A DNA stretch of 51,189 nucleotides, taken from Candidatus Fermentithermobacillaceae bacterium. Its GTDB lineage: Bacteria > Bacillota > Sulfobacillia > Fermentithermobacillales > Fermentithermobacillaceae. Below the pieces are notes generated by a model, which worked only from the letters and a program-made list of their open reading frames with translations, was not told the DNA's origin and ran no database searches. The position numbers and the translations under genes were made by a program. This document shows, one piece after another, positions 1 through 51,189 of the stretch. How positions within the stretch are numbered: position 1 is the first letter of the stretch; every line of letters starts with the position of its first letter. The stretch covers positions 1 through 51,189 of the forward strand of contig DULO01000049.1 in NCBI GenBank assembly GCA_012840345.1, written 5' to 3'.

Positions 1-306
1 GCGGTCAACGGTTATGAAAGCGCAGCCGGTCGTCGCGCCGTGTGTGATGGTTATCAAGTCTTGCCTAACGCCCGACTCGGAGAGACTGCGCGCGAGCACA
101 TCAGATATACCATCGTCACCTACGCGGCCGATCATGGTGACTGTCCCCCCTGCCCTTGCGGCGGCAACCGCCTGGTTGGCCCCTTTCCCGCCAGGGTGGA
201 CCCGAAAAGAGAGCCCTGCGACGGTCTCGCCTGGAGCCGGGCGTTTCTCGGCGGTTACCACGAAGTCCACGTTGAGACTCCCAAATACCACGATGCCCTT
301 CTGCAC
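1..306 (-). CDS. rbsK: Ribokinase (PfkB family), N-terminal part; cut by the window edge
   Basis: Phosphorylates D-ribose with ATP to ribose 5-phosphate in the cytoplasm. The 102 visible residues carry the family's N-terminal hallmark GSLNVDF (residues 9-15) and the sugar-binding loop GGKGANQAVAAARAG (from residue 39), followed by a GRVGDDG stretch. The GTG at 306 is chosen because it directly precedes the conserved QKGIVVFGS start and has an AGGGGAGGG ribosome site about 8 bases upstream. An overlapping ATG one base upstream is in another frame. The C-terminal catalytic GAGD region lies beyond position 1. A related sugar or nucleoside kinase of the PfkB family cannot be excluded, but the N-terminal motif is the classic ribokinase form. 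Confidence 0.9.
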   Translation of the reverse strand, partial: MQKGIVVFGSLNVDFVVTAEKRPAPGETVAGLSFRVHPGGKGANQAVAAARAGGTVTMIGRVGDDGISDVLARSLSESGVRQDLITITHGATTGCAFITVDR

Positions 307-433
307 ATTTGCTCCCTCCCCTAAGGTTTCTGGCCGCTAGCGCTTGTACCCGGTTACTACGCCGCCGGAGTGGCACTAGGGTACATTCCGGCATAGCGTT
401 ATCTGAAGGTTTTTCCGCATTGGAGTGTTTCAT

Positions 434-892
434 ATGCAAATCGACGGACTATCGGTTCTTCTCTCTCCAAAAGAAGTATCCTCCCTGATACTTAGCCTTC
501 CTCTTCCCGAGGGGATCTCCATAGATGATGTAATCCTTACCGACAAGGGGCTTGAGGCCACGGTCCGGGCTTCAGTGGCATTCGGACTCCCAATCAGGTT
601 TCGCGTAGAAGTGCAGTCGTACATGGGCAGCAAGGTCGGGTTCCGGGTTTCACCTCCGGTAAAGCCCAGCTGGTTTCAGGTGTTCAGGCCGATGGTGTTG
701 ACGACGCCGGGCGCGTCCTACCTGGGATACAGCGTGATAGAGTTTGACCTGGTCGCCTTATCCAAAGGGCTCCTGTCAGGAGCGATAATCAAGCACTTGT
801 CCCTCAACAGGCAGGGACTCCTCGTGGAACTCGCTCAGATCACTTCGAAGCACGCCTGGCGGGAGGCCCTTCAGAAGCTGCCCAGGTTGTGA
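434..892 (+). CDS. Hypothetical protein, 152 residues
   Basis: I do not recognise this family. The protein alternates hydrophobic and polar residues, has no clear signal peptide or membrane helix, and has a basic C-terminus. The ATG at 434 is preferred over the in-frame GTG at 425 because the GGAG at 422-425 lies 8 bases before the ATG. The gene is divergent from the ribokinase gene, with about 125 bases between them. It stands alone before the YmaF-like gene. The coding frame is open over its whole length and has a good ribosome site, so it is very probably real. Confidence 0.7.
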   Translation: MQIDGLSVLLSPKEVSSLILSLPLPEGISIDDVILTDKGLEATVRASVAFGLPIRFRVEVQSYMGSKVGFRVSPPVKPSWFQVFRPMVLTTPGASYLGYSVIEFDLVALSKGLLSGAIIKHLSLNRQGLLVELAQITSKHAWREALQKLPRL

Positions 893-1047
893 CGCCCGGC
901 CCTCGGGAGTGTCGCGCGCACGCAAGCGACCGAAACCTGCCGGCGCTTCAGAGGGGCGCCGCCAACGCGACATAACGGCTCTTCCTCACCACTTGGCGGC
1001 AGTCCTCATATTATCTTAACGTGAGCCTTTACGGAGGAGGCGATATA

Positions 1048-1479
1048 GTGGAGACAGAGAAGGACGTCGCGGCGAAGCAGGCAGGACACTTGCACGACTA
1101 TTACGGTAGGACATCAGTGGACCGTGGCCATTTCCACACCTTCGTCGGATCAACCGATACGGAGACGCCTGTGGCTAACGGCCATGTGCATAACTACGCC
1201 AACGAGACCAGAGTGGCAGAAAACCACACTCACCTTATGACAGGCACAAGCGGTCTGCAGGTTTCGGTGCTTATGGGACACGTCCACCGGCTTTCGGGCA
1301 GAACCACGGTCAACGACAACCACAGTCATTCCTATGAAGTATTCACCGGCTACCAGCGCCCGCCCAGAAACGTAAGGCGAAGAGGCTGGCCCGCCGGTGT
1401 GCAGGTCAACGCCGAACAAGAAGGGACTGAGGTGAAGCCTCGTCCCAGGTTTAGATTTAGGAAACCAACCGAGAAGTAA
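1048..1479 (+). CDS. YmaF-family histidine-repeat protein
   Basis: A 143-residue protein with six evenly spaced His-x-His motifs (HLH, HFH, HVH, HTH, HVH, HSH) about 15-20 residues apart, each followed by a short glycine or threonine-containing segment. This is the pattern of the YmaF family of Bacillota, whose role is unknown; the His pairs suggest metal binding, which is inference. The GTG at 1048 is chosen because a strong GGAGGAGG (1033-1040) lies 7 bases upstream; an in-frame GTG at 1021 has no comparable site. The C-terminal 35 residues are basic and repeat-free. The 3' end overlaps the convergent fchA gene by 23 bases. Confidence 0.8.
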   Translation: METEKDVAAKQAGHLHDYYGRTSVDRGHFHTFVGSTDTETPVANGHVHNYANETRVAENHTHLMTGTSGLQVSVLMGHVHRLSGRTTVNDNHSHSYEVFTGYQRPPRNVRRRGWPAGVQVNAEQEGTEVKPRPRFRFRKPTEK

Positions 1480-2092
1480 TTACAGCCAGAGATTCCCGGG
1501 ATATTCTCTCGGCCTGTTCTATCAGGCCTTCTTTTTCTGCTTTGGCCTTCTCGACGAACTTCGCGTCCTTTATCTGCTGGAGATTGATATCCACGTTCAA
1601 GAGAGCGGCCTTAAGGCTCGCTTCCGCCAAGTAAGCAGCCACGCCGGCATCGCTGATGGCCATCTTGCTGCCTATCGGAGCAATCTCCTGAACGATTTCC
1701 AAAACGGACATGCAGGTACGGGCGATCTCCAGCGGCGTCTCGGTGGCACCTTTCAAAGACTCCTGTATGAGGTATTCCTTGCGGGCTTGTTCCTCGGGAG
1801 TCGAGGCGGGGAGCTTGTAGTGCTCGATGAAGCGCTTAAACTGGGCCATATCCTCGTCTACCAGTTCCTCGAACCTGCTCATCAGGCACAGCGCCCTATC
1901 CCTTAGCGCCGTGACCTGGGGTTCGACGTCCTTGTACCTCTTCTTGCCTATGGTCAGGTTGGCGACCATGGCGCTCATGGCCGCCGAGAACGCGGCGGTG
2001 ATGGCCGAAACGCTTCCGCCTCCCGGCACCGGTTCACTGGAGGCGGACACCTTGAGGATGTCCCTAAGGCTTCCCGAAAACAGATCGCTCAT
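1457..2092 (-). CDS. fchA: Formiminotetrahydrofolate cyclodeaminase (FTCD_C family)
   Basis: Converts 5-formimino-tetrahydrofolate to methenyl-tetrahydrofolate with release of ammonia, feeding one-carbon units from purine or histidine breakdown into the folate pool. The 211 residues cover the whole FTCD_C domain: the glycine-rich SSEPVPGGGSVSA near residue 17, the alpha-helical core, and the IAPIGSKMAISDAGVA segment around residue 140. An AAAGGAG site precedes the ATG. It lies 29 bases downstream of folD on the same strand, and the FolD cyclohydrolase/dehydrogenase would act on its product, so the two form a short folate operon. Its tail overlaps the convergent YmaF-like gene. Confidence 0.93.
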   Translation of the reverse strand: MSDLFSGSLRDILKVSASSEPVPGGGSVSAITAAFSAAMSAMVANLTIGKKRYKDVEPQVTALRDRALCLMSRFEELVDEDMAQFKRFIEHYKLPASTPEEQARKEYLIQESLKGATETPLEIARTCMSVLEIVQEIAPIGSKMAISDAGVAAYLAEASLKAALLNVDINLQQIKDAKFVEKAKAEKEGLIEQAERISRESLAVITSRLVS

Positions 2093-2121
2093 GCCGGTCG
2101 CTCCTTTCGCTCATTCCATAC

Positions 2122-2973
2122 TCAGCGTGATTCTTGTATCTTTATGGCCTTTAGAAGGTTCTTCTGGATAAGGGCCGTGGTCAGGCTGCCAACTCCGCCC
2201 GGAACCGGGGTAATCGCGGAAGCTACCTCATATACTCCCTCGAAGTCCACGTCCCCGACAGTTTTGCCGTCTAGGTCGTTTATTCCGGCGTCGACGACCA
2301 CCGCGCCCGGACGGACCATTTCTTTCGTGACGAGCCGGGCTTTACCCGCCGCCGCGACGATGATGTCGGCCTTTAGCGTGTGAGAAGCGAGATCGGCGGT
2401 CCTGGTGTGGCAAACAGTTACAGTCGCGTTTTCGTTCAGCAGCAGGAAGATCAGGGGTTTGCCCACGGTGTCGCCTCTGCCTATGAGGCAGACGTCCTTT
2501 CGTTCCAGGGAGATCCCTTGCCTCTTCAGGATCTCGATGCAGCTCTGGGGCGTAACCGGGAATAGCCCGTCCTTATGAGTGAACATGCGGCCCCGGTTTA
2601 TGGGGCTGATGCCGTCAACGTCCTTGTCCGGGTCGACGGCTCTCATGACCCTCTCCTTGTTGATATGTCTGGGAAGCGGTAGTTCCACCATTATGCCGTG
2701 GCAAGCGGGGTCGCTGGAGAGCTCGGCCAGCTTATCCAGGATGACCTGCTCTTCCACGTTTTCGGGATACTTATGTAGCTCAAACTCAATGCCCGAGTTC
2801 TTACAGGCCCGTTCTTTGGACCTGGCGTAGAGCACGGATGCCGGGTCATCGCCGGCGAGTATCACTGCCAGCTTGGGAATGATGCCCCTTTCCCGAAGGT
2901 TCTTGACTTCAGCCCGGACTTCGTCCCTGATGACCGCCGCTATGCTCTTTCCGTCGATAATGGTAGCTGCCAT
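2122..2973 (-). CDS. folD: Bifunctional methylenetetrahydrofolate dehydrogenase / methenyltetrahydrofolate cyclohydrolase
   Basis: Interconverts methylene-, methenyl- and 10-formyl-tetrahydrofolate in the cytoplasm. The length (283 residues) is normal. Visible signatures are the catalytic YxxxK (Tyr49, Lys53), the ELPLP loop, DKDVDG, GRGDTVGKP (dinucleotide binding; the usual GRS is GRG here) and the C-terminal PVPGGVGSLT. A GGAGGAG site lies upstream of the ATG. It is the first gene of the folD-fchA pair. In anaerobic Clostridia this pair serves purine or glycine fermentation or the methyl branch of acetogenesis; which applies here cannot be told from the window. Confidence 0.97.
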   Translation of the reverse strand: MAATIIDGKSIAAVIRDEVRAEVKNLRERGIIPKLAVILAGDDPASVLYARSKERACKNSGIEFELHKYPENVEEQVILDKLAELSSDPACHGIMVELPLPRHINKERVMRAVDPDKDVDGISPINRGRMFTHKDGLFPVTPQSCIEILKRQGISLERKDVCLIGRGDTVGKPLIFLLLNENATVTVCHTRTADLASHTLKADIIVAAAGKARLVTKEMVRPGAVVVDAGINDLDGKTVGDVDFEGVYEVASAITPVPGGVGSLTTALIQKNLLKAIKIQESR

Positions 2974-3097
2974 GAGACCGTCTCCTCCTGTCCAACAGTT
3001 TCGGCTCTTAGGTGTTCAACAGAACATGCCTGTACACCTTTTAAGTCGAGCCGCAGAACTTAATCGCCAGAATCGTAAGACAGCTCAGCAATGGGAA

Positions 3098-3121
3098 CGG
3101 GCCCATGTGTCCATGGGCCCG
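3098..3121 (-). terminator. Perfect hairpin after the zinc-ribbon gene, probable terminator
   Basis: A perfect 10-bp inverted repeat (CGGGCCCATG, 4-base loop, CATGGGCCCG) lies 34 bases past the stop of the zinc-ribbon gene. On the minus strand it is followed only by TTCCC, so the U-tract is weak and the terminator role is inferred. Confidence 0.55.
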
Positions 3122-3154
3122 CGCCGGTTACTCAGGCAAACGGTATTCCACAGG

Positions 3155-3649
3155 CTACTGCAATTTGGCTCCGCATTTCCCGCAATAGACGTTTCCGGGC
3201 TCAACCCGGGCTCCGCACTCACCGCAGAAAAAGCGCTCCTGCACCACAACCTCGGCCGGTTCCGCTTCTATGGGTTCCGCAGGCGGCGTTGCCGGAGGCG
3301 CCACGTCTTGCCCTGCTTGGGGTTTCTCCGTTTGCGGCTCCGTACGAACCGTCTCGATCTCCTTTTTCTTCTCGGCTATCCTGACCTCGATGTCGTCGGC
3401 TGCGCGCAGCAGTTCAAAGAGCTCGGGCGGAAGCATGGCACCTGTCTTATGGAGAGTGTGCGCGGCCCTCCCGAGTTCCTCCAACTTGCGACTGCGTTCG
3501 TTCTCCAAAGACATGAGCTCAACCTTGAGCTTGCCTATCTTCGTGAGTTCCTTGGTTTCCTGGACTATTGTCTCAGCCCCGGCCTTAAGGGTCTGGCCAA
3601 GCCTGGTCCAAATGTCCTTGCTCTTGTTATCAGGCCCCTGTTGAGACAT
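3155..3649 (-). CDS. Coiled-coil protein with C-terminal zinc ribbon
   Basis: 164 residues. The first 110 are charged and helical, with long Glu/Lys heptad-like runs that predict a coiled coil. A Pro/Ala/Glu-rich linker follows (about residues 110-138). The last 25 residues form a double CxxC zinc ribbon (CGECG then CGKCG, 15 residues apart). No catalytic motif is visible, so a scaffold or regulatory role is only a guess. The ATG has an AGGAGGTG ribosome site. It is a single gene flanked by intergenic stretches of about 150-180 bases. Confidence 0.8.
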   Translation of the reverse strand: MSQQGPDNKSKDIWTRLGQTLKAGAETIVQETKELTKIGKLKVELMSLENERSRKLEELGRAAHTLHKTGAMLPPELFELLRAADDIEVRIAEKKKEIETVRTEPQTEKPQAGQDVAPPATPPAEPIEAEPAEVVVQERFFCGECGARVEPGNVYCGKCGAKLQ

Positions 3650-3797
3650 GACCCCACCTCCTGTTCGCTACACAGTACTACTTAAATTCCCTATCCATGT
3701 AACGGGTCCAAGAATGCCTGCCCTACAATAAACCTGCTCTAAACCACGCTTGTCGGATTCTCCGGTCTATTCCCTTATCCTTCTCCGCCGGTCAACG

Positions 3798-4001
3798 CTA
3801 TTTTCCGCACGACGAACAGTTTCCGCCTCCGCAACCACCGCACGAGGCACCCTTCCCGCCCGAGACATTTGAGTTGAAGCTGGAGATAAGCTTCTTAAGC
3901 GAGTCCGAACCGCAATCCGGGCACTTAGGCACTTCTTTCCCTCTTAGGTATACCTCAAACTTCTTGCCGCATTCCTGGCATCTATACTCGAAGATGGGCA
4001 T
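3798..4001 (-). CDS. FmdB-family zinc-ribbon regulatory protein
   Basis: A 67-residue protein that begins MPIFEYRCQECG, the standard FmdB/CxxC_CxxC_SSSS start. It has cysteine pairs at 8/11 and 27/30 and ends in a Gly/Cys-rich tail with several further CxxC pairs. The ATG at 4001 is the correct start, because a GGAGG site lies about 8 bases upstream and the family motif starts there; the open frame extends further upstream but overlaps the promoter region of the divergent gene. Members are annotated as putative regulators, but their actual function is unsettled. Confidence 0.9.
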   Translation of the reverse strand: MPIFEYRCQECGKKFEVYLRGKEVPKCPDCGSDSLKKLISSFNSNVSGGKGASCGGCGGGNCSSCGK

Positions 4002-4114
4002 CTTGAGCACCTCCACACGATGAAAGTGTACACCTCCCTGCGTCGCGCGGGCAAACTCACGGTTATAACCTCCCCGCGAACTACGGAACACTAGAAGAAA
4101 GGAGGACACCCCAA

Positions 4115-4663
4115 ATGCCGAAGAACGAAGACTACAAGTTAGCGGATTTAGAATCAGGCCAGGCTTCAACATCTCGTTTCGAGGACGAGTTGAGGCGGTC
4201 GTTTACCCCGCCCGCGGCGGGCACTCCCACTACTCCTGCCGAGCGCATCGAAGAGGCTTTGTGTCAAGTTCAAAACCAGATCCGCGAGCAGCAGATGTGC
4301 ACCGAGCAGGACCTGCAGGAGTGCCTATCAAAGGCGTCATCCCGTGTGGCGGATTCCCAATCCGTGGATACAATGTTTGCCCTGGTCCAGCAAGTGACGT
4401 CAATGGTGTCTCAAGGCAACGAAGCGCTCCAGTCAAACCTGCGCCAGGTGAGAGAACTGATCGCCCGGTTAAGCGCCAACCTGGCCCAACAGCAAGCCAT
4501 TGCCGACCGGCAGATAGCCAGGTCCCTGCACCAGGCGGTATCCGCCATGGCCGAAGCTCAAAACGCCATGTTCCAATCCATGGCGATAAGCGAGATGAGC
4601 CTTCTCGTGAAGGGAGCGCAGGACGTCGCCGAGCAAGTGGTCCCTCCTGACGAGGTTCAGTAG
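4115..4663 (+). CDS. Hypothetical helical, glutamine-rich protein
   Basis: 182 residues, not recognised. The N-terminal 45 residues are polar and probably disordered. Residues 45-170 are almost entirely helix-forming, with many Gln, Ala, Ser and Met residues and a heptad feel, suggesting an extended coiled coil. There is no signal peptide or membrane span. GGAGG at 4101-4105 precedes the ATG by 9 bases. It is divergent from the fmdB-like gene and its 3' end runs to within 10 bases of the convergent deacetylase gene. Confidence 0.75.
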   Translation: MPKNEDYKLADLESGQASTSRFEDELRRSFTPPAAGTPTTPAERIEEALCQVQNQIREQQMCTEQDLQECLSKASSRVADSQSVDTMFALVQQVTSMVSQGNEALQSNLRQVRELIARLSANLAQQQAIADRQIARSLHQAVSAMAEAQNAMFQSMAISEMSLLVKGAQDVAEQVVPPDEVQ

Positions 4664-4673
4664 CCTGCCAAAC

Positions 4674-5819
4674 CTACTGTGAAGACACGCCGGAAAGGCT
4701 TGACGGGTTCCGGAACCCGTAACCCAACCTCGCGAGGCTCTCGATGATCCCGGGCAGGGCAAGCGCTGTGTTGGGAAGTCCGTCATGGAGAAGGATGATG
4801 GCGCCATCTTTAGCGCTTTCGACGACCCTTGAAACAACCTGGGCCGGATCCTGAGCTCCCAGGTCCGCTCCCCCGATGTTGGTCCACATCATGACGCGGA
4901 GGCCGAGTTTAGTGGCCTCTCGCACCTGGGTCGCGTCCAGGGCTCCCCCGGGAGGCCTGTATAAATAGGGTTCCGCGCCGGTCAACGAGGCGATTACGGA
5001 ACAGGCTTTCTTCAGGTCGGCCTCCACCTCTTTGGCCGGAAGGCCGGCCAACACTTTGTGCTCGTATCCGTGGACCGCCACGGTGTGGCCCCGGGCAGCC
5101 ATTTCCCGGACCAGTTCCGGATACATTTCAGCCTTCTCGCCTATCACGAAGAAGGTGGCCTTGATCCCGTACTTGTCCAGAGTCGCCAGTATTGGACCGG
5201 TCGTAGATGGGTCCGGGCCGTCGTTGAAAGTAAGGCACACCGACTTGTCGGGCACAGGGAATTGGGGCTCCTCCGGAACAGGAGCCGTCACCGGCGGCTC
5301 CTCGACCGTCGGAACGGGCGTCGCCTGGGCCTTCACGGTCAGGATCTGCCCCGCGTAGATGCGGTCGGGAGACTTCAAACCGTTGATCTCCTGTAGGAAA
5401 GATACTTTGACACCGTACTTAGCCGCGATGCCTGATAGGGTTTCCCCTGAACGGACAACGTGGGTCTCCGGCGGGTATTTCTTGAGGTATTCGGCGTCAA
5501 GCTCAGAAATGGTTGCCGGGCCGACTATCCCGTCGGTCCTTAGCCCCACGCTGTCTTGAAACTCCAAGACCGCTTCCTTTGTCTTGGGTCCAAACACACC
5601 GTCAATGTAATGAGGGTAATAGCCGAGAGCGGAGAGGACTTCTTGAAGCGCCCTGACCGCGTCGCCCCGGTCCCCCTGCCTCAGGTACCCCTTGTATTCC
5701 TGAAGGACGGAAACCGCCGAAGCTTCTTGTGCGGCCGCTAAGGGGCACAGAACGGGAGCCGCGATAACCAAGAAGGCGGCAAGGATCACCGAAACACGCT
5801 TAATACGGAATTCAAACAA
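4674..5819 (-). CDS. Secreted polysaccharide deacetylase with peptidoglycan-binding and LysM domains
   Basis: A 381-residue exported protein. It has a signal peptide (1-30), a PG_binding_1 repeat (about 45-110), LysM (about 118-163), a Pro-rich linker (165-190) and a NodB domain (191-365). It should bind the cell wall and remove N-acetyl groups from peptidoglycan. NodB motifs seen are TFND (197-200), HxxxH (His250, His254), RPPGG (288-292), DLGAQD and LLHD. The first motif is normally TFDD, and the Asp that usually acts as general base is Asn199 here (codon AAC). Activity may therefore be altered. The start is TTG with a GGGAGG site 9 bases upstream. Confidence 0.9.
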   Translation of the reverse strand: MFEFRIKRVSVILAAFLVIAAPVLCPLAAAQEASAVSVLQEYKGYLRQGDRGDAVRALQEVLSALGYYPHYIDGVFGPKTKEAVLEFQDSVGLRTDGIVGPATISELDAEYLKKYPPETHVVRSGETLSGIAAKYGVKVSFLQEINGLKSPDRIYAGQILTVKAQATPVPTVEEPPVTAPVPEEPQFPVPDKSVCLTFNDGPDPSTTGPILATLDKYGIKATFFVIGEKAEMYPELVREMAARGHTVAVHGYEHKVLAGLPAKEVEADLKKACSVIASLTGAEPYLYRPPGGALDATQVREATKLGLRVMMWTNIGGADLGAQDPAQVVSRVVESAKDGAIILLHDGLPNTALALPGIIESLARLGYGFRNPSSLSGVSSQ

Positions 5820-5908
5820 AGAAATAACCTCCCGGCACGGCTTCTCAGGTTATATTGCCGTGAAAACGGGAAGTCTATACTTTCCAACAGGAACTCGTAT
5901 ATTTCCCG

Positions 5909-6331
5909 CTATGTGTTGACTCCAAGTATCCCCCCGCAAGCTCCGGCCACCAAACAGAAGCCCAGTCTTTTCAGAAAGGCTACAAATCCAATAAACGGCG
6001 GAAACAACACTGTGCCGGCCAGCACCGTAATCAGGGCGTAGGCCGCGCCGATGGCAAGGCCGTAAACCAAGCCGTGGGACATCTGTTTCCTCGCGGTCAG
6101 AAAAGCGGCCAGGCCGACGATTACGAAACTCCCAAGGTTCACCAGCCAGGTGAGGATCCTCTCGTCCAAACTGGTGAAATACACGATGGTGGCCCCCAGA
6201 AGGACGAGGACTACCGCCATTCCAAGCGCGCGAACCACCCCTCCGCCTGCCGCCCTCGCGGAGAACCCGTCATCGAAACTCTTTTTGCTCGACCACTTTC
6301 TCCTGGTCGAGCCGGGCGTTCTGAAAGACAC
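5909..6331 (-). CDS. TIGR04086 family membrane protein
   Basis: A protein of about 140 residues with a basic N-terminal segment followed by four hydrophobic helices, the layout of the TIGR04086/YrzE family of Bacillota membrane proteins of unknown role. The GTG at 6331 is preferred because a GGGGGTGA site ends 5 bases upstream; an ATG at 6364 is in frame but lacks a ribosome site. It lies between surE and the deacetylase gene on the same strand, with 62 bases after surE. Confidence 0.75.
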   Translation of the reverse strand: MSFRTPGSTRRKWSSKKSFDDGFSARAAGGGVVRALGMAVVLVLLGATIVYFTSLDERILTWLVNLGSFVIVGLAAFLTARKQMSHGLVYGLAIGAAYALITVLAGTVLFPPFIGFVAFLKRLGFCLVAGACGGILGVNT

Positions 6332-6393
6332 CTGCCTCACCCCCTGGTTTTCTATATGTGCCATCTCTTGGGGGGAGAACCGGTCTTTCCTTA

Positions 6394-7173
6394 TCAGTCC
6401 TTTCGGCGCGGCCAGGCCAGGGGCAGCCTCCTCATGGTCTCAACGGCTCGGAAATCGGTAAGGTCGGTGAGGAGCGGGGTAATCGATATCATGTTGTTAC
6501 GCACGGCCATGGTATCAGAGTCTTCGGGATCGTCGTGCTCCTGGAGCGTTCCTCCCAACCAGTACCAGGTTCTTCCCCTGGGGTCTTGGCGCTTGGTGAA
6601 AGCATCCCGGTAGGCCTGCACTCCAAGCCGCGTGACGGCTACGCCGGCCAAGGACGACTTTGGCACCGGGGGCACGTTCACGTTGACCAACGCGGGCCAC
6701 TGGCTGTCTGTAACCGCCGAGAGGGCTTGAGCTATCGCGTATTCGGCCGCGGTCTCAAACGATATGCCCTCGAAAGCAGTCACCGACACGGCCATGGATT
6801 TCACGCCCAACAGCGCCCCTTCCAGGGCAGCTGATACCGTGCCAGAGTAAAACACGTCGGTTCCCAGGTTCGGCCCCCTGTTTATCCCCGAAATAAGGAA
6901 GTCAGGCGGCTCCTTTAGGATCCCCTCTATCGCCAGCTTCACGCAATCCGCCGGAGTTCCGGCGGCGGCGAACACAGAAACCTGCTCGCAGGGGCTGTCT
7001 ATCTCCTGCACCTCAATCGGCTGGTGGATGCTTATGCCGTGGCCGCAAGCGCTCCTTTCCCTGTCAGGCGCGACGGCCAACACCCGCAGGCCGTCCACCT
7101 TACACGCTTCTCTTATAAGGGCCCAAAGCCCGTCTGAGTTGACCCCATCGTCGTTGGTTAGAAGCAGCTGCAC
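6394..7173 (-). CDS. surE: 5'/3'-nucleotidase SurE
   Basis: A metal-dependent phosphatase that dephosphorylates nucleoside monophosphates, linked to survival and stationary phase in other bacteria. The 259 residues show the SurE signature: LLTNDDG at the N-terminus (metal-binding Asp8, Asp9), DRERSACGHGISI, ISGINRGPNLGTDVFYSGT and VNVPP. The start is GTG with AGGAAAGGGG upstream. It follows the exonuclease gene by 36 bases, so both are probably cotranscribed. Confidence 0.95.
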   Translation of the reverse strand: MQLLLTNDDGVNSDGLWALIREACKVDGLRVLAVAPDRERSACGHGISIHQPIEVQEIDSPCEQVSVFAAAGTPADCVKLAIEGILKEPPDFLISGINRGPNLGTDVFYSGTVSAALEGALLGVKSMAVSVTAFEGISFETAAEYAIAQALSAVTDSQWPALVNVNVPPVPKSSLAGVAVTRLGVQAYRDAFTKRQDPRGRTWYWLGGTLQEHDDPEDSDTMAVRNNMISITPLLTDLTDFRAVETMRRLPLAWPRRKD

Positions 7174-7209
7174 AGGTAAACCCCTTTCCTCTTCGAGGGT
7201 GTACAGTGA

Positions 7210-9651
7210 CTATGGTCCCTTCACATCATCTTCCGAATTCCAACCGGAAAGCCTTGCGACCACGTGCCCGGGCGGACAAGAAACCCTGGGAAGGTCCGAG
7301 AAGGAACTCAAGAAATCCTGAGCCCATCGGGACCGGCCTGGACACGCCTTTGGATCGGCCATCACGACAACCGACTTCCCGGGTCTGTCCACCATCGGTT
7401 GGACGTGCGCCCTCACCGCCAGGGCAGCCTGCCTCACATTTACCTCGACGAACGGATCGAGACCCAGGCGTGATACCTCTACCCGGCGCAGGTCGTCCAT
7501 GGCGTTCGGCGGCGCGAATGGCACTTTGGCTACCACCAGGCAAGACGGGACCGGATCTTCCGGACCGGGCGGGACCGCGGTGGAAAACACAACCGCGTCT
7601 TCTTCCCCAAGGTGTTCCAAAACCCGGTGCCCGCCGTCTATCCCCTGGGCGTAAAGGACGATCCCGTTCTGTTCCAGGTCTCCCGCGACCAACGGGTAGA
7701 CCTCCTTGATAAGGGACCGGGACGGAAACATCACCTGGACCCCTGTCCTCCTGACCCGGGCTATGAGCAGAATGAGGTCTTTAAGGTATTGACCGTACTG
7801 CGAGGGGGAGGGCACGGGATAGGGTTCTACCTGCAAGAACAGGACGTTTTCCGCAGCCCCTGTGCCGGGCTTCAATGGACGCGCCGACACCGCGTCCGGC
7901 AATCCGTAAGACCACTTGAGCCCCTTTGACGAGCAGATCGTCTCCGACATGCTCGACAGGAAAATGGGTTCCCCTGCAGCAGCCCGGATTCCCTCGAGGA
8001 CGCCGGCTCCGGGCCTCAAGCCCCGCCGCGCGAGGACATGCTGCCTGACTCCTCCTTCACCGAACACCGTCTCCATAACCAGTTCTGTACCGGCCTGTTC
8101 GTCAGCGATCTCAGACAAAGCCCGGGCGCAACGCTCTAGGAAGCGGATGCCCCGGTACAGTACGGGAGGACCCTCGAGAACCGGGGACTCGTAAGGGCCG
8201 TGGGCCTCTTGGAACCTGCTCTTGGCCTGCAGAACCGCGCGACGGACCTCTTCGACAAGCTTTGGGACCATGGAACGGACCTTGGATACGTCAGTACGCG
8301 CGGAGATTTCCTGTAGCAGCGGGATAGCCTCTATCAATCCCAGTTCTCCCAGGGACGACTGGACCGCGGAAAGGTTCAGTTCAGCCTCGAACCGCCTTGC
8401 CTCACGAGATAACTGATGGAACTCCCATACCAGCACGCGGTCCCATCCGCCTGCGTTGTCCAAGCCCAGAAGGCTCCTTAGCCCATCCAACTTCGCAAAC
8501 GCGGGACTCTTTGCCGGTGATCCCTTCAGGGCGAAGCACTGGAGAGCTTGAGGGCACATGTCTTTGCACCCGAGGTCTTCGGGGCACGCCAGTTCCGACA
8601 CTAGCTCCCAGTTCCCGGCCGCTTGCACCTCCCTCAAAAGCCCGTCCTGAGTCCTCTCCGCCCAACTGGCGACGGAGGCCAAGTACCGCCTGCTCTCGAC
8701 GTCAAGCCCGTTCAAAGCGCCGCTTACGGCCAGGCGCATGGTCTCCCCAAACCGGTGGAGGCACAGGTAGCTGCCCGGACTGTGGACGACCCCCATCCTG
8801 GAATCCCGGGCCTGATCGGGAAAACCCAAGAGCAGCACTTTCTTGCCGGTCTCCTGGGAAAAAGCCAGCGCCGCTTCTGCCACGGCTATGGCCGCGTCCA
8901 ACGAACTTGGAACCCTAAAGACCCTGTCTTTTTCCGGGGAACGAAGCAGTTCCACCGCAGCATCACGCAGCCATTCCATGGACACGGCTCTCGAAGGCGC
9001 CGCCGTCTGGACTAACGGGCCGAAAAGAGCGCGCTGCCGCCGCCCCTCGTCAAAGTCAAACATGGAACGTGGGAGCCAATCGCTGCCCATAAGACTTACT
9101 ATCCTTTGTCGCGTCTCGACTCCCAGCATAAGGGCGTTTTCCTGTATGATCCTGAACAAGGTGCCGGCGACCTCGGCGTCGTCGTACGCCCGGTGAGCCT
9201 CGGTGACTTGAACGCCCAGCCTGGAAGCCAAGTCCGATAACCGGTAGCTCCAAAAACCGGGGAACACGATCCTCGCTAGCTCTAGCGTGTCGTACACATC
9301 GACCCCCGGAAAACCGGGCATCACACGCCTGAGAAACGCCGTATCAAACGACGAGTTGTGCCCGACCAGCGGCAGAGTCCCTCTGAACTCGTCTATCCTT
9401 TTGGCCGTCTCCGGCATAAACGGGAGAGACTGTTCCAGCTGGTCTTTGGGTATGTGCGTAAGACGCAGGGTCTTCAGAGGGACTGACCGGCTCGGTCTTA
9501 CGAATGTAGACCATCTTTCGACCGGTCGCCCGGCACGAAACTTAACGAAAGCTATCTCCAGCATCTCGTCATCGTCGGGGGACAACCCCGTGGTCTCCAG
9601 GTCGAAAGCCACATAATCAGGAACGGGAAGGACCGTCTTATCATTGTCCAT
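7210..9651 (-). CDS. DEDDh 3'-5' exonuclease fused to a degenerate DinG-type helicase
   Basis: 813 residues. The N-terminal DnaQ-like exonuclease is intact: FDLETTG (Asp17, Glu19), HNSSFD (Asp103) and HRAYDD (His153, Asp158). The rest aligns by eye with DinG helicases, but the ATPase motifs are lost. The Walker A site reads VPSSLDA (about 247-253), DEAH reads WEFH (about 409-412), and the C-terminal GRxIR arginine motif is missing. Four cysteines spaced C-x5-C-x3-C-x5-C (about 356-372) sit where DinG/XPD enzymes hold an iron-sulfur cluster. The start could be ATG 9651 or TTG 9678, which has a GGGGAG site 9 bases upstream. Single-strand nuclease activity without unwinding is the likely function. 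Confidence 0.85.
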   Translation of the reverse strand: MDNDKTVLPVPDYVAFDLETTGLSPDDDEMLEIAFVKFRAGRPVERWSTFVRPSRSVPLKTLRLTHIPKDQLEQSLPFMPETAKRIDEFRGTLPLVGHNSSFDTAFLRRVMPGFPGVDVYDTLELARIVFPGFWSYRLSDLASRLGVQVTEAHRAYDDAEVAGTLFRIIQENALMLGVETRQRIVSLMGSDWLPRSMFDFDEGRRQRALFGPLVQTAAPSRAVSMEWLRDAAVELLRSPEKDRVFRVPSSLDAAIAVAEAALAFSQETGKKVLLLGFPDQARDSRMGVVHSPGSYLCLHRFGETMRLAVSGALNGLDVESRRYLASVASWAERTQDGLLREVQAAGNWELVSELACPEDLGCKDMCPQALQCFALKGSPAKSPAFAKLDGLRSLLGLDNAGGWDRVLVWEFHQLSREARRFEAELNLSAVQSSLGELGLIEAIPLLQEISARTDVSKVRSMVPKLVEEVRRAVLQAKSRFQEAHGPYESPVLEGPPVLYRGIRFLERCARALSEIADEQAGTELVMETVFGEGGVRQHVLARRGLRPGAGVLEGIRAAAGEPIFLSSMSETICSSKGLKWSYGLPDAVSARPLKPGTGAAENVLFLQVEPYPVPSPSQYGQYLKDLILLIARVRRTGVQVMFPSRSLIKEVYPLVAGDLEQNGIVLYAQGIDGGHRVLEHLGEEDAVVFSTAVPPGPEDPVPSCLVVAKVPFAPPNAMDDLRRVEVSRLGLDPFVEVNVRQAALAVRAHVQPMVDRPGKSVVVMADPKACPGRSRWAQDFLSSFSDLPRVSCPPGHVVARLSGWNSEDDVKGP

Positions 9652-9706
9652 ATTCAAACACTGCCTAATAGACGCCAAATAGCCCATCTCCCCTGAGAAA
9701 ATGGCG

Positions 9707-9712
9707 TATAAT
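9707..9712 (+). promoter_or_regulatory. Possible -10 box for comB
   Basis: A perfect TATAAT lies 12 bases before the GGAGGTG ribosome site of comB. No convincing -35 is present 16-18 bases upstream, so this is tentative. Confidence 0.4.
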
Positions 9713-9737
9713 GAACATGTTCTGGAGGTGTGAACTG

Positions 9738-10511
9738 TTGAGCAAGGTGCATGTGTTGAGACTCCCAGGTCAAATAGGAAAAACCGATATGGCTTTGGGT
9801 GTCGCCGTCGTGATCGACGTCCTCCGCGCGACCTCCTCAATAGTCACTGCCTTGAGTTCGGGCTCCACCGGCATTATACCTGCCGCCAACCGCGAGGAAG
9901 CGCTAAAGCTTCGCGAGTCCTACCCGGACTCGCTCCTTTGCGGCGAAGAACAGAGCAAGATCATACCGGGGTTTGACTTGGGGAACTCCCCTCGAGACTT
10001 CACGCCGGAGAATGTACAAGGGAAGAAGCTCATCCTTACCACATCAAACGGAACCAAAGCTATTCTGGGAGCCAAGGCCCAGGGAGCGTCCGCTGTGTTC
10101 ATGTGTTCCTTCCTTAACATTGACGCGGTGGCAAAGACTGTAGCCTGCGAGGCCTCCAGGGGTGACGCGCCCCATGATGAGGCATCCCGTAAGGAGAAAG
10201 GCGTTTTCGTGATCTGCTCGGGAAGTCACGGCGAGTTTTCCCTTGAAGACTTCGTCTGCGCGGGAGCTCTGGCTGACAGGCTGGCCAATAAAGGGCTGGC
10301 TCTCGAAGAAAGCGCCACAGAAGCCAGGCATGCCTACTTTCAGTACCGGGATGACATACTCCAAGCCTTGCATGATTCACAGCACGGCAAGTACTTGGAG
10401 GCTATAGGTTACGGAGCCGACCTTCCCTACTGCGCAAGAGTAAGCGTTACAAGCATAGTTCCATATCTAGCCGACCACGTGATTCAGGAATACGCGGCCG
10501 CGGGACACTAA
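9738..10511 (+). CDS. comB: 2-phosphosulfolactate phosphatase-like protein (ComB family)
   Basis: 257 residues with the ComB motifs VVIDVLRATSSIVTAL, LTTSNGTKA and ICSGSHGEFSLEDFVCAGA. In methanogens ComB dephosphorylates 2-phosphosulfolactate on the way to coenzyme M. In Bacillota the same family is widespread and its substrate is less certain; sulfolactate metabolism is possible. TTG 9738 is the start because GGAGGTG at 9724-9730 lies 7 bases upstream; the in-frame ATG at 9711 overlaps the promoter box. It is followed after 14 bases by the DUF401 transporter gene. Confidence 0.85.
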   Translation: MSKVHVLRLPGQIGKTDMALGVAVVIDVLRATSSIVTALSSGSTGIIPAANREEALKLRESYPDSLLCGEEQSKIIPGFDLGNSPRDFTPENVQGKKLILTTSNGTKAILGAKAQGASAVFMCSFLNIDAVAKTVACEASRGDAPHDEASRKEKGVFVICSGSHGEFSLEDFVCAGALADRLANKGLALEESATEARHAYFQYRDDILQALHDSQHGKYLEAIGYGADLPYCARVSVTSIVPYLADHVIQEYAAAGH

Positions 10512-10525
10512 CGGGGTGACAAACG

Positions 10526-11785
10526 ATGCAGTATGTTGGCGTCACAGCAGCATTCGTACTCATTATGTATTTGTCGGTCAAGAAAATGTCCCTGTCAAAG
10601 GTCATGTTCATAGCCACCGTCGTTATCGCTCTGACTTCCGGTTTGACGCCGGGCGTCATCGCGTCAACAGTCTGGTCCGCTTTCATCGAGAAAGGCACCT
10701 TAGAACTAGCGGCAGCGGTCCTCACAATCGGTTTGTTCTCTACGACAATGAAGGAGTTCGGCTTCCTTGAGAAGACCGTTTCCGGCCTGGCCGCGTTCTT
10801 GGGCAACGTGAAAGCCGCGATTATGGCGGTGCCGGCCCTAATCGGCACCATGCCTGTACTCGGCGGCGCCGCGCTGTCGGCTCCGTTGGTAGACAAGTTG
10901 GGAAGCTCGTTGGACCTAAAACCTGAGACTCTGGCAGCCGCGAACCTAGTGTTTAGGCACGGCATGTTCTTTTTGTTCCCTTTTTCGCCCAGCCTCATCC
11001 TGGCCGCCCAGCTCACCGGCCTGACGGTATCGGATCTTATAAAGCGCCTTTGGCCCTTGAGCATTGTTATCTGGGCTTTGGGCTACTTCGCCCATCTCCG
11101 GAAAGCTAAGGTTATCCCCGCGTCTGCGCAAGCACAAGCGGAAACCGCCGCGACCGCCACAGCCGCTCCGGGCGGAAGGCTATCGGGCCTCGTGGAGTTT
11201 TTGAAGTACGGCGGCCCGCTCATCAGCGCGTTGCTGTTGGGACTGCTTCTTAAGCTTCCCCTGTGGATAGCGCTGCTCGCGGGCACAGCTCTGGCTTACG
11301 GTCTCGGCCTCTACGAAAAGCGGGAGTTGCCTAAGCCTTCGGCGCTTCTTAAGGGAGCCAACTTCAGCCAAGTCACGGCCATGTTCTGGATCATGGCGTT
11401 CAAAGCGTTCGTGACCGCCTCTCCTGTGTTCCCCGCCCTCGTGAGCAAAGCCACGGAGCAAGGCGTGTCACCTGCAATGATGGCGCTGGTTTTGCCGCTT
11501 CTGTTCGGTTTCGGCAGCGCGTCTCAAACAACAACAATTGGCGTCCTGATTCCCATTTTGATACCCCTAGGCGAAAGCCCTGCGGTGCGCCTTGCCTACC
11601 TGGCGGTGATTTACGGGGCCAGCTTCACGGCTTACTTCTTCTCCCCGCTTCATATGTGCCAGGTGCTGACCTGCCAGTACTTCAAGGTGGACTTCACCAA
11701 GATGTACCGCTACAACTGGACCATCCTAGTCGGCTTGCTGGCGTCAATCGGCGTCTATTTCGCCCTTCTCCTGAGGGTCGTCTAG
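10526..11785 (+). CDS. DUF401 family membrane transporter
   Basis: 419 residues with about ten hydrophobic segments and the DUF401 pattern, including LGGAALSAPLVDKL, FRHGMFFLFPFSPSLILA and a second-half repeat ending FTAYFFSPLHMCQVLT. The architecture resembles ion-transporter superfamily carriers of organic acids. A GGGGTGA site precedes the ATG. Being 14 bases downstream of comB, it may move the substrate or product of that enzyme, which is inference. Its 3' end overlaps the convergent DUF72 gene by 42 bases. Confidence 0.85.
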   Translation: MQYVGVTAAFVLIMYLSVKKMSLSKVMFIATVVIALTSGLTPGVIASTVWSAFIEKGTLELAAAVLTIGLFSTTMKEFGFLEKTVSGLAAFLGNVKAAIMAVPALIGTMPVLGGAALSAPLVDKLGSSLDLKPETLAAANLVFRHGMFFLFPFSPSLILAAQLTGLTVSDLIKRLWPLSIVIWALGYFAHLRKAKVIPASAQAQAETAATATAAPGGRLSGLVEFLKYGGPLISALLLGLLLKLPLWIALLAGTALAYGLGLYEKRELPKPSALLKGANFSQVTAMFWIMAFKAFVTASPVFPALVSKATEQGVSPAMMALVLPLLFGFGSASQTTTIGVLIPILIPLGESPAVRLAYLAVIYGASFTAYFFSPLHMCQVLTCQYFKVDFTKMYRYNWTILVGLLASIGVYFALLLRVV

Positions 11786-12559
11786 AAGCAGGAGTTCCTG
11801 CAAACGGGAGGCGTTTAGGGCGGCTTGCCCCCTGTGGCAGTTGTTGAAGAGGACGTAGGTATCCGGCGAATCCTTCTGCATTTGCCGGATCTTGGGGATC
11901 CATTCCTTGAGTTCCTCATCGGAATATAGATAATCGTAGCGCTCCCACGCCTCCTTGTGGTCAAACCACTTGGCGGCGTTTCTGCCGTGGAACCGCAGGT
12001 AACCGGGATTCGCGGTGACCCGGACGACCCCCGGGAACAGAGAGCGCAGTTTCGGCTCATCCACGCAACAGAAGGCTTCGCCGGCGTCTCGTAGAGCCCG
12101 GTAGACATCATCTCTGGCCCATTCCCGGTTGCGAAACTCCACCACCGCGGGAGCCACGGGGACCATGGTAGATAGTCCGGTCACGTAGTCCAGGTTCCGC
12201 GAGGAGTACCGGAATGACCAGGGGAACTGGAACAAAACGCACCCGAGCGTCCCGGACCCCGCCATGGGCATCACGCCTTCGATGAAGGTCTGTACTTCCT
12301 TGTCAAGGGCGCTCCCGGAAGGTATTTCGTGAGTCAGAGTCTTGTGGGCTTTCACGGTGAACCGAAAAGAAGGCGGCACCTTCTTGGTCATAGCTTCCAT
12401 AGTCTTGGGCACGGGCTGACGGTAGTAGGTGTAGTCGATCTCGACGCAGTTGTAGAACCGGGAGTAGTACTCAAGGAAGTCTCCGGGTTTCATCTCGTCC
12501 GGGTAGAAGACTCCCTTCCAATCCTTATAGCTGAACCCAGCCGTACCCAAGTACAACAC
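11744..12559 (-). CDS. DUF72 (YecE) family protein
   Basis: About 271 residues forming a TIM-barrel-like DUF72 protein: LGTAGFSYKDW at the start, EIDYTYYRQP, FTVKAHKTLTHE, LFQFPWSF, VEFRNREW and LFNNCHRGQA near the C-terminus. The biochemical function of DUF72 is unknown. GTG 12559 gives the classic start and has GGGGTG 6 bases upstream; a GTG three codons earlier is also open. It lies 47 bases after ndk on the same strand. Confidence 0.88.
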   Translation of the reverse strand: MLYLGTAGFSYKDWKGVFYPDEMKPGDFLEYYSRFYNCVEIDYTYYRQPVPKTMEAMTKKVPPSFRFTVKAHKTLTHEIPSGSALDKEVQTFIEGVMPMAGSGTLGCVLFQFPWSFRYSSRNLDYVTGLSTMVPVAPAVVEFRNREWARDDVYRALRDAGEAFCCVDEPKLRSLFPGVVRVTANPGYLRFHGRNAAKWFDHKEAWERYDYLYSDEELKEWIPKIRQMQKDSPDTYVLFNNCHRGQAALNASRLQELLLLDDPQEKGEIDAD

Positions 12560-12606
12560 GATGAACACCCCGTTCTGGGCCAGTCGTTTGAGTCATCAGC
12601 CGAACT

Positions 12607-13059
12607 CTAGCCGGCTATGTACTTCTCCTGGGGCCTTTCCCACTGGAACAACTCGTTGTCGTTGAAGAAGAGGGCAATCTCCCTGGCAGCCGACTCAGGC
12701 CCGTCTGAGCCGTGCACCAAGTTGTTGGATATGTCCAGGGCGAAATCGCCCCTGATGGTTCCCGGAGCGGCTTTGGACGGGTCAGTCGCTCCCATAGCTT
12801 GCCTCACGTTGGCTATGGCGTTCGGGCCTTCCCAGACCATGGCGACGATGGGCAAAGCGGTTATGTACTCTACCAAGCCCTTGAAAAACGGTTTTCCCAC
12901 ATGAGCCGCGTAGTGCTTGTGGGCCATGTCCTCGTCCATCCAGACCATCTTAAGCCCCGCGAGCTTTAGGCCTTTCCTTTCGAGCCGGCCCACGATCTCT
13001 CCTACCAACCCGCGGGCCATGCCGTCGGGCTTCACCAAAACCAGTGTCCTTTCAACCAC
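12607..13059 (-). CDS. ndk: Nucleoside-diphosphate kinase
   Basis: Transfers the gamma phosphate of ATP to other nucleoside diphosphates through a phosphohistidine. The 150 residues match family length, with the catalytic His116 in NNLVHGSDGPESA and an N-terminal ERTLVLVKPDG. GTG 13059 is chosen because AAAGGAG lies 8 bases upstream and the alignment begins there; the open frame extends 13 codons further upstream. It is probably cotranscribed with the DUF72 gene. Confidence 0.97.
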   Translation of the reverse strand: MVERTLVLVKPDGMARGLVGEIVGRLERKGLKLAGLKMVWMDEDMAHKHYAAHVGKPFFKGLVEYITALPIVAMVWEGPNAIANVRQAMGATDPSKAAPGTIRGDFALDISNNLVHGSDGPESAAREIALFFNDNELFQWERPQEKYIAG

Positions 13060-13098
13060 AATGAGTCTCTCCTTTTGCGAATCTTGCTTGTCTACCAC

Positions 13099-13127
13099 AT
13101 TCTATTTCTTCCTCGAAGAACCCGCAA
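13099..13127 (-). promoter_or_regulatory. Sigma-A-like promoter of ndk
   Basis: On the minus strand TTGCGG and TAGAAT are separated by exactly 17 bases, 40 bases upstream of the ndk GTG. The -10 is strong and the -35 is partial. Confidence 0.55.
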
Positions 13128-13158
13128 AACCTCTAGGACAAAGGCGTTGACGACAAAA

Positions 13159-13196
13159 GAATAGACCCTGAGTCCACCAACCCCCAGGGTCTATTC
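13159..13196 (-). terminator. Intrinsic terminator after speH
   Basis: A perfect 12-bp stem (GAATAGACCCTG with CAGGGTCTATTC, 14-base loop) is followed on the minus strand by TTTTGT. It lies 70 bases past the speH stop. Confidence 0.85.
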
Positions 13197-13265
13197 CTTC
13201 GGCGTCCCGTCTTCCTCAGTACCTAAAATAACTATCACCTTTCCTCAAATGATCTCGAAACTAGT

Positions 13266-13643
13266 CTAGCTGGCGCAAGCCTCGGTCTTGGCAAACACTC
13301 CGCGCTTGACTTCCGACGCTTCAACAGAACCGGCACCGATTTCCTTCACGATGGCGTTCACCGCGACCCAGGGGTCAACGCGTTCCCCGCAGGTGAAAAC
13401 GTCCACAGCGGCGTAGCCCAGCTCAGGCCACGTATGAATCGCCAAGTGCGATTCAGAAATCACTACCACACCGCTAACTCCCTGAGGTGAAAACCTGTGA
13501 AAAGCAGTTTCTCTCACTTCCGCCCCGGCGGAGAGAGCCGCACTGACAAAGATCTCCCGGATCCTTTCGAGGTCATTTAAGACGTTAAACTCGCATCCAT
13601 AGACCTCTGCCAGAACATGACGGCCCAACCCCTGCGTTTGCAT
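13266..13643 (-). CDS. speH: S-adenosylmethionine decarboxylase proenzyme
   Basis: Makes decarboxylated SAM, the aminopropyl donor for spermidine. It is a 125-residue bacterial class 1b proenzyme. Self-cleavage is expected between Glu64 and Ser65 in the motif ISESHLAIHTWPE, generating the pyruvoyl group from the serine. His70 and Cys85 (FTCGE) match the processing and proton-donor residues. The ATG has a GGGAG site. It is monocistronic, with its own promoter and terminator; no spermidine synthase gene is in the window. Confidence 0.97.
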   Translation of the reverse strand: MQTQGLGRHVLAEVYGCEFNVLNDLERIREIFVSAALSAGAEVRETAFHRFSPQGVSGVVVISESHLAIHTWPELGYAAVDVFTCGERVDPWVAVNAIVKEIGAGSVEASEVKRGVFAKTEACAS

Positions 13644-13717
13644 CGTGCTCCCAGCCCCCTCTCAAATTGTCAAGAAACCTCGACGACAATACGTTACCCG
13701 TAGAAACACTAGATAAG

Positions 13718-13746
13718 ATTCTAGGAAATGCGCTTTCGGGTGTCAA
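13718..13746 (-). promoter_or_regulatory. Sigma-A promoter of speH
   Basis: A perfect TTGACA -35 and a TAGAAT -10 on the minus strand, exactly 17 bases apart, lie about 75 bases upstream of the speH ATG and just past the end of walJ. Confidence 0.88.
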
Positions 13747-13756
13747 TCAAAATAGC

Positions 13757-14548
13757 TTATTCTCCATACACGGCCAAAGACCCCGCGGGAGCGGCGGAAA
13801 CCTTGCAGCTCTTGCCGCACCTCGAAAGGCAGGATGACACCACTCCTACGGCCATCTCAGGAGTATTGCAGTCTATGCTCAAGTGAGCGAGAACGACCTC
13901 TCGAGTCCCGCGAGTCACAAGCCCTGATAGGGCTTCTCCTGCCTGATCGTTGGATAGGTGGCCCAGATTGCCCAACACACGGCGTATCAGGTACAAGGGA
14001 CGTCCCGAGTTTCGCTCCATTTCGACATCATGGTTTGACTCAAAAACAAGGTACTCGGACCCGTGGAGCATGCGCTCAACCGGTTCGGGAACGTGCCCAA
14101 GGTCCATCGCGAAGGAAGCCCTTTCCCCCTCGATCTCTACGACAAACCCTAGCGGTTCCGCGGCGTCGTGGGGTTTCGCGAATGCGGTTACCGACGTCCC
14201 GCCCACCACGGCGGTCTCACCGTGAGAAATTACTCTCACCAGAGACGGATCCAGGTGATACCCTCGTTTTTCTCTGTACCACCTCCAGAAACCCTGAGAT
14301 GAGTACACGGGGATACCGAACTTTTGGGCGACCGGAGTCGCAAGACACATCGCGCCAATATGGTCACTATGTTCGTGAGTGATAAAGAGACCCGCAAGGT
14401 CCCGGGGCTCCATGCCGAGTTCTCGTAGGGCGCATACCAGGCGCCTTATCGAGATGCCGCAGTCTATAAGAACCGGCCTGGACGAACCTCCCCAGACCAG
14501 ATACGCGTTCCCCCGTGTGCTGGAACTAGATATTGAGGCCAACCGCAA
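13757..14548 (-). CDS. walJ: MBL-fold metallohydrolase, WalJ/YycJ family
   Basis: About 263 residues with the metallo-beta-lactamase metal site THEHSDHI and the family marks LASISSSSTRGN at the N-terminus, VLIDCGIS, HLSNDQAG and AHLSIDCNTPE. YycJ/WalJ is a 5'-3' exonuclease of Bacillota linked to mismatch repair and often to the walRK operon; walRK is not here. TTG 14548 is chosen since GGAGGTG lies 9 bases upstream; GTG codons up to 14566 are also in frame. Confidence 0.9.
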   Translation of the reverse strand: MRLASISSSSTRGNAYLVWGGSSRPVLIDCGISIRRLVCALRELGMEPRDLAGLFITHEHSDHIGAMCLATPVAQKFGIPVYSSQGFWRWYREKRGYHLDPSLVRVISHGETAVVGGTSVTAFAKPHDAAEPLGFVVEIEGERASFAMDLGHVPEPVERMLHGSEYLVFESNHDVEMERNSGRPLYLIRRVLGNLGHLSNDQAGEALSGLVTRGTREVVLAHLSIDCNTPEMAVGVVSSCLSRCGKSCKVSAAPAGSLAVYGE

Positions 14549-14690
14549 TCCGCTCACCACCTCCACTCTTGTTCTCTATTCCTAGCGTTCATTCCTTCGG
14601 GGCACGTTCTAAGCGAAGAAGGTTACTGCCCCACTACCAGCGAATAAAAGTCACCATGGAACCGGCATCCACGCAGAAGGGGGAAGTACC

Positions 14691-15614
14691 TTGGCACAGA
14701 ATCCCGAGAGCCGGATAGTATCCAGAGACCCGGAAAACTTGATTTACGCGTTTTCTCCGGCGAATCCACCGTGTTGCGAAATAGCGCCCGGTGAGGCGGT
14801 CATAGTGGAGACCCAGGATTGCTTCTGCGGCCAGATACAAGGTCCCGACGACTTGTTCGAAAAGGTCGGATGGGACAGGATAAACCCTGCCACGGGCCCG
14901 ATTTTCGTTCAGGGAGCTCTGCCCGGAGACACCCTGGCCGTAGAAATACTGGACATCCGGGTACTGTCCCCCGGCGTTATGGTGGCCGTCCCCAACATGG
15001 GCGCCGCCGGACACCGGATAACGGAGTCCAGATCAATGCTCATACCCCTCAGAAATGGGTTGGCGCACCTCCCCGGTGATATAATATTGGAATCCCATCC
15101 GATGATAGGGGTCATCGGAACGGCTCCCAAGGAAGGATCTGTCGCGACCGGGACGCCGGGTCCCCACGGCGGGAACTTGGACAGCAAGGTGATCGCTGAG
15201 GGCTCTACAGTATACTTGCCGGTGAACGTGCCGGGAGCCTTGCTGGCTTTGGGCGACCTGCACGCTCTGATGGGAGACGGAGAGGTACTGATCTGTGGTG
15301 TTGAGGTCGCGGGGACCGTTACCTTGAGAACACGGTTGCTGAAAGGCCTATCCTTGCCGTGCCCGGTGGTAGAAACCGAAGACGCCGTCTATTTGATATG
15401 GTCAGAGGAAACTCTAGATTCGGCGGCGGAAGCGGTAGTAGACAAGAGCGCATCATTGTTGGCCCAAACACTGCGCATTCGGGACGAGGAAGCCCTTTGT
15501 CTCTTGAGCGCGAGGGGGAACCTACAAGTCTGTCAAATAGTTGATCCCCTTAAAACAGTACGGATGGAAATACCCAAATACCTGTTCAAAGGAAATTATC
15601 CCTGGCCGACTTAA
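14691..15614 (+). CDS. Acetamidase/formamidase family amidohydrolase
   Basis: 307 residues matching the FmdA_AmdA family, which hydrolyses formamide or acetamide to the acid and ammonia. Visible marks are GPIFVQGALPGDTLAVEIL, the PMIGVIGTAP segment, the GNLDSKVI stretch, LGDLHALMGDGEV and a C-terminal VDPLKTVRMEIP. The start is TTG with GGGGAAG upstream. It is divergent from walJ, and the GGDEF gene begins 46 bases after its stop, so the two may be cotranscribed. Confidence 0.92.
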   Translation: MAQNPESRIVSRDPENLIYAFSPANPPCCEIAPGEAVIVETQDCFCGQIQGPDDLFEKVGWDRINPATGPIFVQGALPGDTLAVEILDIRVLSPGVMVAVPNMGAAGHRITESRSMLIPLRNGLAHLPGDIILESHPMIGVIGTAPKEGSVATGTPGPHGGNLDSKVIAEGSTVYLPVNVPGALLALGDLHALMGDGEVLICGVEVAGTVTLRTRLLKGLSLPCPVVETEDAVYLIWSEETLDSAAEAVVDKSASLLAQTLRIRDEEALCLLSARGNLQVCQIVDPLKTVRMEIPKYLFKGNYPWPT

Positions 15615-15660
15615 TGTTTGGAACAGGGCAAGACCCAAGTCGCGACCGGAGGTCAGCTCG

Positions 15661-16683
15661 ATGAATAGTCACAAAGACAAACTCGTTCCTTCCCCATGGC
15701 CACCGGTTGAGGAAGACCTGGAGACAGGTTTCCCCAACTTATTCGCATTGCTCTCTTCTCTTAGACAAGGTGACGCGATACTGAAGGGACCCGCCTTGGG
15801 CCTAGAATTGTCGGAAACCGGGGATAGAGCGGTAATGGCGCTGTCAAGAAGCATCCTTAAGGCAGTCTCAACCGGCAGATGGCCCCGCGCCAGGCATTAC
15901 AGGCTGGCCGGAGACTTCTACGTGTTTTTTCCCGGAGGCAGCGTCGAAGACGTCCGCGGTTTCGTATCCTTCCTGAGATCTGACAGCTCCTGCCCGGCGG
16001 TAACCCACACTATCGCCGCACCTGGAGACGATGCCGACCCGCTGGACATGCTCTTGGACCTGTGGGCCCGGCTGCTGCCGGGTTCGTCTCGAGGAAACGC
16101 GGGAAACGATAGCTCGATAAACATAGCCAGGCATCTCTTGACCAAGATAGAAGGAATCGTAGATCTTCTTCAAGAAGCCAGGAGATTGGCCTACACCGAT
16201 GACATAAGCGGCCTGCCCAACCACCGCGCGGCTTCGTACATCATAGAAAACCACCTTTCGTCCATCAGAGCCGATTACCCCTTAAGCCTGTTGTTTGTGG
16301 ACGGCGACAACCTCAGGCAGTATAACGAAGCAATGGGCCACGAAGCCGGAAACGAGATGATACGGCGGCTGGGAGCTACCATTTCCTGCGCGACCGCTCC
16401 CGGAGAGACAGTCACCCGGTGGCTGTCGGGAGATGAGTTCATGATCATCCTTCCCGGGGTCGATAAGGCGGGAGCCATAGAGAAGGCCAACAGGATCTGC
16501 GCCGAGGTAAAGGACAAATCGGCCGGGTGGGAGTTTCCGGTGACCGTCTCAATAGGGATTGTTACCAGCCCGGAGGACGGAGTCGACACGAAATTGCTGC
16601 TGGCCGCCGTGGAGAAAGCCAACAGCAACGCCAAAAAGCTGGGGAAGAACCGTGTCTGCACCGCGGGAGAGCCGGTCGCCTAG
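15661..16683 (+). CDS. GGDEF-domain protein with unknown N-terminal domain
   Basis: 340 residues. Residues 1-165 are an unrecognised globular region with no membrane helix. Residues 172-335 are a GGDEF domain: DDISGLPNHRA, LLFVDGDNLRQYNEAMGHEAGNE and the signature SGDEF (256-260). Ser in the first position is found in some active cyclases, and no RxxD inhibitory site precedes it. It may make cyclic di-GMP in the cytoplasm. The ATG at 15661 has a GGAGGT site; the open frame continues upstream into the amidase gene. Its TAG stop overlaps the convergent ychF stop inside one CTAG. Confidence 0.88.
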   Translation: MNSHKDKLVPSPWPPVEEDLETGFPNLFALLSSLRQGDAILKGPALGLELSETGDRAVMALSRSILKAVSTGRWPRARHYRLAGDFYVFFPGGSVEDVRGFVSFLRSDSSCPAVTHTIAAPGDDADPLDMLLDLWARLLPGSSRGNAGNDSSINIARHLLTKIEGIVDLLQEARRLAYTDDISGLPNHRAASYIIENHLSSIRADYPLSLLFVDGDNLRQYNEAMGHEAGNEMIRRLGATISCATAPGETVTRWLSGDEFMIILPGVDKAGAIEKANRICAEVKDKSAGWEFPVTVSIGIVTSPEDGVDTKLLLAAVEKANSNAKKLGKNRVCTAGEPVA

Positions 16684-17714
16684 ACGTTAAAGCGCACGGT
16701 CATTATGTCTCCGTCTTTAACTAAGTAGTCCTTGCCCTCAAGGCGGATCTGGCCTTTGTCCCTGCAGGCTTTCATGGACCCACACTCCCTGAGGTCTCGG
16801 TAGGACACGACTTCGGCCCGGATGAACCCTTTCTCGAGGTCAGTATGGATCTTGCCCGCGGCCGCGCGCGCCGTGGTTCCGTCCTTTATGGTCCACGCCC
16901 GGACCTCGTCAGAGCCGACCGTAAAGAAAGAAATCAGTCCCAAAGCCGCGTAAGACGCTCTGGCTATCCTGGAGACCCCGGTCTCCTCCAGCCCGTATTC
17001 CCGCAGGAAAGACAGGCGTTCCGGCTCGGGCAGAGAAGCGATCTCCTCCTCGACCTCGCCCGAGAAAATGACCAGGGGATAGCCTCCTTCTTCGGCCTTT
17101 TGTCCGATGTAATCCTTGCCCGGATAGTCTTTTGAGACGAGGGATTCCTCGGACACGTTGGGCGCCAAGATCACCGGCTTCAACGTGAAAAACGCGAAGT
17201 TGGAGAGATACTCGGCCTCGTGAGGCTCAAACGAGACTTTCCGGAGGGGGATCCCCGCGTCCAGGCTGTCCTTACACTTTTTCAAGAACGGCTCCTCAGA
17301 AGGCCCCAACGGCTTGGTCTTTTTCGACGCGAGACGCTCCAGGCGCCCCTCGACAGACGCCAAGTCGGCGATATGGAACTCCATCTCGAGGTCGTCTATC
17401 ATCGACGTCTGGTCGGAACCGTCTCCTTGCGCCATAAAGCATCCTAGGACCAACACCAGGGCATCCATATTCCTTACCGCGTTGAGAAACTCCTGACCCT
17501 TGTAAGGCTGGATGTCGTGCAGGTCGATCCTGGCGTAGATGGTCTTTTCCGGCTTGAACAGGTCAGAAAGCCACCGGATCCGCTCGTCCGGGACTTCCAT
17601 CACACCGACACCGGAAGACGCGCCTTTCCCAGGCGAGTCTCCCCTTGACTGGGTAAGGAGGCGGAACAACGTGGTCTTGCCCGTCTGCGGGCGTCCAACT
17701 AAGCCAATTTTCAT
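16680..17714 (-). CDS. ychF: Divergent YchF/OLA1-type P-loop NTPase with TGS domain
   Basis: 344 residues. The P-loop reads GRPQTGKTTLF (7-17) rather than the usual GLPNVGKSTLF. The NYPFCTIxPN segment is replaced by a Gly/Ser stretch, and the DIAGLV region is shortened to DIQPYKGQEFLNAVRNMDA. The YchF-type VPDERI, NVSEES base-recognition loop and a C-terminal DUF933/TGS domain (GKDYLVKDGDIMTVRF) are kept. It probably binds ATP and ribosomes like OLA1, but it is a distinct subfamily. The ATG at 17714 has GGAGG 7 bases upstream. Confidence 0.85.
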   Translation of the reverse strand: MKIGLVGRPQTGKTTLFRLLTQSRGDSPGKGASSGVGVMEVPDERIRWLSDLFKPEKTIYARIDLHDIQPYKGQEFLNAVRNMDALVLVLGCFMAQGDGSDQTSMIDDLEMEFHIADLASVEGRLERLASKKTKPLGPSEEPFLKKCKDSLDAGIPLRKVSFEPHEAEYLSNFAFFTLKPVILAPNVSEESLVSKDYPGKDYIGQKAEEGGYPLVIFSGEVEEEIASLPEPERLSFLREYGLEETGVSRIARASYAALGLISFFTVGSDEVRAWTIKDGTTARAAAGKIHTDLEKGFIRAEVVSYRDLRECGSMKACRDKGQIRLEGKDYLVKDGDIMTVRFNV

Positions 17715-17812
17715 GAGGAAGACCTCCAAGCCGCTAGGCGAAGGTGATTGCAGGTCGGTTTTTTCCAACCGCCGCCCATTGTACCGCTCAGGAAAAGGCA
17801 GTTCAAGAAGGC

Positions 17813-17836
17813 GGAAGGCGGCTTTCGCCGCCTTCC
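17813..17836 (-). terminator. Hairpin after small membrane peptide 1
   Basis: A perfect 10-bp stem (GGAAGGCGGC with GCCGCCTTCC, loop TTTC) lies 45 bases past the stop of the first small gene. There is no U-run on either side, so termination is only suggested. Confidence 0.5.
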
Positions 17837-17880
17837 CGTAAGATTTGTATCCACTTGTCGACTGTCTTTCCGGTCGTCTT

Positions 17881-17979
17881 CTAGCCGCAGAAGCAACAGA
17901 CCACCAGGACGATCAGAATCAGGATGATGAGCCAAGTCCAGTCGCAAGGATTGCAGCCGCTGCCAAGCACTCCACCCAC
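17881..17979 (-). CDS. Small Cys-rich single-span membrane peptide 1 (YjcZ-like)
   Basis: A 32-residue peptide: a glycine-rich start (MGGVLGSG), a CNPCDWTW segment, an uninterrupted hydrophobic helix of Leu/Ile/Val (residues 17-27) and a CCFCG end. The start is GTG with GGGGGAGGTG about 9 bases upstream. Layout and size resemble the YjcZ-type sporulation peptides of Bacillota. A second copy of the same design lies 170 bases upstream. Both have a nearly identical promoter-like element before them. The role is unknown. Confidence 0.75.
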   Translation of the reverse strand: MGGVLGSGCNPCDWTWLIILILIVLVVCCFCG

Positions 17980-18013
17980 GTAAACGGCACCTCCCCCAGA
18001 AATGTCGGACCAC

Positions 18014-18051
18014 ACGTCAGCATCTTATGTGGAGCGGAAACGTTATGACAC
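18014..18051 (-). promoter_or_regulatory. Duplicated promoter-like element, copy 1
   Basis: On the minus strand GTGTCA, 13-14 variable bases, then CACATAAGATGCTGACGT. It starts 35 bases upstream of the first peptide gene. The 38-base block matches copy 2 at 17 of the 19 gene-proximal positions and all six distal positions. The CATAAnAT core resembles mother-cell sporulation sigma -10 boxes, but which sigma factor is inference. Confidence 0.6.
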
Positions 18052-18088
18052 TCGGTGTAGGAAGGGGCGCGGAGGGTTTTATGAAAAC

Positions 18089-18115
18089 GAGGTGGACTCG
18101 TCACGAGTCCACCTC
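18089..18115 (-). terminator. Intrinsic terminator after small membrane peptide 2
   Basis: A perfect 12-bp stem (GAGGTGGACTCG with CGAGTCCACCTC, 3-base loop) is followed on the minus strand by GTTTTC. It separates the two peptide genes. Confidence 0.8.
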
Positions 18116-18149
18116 ATCGCTTGCCTGGCTCTTGGCCGGTTCAACTCCC

Positions 18150-18242
18150 CTAGTCGCAGAAGCAGCAAAAAAGGAACAACACGAGCAGTATCAAGAAGAT
18201 GCACCAACACCAGTTGTTTCCGCAGAACCCGGCGCCTCCCAC
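18150..18242 (-). CDS. Small Cys-rich single-span membrane peptide 2 (YjcZ-like)
   Basis: A 30-residue peptide: MGGAGFCG, NNWCWC, a hydrophobic Phe/Leu/Ile/Val helix (residues 15-25) and a CCFCD end. The GTG start has GGGGGGAGGTG 7-9 bases upstream. It is a diverged tandem duplicate of peptide 1: the glycine start, Trp/Cys neck, hydrophobic core and CCFC tail are the same. It has its own upstream element and terminator. Confidence 0.75.
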   Translation of the reverse strand: MGGAGFCGNNWCWCIFLILLVLFLFCCFCD

Positions 18243-18271
18243 CGTGCGCACCTCCCCCCTAAGGTGTCGTG

Positions 18272-18309
18272 ACGTCAACATGTTATGTGGTAGGACTCCA
18301 CGTTGACAC
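18272..18309 (-). promoter_or_regulatory. Duplicated promoter-like element, copy 2
   Basis: On the minus strand GTGTCA, 13-14 bases, then CACATAACATGTTGACGT, 30 bases upstream of the second peptide gene. See copy 1 for the comparison. Confidence 0.6.
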
Positions 18310-18364
18310 AATCCGTGACACGCCTAGGGGCCCGGCAAGGGCGATCCGGGTTTCCGCTATGGTC

Positions 18365-19537
18365 TTAGAGCGTCTTCACCGCGTTCTCTATTCTCTTAAG
18401 GGCTTCCTCCAGTATTGACCTGGGGCATCCCAAGTTCATGCGCTGGAATCCCTCGCCCCCCGGTCCAAAGGAGGGTCCGTCATTCAGGCCCACCTTCGCC
18501 TTGGAGTTGAAGAAACTCCTAAGCTCAGTAGGATTCAGGCCGAGATTCCGGCAGTCCAGCCACATGAGGTACGTTCCTTCAGGTTTGATCGGAACGATGG
18601 CGGGTATGTTTTCCTGGAAGTACTTGATAGCGAAATCCCTATTGCCCTCGATATACTCTATGGCCTGCTCGAGCCACTCGTCTCCGTAACGGAAAGCCGC
18701 CTCCATGGCAACATATCCGAAAAGCCCGACGCCTCCCATGATCCCCGCCCTGGCCTCGTTGAATTTCGCGCGGAGGGTCTCGTTGGGGATTATGGTGACG
18801 GCCGCGTGCAACCCCGCGAGGTTAAAGGTCTTGCTGGGGGCGATGCAAGTCACCGAATTCATCTGGAGTTCTTCCGACAGAGAGGCGAACGGATAGTGGC
18901 GGTGGCCCTTATACACAAGCTCGCAGTGAATCTCGTCTGAGATCACCGGCACCTTCGCCCGCAAGGCGAGTTCCCCTATCTTGGTGAGTTCTTCCGGAGT
19001 CCACACCCGGCCGACGGGGTTGTGCGGGCTGCACAAGATCATGGCTTGAACGGCCGGGTCCTGAAAATCCCGCTCCAGCGCGTCAAAGTCAATTTCATAC
19101 CGCCCGTTCACCAACTTCAGCTCATTGACCACTGATGAGGCCCTATTGTTGCTAACCGAAGACCAAAACGGCGGATACGCCGGGCTCTGAACGATGACCT
19201 TTCCTCCCGGGTTCGTAAACGCGCGCACCGCCGCGTTCACCGCCGAGACCACGTCCGGTGTGAAGATAATCCAAGAAGGGTCGACTTTCCACCCGAACCG
19301 CCTGTCCAGCCTCTGTACAACCGCTTCGATCAGGCCCGCGGGTACCCGAGTGTAACCGTACACCGGATGCTGGACTCTCTTCGCTATGGCCTCAACCACG
19401 GGCGCCGGTGAAGGAAAGTCCATATCGGCCACCCACAAAGGCAGCACGTCCTCGGAACCGAACAAGGTCTTGACGCTGTCCCATTTTGAAGAATCGGTAT
19501 TTCTTCGCTCAATAACCCGGTCAAAATCGTACCGCAC
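18365..19537 (-). CDS. PatB/MalY-type PLP-dependent C-S lyase (aminotransferase class I/II fold)
   Basis: 390 residues. Fold type I PLP enzyme of the MalY/PatB group, which cleaves cystathionine or cysteine conjugates to thiol, pyruvate and ammonia. Visible are DFDRVIERRNTDSSKWD (family start), LPLWVADMDF, the PHNPVGRVW loop, SDEIHCELVY, the PLP lysine in APSKTFNLAGLH and a C-terminal RMNLGCPRS arginine. The GTG at 19537 has GGAGGAG 7 bases upstream; the frame is open further upstream without a site. Cystathionine beta-lyase or a general C-S lyase are the main options. Confidence 0.9.
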   Translation of the reverse strand: MRYDFDRVIERRNTDSSKWDSVKTLFGSEDVLPLWVADMDFPSPAPVVEAIAKRVQHPVYGYTRVPAGLIEAVVQRLDRRFGWKVDPSWIIFTPDVVSAVNAAVRAFTNPGGKVIVQSPAYPPFWSSVSNNRASSVVNELKLVNGRYEIDFDALERDFQDPAVQAMILCSPHNPVGRVWTPEELTKIGELALRAKVPVISDEIHCELVYKGHRHYPFASLSEELQMNSVTCIAPSKTFNLAGLHAAVTIIPNETLRAKFNEARAGIMGGVGLFGYVAMEAAFRYGDEWLEQAIEYIEGNRDFAIKYFQENIPAIVPIKPEGTYLMWLDCRNLGLNPTELRSFFNSKAKVGLNDGPSFGPGGEGFQRMNLGCPRSILEEALKRIENAVKTL

Positions 19538-19621
19538 GTTTTTCTCCTCCTCACAAATAAGAGCCAACTCCCGCTACCGCAAAAGTTCGCCTTGAGAGGC
19601 GTCCTTCCCTGCATAAGAAGA

Positions 19622-19663
19622 CCGCCCTACCTCACGTACGGGGGAGTTCGATAGGTAGGGCGG
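19622..19663 (-). terminator. Terminator of the hydS-phosphatase operon
   Basis: A perfect 11-bp stem (CCGCCCTACCT with AGGTAGGGCGG, 20-base loop) followed on the minus strand by TCTTCTT. It lies 52 bases after the phosphatase stop. Confidence 0.75.
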
Positions 19664-19714
19664 ATTCGGCAAGAGCGGCCGGACGCGGAACCGGACCGCT
19701 CTGGGCTACCTTAG

Positions 19715-20866
19715 TTAATACACGTCCAGACGAACATTCTTGCCCAACTCATTGAGCCGTCTGCAGAGGTCCTCGATAATCCTGCGTTTTAAGGCCAAAT
19801 CTATTGGAAGGTCCGGGCTCTGGTGGGCCGGGTTGATAGCCCGTCCGACCATGAACCGGATATTATCGGACTCCAACAGCAAGGACGCGAGCCTGCTGGG
19901 ACCGTCAGACCTGTAAATCAGATTCCTTCTAAGAGGCGCGCCGTCTTTGAACAGGTCCGCGACCCGGGACAGGGTAAGCACGCCTTCACATACCAAGTCC
20001 ACGCCCTCCATCTGGCCTGTAGGTGGAATACCTTCCCTCATGGTGGCCATGTTGACCGTCACGGGATGACCCGTTTCCCTGGCCACAATGAGACTGGTTG
20101 TCCCGCCGCAAATCGCCTTTTTCCCCGGAGACGCCATGAACTCGGCCACGACCCTGGCGTCATCCGCCATGTCCACAGGCGGTCCGGCAAGTACCGTCAG
20201 GTACCTAGGCGCCCTAATCCTTACAGCAACTACCGTGGCGTCGTCGCCGGGCTTGCCGGCGTAGAGACGCTCGGTTGTCTCAATGAGACCGAAGGCCATC
20301 GATCTCGCGTCTTCCTCCCTGGAGGCCATCCGCTTAAGATAGTCTCCAATCCTGTTCCAGCCCCACCCCAGGTTCCAGATACCTCCGATGCCGGCATGCA
20401 GCACGCCGTCGCTTACCAGCACCAGCCAGTCGCCGTCATTGACCTGGAAGAAACTTTCTTGTACTACTCTCCCGCTGTACGTCTTCTTTTGCCTGTCTAT
20501 TGTCACGAGTTCCGATCCACGCCCCAAGAAAGCCAAAGGATTGTCGTACTCAACAAGGTGCGCCTTGTAATCAGGCCCGATAATCAATATTGAAAAGGTG
20601 CTGTAGGCTAGCCGCCGAACCTCGCAAACGGGCAGCGTACTTGCCACCGAGTCAATGACTTCCCCCAGGGGCAACCCGCCTTTTAGCATAGTAGCGGCCA
20701 TTTTCGTGGTAAGGGACGCCAGGATGTGAGCTTTCACGCCGCTGCCCAGGCCGTCAGACATGACGATTACGGTGTAACCGTCCTGGGCTATCTCGACGCA
20801 ATCCCCGCACAGTTCCTCGCCGTACTTATTCAGTTGAGACACAGCCACCTCAACTTTTAGGTTCAT
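19715..20866 (-). CDS. SpoIIE/PP2C-family serine phosphatase of the sensory hydrogenase operon
   Basis: 383 residues. Residues 1-215 are a SpoIIE-type PP2C domain: MSDGLGSG (metal-binding Asp), LVSDGVLHAG and GKPGDDATVVAVRI. The remaining 165 residues form an additional domain with CGGTTSLIVARE that I do not recognise, often seen with this phosphatase. It overlaps hydS by 17 bases, so the two are translationally linked. The likely role is to dephosphorylate a regulator when HydS senses H2 or redox state; targets are unknown. The ATG has GGGGA upstream. Confidence 0.9.
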   Translation of the reverse strand: MNLKVEVAVSQLNKYGEELCGDCVEIAQDGYTVIVMSDGLGSGVKAHILASLTTKMAATMLKGGLPLGEVIDSVASTLPVCEVRRLAYSTFSILIIGPDYKAHLVEYDNPLAFLGRGSELVTIDRQKKTYSGRVVQESFFQVNDGDWLVLVSDGVLHAGIGGIWNLGWGWNRIGDYLKRMASREEDARSMAFGLIETTERLYAGKPGDDATVVAVRIRAPRYLTVLAGPPVDMADDARVVAEFMASPGKKAICGGTTSLIVARETGHPVTVNMATMREGIPPTGQMEGVDLVCEGVLTLSRVADLFKDGAPLRRNLIYRSDGPSRLASLLLESDNIRFMVGRAINPAHQSPDLPIDLALKRRIIEDLCRRLNELGKNVRLDVY

Positions 20867-22595
20867 TGGTCCCCGGCTTCCCTTCCCTCACAACCTTCAT
20901 CAAACCCGTAAGGGACAACTTCGTCTCTGCCGTTGTCTCTCCGAGGAGGCCCGCGATCTTCTGGGCAACGGCCATCTGCTTCTCGATAACCTGCTGTGCC
21001 CTGGCCACCGCCTCCGCCACAACGCGGAATTGCCTTTCTTCCTCGGCGCGCTTGGAGGTAACGTCCTCAAGCAAGGCCACCAAGAGCTGCTGTGCGGTCA
21101 GATACATGACTTGTTGCTTTATGATGCGGTCTCCGATAGTGTTCTCCCCCGAAACTGACCCGCGGGTCTTGGCCGCTTCATGGAACATCGTCGCGTCCAT
21201 GAAGAGCTCAACCGGCTGACCAATGCACGTCTTTCGGGGAACGCCCAAAAACTGCTCAGCGGCCTGGTTGACTTCTATGATGGTACCGCCTCTAGTGGCA
21301 ACGATGACGCCGTTAGGACTTGCCTCCACCACAACGTTTGCCATGGACTCCGCTCTCTGGCGCATGTAAGGGATGCACATCTCCGGGTCCGCCATCCCGT
21401 TGTACACGGCTATCGCCTTTTCCCGGCAAGAGCTGTAGCCGCACGCTCCGCAGTTAAGCTCATCCTCGGGACTGAACTTGCCGGTCCGCTCCAGTATCTC
21501 GGCCAGCTCTTCCTCTGACGGCTGCCGCATCTCTACCTTGCGGTTCTCGTAGCTCCGGCATAGTTCCTCGAGAGGAAGCATGGACTCGTAGTCCGGAGGC
21601 TCCTGATCCCCCTCTCGGAGGCGGGCGGACTCAACGTACGCGATGAGTTTTGCCCTGCGCCCAAACAGGTCATTTTCGCTCAGGGAAAAGGGTCCGGATA
21701 TGCAGCCGCCCGGACACGCCAAAAGCTCTACAAGGACAGGCGGGTAGTCCTCGGCTATGAAGTGGTTGATCATCTCAATGCAGTTCGCGACTCCCGACGC
21801 TGCCACAGTCTCGCGGCGAAGGATCCCGTCCTTTCCCGCGGTCTTAAGGAGCCCTCCATCGGCGGCGAACAGGCGCGCAAGTCCCGGGCTCGGCCCGTCG
21901 AACTTCCCGGGCGGAAGAGCCGCGGCGTCGATACCCTCGTCCTTGAGCCATTTCATCAGTTCTTGAAATGTAAGCGCCACATCCACCGCGCCCGCTGAAT
22001 CCGGCCTGGCGATCTCCTCTTTCTTGGCGACGCAAGGGCCGATGAACACCACTTTGATCCCCGGGTACGTCCGCTTCAGGTACTTGCCGTGAGCGATGGC
22101 CGGAGAGACAAAGGGAGCCAGATACGCGATGGCGTCAGGATAATACTTCTCGATCAGGCTCACCACAGACGGACACGCGCTGGATATTATGGGCCTGTCT
22201 GAGGTGTTCAGCATCTTCTGGTGTGCCCTCGCCACCATTTCGGCTCCCAGGGCAGTCTCTTGGACGACTTGCGCTCCCAGTTTTCTTAAAGCCGAAACGA
22301 TCCGGAGAGGATTATCAAGCGCAAGCGAAGCGGCGAACGAAGGGGCGAGGCTTATGGCGACTCTCTCGCCGTTCTTGAGCATCTTCTTAACAAGATGCGT
22401 CTCTTCCTTCACGCGCTTGGCGCCTTGAGGACACTCGCGAAGACAAGTCCCATCATAGATGCAAGCATCTTGGACAACGGACGCATAGAGTTCATGAGCC
22501 AAACGACCGCGCACAACTCGAATCGCCTTCACAGGACAAGCCCGGACACACTTATAGCAGTCCCTGCACTTGGTCCTCTCCGTCTCGATGATCAT
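20850..22595 (-). CDS. hydS: Sensory [FeFe]-hydrogenase (group C, HydS-like) with PAS domain
   Basis: 581 residues. Order: two 4Fe-4S clusters (CRDCYKCVRAC and CIYDGTCLREC, residues 10-55), an H-cluster domain (about 75-320), a further FeS domain (CGACGYSSC, 382-390), PAS (about 420-520) and a C-terminal helix. H-cluster motifs are SSACPSV (140-144), GPCVAKKEE (186-194) and ACPGGC (293-298). The proton-relay Cys of TSCCP is Ala140, and the usual Met before PC is Gly. Both changes are typical of slow sensory hydrogenases rather than catalytic ones. It starts 2 bases after the ferredoxin stop. Confidence 0.93.
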   Translation of the reverse strand: MIIETERTKCRDCYKCVRACPVKAIRVVRGRLAHELYASVVQDACIYDGTCLRECPQGAKRVKEETHLVKKMLKNGERVAISLAPSFAASLALDNPLRIVSALRKLGAQVVQETALGAEMVARAHQKMLNTSDRPIISSACPSVVSLIEKYYPDAIAYLAPFVSPAIAHGKYLKRTYPGIKVVFIGPCVAKKEEIARPDSAGAVDVALTFQELMKWLKDEGIDAAALPPGKFDGPSPGLARLFAADGGLLKTAGKDGILRRETVAASGVANCIEMINHFIAEDYPPVLVELLACPGGCISGPFSLSENDLFGRRAKLIAYVESARLREGDQEPPDYESMLPLEELCRSYENRKVEMRQPSEEELAEILERTGKFSPEDELNCGACGYSSCREKAIAVYNGMADPEMCIPYMRQRAESMANVVVEASPNGVIVATRGGTIIEVNQAAEQFLGVPRKTCIGQPVELFMDATMFHEAAKTRGSVSGENTIGDRIIKQQVMYLTAQQLLVALLEDVTSKRAEEERQFRVVAEAVARAQQVIEKQMAVAQKIAGLLGETTAETKLSLTGLMKVVREGKPGTNEPKS

Positions 22596-22597
22596 CC

Positions 22598-22876
22598 TTA
22601 CTTCACCCCGGAATGGAGCTTGGCATTTTCGGCCTCAATCAGGGGTCTTATGTGAGATTCGAATATCTTGGGCACATCCTCGGGCGAAACCGCCGTGAAG
22701 ATCTCATCGCCCACTTTGACGGTGACGCCGTCGGTGCACCTCTCCATGCAGAAGCTTCCCTTGATCTCAAACTTCTTGGGTCCGAGACCCTCGGCAATCT
22801 TCTCGAACTCCTCGATTACAGCGGAAGCCCCCCTCAAGAAGCACGAGCTGCCTACACAGACTACGATGCTGATCAT
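22598..22876 (-). CDS. Thioredoxin-like [2Fe-2S] ferredoxin
   Basis: 92 residues with the NuoE/HydC-type cluster site: Cys7, Cys12, Cys43 and Cys47 (CVGSSC and CMERC). It should pass electrons to or from HydS. The ATG at 22876 has GGGGAGG 7 bases upstream. The gene order ferredoxin-hydS-phosphatase with almost no spacing indicates one operon, and it begins 38 bases after the XRE-cupin gene. Confidence 0.92.
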   Translation of the reverse strand: MISIVVCVGSSCFLRGASAVIEEFEKIAEGLGPKKFEIKGSFCMERCTDGVTVKVGDEIFTAVSPEDVPKIFESHIRPLIEAENAKLHSGVK

Positions 22877-22914
22877 TACCGCTGCCTCCCCAATCTGTAA
22901 CTCGATACTGCCGT

Positions 22915-23460
22915 TCACCAGGCCGGGGACACCACCCATAAGAAAACAGCGTCTTCAGGTTCCGGGTTTCGAAAAACCGTTGGCCGGATGAAATTGAAGT
23001 ACGCTGTGTCCCCCTGCTCAAGCCTGTACTCTTTTTTGCCCGCCTTCACCTCGAGCGTTCCTTCGATAAGATAGATCAGGTCCTCCCTGTCATGCTTGAA
23101 GACGGGGTCAGGACCCGAGGCGCCCGGTTTCAAACGGACCACGCAAGGTTGCATCCTTTTGTCCCTGCCGCCCGTGAAAGCCACGTACTCCACATGCCAC
23201 GAAGGGTCTTCGAGCACCAGGTGCCTGCGGGCGTTCTTGCGAACGATAACCCAGTCGTCCGGATAGTCATCTTCAGTGAGTATGCTGGTTTGAGTCTGCA
23301 TGACCTCGCAGATCTTCTTCAACGTCGAAAAGGAAGGTTTGCTTTCATTCTGCTCAAGTTGGGAAATGTAGGACCCGGACACGCCGACCCGTCTGGCCAG
23401 TTCTCTCACTGAGAGCCCTTGGCTCTGCCTTAACCTGCGCAAACGGTCTCCGAAATCCAT
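22915..23460 (-). CDS. XRE-family transcriptional regulator with cupin domain
   Basis: 181 residues. Residues 1-60 hold a helix-turn-helix of the Cro/XRE type (LRRLRQSQGLSVRELARRVG, SGSYISQLEQNESKPS). Residues 95-178 are a cupin (FKHDREDLIYLIEGTLEV, YRLEQGDTAYFNF). Such proteins usually sense a small ligand through the cupin. The ATG at 23460 has a GGAGGG site. A good promoter precedes it, and the hydS module follows on the same strand, so it may head and control that operon; this is inference. Confidence 0.9.
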   Translation of the reverse strand: MDFGDRLRRLRQSQGLSVRELARRVGVSGSYISQLEQNESKPSFSTLKKICEVMQTQTSILTEDDYPDDWVIVRKNARRHLVLEDPSWHVEYVAFTGGRDKRMQPCVVRLKPGASGPDPVFKHDREDLIYLIEGTLEVKAGKKEYRLEQGDTAYFNFIRPTVFRNPEPEDAVFLWVVSPAW

Positions 23461-23593
23461 GCTCTTCCCTCCATCTTCGTTGCGCCGCGATATTAAGAGC
23501 GCTGACCCGAAGCCTGGACACGCCGCTCGGTGGGACCGGCCGCGACGTACACTTGCGCCCGCGGTATTGTGCGGGATTTCACAAGCCGTTTCC

Positions 23594-23622
23594 AGTATAT
23601 GTCCTCTCAAGGTATTTGTAAA
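23594..23622 (-). promoter_or_regulatory. Sigma-A promoter of the XRE-cupin/hydS operon
   Basis: On the minus strand TTTACA and TATACT are separated by exactly 17 bases, about 130 bases upstream of the XRE-cupin ATG. Confidence 0.78.
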
Positions 23623-23711
23623 GCCTTACTTCACATTGATAACCGCGGGTGAAAAAGACGGACCGGTCAGGCCCGTAGGTAACAGAGGAGAAAGCGTCGG
23701 GTAAACCTTTC

Positions 23712-24923
23712 CTAGAACCCCATCTTCTTTAGGGCGTCAGCCAGTTTCTCGTAATCAGACATGCTATTGTGAGCGTGGCACGAGATCCTTATGAGGCGTC
23801 TTTGGACGACTGAGGGCAGGGACACTACAGGAACTTCTATGTTGAACTCGTGAAACAGCCTATCTTGGACCGGGTCGCTCCACTTGCCCGACGGGACTTT
23901 GGTTTTCTCTCCATCCAGAGGACGTAGTATGGGTAAGGCCACCATCGATCCGATCATCTCTTCGGGGAGAGGCATAGGAACGCCAAACCTGTCGCAAAGC
24001 ATCTTCCCCGCTTCCATGGCCAACCGGTGATTGCGCTCCATCAGTTCCCGAACGCCGCCCGGATACAACGACTCCAGGAACTCTATGGCTTTCGGTATCA
24101 GAATGAAAGGCGTGTAGTCGCCTGTTCCAGTCCAGTCGAATTCTAGGAGCATCCTGCTCTTGTCGCTCCTCGTGGAGTTCGCTCCATGGCTGATGGTCAC
24201 CGGCCGGACTTGCCCCCGCTTGTCCTCCCTTACGTAGAGAAAAGCGGCGCCCTTGGGAGCGCAGAGCCACTTGTGGCAGTTGCCCGTGTAATACGCCATG
24301 CCCATGGTGGTCAAGTCAAGCGGGAGCATGCCCGGGGCATGGGCGCCGTCTATCAAGATATCTATCTCGCTGCCTTCGAGGGCATCGATTATCTTCTGAA
24401 CAGGGAACACGACGGCCGTCGGGCTGGTAACGTGATCGATCATCAGGAATCGAGTCCGGTCTGTCACTCCAGATAGGACCGCGTCGACTACCTGCTTTGG
24501 GGAAGACATAGGATAAGGGATGTGAACCACTTTGACCGTGGCTCCGTCTCTTTGAGCAACGAAGTCAGCGGCGTTCTTGCAGGCGTTGTAGGCGTGGTCA
24601 GTGGTAAGTATCTCGTCTCCGGGCTTAAACTTGGTTGATCGCAATACCGCGTTCACGCCCGTGGTCGCGTTGGGGACAAACACTATGCCGTCGCGGTCAG
24701 CGCCTACAAAGTCGGCCAGCTTTTCTCGGGCCGCATCCAGGTAGTCTTCTAATTCGAGCCGAAAGAAACGCACGGGCTCACTGTCGATATGAAGGTGCAG
24801 GCGGTGCTGTTCGTACAGAACGCTTTTCGGGGTCGCGCCGTACGAACCGTGGTTCAGAAACACATAAGCCGGGTCCAGTTGCCAAAGCTCCCTCAGATCC
24901 TTATTCTCGGCGCCAAAACTCAC
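23712..24923 (-). CDS. Class V aminotransferase-fold PLP enzyme (isopenicillin-N-epimerase-like)
   Basis: 403 residues. Class V PLP fold with FLNHGSYGATP at the N-terminus, PNATTGVNAVLRS, DGAHAPGMLPLD and the PLP lysine in GNCHKWLCAPKG. The nearest group includes isopenicillin N epimerase-like and cysteine desulfurase-like enzymes; the exact substrate cannot be read from sequence. GTG 24923 is chosen because GGGAGG lies 6 bases upstream and the fold begins there. The frame is open 23 codons further upstream. Confidence 0.88.
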   Translation of the reverse strand: MSFGAENKDLRELWQLDPAYVFLNHGSYGATPKSVLYEQHRLHLHIDSEPVRFFRLELEDYLDAAREKLADFVGADRDGIVFVPNATTGVNAVLRSTKFKPGDEILTTDHAYNACKNAADFVAQRDGATVKVVHIPYPMSSPKQVVDAVLSGVTDRTRFLMIDHVTSPTAVVFPVQKIIDALEGSEIDILIDGAHAPGMLPLDLTTMGMAYYTGNCHKWLCAPKGAAFLYVREDKRGQVRPVTISHGANSTRSDKSRMLLEFDWTGTGDYTPFILIPKAIEFLESLYPGGVRELMERNHRLAMEAGKMLCDRFGVPMPLPEEMIGSMVALPILRPLDGEKTKVPSGKWSDPVQDRLFHEFNIEVPVVSLPSVVQRRLIRISCHAHNSMSDYEKLADALKKMGF

Positions 24924-25071
24924 AGTCCCGCCTCCCTTATACAGGTCTAATTCTGTAAAGCCAGGCGGGACTCCTTCACTGTGCTCCCCCATTCTCCCCT
25001 TCTCACCCTAGACGCCAAGGATCGGGGCCAAGCTGGGCTCCTTAAGAACCATGCTGAAAGAGCCTGCGTAT

Positions 25072-25112
25072 TCTGATTCAGTGGGTCAGATTCTGTGCTT
25101 CACTGACTCAGA
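25072..25112. other. Imperfect inverted repeat between divergent genes
   Basis: TCTGATTCAGTG and CACTGACTCAGA pair at 11 of 12 positions across a 17-base loop, between the aminotransferase gene and a small plus-strand gene. It could be an operator or a leader hairpin; no U-run follows. Confidence 0.4.
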
Positions 25113-25175
25113 TTCATCGTGCTCTATTAAGCAGGACGACGCCGGGGCGAGAAACCCCCAAGGAGATGGTTGATC

Positions 25176-25370
25176 ATGAACGAGAAGAAACCTGTCCATT
25201 GGGACAACGCGCAACAAAGGTTTCTCGACGCGGCGGTCGCGCTTCTTCTCCTTTACGGGTTCTTCCACGTCGCCGAAATATCGGTGCACCGCCACGACAT
25301 CGACGTCAAACTGGAGCTAGACCGGTGCCGGGAAGACAGGCCCCGTGATGGCGGCGACGATCGTGAATAG
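25176..25370 (+). CDS. Small hypothetical protein with one hydrophobic segment
   Basis: 64 residues, not recognised. A polar start is followed by the hydrophobic stretch FLDAAVALLLLYGFFHVAE and a charged His/Asp/Arg-rich tail. AAGGAG precedes the ATG by about 10 bases; a TTG six bases earlier is also in frame. It ends 18 bases before the convergent superoxide dismutase gene. An overlapping reading frame is open too, so this call is moderate. Confidence 0.5.
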   Translation: MNEKKPVHWDNAQQRFLDAAVALLLLYGFFHVAEISVHRHDIDVKLELDRCREDRPRDGGDDRE

Positions 25371-25388
25371 CGCTAAGGGGCTTTCGCG

Positions 25389-25943
25389 CTAAAGAACGGT
25401 CAACGGCACCCGGGCTTGAACAGCCAGGGCTAACCGGCGCTCGACGTCCTCCCAGTTCACCAGGCTCCACCAATTGTCCAGGTATTCGGCGCGCCTGTTC
25501 TGGTAGTCCAAGTAGTAGGCATGTTCCCACACATCCACCACGAGAATGGGAACAGACCCCCACTGAGTGAGGTCCTCGTGCTTCTCTGCCTGAAGGATCT
25601 CCAACCTCTGCCACGCCGGATTCCATACCAAGACTCCCCAACCCGAGCCGTGCACTTGTTGCGCGGTTGCCGTGAACTGCTTGCGGAAAGCGTCAAAGCT
25701 CGAGAAGGCGTACTCGATATACTGCAGCAAGCGGGGACCCGGCGCCGGAGACTTGTCAGGCCCGGGCGGCCTCATGTTTGTCCAGTAGATGCTGTGGAGT
25801 ATGTGTCCTGACCCGTTAAATGCCAGTTCTCTAGCCCAGTACCTGGCGAACTCGAAATCCCCCGTTTCCCGCGCGCGCCGCATGGCGTCCTCAGCCCGGT
25901 TTAGGCCCTGAACATAGGCTTGATGGTGGATATCGTGGTGCAA
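25389..25943 (-). CDS. sodA: Iron/manganese superoxide dismutase, N-terminally short
   Basis: 184 residues with all four metal ligands: His in LHHDIHHQAYV at the start, His in GHILHSIYW, and Asp and His in DVWEHAYYLDY. It dismutates superoxide. The usual first 20-25 residues (the PLPY..LEPYI segment) are absent. The frame upstream, 11 codons long, reads up to the TAG stop of the preceding aldolase-like gene and contains no ATG or GTG. TTG 25943 is the only common start; a CTG at 25970 or 25949 would restore more of the first helix. There is no clear ribosome site, so translation may be coupled. Either a weakly expressed or a truncated enzyme. Confidence 0.8.
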   Translation of the reverse strand: MHHDIHHQAYVQGLNRAEDAMRRARETGDFEFARYWARELAFNGSGHILHSIYWTNMRPPGPDKSPAPGPRLLQYIEYAFSSFDAFRKQFTATAQQVHGSGWGVLVWNPAWQRLEILQAEKHEDLTQWGSVPILVVDVWEHAYYLDYQNRRAEYLDNWWSLVNWEDVERRLALAVQARVPLTVL

Positions 25944-25976
25944 CCGCAGGGTCCTGGCGGTTGTTTTCAGCTGTTC

Positions 25977-27164
25977 CTACGCGAACTTGCCCCTGCCGGT
26001 TACCGCCCAGACATCCTCCACCACACCGTTTCGCACCGCGTATATAACGTCGTGGAGGTTTACCGTTGTGCAGCAGTGGCTGGGAATTAGATGAAGCTTG
26101 TCGCCCACTTTGAACTCCCTGGACGCCCCTTGGGCATACTTGCGATCCAGTTCCGCCAGTGACGGCAGGGGATCGGGGTTTGGGTTGGGCTCCAGCTTTA
26201 TGTGCTCTTCCGACATGTGGGACGGCTTTATGCCGTAGGACGGAAGAGTTGAGACGAGCCCGAATTCCCTTGTCATGGACTTCAGCCCCGCGTCGCAGAC
26301 CCAAAGGTCCAGCTTTGGATGGCTTACGATGGTCGATAATACAGTCAGAGATTGCTGGAAGTCGACTCCGGGGGTGCTGCCGTACCGCAAGTCCATAAAG
26401 ATGTAAGAACCGGCCTCTATGTCGGTGAACCCGTCGAGGAGCCCGGCTATCATGTAGGTCCCGGTACCGCCCGTGCTGACGATCCCGCAGTCCAGCCCGG
26501 TCTTTGCCTTTATGTGGTCTCTCACCGCGAAAATAGCGTCGTACGCCTTTTTGGCGGCTTCTTTTCGCGCCTCAAAGTCACCCATGAAGACGCAATGTCC
26601 TTCGTAGCCCATGATGCCCGCGAACCAGACTCCGGGAAGCTCAGACGCGGCTTTGGCCAGCAAGACCGCCTCGTCGGGGTCTGACACCCCGCACCTCTGG
26701 TTGCCGACCTCGAGCTCAATCACAATCCCGACATTCCCGCCGCCCGCCTGGGAGGCCGCCGAGATGTCCTTGAGGTTGTCCATTGAGTCTACCGCGACTT
26801 TGAGGTCGATACGCTTTGAGAGCTCCACAACCCTCTTGATCTTTCCTTCGCCCACGATCTGGCTGGCAATCATGATATCCTTCACGCCGCCATCCGCCAT
26901 GGCTTCGGCCTCTCCTACTTTGGCGGCAGTGATGCCCAAGGCCCCTTTGGCCATCTGCAACAGCGCGATTTCCGGAGTCTTGTGGGTCTTGGCGTGCGGC
27001 CTTATGCCGACGGTGCCCTTGCGCAGGAAGGACATCATCTTGTCCATGTTTTGTTCCATGATATCCAAATCCACAACCAGTGCGGGGGTCTCGACGTCTT
27101 CGACGGGCCTTCCGATCATCTCCCTACGCGGCCCGGTCTTTCTTGTCTTGCAGTCAGCGTTCAC
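25977..27164 (-). CDS. DSD1-family PLP enzyme (D-threonine aldolase / D-serine dehydratase-like)
   Basis: 395 residues. An alanine-racemase-type PLP barrel (DVETPALVVDLD, PLP lysine in RPHAKTHKTPEIA) with a C-terminal beta domain carrying the metal motif SHCCTTVNLHD (His and Cys ligands), as in D-threonine aldolase and DSD1. It probably cleaves or dehydrates a D-hydroxyamino acid. GTG 27164 is preferred because GGGGAGG lies 9 bases upstream; an ATG at 27119 has a GGGAG that is too close. The superoxide dismutase frame continues directly after its stop. Confidence 0.88.
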   Translation of the reverse strand: MNADCKTRKTGPRREMIGRPVEDVETPALVVDLDIMEQNMDKMMSFLRKGTVGIRPHAKTHKTPEIALLQMAKGALGITAAKVGEAEAMADGGVKDIMIASQIVGEGKIKRVVELSKRIDLKVAVDSMDNLKDISAASQAGGGNVGIVIELEVGNQRCGVSDPDEAVLLAKAASELPGVWFAGIMGYEGHCVFMGDFEARKEAAKKAYDAIFAVRDHIKAKTGLDCGIVSTGGTGTYMIAGLLDGFTDIEAGSYIFMDLRYGSTPGVDFQQSLTVLSTIVSHPKLDLWVCDAGLKSMTREFGLVSTLPSYGIKPSHMSEEHIKLEPNPNPDPLPSLAELDRKYAQGASREFKVGDKLHLIPSHCCTTVNLHDVIYAVRNGVVEDVWAVTGRGKFA

Positions 27165-27335
27165 CGGAGGCAACCTCCCCTTCATTAGTATCTATGTGAC
27201 AAGAGGCGCGGCGCCCGGTGTCCTCACCTAGGCGCTACGCCCCGGCGCTAACGGTTACTCCTTCTAGATCCTCGCATGCCGCTCCTGCATGAAACCATGC
27301 GACCCGTCCGCATCTTCCGGTCCTTTCGGATCACG

Positions 27336-28499
27336 CTATATCTCATCCGGAGAACCGAAGTCAGAGTCGAAACTGTCCATACCCAGCCCGTCAGACCCTA
27401 CTGCCGCCGAGACCATGTGCTTTTCCGGAAGCTTTGTGGTCGAGTCTTCCTCGATGGTGCCAAGGATCTCCTCGAGAAGGTCGTCCATGGTGGCCAGACC
27501 CACCGGACGGTCGCCCTCAAGGACTATGGCAAAGTGGACCCTGGCTTTCCGCATCCTCGACAGGAGGTCCAACACAGTCTCATTGCGCGACGCAAAGAAC
27601 GGCGGACGCATTATGTCGGCGACGGTCCCGCAGGCTCTTTCCGACCCGCCTTCTCCCCCGGCTTCGCCGCTCCCAATGGACCTGCCGCCCTGCTCCGAGC
27701 GCAAAGCCCTCATTACGTCTTTGGCGTAGACAACGCCCAGAACCTTGTCGCCGTCGGGGGACACCACCGGAATCCTGCTGAACCGGTGCTTGCCGAAACC
27801 GGCCAGGACCTCTGACAGCCTTGTCCTGGGACTGAGGGTAACCGCGTCTTTGAGCGGGGTCATCACATCGGCTACGCGAGTATCAGACGAGTCAAGCACG
27901 CCAACGATAACCTCGGAGTCCTCTTTGTTCACTCCGCCCTCGTCCCCCGCCAAGTCCAAAGCGAGGCGTACGGCGCTATCGGAACCGGCGGCCATTGCCT
28001 CCTGTTTGGGAGCCAAAGCCTTCGCAACAAGAGACGGAAGCCTCGACAGAACGACTGAGGCGGGTGTGAGCCACCTGACTATCGCCGCGAGCGGGACGGC
28101 CACAATCAGTGCCGTCTCGGTCGGGTTTTCGGCCGCGTAGTTCTTGGGAACAAGTTCAGAAAACATAAACACGACGGCGGTAGTGATAAGAGATACCGTC
28201 GCCAGACCGCTCGCGCTGGTTATTCCGTAGAGGCTCGCGATGGACGCCGACATTACCGATGCCAACACAGTAAACACATTGGTGCCTATGAGAAGCGCGG
28301 AGAGCGTGGTCTCCCTGTCTTCCGCCAAAGCAGCAAGTACGCTGGCTTTTTCATCACCGTTCGCCCGGAGCCCCAGCACCGCCCACTTGTCCATACCAAG
28401 GAAAGCGGTCTCGGAGCCCGAGAAAAAACCGATGGCAAGAAATGAGAGGACAAGCAGAACCGCTCTCACGCCAAGACTAAGTAACGGTACGTCCTCCAT
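27336..28499 (-). CDS. CNNM/CorC-family transporter, copy 2 (DUF21-CBS)
   Basis: 387 residues: a DUF21 membrane domain with three to four spans (SGSETAFLGMDKWAV, ELVPKNYAAENP) and two CBS domains (VADVMTPLKDAV, GVVYAKDVMRAL, PVGLATMDDLLEEI). Family members export or control Mg2+ or other divalent cations. No CorC_HlyC C-terminal domain is seen, only a short acidic tail. Its ATG follows the TAG of the upstream paralogue without any gap, so the two are translated in tandem and may form a heteromer. Confidence 0.9.
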   Translation of the reverse strand: MEDVPLLSLGVRAVLLVLSFLAIGFFSGSETAFLGMDKWAVLGLRANGDEKASVLAALAEDRETTLSALLIGTNVFTVLASVMSASIASLYGITSASGLATVSLITTAVVFMFSELVPKNYAAENPTETALIVAVPLAAIVRWLTPASVVLSRLPSLVAKALAPKQEAMAAGSDSAVRLALDLAGDEGGVNKEDSEVIVGVLDSSDTRVADVMTPLKDAVTLSPRTRLSEVLAGFGKHRFSRIPVVSPDGDKVLGVVYAKDVMRALRSEQGGRSIGSGEAGGEGGSERACGTVADIMRPPFFASRNETVLDLLSRMRKARVHFAIVLEGDRPVGLATMDDLLEEILGTIEEDSTTKLPEKHMVSAAVGSDGLGMDSFDSDFGSPDEI

Positions 28500-29813
28500 C
28501 TATTCAGTTACCTCTCCCTCTGGCTTCTCCAGCTTCTCTATGAGGACTTTTCTGATTCTGGGGCCCTTTACTTCTTTGACCAGTATCCTGACAGGCGGGT
28601 CGTCCAACATCACCGAATCTCCGGGAGACGGCACCCTATCCAGACACTTCATCACGACGCCCGCGATAGTGTCCATGTCTTCAGAGTCGATCTCGATGCC
28701 CGTGTAGTCCTCAAGGTCGATCAAACTCATTCTCCCGGGCACTTCCCAAGCGTGGTCAGACAACACGATCGGGTCCGATTCCCTGATGTCGTATTCGTCA
28801 CGTATCTCGCCGACGATTTCCTCAACCAGGTCTTCCAGCGTGACCAGGCCCGATACGCCGTCGTACTCGTCCACCACTATGCTCATGTGGATGCCGCCCT
28901 GCTTCATTTCCTGCAGAAGGCTCCTCACGTTCTTGGTCTCCGGGACGAAATACGGCGGTACGGCGAACTCCTTGGCCGCCCTTTGCTCGAGGACTTGTTG
29001 CCAATTATCAGATCCGGACTCGCCGGCGTACGCCATCAAGTCCTTGATGTTCACGATGCCGCTGATGTTGTCCCTCGTATCCACGAACACCGGAATCCGG
29101 GACAGTCCGAACCGGAGCATCAGGTTCAGCGCTTCCAAGGCGCTCCGATCCTCCTGCAGAGCGATCATGTCGGGGCGTGGGACCATCACTTCGGTTACCA
29201 CAACATCCCGGCTGTCGATGACGCCGTGGATCATCTCCTTCTCATCGTTGCGGATGGCCCCCGACGTCTCCCCGTAGTCTACGGCGGCGATGAGCCTGGC
29301 TTCGTTGAGTTCCTCCGCCCTGCTCTTTATGCTTGGAAGAGCCCAAGCGAACGCGGAAGCCAACTTCTCCGCGACAAAAGCGAAAGGCCTCATGACGAAC
29401 CCGATGGCGGACAGCACAGGAGACATCGTCACAAGCAATGATTCGGGATTGGCTGTACCGACGAGTTTGGGCGTTATCTCGCCGAATATGACGAGCGCAA
29501 CCGTGCCTCCTATGGTCGTGATTACTTCCACGACGTTTCTAGGCAGGGTTAGATGGGCAAACGCGATAGCTGCCGCTAGAGAGGCAAACATGATATTAAC
29601 CAGGGTGTTTCCAAGAAGAAGACTGGAAAGCACCGGTCTTGGATTCTCCTTGAGTTTGAGAGCTCTACTGAGGCCCTTGTGGTTTGCGAAAGCGGTCTTT
29701 AGCTTGATAAAGTCCGATGAAAACAGAACGCTCTCAGAACAGGAGAAAGTGGCGGAAAGAAAGAGACAAACAAGTGCTGCTATTACAGCCGTACTACCCC
29801 CGGGGTCGTCCAC
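28500..29813 (-). CDS. CNNM/CorC-family transporter, copy 1 (DUF21-CBS-CorC_HlyC)
   Basis: 437 residues: DUF21 membrane domain (SATFSCSESVLFSSD, IFGEITPKLVGTANP), two CBS domains (VTEVMVPRPDMIAL, DEYDGVSGLVTLEDLVEEIVGE split here for length) and a C-terminal CorC_HlyC domain. It should lie in the inner membrane and affect Mg2+/Co2+ flux. The GTG start is preceded by GGAAGGTGATGG. It has a sigma-A promoter and a leader hairpin. It is the first gene of a two-gene operon. Confidence 0.92.
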   Translation of the reverse strand: MDDPGGSTAVIAALVCLFLSATFSCSESVLFSSDFIKLKTAFANHKGLSRALKLKENPRPVLSSLLLGNTLVNIMFASLAAAIAFAHLTLPRNVVEVITTIGGTVALVIFGEITPKLVGTANPESLLVTMSPVLSAIGFVMRPFAFVAEKLASAFAWALPSIKSRAEELNEARLIAAVDYGETSGAIRNDEKEMIHGVIDSRDVVVTEVMVPRPDMIALQEDRSALEALNLMLRFGLSRIPVFVDTRDNISGIVNIKDLMAYAGESGSDNWQQVLEQRAAKEFAVPPYFVPETKNVRSLLQEMKQGGIHMSIVVDEYDGVSGLVTLEDLVEEIVGEIRDEYDIRESDPIVLSDHAWEVPGRMSLIDLEDYTGIEIDSEDMDTIAGVVMKCLDRVPSPGDSVMLDDPPVRILVKEVKGPRIRKVLIEKLEKPEGEVTE

Positions 29814-29828
29814 TCACCATCACCTTCC

Positions 29829-29849
29829 GGCTGTCTCAAGAAGACAGCC
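29829..29849 (-). other. Leader hairpin before the CNNM operon
   Basis: GGCTGTCT and AGACAGCC form a perfect 8-bp stem with a 5-base loop between the promoter and the ribosome site. It could shape mRNA stability or translation. Confidence 0.5.
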
Positions 29850-29882
29850 ATGTTACTTCTATATAATCGTGTGTTTCCAAAT

Positions 29883-29911
29883 AGTATATATCAAACGGAT
29901 GGCCTTCTCAA
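29883..29911 (-). promoter_or_regulatory. Sigma-A promoter of the CNNM operon
   Basis: On the minus strand TTGAGA and TATACT are exactly 17 bases apart, 70 bases upstream of the GTG start. Confidence 0.8.
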
Positions 29912-30195
29912 CGGCTTCTAGACTGGGACACCTAAGGGACTATCTACCGGCCTATCATCCATCATGGACATGAAGGCTCAACATGCAACAGCTTCGCTTC
30001 TCCTAGTAATACACATATTCGTCAAACTCCGGTTCATGTCCTTCTAGTCCTTTGCGGCCAGATCCAAACACTCTCACAGGACACTATCCAGTTCAGGCTT
30101 ACACGATCAACCCCACAGTCTGTTGACTCGGGTCTCGAAACAATATACGATTTTGGGTAAGTAGGTAAAAGGTAGCAGCAGATGGCAATTGCTCT
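29912..30195. other. Gene-free stretch before the riboswitch
   Basis: No convincing gene. A TTGACT (30123-30128) with TATACG (30144-30149) at 15-base spacing is a possible weak plus-strand promoter for the peptide transporter leader. Nothing else is recognised. Confidence 0.4.
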
Positions 30196-30221
30196 CGCAC
30201 CCGATTTAGCGTGCGGGTGCG
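30196..30221. other. Inverted repeat upstream of the riboswitch
   Basis: CGCACCCG and CGGGTGCG form a perfect 8-bp stem over a 10-base loop. No U-run follows, so it is not an obvious terminator; an operator is possible. Confidence 0.4.
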
Positions 30222-30238
30222 CCAGTCCCAAAGGTTCG

Positions 30239-30269
30239 TCACGTGACCGTACACAGTCCATCACGTGAC
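30239..30269. promoter_or_regulatory. Pair of TCACGTGAC palindromic sites
   Basis: Two identical copies of TCACGTGAC (30239-30247 and 30261-30269) with an 8-bp palindromic core each, repeating at 22 bases, i.e. about two helical turns. They lie just before the riboswitch. This looks like an operator for a dimeric regulator; the regulator is unknown. Confidence 0.45.
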
Positions 30270-30285
30270 ACATCACCGGACTTCC

Positions 30286-30412
30286 GTTCTTCGCTGAATC
30301 CTTCTTTCAAGGAGCGGGGGAACCATTTGTCGGGGCTAATCCTGCCTAGCAGGTAGGGCTACTTCATCAGCCCGAGCCCGTCAGCTAACCTCGTAAGCGT
30401 TGGTGAGGGAGC
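30286..30412 (+). ncRNA. Cyclic-di-AMP riboswitch (ydaO/yuaA type)
   Basis: The conserved ydaO blocks occur in order: AGCGGGGGAACCA, CGGGGCTAAT, GGTAGGGCTAC, CAGCCCGAGCCCGTCAG and CTAACCTCGTAAGCG. The outer helix can form between CGCT at 30292 and AGCG near 30396. It sits 265 bases before the peptide-binding-protein gene on the same strand. No downstream hairpin with a U-run was found, so the expression platform is unclear. In other Bacillota this class usually turns genes off when cyclic di-AMP is high and controls wall, osmolyte and transport genes. Confidence 0.93.
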
Positions 30413-30677
30413 CCTTGCTACGCAAGAGCGTCATACGGACGGAGGCATACCAGAGTCCTCCTCCAGGGCCCTACTGTATTGTGGGGCACTCCCTCCTGGT
30501 CCGGTCGTTCGCGTCCAAGCGAGGCTTGTGCTGAAGGTCGGATCCATCTGAGTCCGGTCCTGACAAGAGTACAGGTTCCGGTCAGAGCCTGACTCACAAT
30601 ATCCGGCCGCGCATGGCCGCCGTCTGCTTTGCCATGCCTAGCTGCGCTAAATCACAACGAATAAGGAGGGGGTTAGT

Positions 30678-32261
30678 TTGATCATGCGCAGAAACAAGCT
30701 GTCGTTGGTCCTTCTCGCGGTAGCAATGGTGCTTGTCCTGGCGGTGCCCGGCTGCTCGCCCCAAAAAGAGCCGGAACCTGAAGGCACTCCCCTGTCACTG
30801 GTCATCGACTGCGAGGCCAACCGCAAGGATGAAGCCGCAGCGGTGGCCGCTCAACTCCGCGACATCGGGATCCAAGCCGAAGTTCGCATTTGGGAATGGA
30901 GCGCCATGAAGGCGGAGTTCATGGCAGGAAACCGGCAGATGTACATGACAGATTGGGGAAGCGCCTACTTTGACCCGTTTGACCTGGTAATACCCAAGCT
31001 TCGGACGGGAGACAGGGGCAACTACTCCTTCTACTCCAATCCTGAGTTCGACAGTGTACTCGACCAGGCGACCACGGCGACAGACGATGACACCCGGAAA
31101 GACCTCTACTACCGGGCTCAGGAGATCCTTTACGAGGATGTCCCGTGGGTCTTTGGCTACTATCTCAAGGAGACCGCAGCCGCGTCATCCAAGGTCGGCA
31201 ACTGGGAAGTGGCGATGGATTCCCGGATCAACCTGCACGACGTCACTTTGGACGGCAGCGATACCATCACCATCGGGATGGGGACCGACAGAATCATCAC
31301 CCTGGACCCGGGCAACTACAGAGATAGAGACACCGAGACCGTCATCCGGAACATATTCGACGCCCTCTTCACCAGAACTTGGGACGGAGAGGTCGTACTC
31401 GAGATCGCGGAGTCTTGGGAGACTCCGGATCCGCAAACATACGTGGTTAAGATACGGGACGGCGTGAAGTTCCATAACGGTCAGATTCTCACCGTCGATG
31501 ACGTGGTATTCACCTTTGAGCGCGTTCTCGCTGAGAACGGCATAGGCGGAATGACCTCGCCCAGGAAGGGGCTCTTGGGCCCTCTTACGTCCGTCGAGAA
31601 GGTGGATGAGAAAACAGTCAAGTTCAACCTGGAGACGCCCTTCCCCGTCTTCTTGCAGGCCCTTTGCCACTTCCAGATCGTGCCCAAGGCATATATAGAG
31701 GAAGTCGGCGACGAGGGATTCGCCGCCAAGCCCATAGGGACGGGTCCGTACAAGCTGGTTGAGGCCAAACTCGACGAGCAGGTTGTGCTGGAGAGGTTCG
31801 ACGACTACTATGGCGGCTCTCCGGACATCCCGCCCATCGGTCCCGCGAGCATCAAGAGAGCCATCTTCCGGATGATGCCCGACCCCGCCACCCGGGTGGC
31901 CTCGCTAAAGGCGGGCGAAATCCAGATAGCCGACAAGCTCCCGCCCGATATGGCCAAGAGCTTGCAGGGGGACGCCGCCATTCAAGTTAAGTCGGTGCCC
32001 GGAACACGCGTCTACGCCATCGAGCTCTGCTTGACCAAGCCGCCGTTCGACGATGTCCGTGTGCGGAAGGCACTAAACTACGCGATCGACTGGGACGCGA
32101 TCTTGAACTCTATCTATGAAGGCCACGGAGAGAGGCTCGCCACAGCGTTCCTGCCCAGTGGCTTCGGGTTCAACCCGGACTTGAAACCTTACGAGTACAA
32201 CCCGGAAAAGGCAGTCGAACTGCTGCGAGAAGCCGGAATACAGGCAGAGTTGACCAAGTAA
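30678..32261 (+). CDS. Circularly permuted peptide ABC transporter substrate-binding lipoprotein (SBP_bac_5)
   Basis: 527 residues with a lipoprotein signal (Cys26 in AVPGC). Residues 38-191 match the normal C-terminal part of DppA-type proteins: NRKDEAAAVAAQLRDIGI, WEWSAMK, FYSNPEFDSVLDQA, YEDVPWVFGYYLKE and the terminal DSRINLHDV. Residues 195-527 match the normal N-terminal part: TITIGMGTDR, ITLDPGNYRD, RDGVKFHNGQ, GTGPYKLVEA, DDVRVRKALNYAID and KAVELLREAG, where the protein ends. The frame is uninterrupted across the join, and all conserved blocks are present once. TTG 30678 has AAGGAGGGGG upstream. It should bind peptides outside the membrane for the dpp-type permease encoded next. Confidence 0.9.
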   Translation: MIMRRNKLSLVLLAVAMVLVLAVPGCSPQKEPEPEGTPLSLVIDCEANRKDEAAAVAAQLRDIGIQAEVRIWEWSAMKAEFMAGNRQMYMTDWGSAYFDPFDLVIPKLRTGDRGNYSFYSNPEFDSVLDQATTATDDDTRKDLYYRAQEILYEDVPWVFGYYLKETAAASSKVGNWEVAMDSRINLHDVTLDGSDTITIGMGTDRIITLDPGNYRDRDTETVIRNIFDALFTRTWDGEVVLEIAESWETPDPQTYVVKIRDGVKFHNGQILTVDDVVFTFERVLAENGIGGMTSPRKGLLGPLTSVEKVDEKTVKFNLETPFPVFLQALCHFQIVPKAYIEEVGDEGFAAKPIGTGPYKLVEAKLDEQVVLERFDDYYGGSPDIPPIGPASIKRAIFRMMPDPATRVASLKAGEIQIADKLPPDMAKSLQGDAAIQVKSVPGTRVYAIELCLTKPPFDDVRVRKALNYAIDWDAILNSIYEGHGERLATAFLPSGFGFNPDLKPYEYNPEKAVELLREAGIQAELTK

Positions 32262-32291
32262 CAGAGTGTTGTATCCGGAAGCAAGTCCCGT

Positions 32292-32329
32292 CGCCCGCGC
32301 GGTTTCGGTCATTGCCGGCCGCGTGGGCG
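32292..32329 (+). other. Intercistronic hairpin between binding protein and permease genes
   Basis: CGCCCGCGCGG pairs with CCGCGTGGGCG (11 positions, one G-U) across a 16-base loop, 30 bases after the binding-protein stop. Such hairpins often keep more binding-protein mRNA than permease mRNA; no U-run follows. Confidence 0.6.
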
Positions 32330-32367
32330 GTGGCGATATCCCTTGTCGGTACTAGCGAAGGAGATTG

Positions 32368-33396
32368 GTGAGTTTGCGCGGGATCAAGGTTTTGGAGAGA
32401 GCGCTTGCCGCGCTTCCCATAATGCTTGGCGTGTGCGTGGTGGTTTTCCTCTTCATGAGGCTAATCCCCGGGGATCCGGTGGACATCATGCTCGGGGAAG
32501 CCTCGAACGTGACACAAGAGGAGATCGACACGCTTAGAGCCCAGTTTGACCTGGACCAGCCTATCCATGTTCAACTGGGAAGCTACCTGTCTAGGGTGGT
32601 GCGCGGAGACCTGGGATATTCGATTACCCGGTCGGCCAACGTTTCGAGCCTGATTGCGGAGGCCATGCCCGCGACGATCGAGCTGGCGCTGGCGTCAATC
32701 GTGTTCGCCCTGATCGTAGCCGTTCCGGTTGGGATCATCTCGGCCGTTAAGCATAACTCGATAGCGGACAGGGCAAGCATGGCGGGCGCGTTCGTGGGGA
32801 TCTCCATGCCGGCGTTCTGGCTCGGCATCGTTCTCATCATGGTCTTCGCCGTGCAGCTCAAGTGGCTGCCTACCTCCGGTCGGGCGCCATACGGATTGGC
32901 CCCTGACCACGTTACAGGGCTCTACGTCCTAGATTCCATAATAACCGGGAACGTCCCGGCGCTACTGACCAGCATAAAGCATCTGATCCTCCCCGCCGTG
33001 GCGTTGGGCGCGGCTCCGGCCGCAATCATCACCCGGGTGGTCAGGTCAAGCATGCTTGAGGTATTGCGCCGGGACTATGTGACCTTCGCGCGGGCGAAAG
33101 GCGTCCGGGAGTTCGCGGTCATAATCCGGCACGCGTTCCGGAACGCCCTGATACCCACGGTGACCATAACTGGCCTGGAAGTCGGTAGCCTCCTGGGAGG
33201 CAACATGATCGTCGAGACTATCTTCGGCTGGCCGGGCATGGGCCGGCTGGTGGTGAACGGCATCTTCAACAGGGACTATTCCTTGGTGCAGGGGGCTGTC
33301 ATGGTTTACGCGCTCACCTTCGTCTTGGTGAACCTGATATCGGACATCCTCTACACCTGGCTGAACCCCAAGATAGGGGTCGGTGAGACCTCATGA
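32368..33396 (+). CDS. dppB: Peptide ABC transporter permease, DppB type
   Basis: 342 residues, six membrane spans. The family start (LERALAALPIMLGVCVVVFL), FMRLIPGDPVD, the extracytoplasmic LxxQFDLDQPIHVQ and GDLGYS segment, and the EAA loop (RAKGVREFAVIIRHAFRNAL) are present. It forms half of the membrane channel with DppC. AAGGAG (32358-32363) precedes both GTG 32368 and TTG 32374; the choice is uncertain. Its stop overlaps the dppC start (ATGA). Confidence 0.93.
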   Translation: MSLRGIKVLERALAALPIMLGVCVVVFLFMRLIPGDPVDIMLGEASNVTQEEIDTLRAQFDLDQPIHVQLGSYLSRVVRGDLGYSITRSANVSSLIAEAMPATIELALASIVFALIVAVPVGIISAVKHNSIADRASMAGAFVGISMPAFWLGIVLIMVFAVQLKWLPTSGRAPYGLAPDHVTGLYVLDSIITGNVPALLTSIKHLILPAVALGAAPAAIITRVVRSSMLEVLRRDYVTFARAKGVREFAVIIRHAFRNALIPTVTITGLEVGSLLGGNMIVETIFGWPGMGRLVVNGIFNRDYSLVQGAVMVYALTFVLVNLISDILYTWLNPKIGVGETS

Positions 33397-34280
33397 GAAG
33401 ACGCCTTCTCGCCCTGCGCCTTAAGCTGTGGCGGCAAAACGCCCGGAACCTGTACCGCCGGCTCAGCAGGAACAAGCCGGCAATGGCGGGTTTCATCTTG
33501 GTTCTCGTGTTCGTGGCGGCGGCGATACTGGCTCCGGTGATAACGCGCCATCCTCCCGACAGGCAGAACCTGGCCGACCGTTTTTCTCCGCCGTCGCTGA
33601 AAGGCAAGTACCTGTTGGGGGCCGATCATCTGGGAAGAGATGTGTTCTCGAGGATCATCTACGGCGCGCGTGTATCCATCCTGGTCGGGGTTATTACAGT
33701 GACGATCTCAATGCTCGTCGGAGGGACTCTGGGCATCCTGGCGGGATACTACGGCGGCGTTCTGGACGCTGCCTTGTCGAGGTTCAGCGAAATCCTGCTG
33801 GCCTTCCCGTACTTGATCTTCGCCATAGGCGCGATGGCGATGATGGGGCCGGGATTCTGGAACCTGATTTGGGCTTTGTGTTTCAAGGGATGGGTCGAGT
33901 TTTTCCGGCTGGCCAGGGCCGGAGTGATGGCTGAAAAGACCAGGGAATACGTGGACGCCGCCCGCGTTCTGGGACGTTCCGACGCCGCCATCATGCTCAG
34001 CGAGATACTGCCGAACATGATAAACCCCCTCATAGTAGTAGGCACTTTGAGGATGGGCACCATGATGGTCATGGAAGCGTCCCTGAGCTTCCTGGGAATC
34101 GGGATTCCTCCGAGAATACCTGCCTGGGGTTCAATGATTCAGGACGGGTACCGGTTCATCCTGAACGCGTGGTGGCTCTCCGCCCTTCCCGGGCTCTTCC
34201 TGGTGACCCTCGTCTTGTCGGTGAACATTTTCGGAGAAGCCTTGCGGGAGGCTCTGAACCCTGACTTAAAGACGTTCTAA
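33393..34280 (+). CDS. dppC: Peptide ABC transporter permease, DppC type
   Basis: 295 residues, six spans: N-terminal cytoplasmic segment and first span (NKPAMAGFILVLVFVAAAIL), the GADHLGRDVFSRIIYGAR motif typical of DppC/OppC, and the EAA loop (ARVLGRSDAAIMLSEILPN). It pairs with DppB. Its ATG lies in a 4-base overlap with dppB, so the two are translationally coupled. Confidence 0.95.
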   Translation: MRRRLLALRLKLWRQNARNLYRRLSRNKPAMAGFILVLVFVAAAILAPVITRHPPDRQNLADRFSPPSLKGKYLLGADHLGRDVFSRIIYGARVSILVGVITVTISMLVGGTLGILAGYYGGVLDAALSRFSEILLAFPYLIFAIGAMAMMGPGFWNLIWALCFKGWVEFFRLARAGVMAEKTREYVDAARVLGRSDAAIMLSEILPNMINPLIVVGTLRMGTMMVMEASLSFLGIGIPPRIPAWGSMIQDGYRFILNAWWLSALPGLFLVTLVLSVNIFGEALREALNPDLKTF

Positions 34281-34307
34281 TTTGAAGGCGCTGTGGAGGT
34301 GAAGCGT

Positions 34308-35363
34308 ATGAGCCTCTTGAAACCGAGAGAGGTGTTGAGGATAACCGGCCTTAGGGTCCACTATCCCACTGACAAAGGTATTGTCAGGGCCGTACGGGGA
34401 GTTGACCTGACGGTCCATGAAGGCGAAATAGTCGGGCTGGTCGGCGAATCAGGTTGCGGCAAGAGCGCCACCCTTCTGGCAACAATGCGGCTCCTTCCCT
34501 ATCCGGGGAGGATAGCCGGAGGCCGGGTAATCCTAAACGGCCAGGACATCCTGTCCCTGAGCGACGCGGATATGAGGTCGCTGCGGGGTTCGGTCATGTC
34601 CATGGTGTTCCAAGACCCCATGTCCACCCTGAACCCCGCGCACAAGATAGGCGCCCAGATCAAAGAAGCCCTAGCGGTTCACGGGAAGTGGAATTACAGA
34701 GACCGTAAGTCCGGCCGGGAAGCCCTGGCGGCGCTTTTGGCGGAAGTGGGAATCCCCTCGCCCGAGACGGTGATCGACCAGTACCCTCACCAGCTGAGCG
34801 GAGGAATGCAACAGCGGGTCATGATAGCCATCGCTTTGGCGTGCAGGCCGGCCTTGATTCTCGCTGACGAACCCACGACGGCTCTTGACGTCACTATCGA
34901 GGCGCAGATCCTGGACCTCCTAAGGAAGATCAATAAGGAAAACGGGACAGCCATCGTGCTGGTGACACACAACCTGGCCGTAGCCTCCCAGTTTTGTCAC
35001 AGGATCGCCGTGATGTACGCCGGCCAAATAGTGGAGGAAGGCCCCGTCAGGGAGGTCCTGAGCGCGCCGTTGCATCCTTACACTCAAGGGCTCTTGGAGT
35101 GCATCCCCAAGTTCGACAAGAGCATCCGGCTCAACCCCATCCCGGGACACGTGCCTGACCTGATCGGACAGAAGACGGGTTGCTCCTTCTACGGGAGATG
35201 CGAACACAAGACCAGAGGATGCCTGGATCCCAACCGGCAGGAACTGCTCCCGGTGGGAGGCGGAAGAGGCGTCCGGTGCTGGCGATGGACGTCTGTGGTC
35301 GCTCGCGAGGGCACCGGTGAAGAAGAAGAACAAGAATTGGCGGTGGACAGCGATAGAGACTAA
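34308..35363 (+). CDS. dppD: Peptide ABC transporter ATPase, DppD type
   Basis: 351 residues. Walker A GESGCGKSA, Q-loop VFQDPMSTLNP, signature LSGGMQQRV, Walker B LILADEPTTALD and H-loop VTHNL are intact. The C-terminal oligo_HPY region carries CSFYGRCEHKTRGC, the Cys motif that binds an iron-sulfur cluster in some dipeptide ATPases. GGAGGTGA lies 6-14 bases before ATG 34308. The tail has an unusual Glu-rich end that overlaps dppF by 47 bases. Confidence 0.94.
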   Translation: MSLLKPREVLRITGLRVHYPTDKGIVRAVRGVDLTVHEGEIVGLVGESGCGKSATLLATMRLLPYPGRIAGGRVILNGQDILSLSDADMRSLRGSVMSMVFQDPMSTLNPAHKIGAQIKEALAVHGKWNYRDRKSGREALAALLAEVGIPSPETVIDQYPHQLSGGMQQRVMIAIALACRPALILADEPTTALDVTIEAQILDLLRKINKENGTAIVLVTHNLAVASQFCHRIAVMYAGQIVEEGPVREVLSAPLHPYTQGLLECIPKFDKSIRLNPIPGHVPDLIGQKTGCSFYGRCEHKTRGCLDPNRQELLPVGGGRGVRCWRWTSVVAREGTGEEEEQELAVDSDRD

Positions 35364-36384
35364 GGCCATTGAAACAAGAGACAAGGAGCCCCTCTTAATC
35401 GCGGAGGGCATAAAGAAATACTTCACCCACAAACCTAGCCTCTTGGAGCGACGGCTCGCAGGCGCACGGGTGCGGGTAACCAAGGCGGTGGACGGCGTCA
35501 GCCTGACGGTGGGACGCGGCGAGACGCTCGGTCTGGTCGGCGAGTCCGGGTGCGGGAAAACCACCCTGGGCAGGGTTATCGCGGGACTGTATAGGCCGAC
35601 CGAGGGCGCGGCCTTCTTCGACGGAGAAACGGTCAACAGCGCCGGCAACCCCACGGGGCGGGACTCCGCCTCCAAGAACGGTCCAAAACGAACTCCCAAG
35701 ATGCAGATGGTATTTCAGAACCCGTACGCGTCGCTAAACCCGCGCCACACGGTTAGGCAGATCATCGGAGTTGCCCTGGCGGCCAAGGGCGTTCCGCTTG
35801 AAGACCAGGAAGCAGAGACAGTCAGGCTCCTTGACCGTGTCGGACTGCGCGGGGACCATCTCGATCAGTATCCGAGCCAGTTCAGTGGAGGACAGCGCCA
35901 GAGGATCGCCATCGCGAGGGCTCTCGCCACGGACCCGTCTTTCATCGTGGCCGACGAACCCGTTTCGGCGCTGGACGTCTCTGTCCAGGCCCAGATCCTA
36001 AACCTGCTCGAGGACCTGCAGGCGGAGTACGGCCTTGCGTACCTCCTCATATCCCACGACCTAGCAGTGGTTCATCACGCCAGCCACAGGATAGCGGTAA
36101 TGTATCTGGGGAGAATCGCCGAGATCGGGCCTACGGAAGAGATATTCGAGAACCCGCTGCACCCGTATACCCAGGCCCTCTTATCGGCCATCCCGAGGAT
36201 AGGAGCGAGCGAATCCAGGAGGATTATCCTCAAAGGCTCGGTGGCAAACGCCGTCGACCCGCCTCCGGGATGCCGCTTCATGCCGCGCTGCCCCTTGGCG
36301 GAAAGCGTTTGCGCGGAGGTAACGCCTGAACCGTCTCAAGCTCCGGATTCGCCCGACCACCTGGTCTGGTGCCACAAACGATAG
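35317..36384 (+). CDS. dppF: Peptide ABC transporter ATPase, DppF type
   Basis: 355 residues. Walker A GESGCGKTT, Q-loop VFQNPYASLNP, signature FSGGQRQRI, Walker B FIVADEPVSALD and H-loop SHDL are intact. The C-terminal oligo_HPY region has CRFMPRCPLAESVC. It forms the ATPase heterodimer with DppD. The start is GTG 35317, inside dppD; a GAGGG lies 5 bases upstream. It closes the operon and faces leuS across 30 bases. Confidence 0.94.
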   Translation: MKKKNKNWRWTAIETKAIETRDKEPLLIAEGIKKYFTHKPSLLERRLAGARVRVTKAVDGVSLTVGRGETLGLVGESGCGKTTLGRVIAGLYRPTEGAAFFDGETVNSAGNPTGRDSASKNGPKRTPKMQMVFQNPYASLNPRHTVRQIIGVALAAKGVPLEDQEAETVRLLDRVGLRGDHLDQYPSQFSGGQRQRIAIARALATDPSFIVADEPVSALDVSVQAQILNLLEDLQAEYGLAYLLISHDLAVVHHASHRIAVMYLGRIAEIGPTEEIFENPLHPYTQALLSAIPRIGASESRRIILKGSVANAVDPPPGCRFMPRCPLAESVCAEVTPEPSQAPDSPDHLVWCHKR

Positions 36385-36414
36385 GAGCCGGTATCGCGCG
36401 TCCTCCGCGCAGGG

Positions 36415-38835
36415 TCACTTCACGACGATGCTGTAGATCCTGTCGGTTATATAGATTTCCTTGACGACGTTCTTGCCCAGAAGCGCTCGCTGGACCGCTT
36501 CGTGCTCCATCACGACGGCTTTCGCTTCTTCTTGGGAAGCGCCCCGGGCGACATTCACGACGCCCCTGAGCTTGCCGTTGACCTGGACCGCCACCTCTAC
36601 CATATCCTCCACGGTCTTCGCTTCGTCCCAGGTAGGCCACTTCTGCCGGTATATGGTCCCGGGGAAGCCCAGGTTCTGCCACATTTCTTCAGTTATATGG
36701 GGAGCCACCGGGTTCAGGAGCATGAGGAGAGTCCGCATCTCTCCCCTGGTAATGCTTCCGGCGTTGTGTATGTCGTTTGTCAAAGTCATCATAGCCGCTA
36801 CCGCGGTGTTGAACTTCATCCGCTCGTAGTCCTCGGAGACCTTCTTGATGGTACGGTGCATAGCCGTCTCAAACTTAGGCGAGTACCCGTCCCCGTCGAC
36901 CACTATGTCTTGCAGGCGCCACACCCTGTCCAAGAACCTGCGGCATCCCTTGAGGCCCTGCTGAGACCACGGAATCGCTTGATCGAAGGCTCCTATGAAC
37001 ATCTCGTACACCCTGAAAGCGTCGGCCCCTACTTCGTTGATGATGTCGTCAGGGTTGATCACGTTTCCTCTGGACTTGGACATCTTCTCGTGGTTCTCGC
37101 CAAGGATCATCCCGTGGGACGTCCTCTTCATATAGGGTTCGGGCGTCGGGACGCAGCCCAGGTCGTACAAGAACTTGTGCCAGAACCTGGAGTACAGAAG
37201 GTGCAGCGTAGTATGCTCCATACCGCCGTTGTACCAGTCCACCGGCGTCCAGTAATTGAGTTCCTCCAGGTTGGCGAACTCGTTGTCATTGTGGGGATCG
37301 CAGTACCTCAGGAAATACCAAGACGACCCCGCCCAGTTAGGCATGGTGTCGGTCTCGCGTTTGGCCGGGCCTCCGCAAGCGGGGCACGTCGTGTTGACCC
37401 ACTCAGAAAGGTTCGCCAGCGGCGACTCCCCTTCTTCGTTGGGAACGTAGTTCTCCACGTCGGGAAGTGTCACAGGCAACTGGTCTTCGGGGACCGGGAC
37501 CCAACCACACTTTTCGCAGTAAACGAGGGGGATGGGCTCTCCCCAGTAGTGCTGGCGGGAGAACACCCAGTCCCTGAGCTTGTAGTTTACCTTGGCCTTT
37601 CCAAGTCCTTTCTCCTCGAGCCACGCGATCATCTTCTCGATGGCTTCCAGAACCTGGAGGCCGTTTAGGAATCCCGAGTTCACCATTGTGCCCGTTTCCG
37701 TGTCGACAAAGGCTTCCTTAGTCACGTCTCCGCCCGCCACGACCTCGACTATCGGGAGCCCGAACTTCTTCGCGAACTCCCAGTCTCGGGTATCATGGCC
37801 GGGAACAGCCATTATCGCGCCGGTCCCGTAGGACATCAGGACGTAATCCGATATCCAAATGGGGATTTCTTTGCCCGTAGCCGGGTTTATCGCGGTCAGT
37901 CCCTGGAGCGGCACACCGGTCTTTTCCTTGGCTATTTCGGTGCGCTCAAACTCGGACTTCTTGGCTGCCAGTTCCCGGTATCTTTGCACCTCGTCCCAGT
38001 TTTCGATCCTGTCTTTCTCCTCGTCCAGCAGGGGATGCTCGGGCGACAAGACCATGTAGGTCGCGCCGAACAGCGTGTCCGGACGGGTTGTGAACACGCT
38101 GAGCTTCTTGTCGGTCCCTGTAATGCTGAACAAGACCTCGGCGCCTTCGGAACGACCGATCCAGTTTCTCTGCTGAATCTTGATTTTCTCCATGTAATCG
38201 ACTAAGTCCAGGTCGTCTATGAGGCGCTGGGCGTAGGCGGTGATGCGCAGCATCCACTGGCTCTTCACCTTGCGGACCACTTCCCCTCCGCACCTCTCGC
38301 AAACCCCGCCCACCACTTCTTCGTTGGCGAGGCCGATCTTGCAGGAAGTGCACCAGTTGATGGGGATTTCCGCCTTGTACGCCAAGCCCTTTTCAAATAG
38401 TTTCAGGAAGATCCATTGAGTCCACTTGTAGTAGGAAGGATCGCTTGTGTTCACTTCCCGGGACCAGTCAAAGGAAAAGCCCAAGGACTTTAACTGCTGC
38501 CTGAACCGGGCTATGTTCTTCTCGGTCACGATTTTCGGGTGGATTTTGTGCTTGATGGCATAGTTCTCGGTGGGAAGGCCAAACGCGTCGTATCCGATGG
38601 GGTAAAGCACGTTGTAGCCTTCCATCCGGCGTTTTCTAGCGATGATATCTAGAGCTGTATAGCTTCTGGGGTGTCCTACGTGAAGGCCTTCGCCTGAGGG
38701 GTACGGGAACTCAATAAGGGCGTAGTACTTGGGCTTGGTCTTGTCTTCCGAGCTTGCCCTAAAGACGCCTTCTTTCTCCCAAATGTCCTGCCACTTTTTT
38801 TCGATCTCAGCCGGGTTGTACTCTCTCACTGCCAT
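36415..38835 (-). CDS. leuS: Leucyl-tRNA synthetase
   Basis: 806 residues, normal length. Charges tRNA-Leu. HVGH in the [18 protein letters not shown] motif, the CP1 editing domain (region near [13 protein letters not shown]), a zinc-binding insertion with CxxC pairs, and KMSKSRGNV are all present. ATG 38835 has GAGGGGGAT upstream; the frame is open 29 codons further. The 184-base upstream region has no T-box signature. Confidence 0.97.
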
Positions 38836-39019
38836 TGCCGAATCCCCCTCAGAACCGTTGGTATTTCGACCGCCGTTTTGGGACGGGTCCCGCTTTGAAG
38901 GCCGCGGCCAACCGCGCCGCATGCCGCGCCGCGAACCCTGTCGACTAGATGTAAGTAGTTAAGTGTAATATTACCACGAAGTCGCGGCAATGAGGAAATC
39001 CGCTCGAAGTGAGACATGT

Positions 39020-39370
39020 TTATCTCGAGGCAGGATCATACGATAACCGGTGGCCGGCGATCGTGCCGGTGGATGTCAGCACACCTGAAGGCAACTCTAA
39101 GGTATGGATACCGCCTTTCACCCCGGCAAGTATTCTCCAGGGCTTGACGTCTGGAAAAGCTCCGACGACGCGGAAGTTTTTATCCAAGAAGACAACGTCT
39201 ATGGGGAAACGCATGAAGAAGGTATGGATTGAGGAACAGTTCTCGAGGAGGAGGCCTTCGGACTCGGGCAAGCTCCGCCTCCCCATCAGGCCCCTCAACC
39301 GGGTCAAGAAGCTGTCGGCAACCAGAACTCGAGCCGCCACAACACATCCGGTATCAATGTTTCGGAGCAC
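39020..39370 (-). CDS. DUF192 protein
   Basis: About 116 residues matching DUF192: TRLRGLMGRRSLPESEGLLL, SIHTFFMRFPIDVVFLD and VKPWRI. Function unknown; members are often near tad or type II secretion genes. GTG 39370 is preferred because AGGAG lies 8 bases upstream; a GTG three codons earlier is also in frame. It follows tadC by 20 bases and is probably the last gene of the tad operon. Confidence 0.88.
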   Translation of the reverse strand: MLRNIDTGCVVAARVLVADSFLTRLRGLMGRRSLPESEGLLLENCSSIHTFFMRFPIDVVFLDKNFRVVGAFPDVKPWRILAGVKGGIHTLELPSGVLTSTGTIAGHRLSYDPASR

Positions 39371-39390
39371 TCCATTCACTCCTATTAGAC

Positions 39391-40329
39391 CTACATCCCG
39401 GCCAGGACCTTCAGGATATTGATGAGCGCCGGGCCAAGCACTATCACGAAAATTGACGGGAATATGAAAACAATGAGCGGGAACAGCATCTTGACGGGAG
39501 CCTTCATCGCCTGCTCCTCGATGAATTGCTGCCGCTTTTCGCGGATGAGGTCGCCCTGCATCCTAAGAACGCCGGATATGCTCACCCCGAGCTGGTCGGC
39601 CTGGATGATCGCGGTGACCAACGCGGTAAGCTCATGGAGATCAACACGGTTTGCCATATCTTTGAGGGCGTCTTTGCGAGACTTTCCAAGCTGCATTTCC
39701 TTAAGGACCCTCTGGAACTCCTCGGCGACCGTGCCCTTGAAACGTTCCACCACGCGCATGAGAGCCATATCAAATGCCAAGCCCGCCTCAACGCTAACGA
39801 CTAAAAGATCCATGATATCAGGCAGGCTCTTCTGAATGGCCTTCTTACGATTGGCTGCCTTCATGCCCAGGCTCATCCAGGGCAAATAGCCTCCAAGCAC
39901 TCCGAACACGGCAGACGAGGCCACCGCTCTCGCTGACCCGAAACCCAACGATCGAAGCAAGAACCAGCTCAGTACCCCCGCGAGCGGAACCGCGATGCCG
40001 ATCCTCGCGATGTAATCGCCGGCCTTCATGTTGCGAGGGTTCCCCGCCCGCATGAGCCGTTCCTCGACGACAGTCAGCAGCCGGCCCGGCGTCGTTTGCC
40101 CTATCGCTGAAACCAGGGACTTCAGCAGGGCGCCAATGGTACGCTCAAAGAACGGCCTGGCCATTATGTCGTCGTCCTGCTTGGACTCATTGGCGGACAA
40201 AGAGTGGAGACGCTCGACGACCTTGATCCTCTTCCCCGCCACCAAAAGCCTAACAGAGTAGGCAAACGAAAAAGCCGCTGAGAACGCCAGGGCCGGGATC
40301 AGCTTTTGGAGCAGTTCAACGCTAGACAT
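39391..40329 (-). CDS. tadC: Tad/Flp pilus inner-membrane platform protein TadC
   Basis: 312 residues: an N-terminal span, two central spans, a cytoplasmic T2SSF domain (LPDIMDLLVVSVEAGLAFDMAL, LGKSRKDALKDMANR, IIQADQLGVSISGVLR) and two C-terminal spans. Works with TadB and the TadA ATPase to assemble Flp pili. The reading frame is complete. It overlaps tadB by 8 bases. Confidence 0.93.
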   Translation of the reverse strand: MSSVELLQKLIPALAFSAAFSFAYSVRLLVAGKRIKVVERLHSLSANESKQDDDIMARPFFERTIGALLKSLVSAIGQTTPGRLLTVVEERLMRAGNPRNMKAGDYIARIGIAVPLAGVLSWFLLRSLGFGSARAVASSAVFGVLGGYLPWMSLGMKAANRKKAIQKSLPDIMDLLVVSVEAGLAFDMALMRVVERFKGTVAEEFQRVLKEMQLGKSRKDALKDMANRVDLHELTALVTAIIQADQLGVSISGVLRMQGDLIREKRQQFIEEQAMKAPVKMLFPLIVFIFPSIFVIVLGPALINILKVLAGM

Positions 40330-40810
40330 CGATGTTCACCACTTTCCTGATGGCGAAGACACCAATTACCATCATGACCCCCGCGGCAATCAGCATGGCG
40401 ACACCCAATGGCTCTTTCAATAGCACCATGGCGAAGTCGGGGTAGAACGTGAACATGAAAGCGGCCATCCCGAGCCCAAGCATAGATGAAATCGCAGTGA
40501 TGGTCATGAGCTCCTCAGGCTTTATAGGCAGCCCCGCCTTCATGAGGTTCAGGCGAACATTTTCGAGATACTGTTTCCCAACCAACTGGCGGAGGTTCGG
40601 GATGACGGGAAGGGTGAAGCGCCTTTTCTTGACGATGGGGATGCCCCCGGCCACTTCAAACAGAGAAGGAGCCTCCTGAGCGGTACTGACCGCGGCTTTC
40701 AGACGGCTCTGCAAGACTTGCCGCCTGCGGGTAAGCAGGTTTATCAGCTGGTCCGTGAGGATCGCCACGGACATCCCCGCGCACGCTGAAATCAAAAGCC
40801 TGCTAACCAT
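40322..40810 (-). CDS. tadB: TadB lacking its central cytoplasmic domain
   Basis: 162 residues where about 300 are normal. The N-terminal span and following ENVRLNLMKAGLPIKPEELM match TadB, and the end (FYPDFAMVLLKEPLGVAMLI, then the last span and IRKVVNIDV) matches the TadB C-terminus. The T2SSF domain between them (LPDAL, raG, qAl type motifs) is missing. The deletion is in frame and keeps the membrane topology. It is probably non-functional as a platform protein, or relies on TadC. The ATG has a GGAGGG site. Confidence 0.8.
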   Translation of the reverse strand: MVSRLLISACAGMSVAILTDQLINLLTRRRQVLQSRLKAAVSTAQEAPSLFEVAGGIPIVKKRRFTLPVIPNLRQLVGKQYLENVRLNLMKAGLPIKPEELMTITAISSMLGLGMAAFMFTFYPDFAMVLLKEPLGVAMLIAAGVMMVIGVFAIRKVVNIDV

Positions 40811-40825
40811 CGTCTTCCCTCCGCT

Positions 40826-42187
40826 CTACTGGAAAATCGACATCGGGACAACGATGCCCCGCGCCTCCAAAGCCGGCAGTAACTTGGGGATAACGCCGGT
40901 CGCCTTGAACGACCCCATCACTTTGCCGCCCTCTCCTACGCCTTGTTCCTCAAACACAAAAATGTCCTGGAGAGTGATGACGTCGCCCTCCATTCCGACA
41001 ACCTCTGTAATCTTGGTAATCTTGCGCGACCCGTCCTTGAGCCTGGACTGGTGCACGATCAGGTCGATACCGCCAACGATCTGCTCGCGGATAGCCCTGA
41101 CCGGAAGCTCGACGCCGGCCATCAAGACCATGGTTTCCAGACGCGACAATAGGTCGCGCGGGGAGTTCGCGTGCCCTGTGGTGAGCGAGCCGTCGTGTCC
41201 CGTGTTCATGGCCTGGAGCATGTCCAAGGCCTCGCCGCCTCGAACCTCGCCTACGACAATGCGGTCAGGCCTCATACGCAAGGAGTTAATCACGAGGTCC
41301 CGGATGGGAATCCGGCCCTTTCCCTCAATATTGGCCGGCCTGCATTCGAGCCGCACCACGTGTTCCTGCTGTAGATGAAGTTCCGCCGCGTCCTCAATGG
41401 TGATGATTCGCTCGGTTTCGGGAATGAACGATGACAGTACGTTCAGCGTGGTGGTCTTGCCGCTTCCGGTACCGCCGCTTACGATGATGTTTGTCCGCCC
41501 CTCCACGCACGCCTTCAAGAACAAAGCCATGCTTGTGTTCAGAGTGCCGAACTTGATGAGGTCCGACATCTGGTACGGAGTCGCGGAGAACTTACGGATG
41601 GTTATGACCGGTCCGTTTAAAGATACAGGCGGTATGGTAGCGTTCACGCGGGACCCATCCGGGAGACGGGCGTCCACCATGGGAGAACTCTCGTCGATGC
41701 GTTTGCCCAGGGGCGCCACAATACGTTCGAGGATGCGCATGACGTGGTCTTCATCTTTGAATGTGACGTCTGTCAGCTCCAGCTTTCCTCCGCGCTCAAC
41801 GTAAACCCGGTTTGGACCGTTCACCATGATTTCGTTGACCGTCCGGTCAGCCAGGAGGCCGGTTATCGGCCCGTATCCGTCTATCTCGCTGACTACTTCC
41901 GCTATAAGCCGGTGGGTCTCGGCACGGGTCAAGGTGAGGTCCATCTCGCGGACGACGCGCTCGGCCAGCGCGGTCACGGCTTCCGAAAGGTACTTGTTCC
42001 AGTCGGATCCGGACATGCGGCTCATCGCGTCCACGTCGATGGTATCGACGGCTTCCCGCATGATGGCCTCTTTTGCCTGCCTGAGCTGGGTTAACCTTGA
42101 AGGTGGCACCGGCTTGGTCTCGTCTTGTACCGTGGTGGGATTGTTTTGCGTCCTAAACTGCTGAAGTCTCTGCTGCAAGAGCGACAA
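40826..42187 (-). CDS. tadA: Tad/Flp pilus assembly ATPase TadA (CpaF)
   Basis: 453 residues. Type II/IV secretion ATPase: N-terminal domain with EIDGYGPITGLLADRTVNEIM (split family motif), Walker A SGGTGSGKTTTLN, Asp box ITIEDAAEL, Walker B region PDRIVVGEVRGGEALDML and His box TGHDGSLTTGHAN. It powers pilus assembly from the cytoplasm. The start is TTG with AGAGGTGA 7 bases upstream. No lesion is visible. Confidence 0.95.
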   Translation of the reverse strand: MSLLQQRLQQFRTQNNPTTVQDETKPVPPSRLTQLRQAKEAIMREAVDTIDVDAMSRMSGSDWNKYLSEAVTALAERVVREMDLTLTRAETHRLIAEVVSEIDGYGPITGLLADRTVNEIMVNGPNRVYVERGGKLELTDVTFKDEDHVMRILERIVAPLGKRIDESSPMVDARLPDGSRVNATIPPVSLNGPVITIRKFSATPYQMSDLIKFGTLNTSMALFLKACVEGRTNIIVSGGTGSGKTTTLNVLSSFIPETERIITIEDAAELHLQQEHVVRLECRPANIEGKGRIPIRDLVINSLRMRPDRIVVGEVRGGEALDMLQAMNTGHDGSLTTGHANSPRDLLSRLETMVLMAGVELPVRAIREQIVGGIDLIVHQSRLKDGSRKITKITEVVGMEGDVITLQDIFVFEEQGVGEGGKVMGSFKATGVIPKLLPALEARGIVVPMSIFQ

Positions 42188-42313
42188 ACCGATTCACCTC
42201 TCATCAAGTGCGTTTTGCTGCGCTGTCTTCGGCGCGTTGCGCTTACAACAAGCCGGGTTGGGCGTCTCAGCTCGAGTCGCATCCCCGCGTTGTCTGCGGT
42301 CTCGCGCCTGAGC

Positions 42314-42931
42314 CTACTCCAATTGCATTCCTGCGCCCTCCAGGTCTTCAGTTCCCTTGGGGCGACGGTCATCGGTCATGATCAACTTGTTTGCCAGTTC
42401 CTCGACACGTTTGGATATTTGGGAGGACCTTGCCGCGAGAAAGATAGGTTGGCCCATGTTGGCGGCGTCCAGCGCTATCTTTTCCTGGTCCGGGATGACG
42501 CACTGGACATCCAACCCCAGTTCATCCTCTACATCTTTGATCTTCAGCCCTCCCGTGTAGCCGACCCTGTTCACAACCACGCGGATTTTGGACTTCATGG
42601 AAAGCCTCGTGAGCAAGTCCAAGCACTGCTTCATGTTCTGGATGGAAGGCAAGTCAAGAGTTGTGACGGCGATGATGTCGGACGACTCCTCCAGCGCCGG
42701 GATGACAGTGTCATGGAGATAGGTCGGACCGTCCACCACAATGTAGTTGAAAACCTCGGACATGAGGGAAATGATCTTCTGGATGTGGTCGGGCTGGATG
42801 AACCCTGAGAAGTCCGGCTGGACCGGGGCGGGAAGTATCTTCACTCCTGAAGGATGCTCGGTGCAGTAGCCATCGATCATCTCTTTGTCGACGTTGGTGA
42901 TGTCATCAACCAGGTCTCTAATGGACCTCAC
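42314..42931 (-). pseudogene. tadZ: TadZ/CpaE C-terminal part (P-loop and receiver region missing)
   Basis: 205 residues matching only the second half of TadZ/CpaE: SGVKILPAPVQPDF, NYIVVDGPTYLHD, VTTLDLPSIQNMKQ, VNRVGYTGGL and the C-terminal helix. The N-terminal pseudo-receiver and the KGGVGKT-type Walker A, about 175 residues, are absent. The start, GTG 42931, overlaps the TGA of the truncated cpaB, with no ribosome site. It could not localise or bind ATP normally. It is likely a remnant of a deletion that joined cpaB to tadZ. Confidence 0.75.
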
Positions 42932-43200
42932 AGATCGGTAACCGTAAACTGGCCTATCACTGCTTTGGGGTCAGTGGCCGCGGACGGATGGGCGTATTCC
43001 TCGGGCACCCGGATGGTCTCTATCAGTTCTGCTGTGAGCTTGGTCCCCGCCGGGATCGAACCCTTGGCTACTACCTGGTTTACCATAGGAACTTCCTGAA
43101 CGTTGGCAGCTCTAAGCGCGGCTAGGTAGTTGTTCACCAGCGCGGCCGCTATGATGCCAAGAAGCACTGCTATGATAATCCAGGTCCTAGACTTAAACAT
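42928..43200 (-). pseudogene. cpaB: CpaB/RcpC N-terminal part
   Basis: 90 residues: one N-terminal span (residues 7-27) and the first half of the SAF domain (VVAKGSIPAGTKLTAELI, RVPEEYAHP, VIGQFTV). A full CpaB is about 230-260 residues. It stops just where the SAF domain would continue with the GE-x-L segment. The ATG has an AGAGGG site. The frame ends in the GTGA overlap with the tadZ remnant, which marks the deletion junction near 42930. Confidence 0.75.
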
Positions 43201-43307
43201 GAGCGCATCCCTCTTTGGTGCTATCTAGCTAGCATGACTGTTCGCGGCTTGATTGTCCGCATTATGTCTCGATCCCGGCGAGTCTCTCAGCGCACGGCGG
43301 TCCGGCG

Positions 43308-44306
43308 TTACCTGACGAGCTTGACGACGTTGACGGCACCGACGTATCCGTTGATCTCGTCCTCTGTTACCTCTCCCAGACACCACCCGGTAAGCACCTT
43401 GCTGTTGGAGTCGTAACTCTCAATGAAAAAGCGCAAGAAGCCGATTATGGTCACCACGTCCTTGCCGTGAGCCTGGTGAAGGCCGCTTACCATAGGCAAT
43501 ATCACTACGCGGGGACAGTTTGAGTCGATATGAACGACTACGTTGGATCCATCGTTGTTTCCATCCAGGTCTTCCAGATGACAGCCGCCGGTGCACCCGT
43601 TAATCCGGCTTTCGAGAGCCTGCCTGACTTGACCGTTGCTTACTCCGGGATAAGTAAGAATCTCCAGATTGATCCCGAGGGGAACCTCCCCGTCGTATCC
43701 GTTCTCCAGGTAGTGCCTAAACTTGCTGCTCGGCGTAAAGTCCACGTACCCGTAGTTACCGTGGACTCCATCCCCAGGAGTGTAATTCAGTTGGTACTTC
43801 TTGTAGGGAACATAGTCGTCGTAGAAATAGGACAGCGGCACCACGTTCGGAGGATCCCAGTCCAGGTACGCTTCGGACTTGACCCTCACCGGCGTCGAAG
43901 GCTTAGACAGAGCTCTGGCAAAAAAGAGGTCCGTTGTTACATCTATGTCTACCCCAACACGGTTGCAACCGTCGGAAAAGCTCAGGGTTACCAAGCCGGC
44001 ATCGCCCTTGAAAAGAACTGAAGCTGTAAATCCCGAAGTGCCCGTGACCTCAATGCCGTTCTTCTCAAGGCACCTAACCGCTGTCTCCAGGGCCGCCAGT
44101 TTCTTGTCGTTCTCAGAACCCCGGGCCCTCATTATCTGAGCCGAGGCGGCCAGAGCGACCGAATCAGATATGTCCTGCAACCTCGCGCGGCGGTAGTACA
44201 GATAGCCGCCGTCTATTGATATGGCCACAAAACCGAGCAAGGCCACCATTGCGGCAGCCGTGAACACCAGTATTCCGCCTTTTTCTCGCCGAAGCCTTTC
44301 GCGCAA
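43308..44306 (-). CDS. tadG: TadG-like pilus assembly protein
   Basis: 332 residues with a TadG/TadE-type N-terminal anchor (EKGGILVFTAAAMVALLGF, then a helix and the DGGYLYYRRARLQDISDSVALAA motif of the Flp_N/TadG family) and a large extracytoplasmic region with Cys pairs (NGCTGGC). It is a minor pilin-like protein. TTG 44306 has GGAGG 8 bases upstream. The frame is complete. Confidence 0.85.
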   Translation of the reverse strand: MRERLRREKGGILVFTAAAMVALLGFVAISIDGGYLYYRRARLQDISDSVALAASAQIMRARGSENDKKLAALETAVRCLEKNGIEVTGTSGFTASVLFKGDAGLVTLSFSDGCNRVGVDIDVTTDLFFARALSKPSTPVRVKSEAYLDWDPPNVVPLSYFYDDYVPYKKYQLNYTPGDGVHGNYGYVDFTPSSKFRHYLENGYDGEVPLGINLEILTYPGVSNGQVRQALESRINGCTGGCHLEDLDGNNDGSNVVVHIDSNCPRVVILPMVSGLHQAHGKDVVTIIGFLRFFIESYDSNSKVLTGWCLGEVTEDEINGYVGAVNVVKLVR

Positions 44307-44323
44307 CGTCCTACCCTCCTTAG

Positions 44324-44752
44324 CTACTCACTCCGCATGATCAACCGCGAAGTCAGCGTTACAGGATTGCCCGTCAAATCGCTGATAATTGGGGTGACTA
44401 CGTTGAGTGAGTACTTGAGTGTCAGTTCCACCCAGACTTCGCTCATCCCGTTGGTGCTCCGCACGAACTCGACTGTAAGCCTTGTGTCCTGAAGCGAGGT
44501 GAGCCGCCCGTTGATGTAAGGTCGAAGAGTGTCAGAAACCCAGGTCTCGACCTGGGCTTCCGGGACGTTGGCGACGGTACAGCGTATGGACGCGTACCGG
44601 GCGCAGTCCCTGGCAACGCTCTGAAGCTCGAGATACGCGGAAAGGATGCGGCCGCCTTCCATGATGGCCATGAGCAGGAAGATAATCGCGGGAAGGATTA
44701 AGGCGAACTCAACCAGCGCCTGTCCCTTTCGATCCCTAGCCGCCTTCCACAC
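44324..44752 (-). CDS. tadE: TadE-like minor pilin
   Basis: About 142 residues. The TadE motif (DRKGQALVEFALILPAIIFL split as KGQALVEFALILP) includes the prepilin-like cleavage and Glu at position 5 after it, then a hydrophobic helix and a soluble domain. GTG 44752 is preferred because GAGAGG lies 8 bases upstream; a GTG three codons earlier is also open. It lies 17 bases before tadG. Confidence 0.88.
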   Translation of the reverse strand: MWKAARDRKGQALVEFALILPAIIFLLMAIMEGGRILSAYLELQSVARDCARYASIRCTVANVPEAQVETWVSDTLRPYINGRLTSLQDTRLTVEFVRSTNGMSEVWVELTLKYSLNVVTPIISDLTGNPVTLTSRLIMRSE

Positions 44753-44837
44753 CCAAGTCACCTCTCTCGATTTCCCGCGCTGTCATAACGTAGGCCGCTT
44801 GCTGTCGCTGGATTCGCTTGTGGATTTCAACAATCCA

Positions 44838-44860
44838 GGGAGGGCTCGAGGCGCCCTCCC
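44838..44860 (-). terminator. Hairpin between pilin and tadE genes
   Basis: GGGAGGGC and GCCCTCCC form a perfect 8-bp stem (7-base loop) just after the second pilin remnant. The following bases have few U residues, so it is a partial terminator or mRNA stabiliser. Confidence 0.6.
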
Positions 44861-44868
44861 GTGGTGCT

Positions 44869-44973
44869 TTACGGAGTAAACCCTGCTGTGATGTCGTTAT
44901 ATAGCGCTACCAGCGCGTCTCTGAAGCCGGGAAACGCCACGATTACACCGAGCGCGATCAGAGAGATTATCAT
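44869..44973 (-). pseudogene. Flp pilin-like remnant without a normal start
   Basis: The 34 residues from ATG 44973 (MIISLIALGVIVAFPG, then FRDALVALYNDITAGF) match the C-terminal two thirds of a Flp pilin. In frame upstream, to 45015, the reading gives IIGATKSSAGLRAA without ATG, GTG or TTG and without the GQGLVEY cleavage motif. A GGAGG lies just before that stretch, so a start codon may have mutated. It overlaps or abuts the end of pilin 1. Confidence 0.6.
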
Positions 44974-45008
44974 GGCAGCTCTAAGCCCTGCCGATGACTT
45001 GGTGGCGC

Positions 45009-45196
45009 CTATGATCCTCCGCCGCCAACCTCATTTGTTATGTTGGTGAAAACGTTCTTCAGAGCGCTGCTTAGGCCGGGGAACACCGCGATAACCGCGA
45101 TCGCAATCAGAGCGATAATGAGAGCGTACTCCACTAAACCCTGGCCGTCTTCCTTTGACAGAAACCTGAGAACATGTACCTGAAGAAATTCAACAT
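45009..45196 (-). pseudogene. flp: Flp pilin gene with a frameshift
   Basis: ATG 45196 has GGGAGG about 9 bases upstream and begins a classic Flp leader (MLNFFRYMFSGF). After that the frame shifts: continuing gives CQRKTARV and a stop at 20 residues, while a single added base near 45157-45167 restores LSKEDGQGLVEYALIIALI and a full 62-residue pilin ending at 45009. The span is 188 bases, one short of a whole number of codons. Either a true 1-base deletion, a sequencing error, or (less likely) a recoding site. Confidence 0.8.
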
Positions 45197-45504
45197 TTGT
45201 CTCAACCTCCCAAGCATTTGGGGTTCCGCTGCGCTGGTCCATTCTTTGGGGTGGGACTTGATAAGATGGGCCTACACTTCATGCACGAAACCACGCTTGC
45301 TTTATCGAGCGCTTATGGAAGCCGGTTTACTTATCCCGGATGAAGAAACATGGAACTCTAGACCCATTCTTTCGGGTTTTCTAGGCCTCTTGGCACTCGC
45401 GCTGGCGAATCGTGCCATCGCCCCCGTATTCTACGGATACCCGCCTGTCCCCGAGCATACCCGCATCGAGAGCGGCTCCTTAAACATATGGCCTGCTCAC
45501 GGCG
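45197..45504. other. Intergenic region upstream of the tad operon
   Basis: About 370 bases between the pilin and the CAP-domain gene. No convincing gene, tRNA or known riboswitch is seen. It must hold the tad promoter, which I could not identify. Confidence 0.4.
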
Positions 45505-45534
45505 TTGGTCATACGCGTCTTGCCCCTCTATACT
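45505..45534 (+). promoter_or_regulatory. Possible promoter of the CAP-domain gene
   Basis: TTGGTC and TATACT are separated by 18 bases, 35 bases upstream of the ATG. The -10 is good and the -35 partial. Confidence 0.5.
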
Positions 45535-45568
45535 GGTAGGCAGCAAATTCCTGAGGGGAGGACACGTG

Positions 45569-46174
45569 ATGCGCAAAGCAACCATACTATGCATCTTGGC
45601 CGGCCTGTTCGTGCTGGGCCTCTCTACGCAGGCATCCGCCGCGTCGTACCCGTCGTATTGGTACAACCCGTACTCTTACTACGGCAGCTTCTACAACTAT
45701 TACTATAGCTACTACTACAGGCAGCCGGCGCCCGCTCCGGCCCCTGCTCCGACGCCCAATCCGGCTCCGAGCACTCCGTCAGCTTCAGGGCTCACCGCCG
45801 ATGAGCAGGCGATGATCAACCTGGTAAACCAGGAGAGGGCAAAGGCGGGCCTGAAGCCCTTGGCGGTAGACATGCGCCTGGTAACCTTGGCACGGCAGAA
45901 AAGCCAGGACATGATCACCAACAACTACTTCAGCCATCAGTCGCCGACCTACGGTTCGCCCTTTGACATGATGAGAAAGGCGGGAATCACTTACAGGACC
46001 GCAGGCGAGAACTTGGCTGGGGCTTCCACCGTTCAGCAGGCCCACTCAGGCCTCATGAACAGCTCGGGACACAGGGCGAACATCCTGAACCCGAACTACA
46101 CTCACATCGGTGTCGGAGTCGTCAGAGGTGGAAGGTACGGCGCCATGTGGACCCAGATGTTCATCGGCAAGTAA
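45569..46174 (+). CDS. Secreted CAP/SCP-domain protein
   Basis: 201 residues: signal peptide (1-26), a Tyr/Ser-rich stretch (27-52), a Pro/Ala linker and a CAP domain (about 77-201) with LVNQERAKAGLKPL, NNYFSHQSPTYG, GENLAGA and SSGHRANILNPNYTHIGVG. YkwD-type CAP proteins are common in spore-formers and are exported to the wall or spore; their activity is unclear. ATG 45569 has GGGGAGGAC about 7 bases upstream. Confidence 0.92.
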   Translation: MRKATILCILAGLFVLGLSTQASAASYPSYWYNPYSYYGSFYNYYYSYYYRQPAPAPAPAPTPNPAPSTPSASGLTADEQAMINLVNQERAKAGLKPLAVDMRLVTLARQKSQDMITNNYFSHQSPTYGSPFDMMRKAGITYRTAGENLAGASTVQQAHSGLMNSSGHRANILNPNYTHIGVGVVRGGRYGAMWTQMFIGK

Positions 46175-46194
46175 CCAAACCGGTAACGGTGAGA

Positions 46195-46226
46195 AGGGGC
46201 ACTCCCCGAGGGGTGCCCCTCTTTTT
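46195..46226 (+). terminator. Intrinsic terminator after the CAP gene
   Basis: AGGGGCAC(T)CCCC pairs with GGGGTGCCCCT (one bulged T, 3-base loop) and is followed by CTTTTT. A strong rho-independent terminator. Confidence 0.92.
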
Positions 46227-46385
46227 GTGGACTTCGAAGAGTACACTCGGGCATTGGGCTTTAGATACCTCATCCTGCGGTTTTCTGAACCCGGCGGTTG
46301 TCACTGCTCTGACCCGCATCGTGATACAATGTGCCGGGAAAAGGCTTCCCGGGACATGAAATGGGTGAGCCGGCGGAGAAAGCGG

Positions 46386-47225
46386 GTGACAAGGATGTCA
46401 GCGAACGCGACTCATGGTGAGGCGCGAATAGCTATGGAGATGGGACTCCAACTTGGCGTCCGGCTCCGAAGCAAGAAAAACAAGGTCTACGTCGCCAGCA
46501 GGGACGCGGCTACCCTGATCCTAAAAGTCTACGACCCAGAGTTCGCTTCCCGCTCCACAACTGAGTTTTCGGTCCTCACGAAAGCCTCTCAAGCCGGATT
46601 GGCTGTTCCGCGCCCTGTAGATTTCCGGGAAGGACAAGCTCTGGTAATGGAGTACATCCACGGGCATAACCTGTGCGACCTAGTGAACGACATGCCCGGG
46701 CCGGATGTAGAGGCGCTGGCCCGCATGCCCGGACTCGCCCAAACGGCGGCGACAAGGACCATCGAATCAACCATGCGCGCTATGCCCGTGGAACTGGCCC
46801 GGTGGTTCGCCGGCTTCCACAAGGCCACCGGCATGCTTCGCGGCGACTCGATACTGAGGAACTTCGTGGTTGGTAGCCCGGAAGGAGCGGATAGCGAAGA
46901 CCGCCTTTTCGGCGTGGACTTTGAGGAAGCCCATCCCGGGGATCCCTCCATCGACATTGGTGAAATGGTGTCCTCTCTGCTCAATACCGACCCGATGTTC
47001 GCCCCGAACAAGATTTCGTTCTGTGAGGAGTTCATAGCCTCCTATATCAAGATGTCCGGCCATACTGACGTTCACCAGGTGATTTGCGCGGCCGTGTCTT
47101 CGCTAAGGACGGCGGCGGCGAGAAGGCCAAGGCAGCGGGACCGGCTTCTTGAGGAAGCGAGGGTTCTAGAAGACAAGGGCTTTCGCGGGCTGAAGGAAAG
47201 ACACGGTGAACAGAGCGGCAAGTAA
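46386..47225 (+). CDS. Kinase-like protein (Bud32/RIO or aminoglycoside phosphotransferase fold)
   Basis: 279 residues. Hallmarks of the protein-kinase-like fold: a lysine strand (LILKVYDPEF), a hinge VMEYIHGHNL, a catalytic-loop-like RGDSILRNFVV and a metal-loop-like GVDFEEAHPGDPSIDIG. The Gly-rich loop is weak. The catalytic Asp and Asn positions look present. The substrate (protein or small molecule) cannot be told. GTG 46386 has GGAG 7 bases upstream; an ATG at 46395 follows in frame. Confidence 0.75.
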   Translation: MTRMSANATHGEARIAMEMGLQLGVRLRSKKNKVYVASRDAATLILKVYDPEFASRSTTEFSVLTKASQAGLAVPRPVDFREGQALVMEYIHGHNLCDLVNDMPGPDVEALARMPGLAQTAATRTIESTMRAMPVELARWFAGFHKATGMLRGDSILRNFVVGSPEGADSEDRLFGVDFEEAHPGDPSIDIGEMVSSLLNTDPMFAPNKISFCEEFIASYIKMSGHTDVHQVICAAVSSLRTAAARRPRQRDRLLEEARVLEDKGFRGLKERHGEQSGK

Positions 47226-47254
47226 CTCAGGGCTCGGCTAGGGCATCCCGTGAA

Positions 47255-49765
47255 TCAAGATAGATACCCCATCATTGACGCGGCAATCAGCCCTGCCAAG
47301 ACCAGCAAGCACACGGCCATGACGATCAGGTCTTTGCGCGTTAGGGCGTGGGAAACCAAGTAGGTGCGGGTCGGGTACAGCCCGAATGCTCGGCCCTCCA
47401 TGGACATGGCCAAAGAATCAACCTTCTCCAAAGCCGACACCAACAACGGAAGCAATGTAAGGCGGACTTGGCGCATCAGATCTTTCAAGGACTTGCCTTG
47501 CAGGTCCACCCCCTTCACCATCTGGGCGTTTCTAACCTGCTGCAGTTCGAGTTGAAACAGCGGCGCGAACCGAAGAGCGGTTATCAGCATGAACCCGTAT
47601 CTGTACGGAAGTCCCGCTTGCATGAGAGAGAAAGCGAGCTGGTTCGGGTCCGTGGTCGACACGAACAGGTAGCTGGAACCCACAATGTTGAGAAACCTTA
47701 GGGATATCGCGATACCTCGAGTCAACCCTTCATGGAAGAACGCGAACCGCCTGCCGAAAAGCACAAACGAATAAAGGACCGGACCGTGGTGCCAAAAGAG
47801 AAGCTGCACGGCAAGGATAATCCCGCAGAACGTTAGAATAACCCTCAGTTTCCTTACGAAAAAGCCCAACCCGTAGCCTGACAGCCTGTAACAAGAAAGA
47901 AGGAGCAGGAAAAGAAGTAGGCCTCCCCGGGGCGTACCCATCAGAAGACACGCTATCGTGAACGCCAGCAAGACTACTGCCTTTACCAGGGGATTAAGGC
48001 GGTGAACCAAGGTGGCGCCTGGCAAGTAACCGATGTTGAGAGGCCCGCCCATGATGGGAGCTTCCTTCGGGGGAGCGACCTGTACGAGAGTCTCTGTCTC
48101 TGACGCAGCCGCGTTCAACACTGGTGCCCGTACTTCTTCCAAGACGGTATCCTCCGGGGCATCACACGATGAAAACTCAGATTCGTAGTCATCGGGGATG
48201 TAGTGGCTCTTGCCCAGCCTGGCCAGATCATCAAAGGCGTCGGGCACAGGTTCATTCAGGATCAGCTTACCGTCGTCAAAGAACAGAACCCTATCGCACC
48301 AGTCCCTGACCACTCGGGGCTCGTGGCAGACCATTACGGCCAATCCACCCATCTCCGCAAACCTTGAGAGACTTTCCATCACATCGGTCTGCCGAAACAG
48401 GTCCTGCCCGACGAGAGGCTCGTCCAGAAGCAACACTCTGGGCAAAGACGCCTGAGCCGAGGCAAGGGTCACACGCTTCTTCTCACCGAGGCTCAGGGAA
48501 AACGGGTTGGCGTTCGCGTAGCCGTCCAGCCCAAAATGCTCGAGGAGCGGCGTTATGTCGGCGGGTTCCGAATCATGTCCTAGGTTTCGCGCGGTCGCTG
48601 CCACTTCATCTTTAACGGTACTTTCGGAAAGCTGGTGGTTAGGGTTTTGGAAGGAGTACCCGAAAGACCTGACGCGAGAGGCGACCCTTGCTTCCGTGAT
48701 GTCCTGTCCGCCAAGGAGGATTTTCCCCGCTGACGGCTCGACCAACCCCATAATGGCGGAAAGCAGTGATGTCTTCCCGCTTCCGTTGTCTCCCATGACG
48801 GCTACTATCTCGCCTGGGTACAGATCCAAGTCCACATCGTTGAGCACGGGCTTGTCGTTGTAGGCCACTGTAAGCCCTGAGACAACGAGCAGGGGTTCTG
48901 AGGCCGAAGGGACTTGTCCACTCGTTGGAGCCTGCTCTTTCTGCGCGGATTGCCTTCGTTCGGGCAACCGGTGCGGTGCGGACTGCCGCGTCTCAAAGGG
49001 CAGTTTTGCGGAGCGCCTAGACGGTGACGATATGGACCGGTTTCTGTTTAGCACCTCTGCCGGAGGGCCATCGTCGATGATCTTGCCGGCATCCATGAAC
49101 ACAAGTCTGTCTGCGAACGGCAGGATCTTCTGGAGCCGGTGCTCGATCACGATGACGGCCATGTCGCGGCTGTTCCTAAGATCATGGATGACCGAAAGGA
49201 CCTCCGCTGTTCCCTGTGGATCGAGGAAGGCTGTAGGCTCGTCGAGGATGAAGACCGAAGGCTCCATGGCAAGAACAGAAGCGATGGCGACCCGCTGCTT
49301 TTCGCCGCCCGACAACGTGTAAACGCTCCTGTGGGCCAATTGGGAGGCGCCGACCGCTTCCAGCGCCCACTTGACCCTCCGCCCTATCTCGTCGGGAGGC
49401 AAGCTCATGTTTTCCGGCCCAAATGCTACTTCATCGATAACGCCTAAGGTACAAAGCTGGCCTTCAGGGTCTTGCTGGACTAGCCCGACCGTGCCCGATA
49501 GCGCCCCGGGAGACAACTCCATAGTGTCCCGGCCGTGAATGAGGATCCTGCCTTGCATATCTCCGGGAAAAGCGTGGGGGATGAACCCGGCAATGGCAAG
49601 GGCAAGGGTGGACTTGCCGCAGCCGCTAGGCCCGGCGATACAGACGAACTCGCCCTTCTTGACCTCTAAGGAAACACCCGACAGGACAGCGTCGCGATGC
49701 CCGGCGTACCTGTAGGTGAGGTTTTCGACCCGGACAACGGGCGCGTCAAGGATAGAGCAAGCCAA
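47255..49765 (-). CDS. ECF transporter EcfA-EcfA-EcfT fusion
   Basis: 836 residues. ATPase 1 (about 10-240): Walker A GPSGCGKST, signature LSGGEKQ, Walker B FILDEPTAFLD, HxH switch EHR. A linker of about 50 Ser/Arg-rich residues follows. ATPase 2 (290-520): Walker A GDNGSGKTS, signature LSLGEKK, Walker B LLLDEPLVGQD, HEP. The rest (about 580-836) is an EcfT with five spans and the ATPase-coupling motifs (ALRFAPLFQLELQQVRNAQ, AMSMEGRAFG). This is a full energizing module in one chain. TTG 49765 is the only start; it lies 3 bases after the stop of the S-component gene. Confidence 0.93.
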   Translation of the reverse strand: MACSILDAPVVRVENLTYRYAGHRDAVLSGVSLEVKKGEFVCIAGPSGCGKSTLALAIAGFIPHAFPGDMQGRILIHGRDTMELSPGALSGTVGLVQQDPEGQLCTLGVIDEVAFGPENMSLPPDEIGRRVKWALEAVGASQLAHRSVYTLSGGEKQRVAIASVLAMEPSVFILDEPTAFLDPQGTAEVLSVIHDLRNSRDMAVIVIEHRLQKILPFADRLVFMDAGKIIDDGPPAEVLNRNRSISSPSRRSAKLPFETRQSAPHRLPERRQSAQKEQAPTSGQVPSASEPLLVVSGLTVAYNDKPVLNDVDLDLYPGEIVAVMGDNGSGKTSLLSAIMGLVEPSAGKILLGGQDITEARVASRVRSFGYSFQNPNHQLSESTVKDEVAATARNLGHDSEPADITPLLEHFGLDGYANANPFSLSLGEKKRVTLASAQASLPRVLLLDEPLVGQDLFRQTDVMESLSRFAEMGGLAVMVCHEPRVVRDWCDRVLFFDDGKLILNEPVPDAFDDLARLGKSHYIPDDYESEFSSCDAPEDTVLEEVRAPVLNAAASETETLVQVAPPKEAPIMGGPLNIGYLPGATLVHRLNPLVKAVVLLAFTIACLLMGTPRGGLLLFLLLLSCYRLSGYGLGFFVRKLRVILTFCGIILAVQLLFWHHGPVLYSFVLFGRRFAFFHEGLTRGIAISLRFLNIVGSSYLFVSTTDPNQLAFSLMQAGLPYRYGFMLITALRFAPLFQLELQQVRNAQMVKGVDLQGKSLKDLMRQVRLTLLPLLVSALEKVDSLAMSMEGRAFGLYPTRTYLVSHALTRKDLIVMAVCLLVLAGLIAASMMGYLS

Positions 49766-49768
49766 GAG

Positions 49769-50902
49769 TTACTCAACCACCAGTCTGGACACTTGCCTTA
49801 CCCAGTAACCGCCCTCATAGTTGCCGGCGATGAGCCGGTAGGTATCGTCTTCTTCCTGCATCAGCAGCATCAGATCATCTTTCATGACCTCGGCCAAGTC
49901 AAACTGGACTTCGTAACCGTCGGTAGCAACCACCTTAAGGATCGTCGCTTCCGGTTTGGGCTTGGCCTCAGCAAGAATCGCGGGCACAGATACCCCTGTG
50001 TAGTCTTTGGGCGGAACGGAGGTAACCTTCCCCTGAAGTTCCACGTTGATGGTTTTTTCCGCGTCCTTGAAATGGCTCAGTTTAAAGGTTATCGGGTTCT
50101 CCACCAGGCCTTCGACACGGCACTGTGTTCCCGCCCATGGCGGCTCGTAAATAGTCGCGAAGTAGAAAACCGAGCCCGCAATGAATGCAAGTGCCGTGGC
50201 GATGGTCACGAACCTTGCGAAGCGAGAGTTCTCGGCCCGGCCTACCCCACCGCCGGCGACACCGGAACTTTGGACGGCCGCGTCCTCTTCGGCCGGAAAA
50301 CCTTCCAGATCATCCACCGCGCCAGACTTGACGGGCCGGATCTGCTTAAGCGTCTCCAGCAGGTGAAAACCTAATAGGCCGGCGAGAGCCGCCCCGGACA
50401 GAAGTGACACTGCGGTAATCAAAGCGAGGTAACCCCACGCCGCGCCGGAAAAATAGAACACCTGGAAGACAATAACGTTGGCCGCGGTGGAAGCTGCTCC
50501 GGCAAGCGCGTACTTTAGGAGGGTCCGCTGCCTTCCGGCCCCCATAATCAGGTCAACCACAATGCCCTGCACCAAACACACGACAATGATGACTGAACCG
50601 TGGGTGCTTCCCGTCAAGAACTCGACCACGCCCTTTAGGAGCCCTGTGACAGTCCCGACGCCTCTGGCTCTCACAAGACCGGCAGCAAGCATGAGCCACA
50701 CAACGTGCAGTCCCGAGACAAACTGACCGGCTCCGAAAGACACTCCGACCAGCTGGTTGATCATGTTCCCAAGGTATCCGATGTAAGTGCTCATTACTCC
50801 ACCGAGCCCGCTCAACACGGCGATGACCAGCAAGTCCCTGGTGGAGAACCTGTAAGCCCGCTTTGTGGCCGCTGTTTCGCCGGGATTTCCTATTTCGCGC
50901 AC
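49769..50902 (-). CDS. ECF S component (YkoE-like) fused to a molybdopterin-oxidoreductase-like domain
   Basis: 377 residues. Residues 20-190 have five to six spans resembling YkoE/ABC_cobalt S components (DLLVIAVLSGLGGVMSTYIG, GLLKGVVEFLTGS). A linker and one further span (about 233-253) lead to residues 265-377, a beta domain like the sulfite-oxidase-type molybdopterin-binding fold (VEGLVENPITF, DYTGVSVPAILAEA, VVATDGYEVQFDLAEV), which would face outside. No Moco cysteine is seen. It is a likely substrate-binding aid. The gene overlaps the partial upstream gene by 13 bases. Confidence 0.8.
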   Translation of the reverse strand: MREIGNPGETAATKRAYRFSTRDLLVIAVLSGLGGVMSTYIGYLGNMINQLVGVSFGAGQFVSGLHVVWLMLAAGLVRARGVGTVTGLLKGVVEFLTGSTHGSVIIVVCLVQGIVVDLIMGAGRQRTLLKYALAGAASTAANVIVFQVFYFSGAAWGYLALITAVSLLSGAALAGLLGFHLLETLKQIRPVKSGAVDDLEGFPAEEDAAVQSSGVAGGGVGRAENSRFARFVTIATALAFIAGSVFYFATIYEPPWAGTQCRVEGLVENPITFKLSHFKDAEKTINVELQGKVTSVPPKDYTGVSVPAILAEAKPKPEATILKVVATDGYEVQFDLAEVMKDDLMLLMQEEDDTYRLIAGNYEGGYWVRQVSRLVVE

Positions 50903-51189
50903 GGCCGCACCTCCATCCTAACCACGTTCTTGACCCACCGCGCGCCGGCCGACTCGTACAAATGCCATCCCTGACCGGGCAGCGAAGTGGCCGCGCAATC
51001 ATCGTTGCTGTACTCTCCGTCCGACGGAAGGAACGCTATGCGGTAGCCGTCCTGCCACTCGGGCGGCTTTTTGTCATCCATGGAGATGGCCAAGACCATC
51101 TCCCCTTGAGTCTCTTCCCATCCGCGGGTTTCTGGAAAAACGTTCTCGTAAGCGAACACCTGGCTGTACCCGTCCAAGGCGTAAACCAC
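50890..51189 (-). CDS. Molybdopterin-oxidoreductase-like domain protein, C-terminal part
   Basis: 99 residues; the 5' part lies outside the window. VVYALDGYSQVFAYENV matches the DGY strand of the same domain as in the S component, and ARWVKNVVRMEV is the terminal strand. It is probably exported. It is the first seen gene of the ECF operon and overlaps the S component gene by 13 bases, so all three are likely cotranscribed. Ligand unknown. Confidence 0.7.
   Translation of the reverse strand: MVYALDGYSQVFAYENVFPETRGWEETQGEMVLAISMDDKKPPEWQDGYRIAFLPSDGEYSNDDCAATSLPGQGWHLYESAGARWVKNVVRMEVRPCAK

Follow-up and report, generated by a model that had tools for sequence, protein, structure and literature searches.

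How can a single uninterrupted gene encode the usual parts of a Dpp/Opp-type receptor in swapped order, and is that order natural? The gene lies in the window, a stretch of 51,189 nucleotides from a Candidatus Fermentithermobacillaceae bacterium (contig DULO01000049.1), at 30678–32261 on the forward strand. It has 527 residues in one unbroken frame, running from a TTG start at 30678, preceded by a ribosome-binding site graded good, to a TAA stop at 32259–32261; an in-frame ATG at 30684 offers an alternative start. From the letters alone, the first-pass annotation had proposed a lipoprotein signal followed by the normally C-terminal segment of the receptor and only then by its N-terminal segment, with every conserved block occurring once. 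The features of the gene and its operon are collected in Table 1.

Table 1. Positions in the window of the receptor gene, its parts and the downstream importer genes.
Feature	Position	Strand	Basis
Shine-Dalgarno-like AAGGAGGGGG	30663–30672	+	Sequence; 5 nt 5' of the TTG start
Receptor signal peptide, residues 1–25	30678–30752	+	Sequence; AF2 helix at residues 2–21
Lipobox Cys26 (VPGC, residues 23–26), predicted lipid anchor	30753–30755	+	Read by eye
C block, residues 38–189, ends DSRINLHDV	30789–31244	+	phmmer to DppA 389–501; block HMM
Linker TLDG, 4 residues, old C-terminus to old N-terminus	31245–31256	+	Linker comparison across the permuted set
N block, residues 194–521, ends in helix NPEKAVELLREAG	31257–32240	+	PF00496 1–280; DppA 72–369; block HMM
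New C-terminal tail QAELTK and stop TAA	32241–32261	+	Sequence; relatives' tails similar in length and at the same place
Permease B (DppB/Opp2B type)	32365–33396	+	NCBIfam Opp2B 343.5 bits, slightly below cut-off 350
Permease C (DppC/Opp4C type)	33393–34280	+	NCBIfam Opp4C 276 bits, below cut-off
ATPase D (DppD/OppD type)	34293–35363	+	NCBIfam dipeptide ATPase 325 bits, below cut-off
ATPase F (DppF/OppF type)	35317–36384	+	NCBIfam 354 bits, below cut-off; overlaps ATPase D at its listed start

SBP_bac_5 (PF00496) is the only Pfam family recognised in the protein (299.3 bits, E 5.5e-89, gathering threshold 32.4), and it is matched in two stretches, the better of which places residues 238–523 on positions 1–280 of the 368-position profile. 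Alignment to E. coli DppA by phmmer likewise matched the halves as two blocks in swapped order, with residues 237–522 on DppA 72–369 and residues 49–158 on DppA 389–501. Separate hidden Markov models for the two blocks find one copy of each, the C block preceding the N block, and the landmarks DSRINLHDV, TITIGMGTDR and KAVELLREAG named in the first-pass annotation are all present, so that its description of the chain order holds. The protein is thus an SBP_bac_5 (cluster C) lipoprotein, by its signal peptide and a lipobox cysteine read by eye, with the normally C-terminal part placed first; the blocks of a homologue are cyclically shifted in an uninterrupted frame, as in a natural circular permutant. 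A collinear block order is usual for PF00496 without being a Pfam criterion, and we class the protein as an SBP_bac_5 variant of permuted order rather than as an ordinary member. Its best relatives of solved structure by sequence are DppA, haem/glutathione-binding protein A and YliB (GsiB), and the NCBIfam equivalog cut-offs for DppA, OppA, GsiB and NikA are all missed by far (DppA, for example, 165.5 of 1005). DppA, GsiB, GbpA, NikA and AccA share its Pfam family and predicted fold but have the normal block order.

Comparison of the two chain orders locates the cut. In normal proteins the N block ends in '...KAKELLxEAGY' and is followed by a loop of a few residues and the C block ('xLVIDT'), the chain terminating a few residues past 'DSRINLHDV'. 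Permuted proteins run from the signal peptide through 'TLSVVID' ... 'DSRINLHDV' and a linker to 'GDTIVVG'; the linker has 4 residues across the permuted set (5 in L086), and the new C-terminal end lies 3–7 residues beyond EAG-X ('EAGY' or equivalent). The cut is the lobe 2 loop between the helix 'NPEKAxxLLxEAG' and the next strand 'LSxVID', and the C block comprises the second half of lobe 2 and the return to lobe 1. Residue 522 of the window protein aligns to SapA 374, and SapA domain II spans residues 313–531 (PMC8519434), which puts the cut within lobe 2. The N- and C-termini of such receptors lie near each other in domain I, and the lobe crossings of YejA fall at about 282–287 and 540–542 (PMC10924461). 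With the cut inside lobe 2, both hinge crossings should be kept; the first-pass annotation had suggested altered hinge properties, and the path through the hinge is probably unchanged given these published domain maps. The old termini, side by side in lobe 1, would be joined by the 4-residue linker. The chain may then run unbroken through lobe 1, its two ends would together make up lobe 2, and the lipid tether would start from lobe 2 rather than lobe 1. The aligned position of the lipobox cysteine is also Cys in the same-family relatives L016, L018 and L023. Eight other permuted receptors (L024–L031) have a signal peptide without the cysteine, and tethering thus differs among them.

The swapped order was sought in related genomes, as the first-pass annotation had advised, and full-length relatives carrying it were found in 42 genomes from 13 families of one Bacillota phylum: 22 of the 154 genomes of the class, 18 further ones in a phylum sample and 2 more. 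Systematic scans of the class and the phylum sample used a profile (A1) built on twelve permuted proteins and counted contiguous full-length matches; at the fetched loci, the block models served as a direct check on the order. A scan of the genome collection gave ten full-length, unbroken relatives (L022–L031, 58–74% identity) and an eleventh (L021) with one TAG. One of the ten lies on the complete Candidatus Fermentithermobacillus carboniphilus chromosome, CP062796.1, which is among six permuted-receptor genomes that are single contigs (G006, G129, G136, G137, G337 and G512). That 42 genomes keep one and the same order excludes chance, and the swapped receptor is a real natural rearrangement, not an assembly error. 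At the thresholds used in the class and phylum scans, every matching genome had one match, permuted or normal. One genome (G352) gave an N-block match only, its gene running off the contig end, and two candidates from a whole-protein search, L032 (Armatimonadetes) and L033, had the normal order by the block models.

The phylum search also returned matches to the N block only, with 380–530 bits in frames of about 520–630 residues, and fourteen of these (L071–L084; for example from G418, G398 and G261) score highly for both blocks, which they carry in the ordinary N–C order. These close normal-order orthologues, at about 50–60% identity, belong to the same subfamily as the window protein, and nearly all of them head the same operon of receptor, permeases B and C and ATPases D and F; permease B of most of these loci is 58–63% identical to that of the window. 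Outside the phylum, a match on a Ciceribacter thiooxidans plasmid that spans the whole junction query proved to be a further normal-order relative (L119), in the same operon type of an alphaproteobacterium. Homologues of normal order align to the window protein only as two swapped blocks and not collinearly end to end. The receptor of one orthologous importer therefore occurs in two chain orders, and since the normal-order orthologues head the same operon, permutation of the receptor happened within that operon. The normal order is taken as ancestral because it is found both in the outgroup L082–L084 and in the Ciceribacter relative.

The permeases and ATPases of OppBCDF/DppBCDF type encoded with the receptor in the window are kept beside it in permuted and normal-order loci alike, and a role as the receptor of this importer is the natural reading of the operon. 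The permuted protein, which replaced the normal-order receptor of the orthologous operon, would fold to the usual two-lobed form, close on its ligand and, like an ordinary receptor, hand this over to permeases B and C, and so serve the importer encoded directly downstream. In ten relatives (L024, L026–L030, L098, L099, L101 and L102) the operon is split: their nearest ATPase F homologue is found upstream on the opposite strand and has diverged further, at about 50–60% identity. Elsewhere in the window, all on the reverse strand, lie an 836-residue reading frame with ABC_tran (two matched stretches) and CbiQ, a fused ECF-type transporter module (47255–49765); two neighbouring frames of 387 and 437 residues that resemble CorC/HlyC-type membrane proteins when their translations are read by eye (27336–29813); and an iron-only hydrogenase large-subunit domain with an extra FeS cluster domain, by Pfam (20850–22595).

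The first-pass annotation had called the protein peptide-binding, a label that the binding site puts in doubt. In DppA, Arg383 holds the peptide carboxylate and Asp436 the peptide amine (PMC12136057). The window receptor has Ala at the Asp436 position, and the 46 relatives compared (33 permuted, 13 normal) all have Ala, Ser or Gly there; the amine-anchoring residue is thus missing throughout the subfamily, which makes a plain dipeptide receptor doubtful. Neighbouring genes suggest another ligand: Peptidase_C26 is encoded beside four normal-order receptors (L075, L076, L081 and L082) and five permuted ones (L086, L088, L089, L092 and L100), gamma-glutamyltranspeptidase (GGT) beside two normal-order ones (L077 and L078), and GntR-UTRA regulators also occur among the neighbours. 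The window operon itself has no adjoining gene for Peptidase_C26, gamma-glutamyltranspeptidase or GntR-UTRA; the source genome carries a Peptidase_C26 gene elsewhere, and this family is present in 14 of 14 control genomes. From these neighbours we would guess at a gamma-glutamyl compound, a guess that may prove right or wrong about equally. An ordinary di- or oligopeptide receptor, for which the place of DppA among the best solved relatives speaks together with the DppB-, DppC-, DppD- and DppF-like permeases and ATPases (all below the NCBIfam cut-offs), keeps a tentative claim, against which stand the loss of Asp436 and the Peptidase_C26 and GGT neighbours.

Could the two blocks come from different receptors, fused rather than permuted? 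They are joined by a linker, and the trees of the two blocks disagree in detail, as such a fusion might produce, but both blocks are nearest to the same normal-order proteins (L071–L081), which score 449–518 bits with the N-block model and 135–226 bits with the C-block model, well ahead of the normal-order paralogues of the source genome (88–175 and 33–47 bits); a fusion of halves of separate origin is very improbable. We find it harder still to believe that the gene is permuted yet decayed and without receptor function. One relative, it is true, has an in-frame TAG, but pairwise dN among the permuted genes is low (0.20–0.31) against a dS of at least 1.9 or saturated, many columns of the aligned permuted receptors are invariant, and the gene is kept as one copy heading an importer operon. 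The TAG lies inside the C block of L021:5180–6916 (the same gene as L017 and L040; G013, DUSI01000008.1) and marks either a sequencing error or a decaying copy. An assembly artefact that merged two receptor genes, or tandem copies, on a single contig in a false order has a negligible chance of being true: the window contig does belong to a 136-contig assembly whose genome has several other SBP_bac_5 genes, but the order and the join recur across large independent divergence and under purifying selection in 42 genomes, of which six are single contigs.

In structure prediction, the best AF2 model reached a mean pLDDT of 86.6 and a pTM of 0.81 from a shallow alignment of 15 rows, four of which are fragments of normal-order relatives (mean pLDDT of the other four models, 66.7–83.2), and the docking of the C block on its native place, as modelled, rests on the pTM. 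The top Foldseek matches in the PDB were DppA, a sialic-acid receptor, AccA, GbpA and NikZ, at TM scores of about 0.5 over about 350 columns, as expected when a permutant is compared by a sequential aligner. Taken with the observed block order, conservation across genomes, operon and purifying selection, this confident predicted structure leads us to regard the protein, with high confidence, as an SBP_bac_5 (cluster C) receptor in naturally circularly permuted form, which would serve the ABC importer downstream.

The standard way for a permutation to arise, tandem duplication followed by fusion and by loss of the outer parts, is also a plausible origin for the window receptor, as the first-pass annotation had supposed; no tandem-fusion intermediate, meaning a reading frame with a duplicated N or C block, was found among the fetched frames. 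In a tree of the concatenated blocks (46 rows, permuted and normal), 32 permuted proteins form a clade (100/99) adjoining the normal-order L071 group, and one permuted protein (L050/P0002 of G017) is placed outside it. The AU test rejects a single clade of all permuted proteins (p 0.0025 for the concatenated blocks, 0.004 for the N block, 0.019 for the C block and 0.017 for the permeases). The permuted proteins and the L071 group together form one clade in the best concatenated tree, with weak support (75/21), and this grouping, chosen after the trees had been seen, is compatible with the N block (p 0.405) and the permeases (p 0.088). Rejection of a single permuted clade requires two changes, either one permutation and one reversion or two permutations, and we think it rather likely that the block order did switch more than once, through a permutation and a return of L071–L074 to the normal order (by a second duplication and truncation) or through the permutation having arisen twice at one site. 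That linker length and ends are shared ('SLTEGDTLVVG' in L050, 'ALTEGDTIVVG' in L047) would favour one permutation, with L050 being a single sequence. At the very cut, the L075 group keeps the canonical EAGYPDGF-type loop whereas that of the L071 group is shortened to EAGV-x-DL, which would fit a return to the normal order.

Natural circular permutation in general is well known. For ABC importer receptors, the literature search found one natural permutant, TpMglB-2, and no permuted SBP_bac_5 protein, among papers that included few from subscription journals or preprints; the first-pass annotation likewise knew of no description of a permuted Dpp/Opp-type receptor. TpMglB-2 (Tp0684), the glucose receptor of Treponema pallidum, was classed as 'Type Ic / Cluster Bc', has relatives mainly in treponemes and Gram-positive bacteria, and keeps ligand binding and closure (PMC4990184). 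Both it and the window receptor are lipoproteins (the latter by prediction), but TpMglB-2 is a cluster B sugar receptor and the window protein, as an SBP_bac_5 member of cluster C, falls outside cluster B (type I). The permutation of TpMglB-2 moves about three N-lobe strands and needs a fourth hinge crossing (PMC4990184), whereas the cut inside lobe 2 of the window receptor should require no extra crossing. The permuted part of TpMglB-2 has little similarity to a normal sequence, in contrast to the window receptor, both blocks of which align to close normal-order orthologues.

Collinear profile methods score a permutant as two matches and so hide the permutation, and more such receptors may have been overlooked. 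The permutation point found here evolved naturally and could be used in receptor-based biosensors. If the block order did switch repeatedly, this operon family would provide a rare natural series on chain order in two-lobed receptors.
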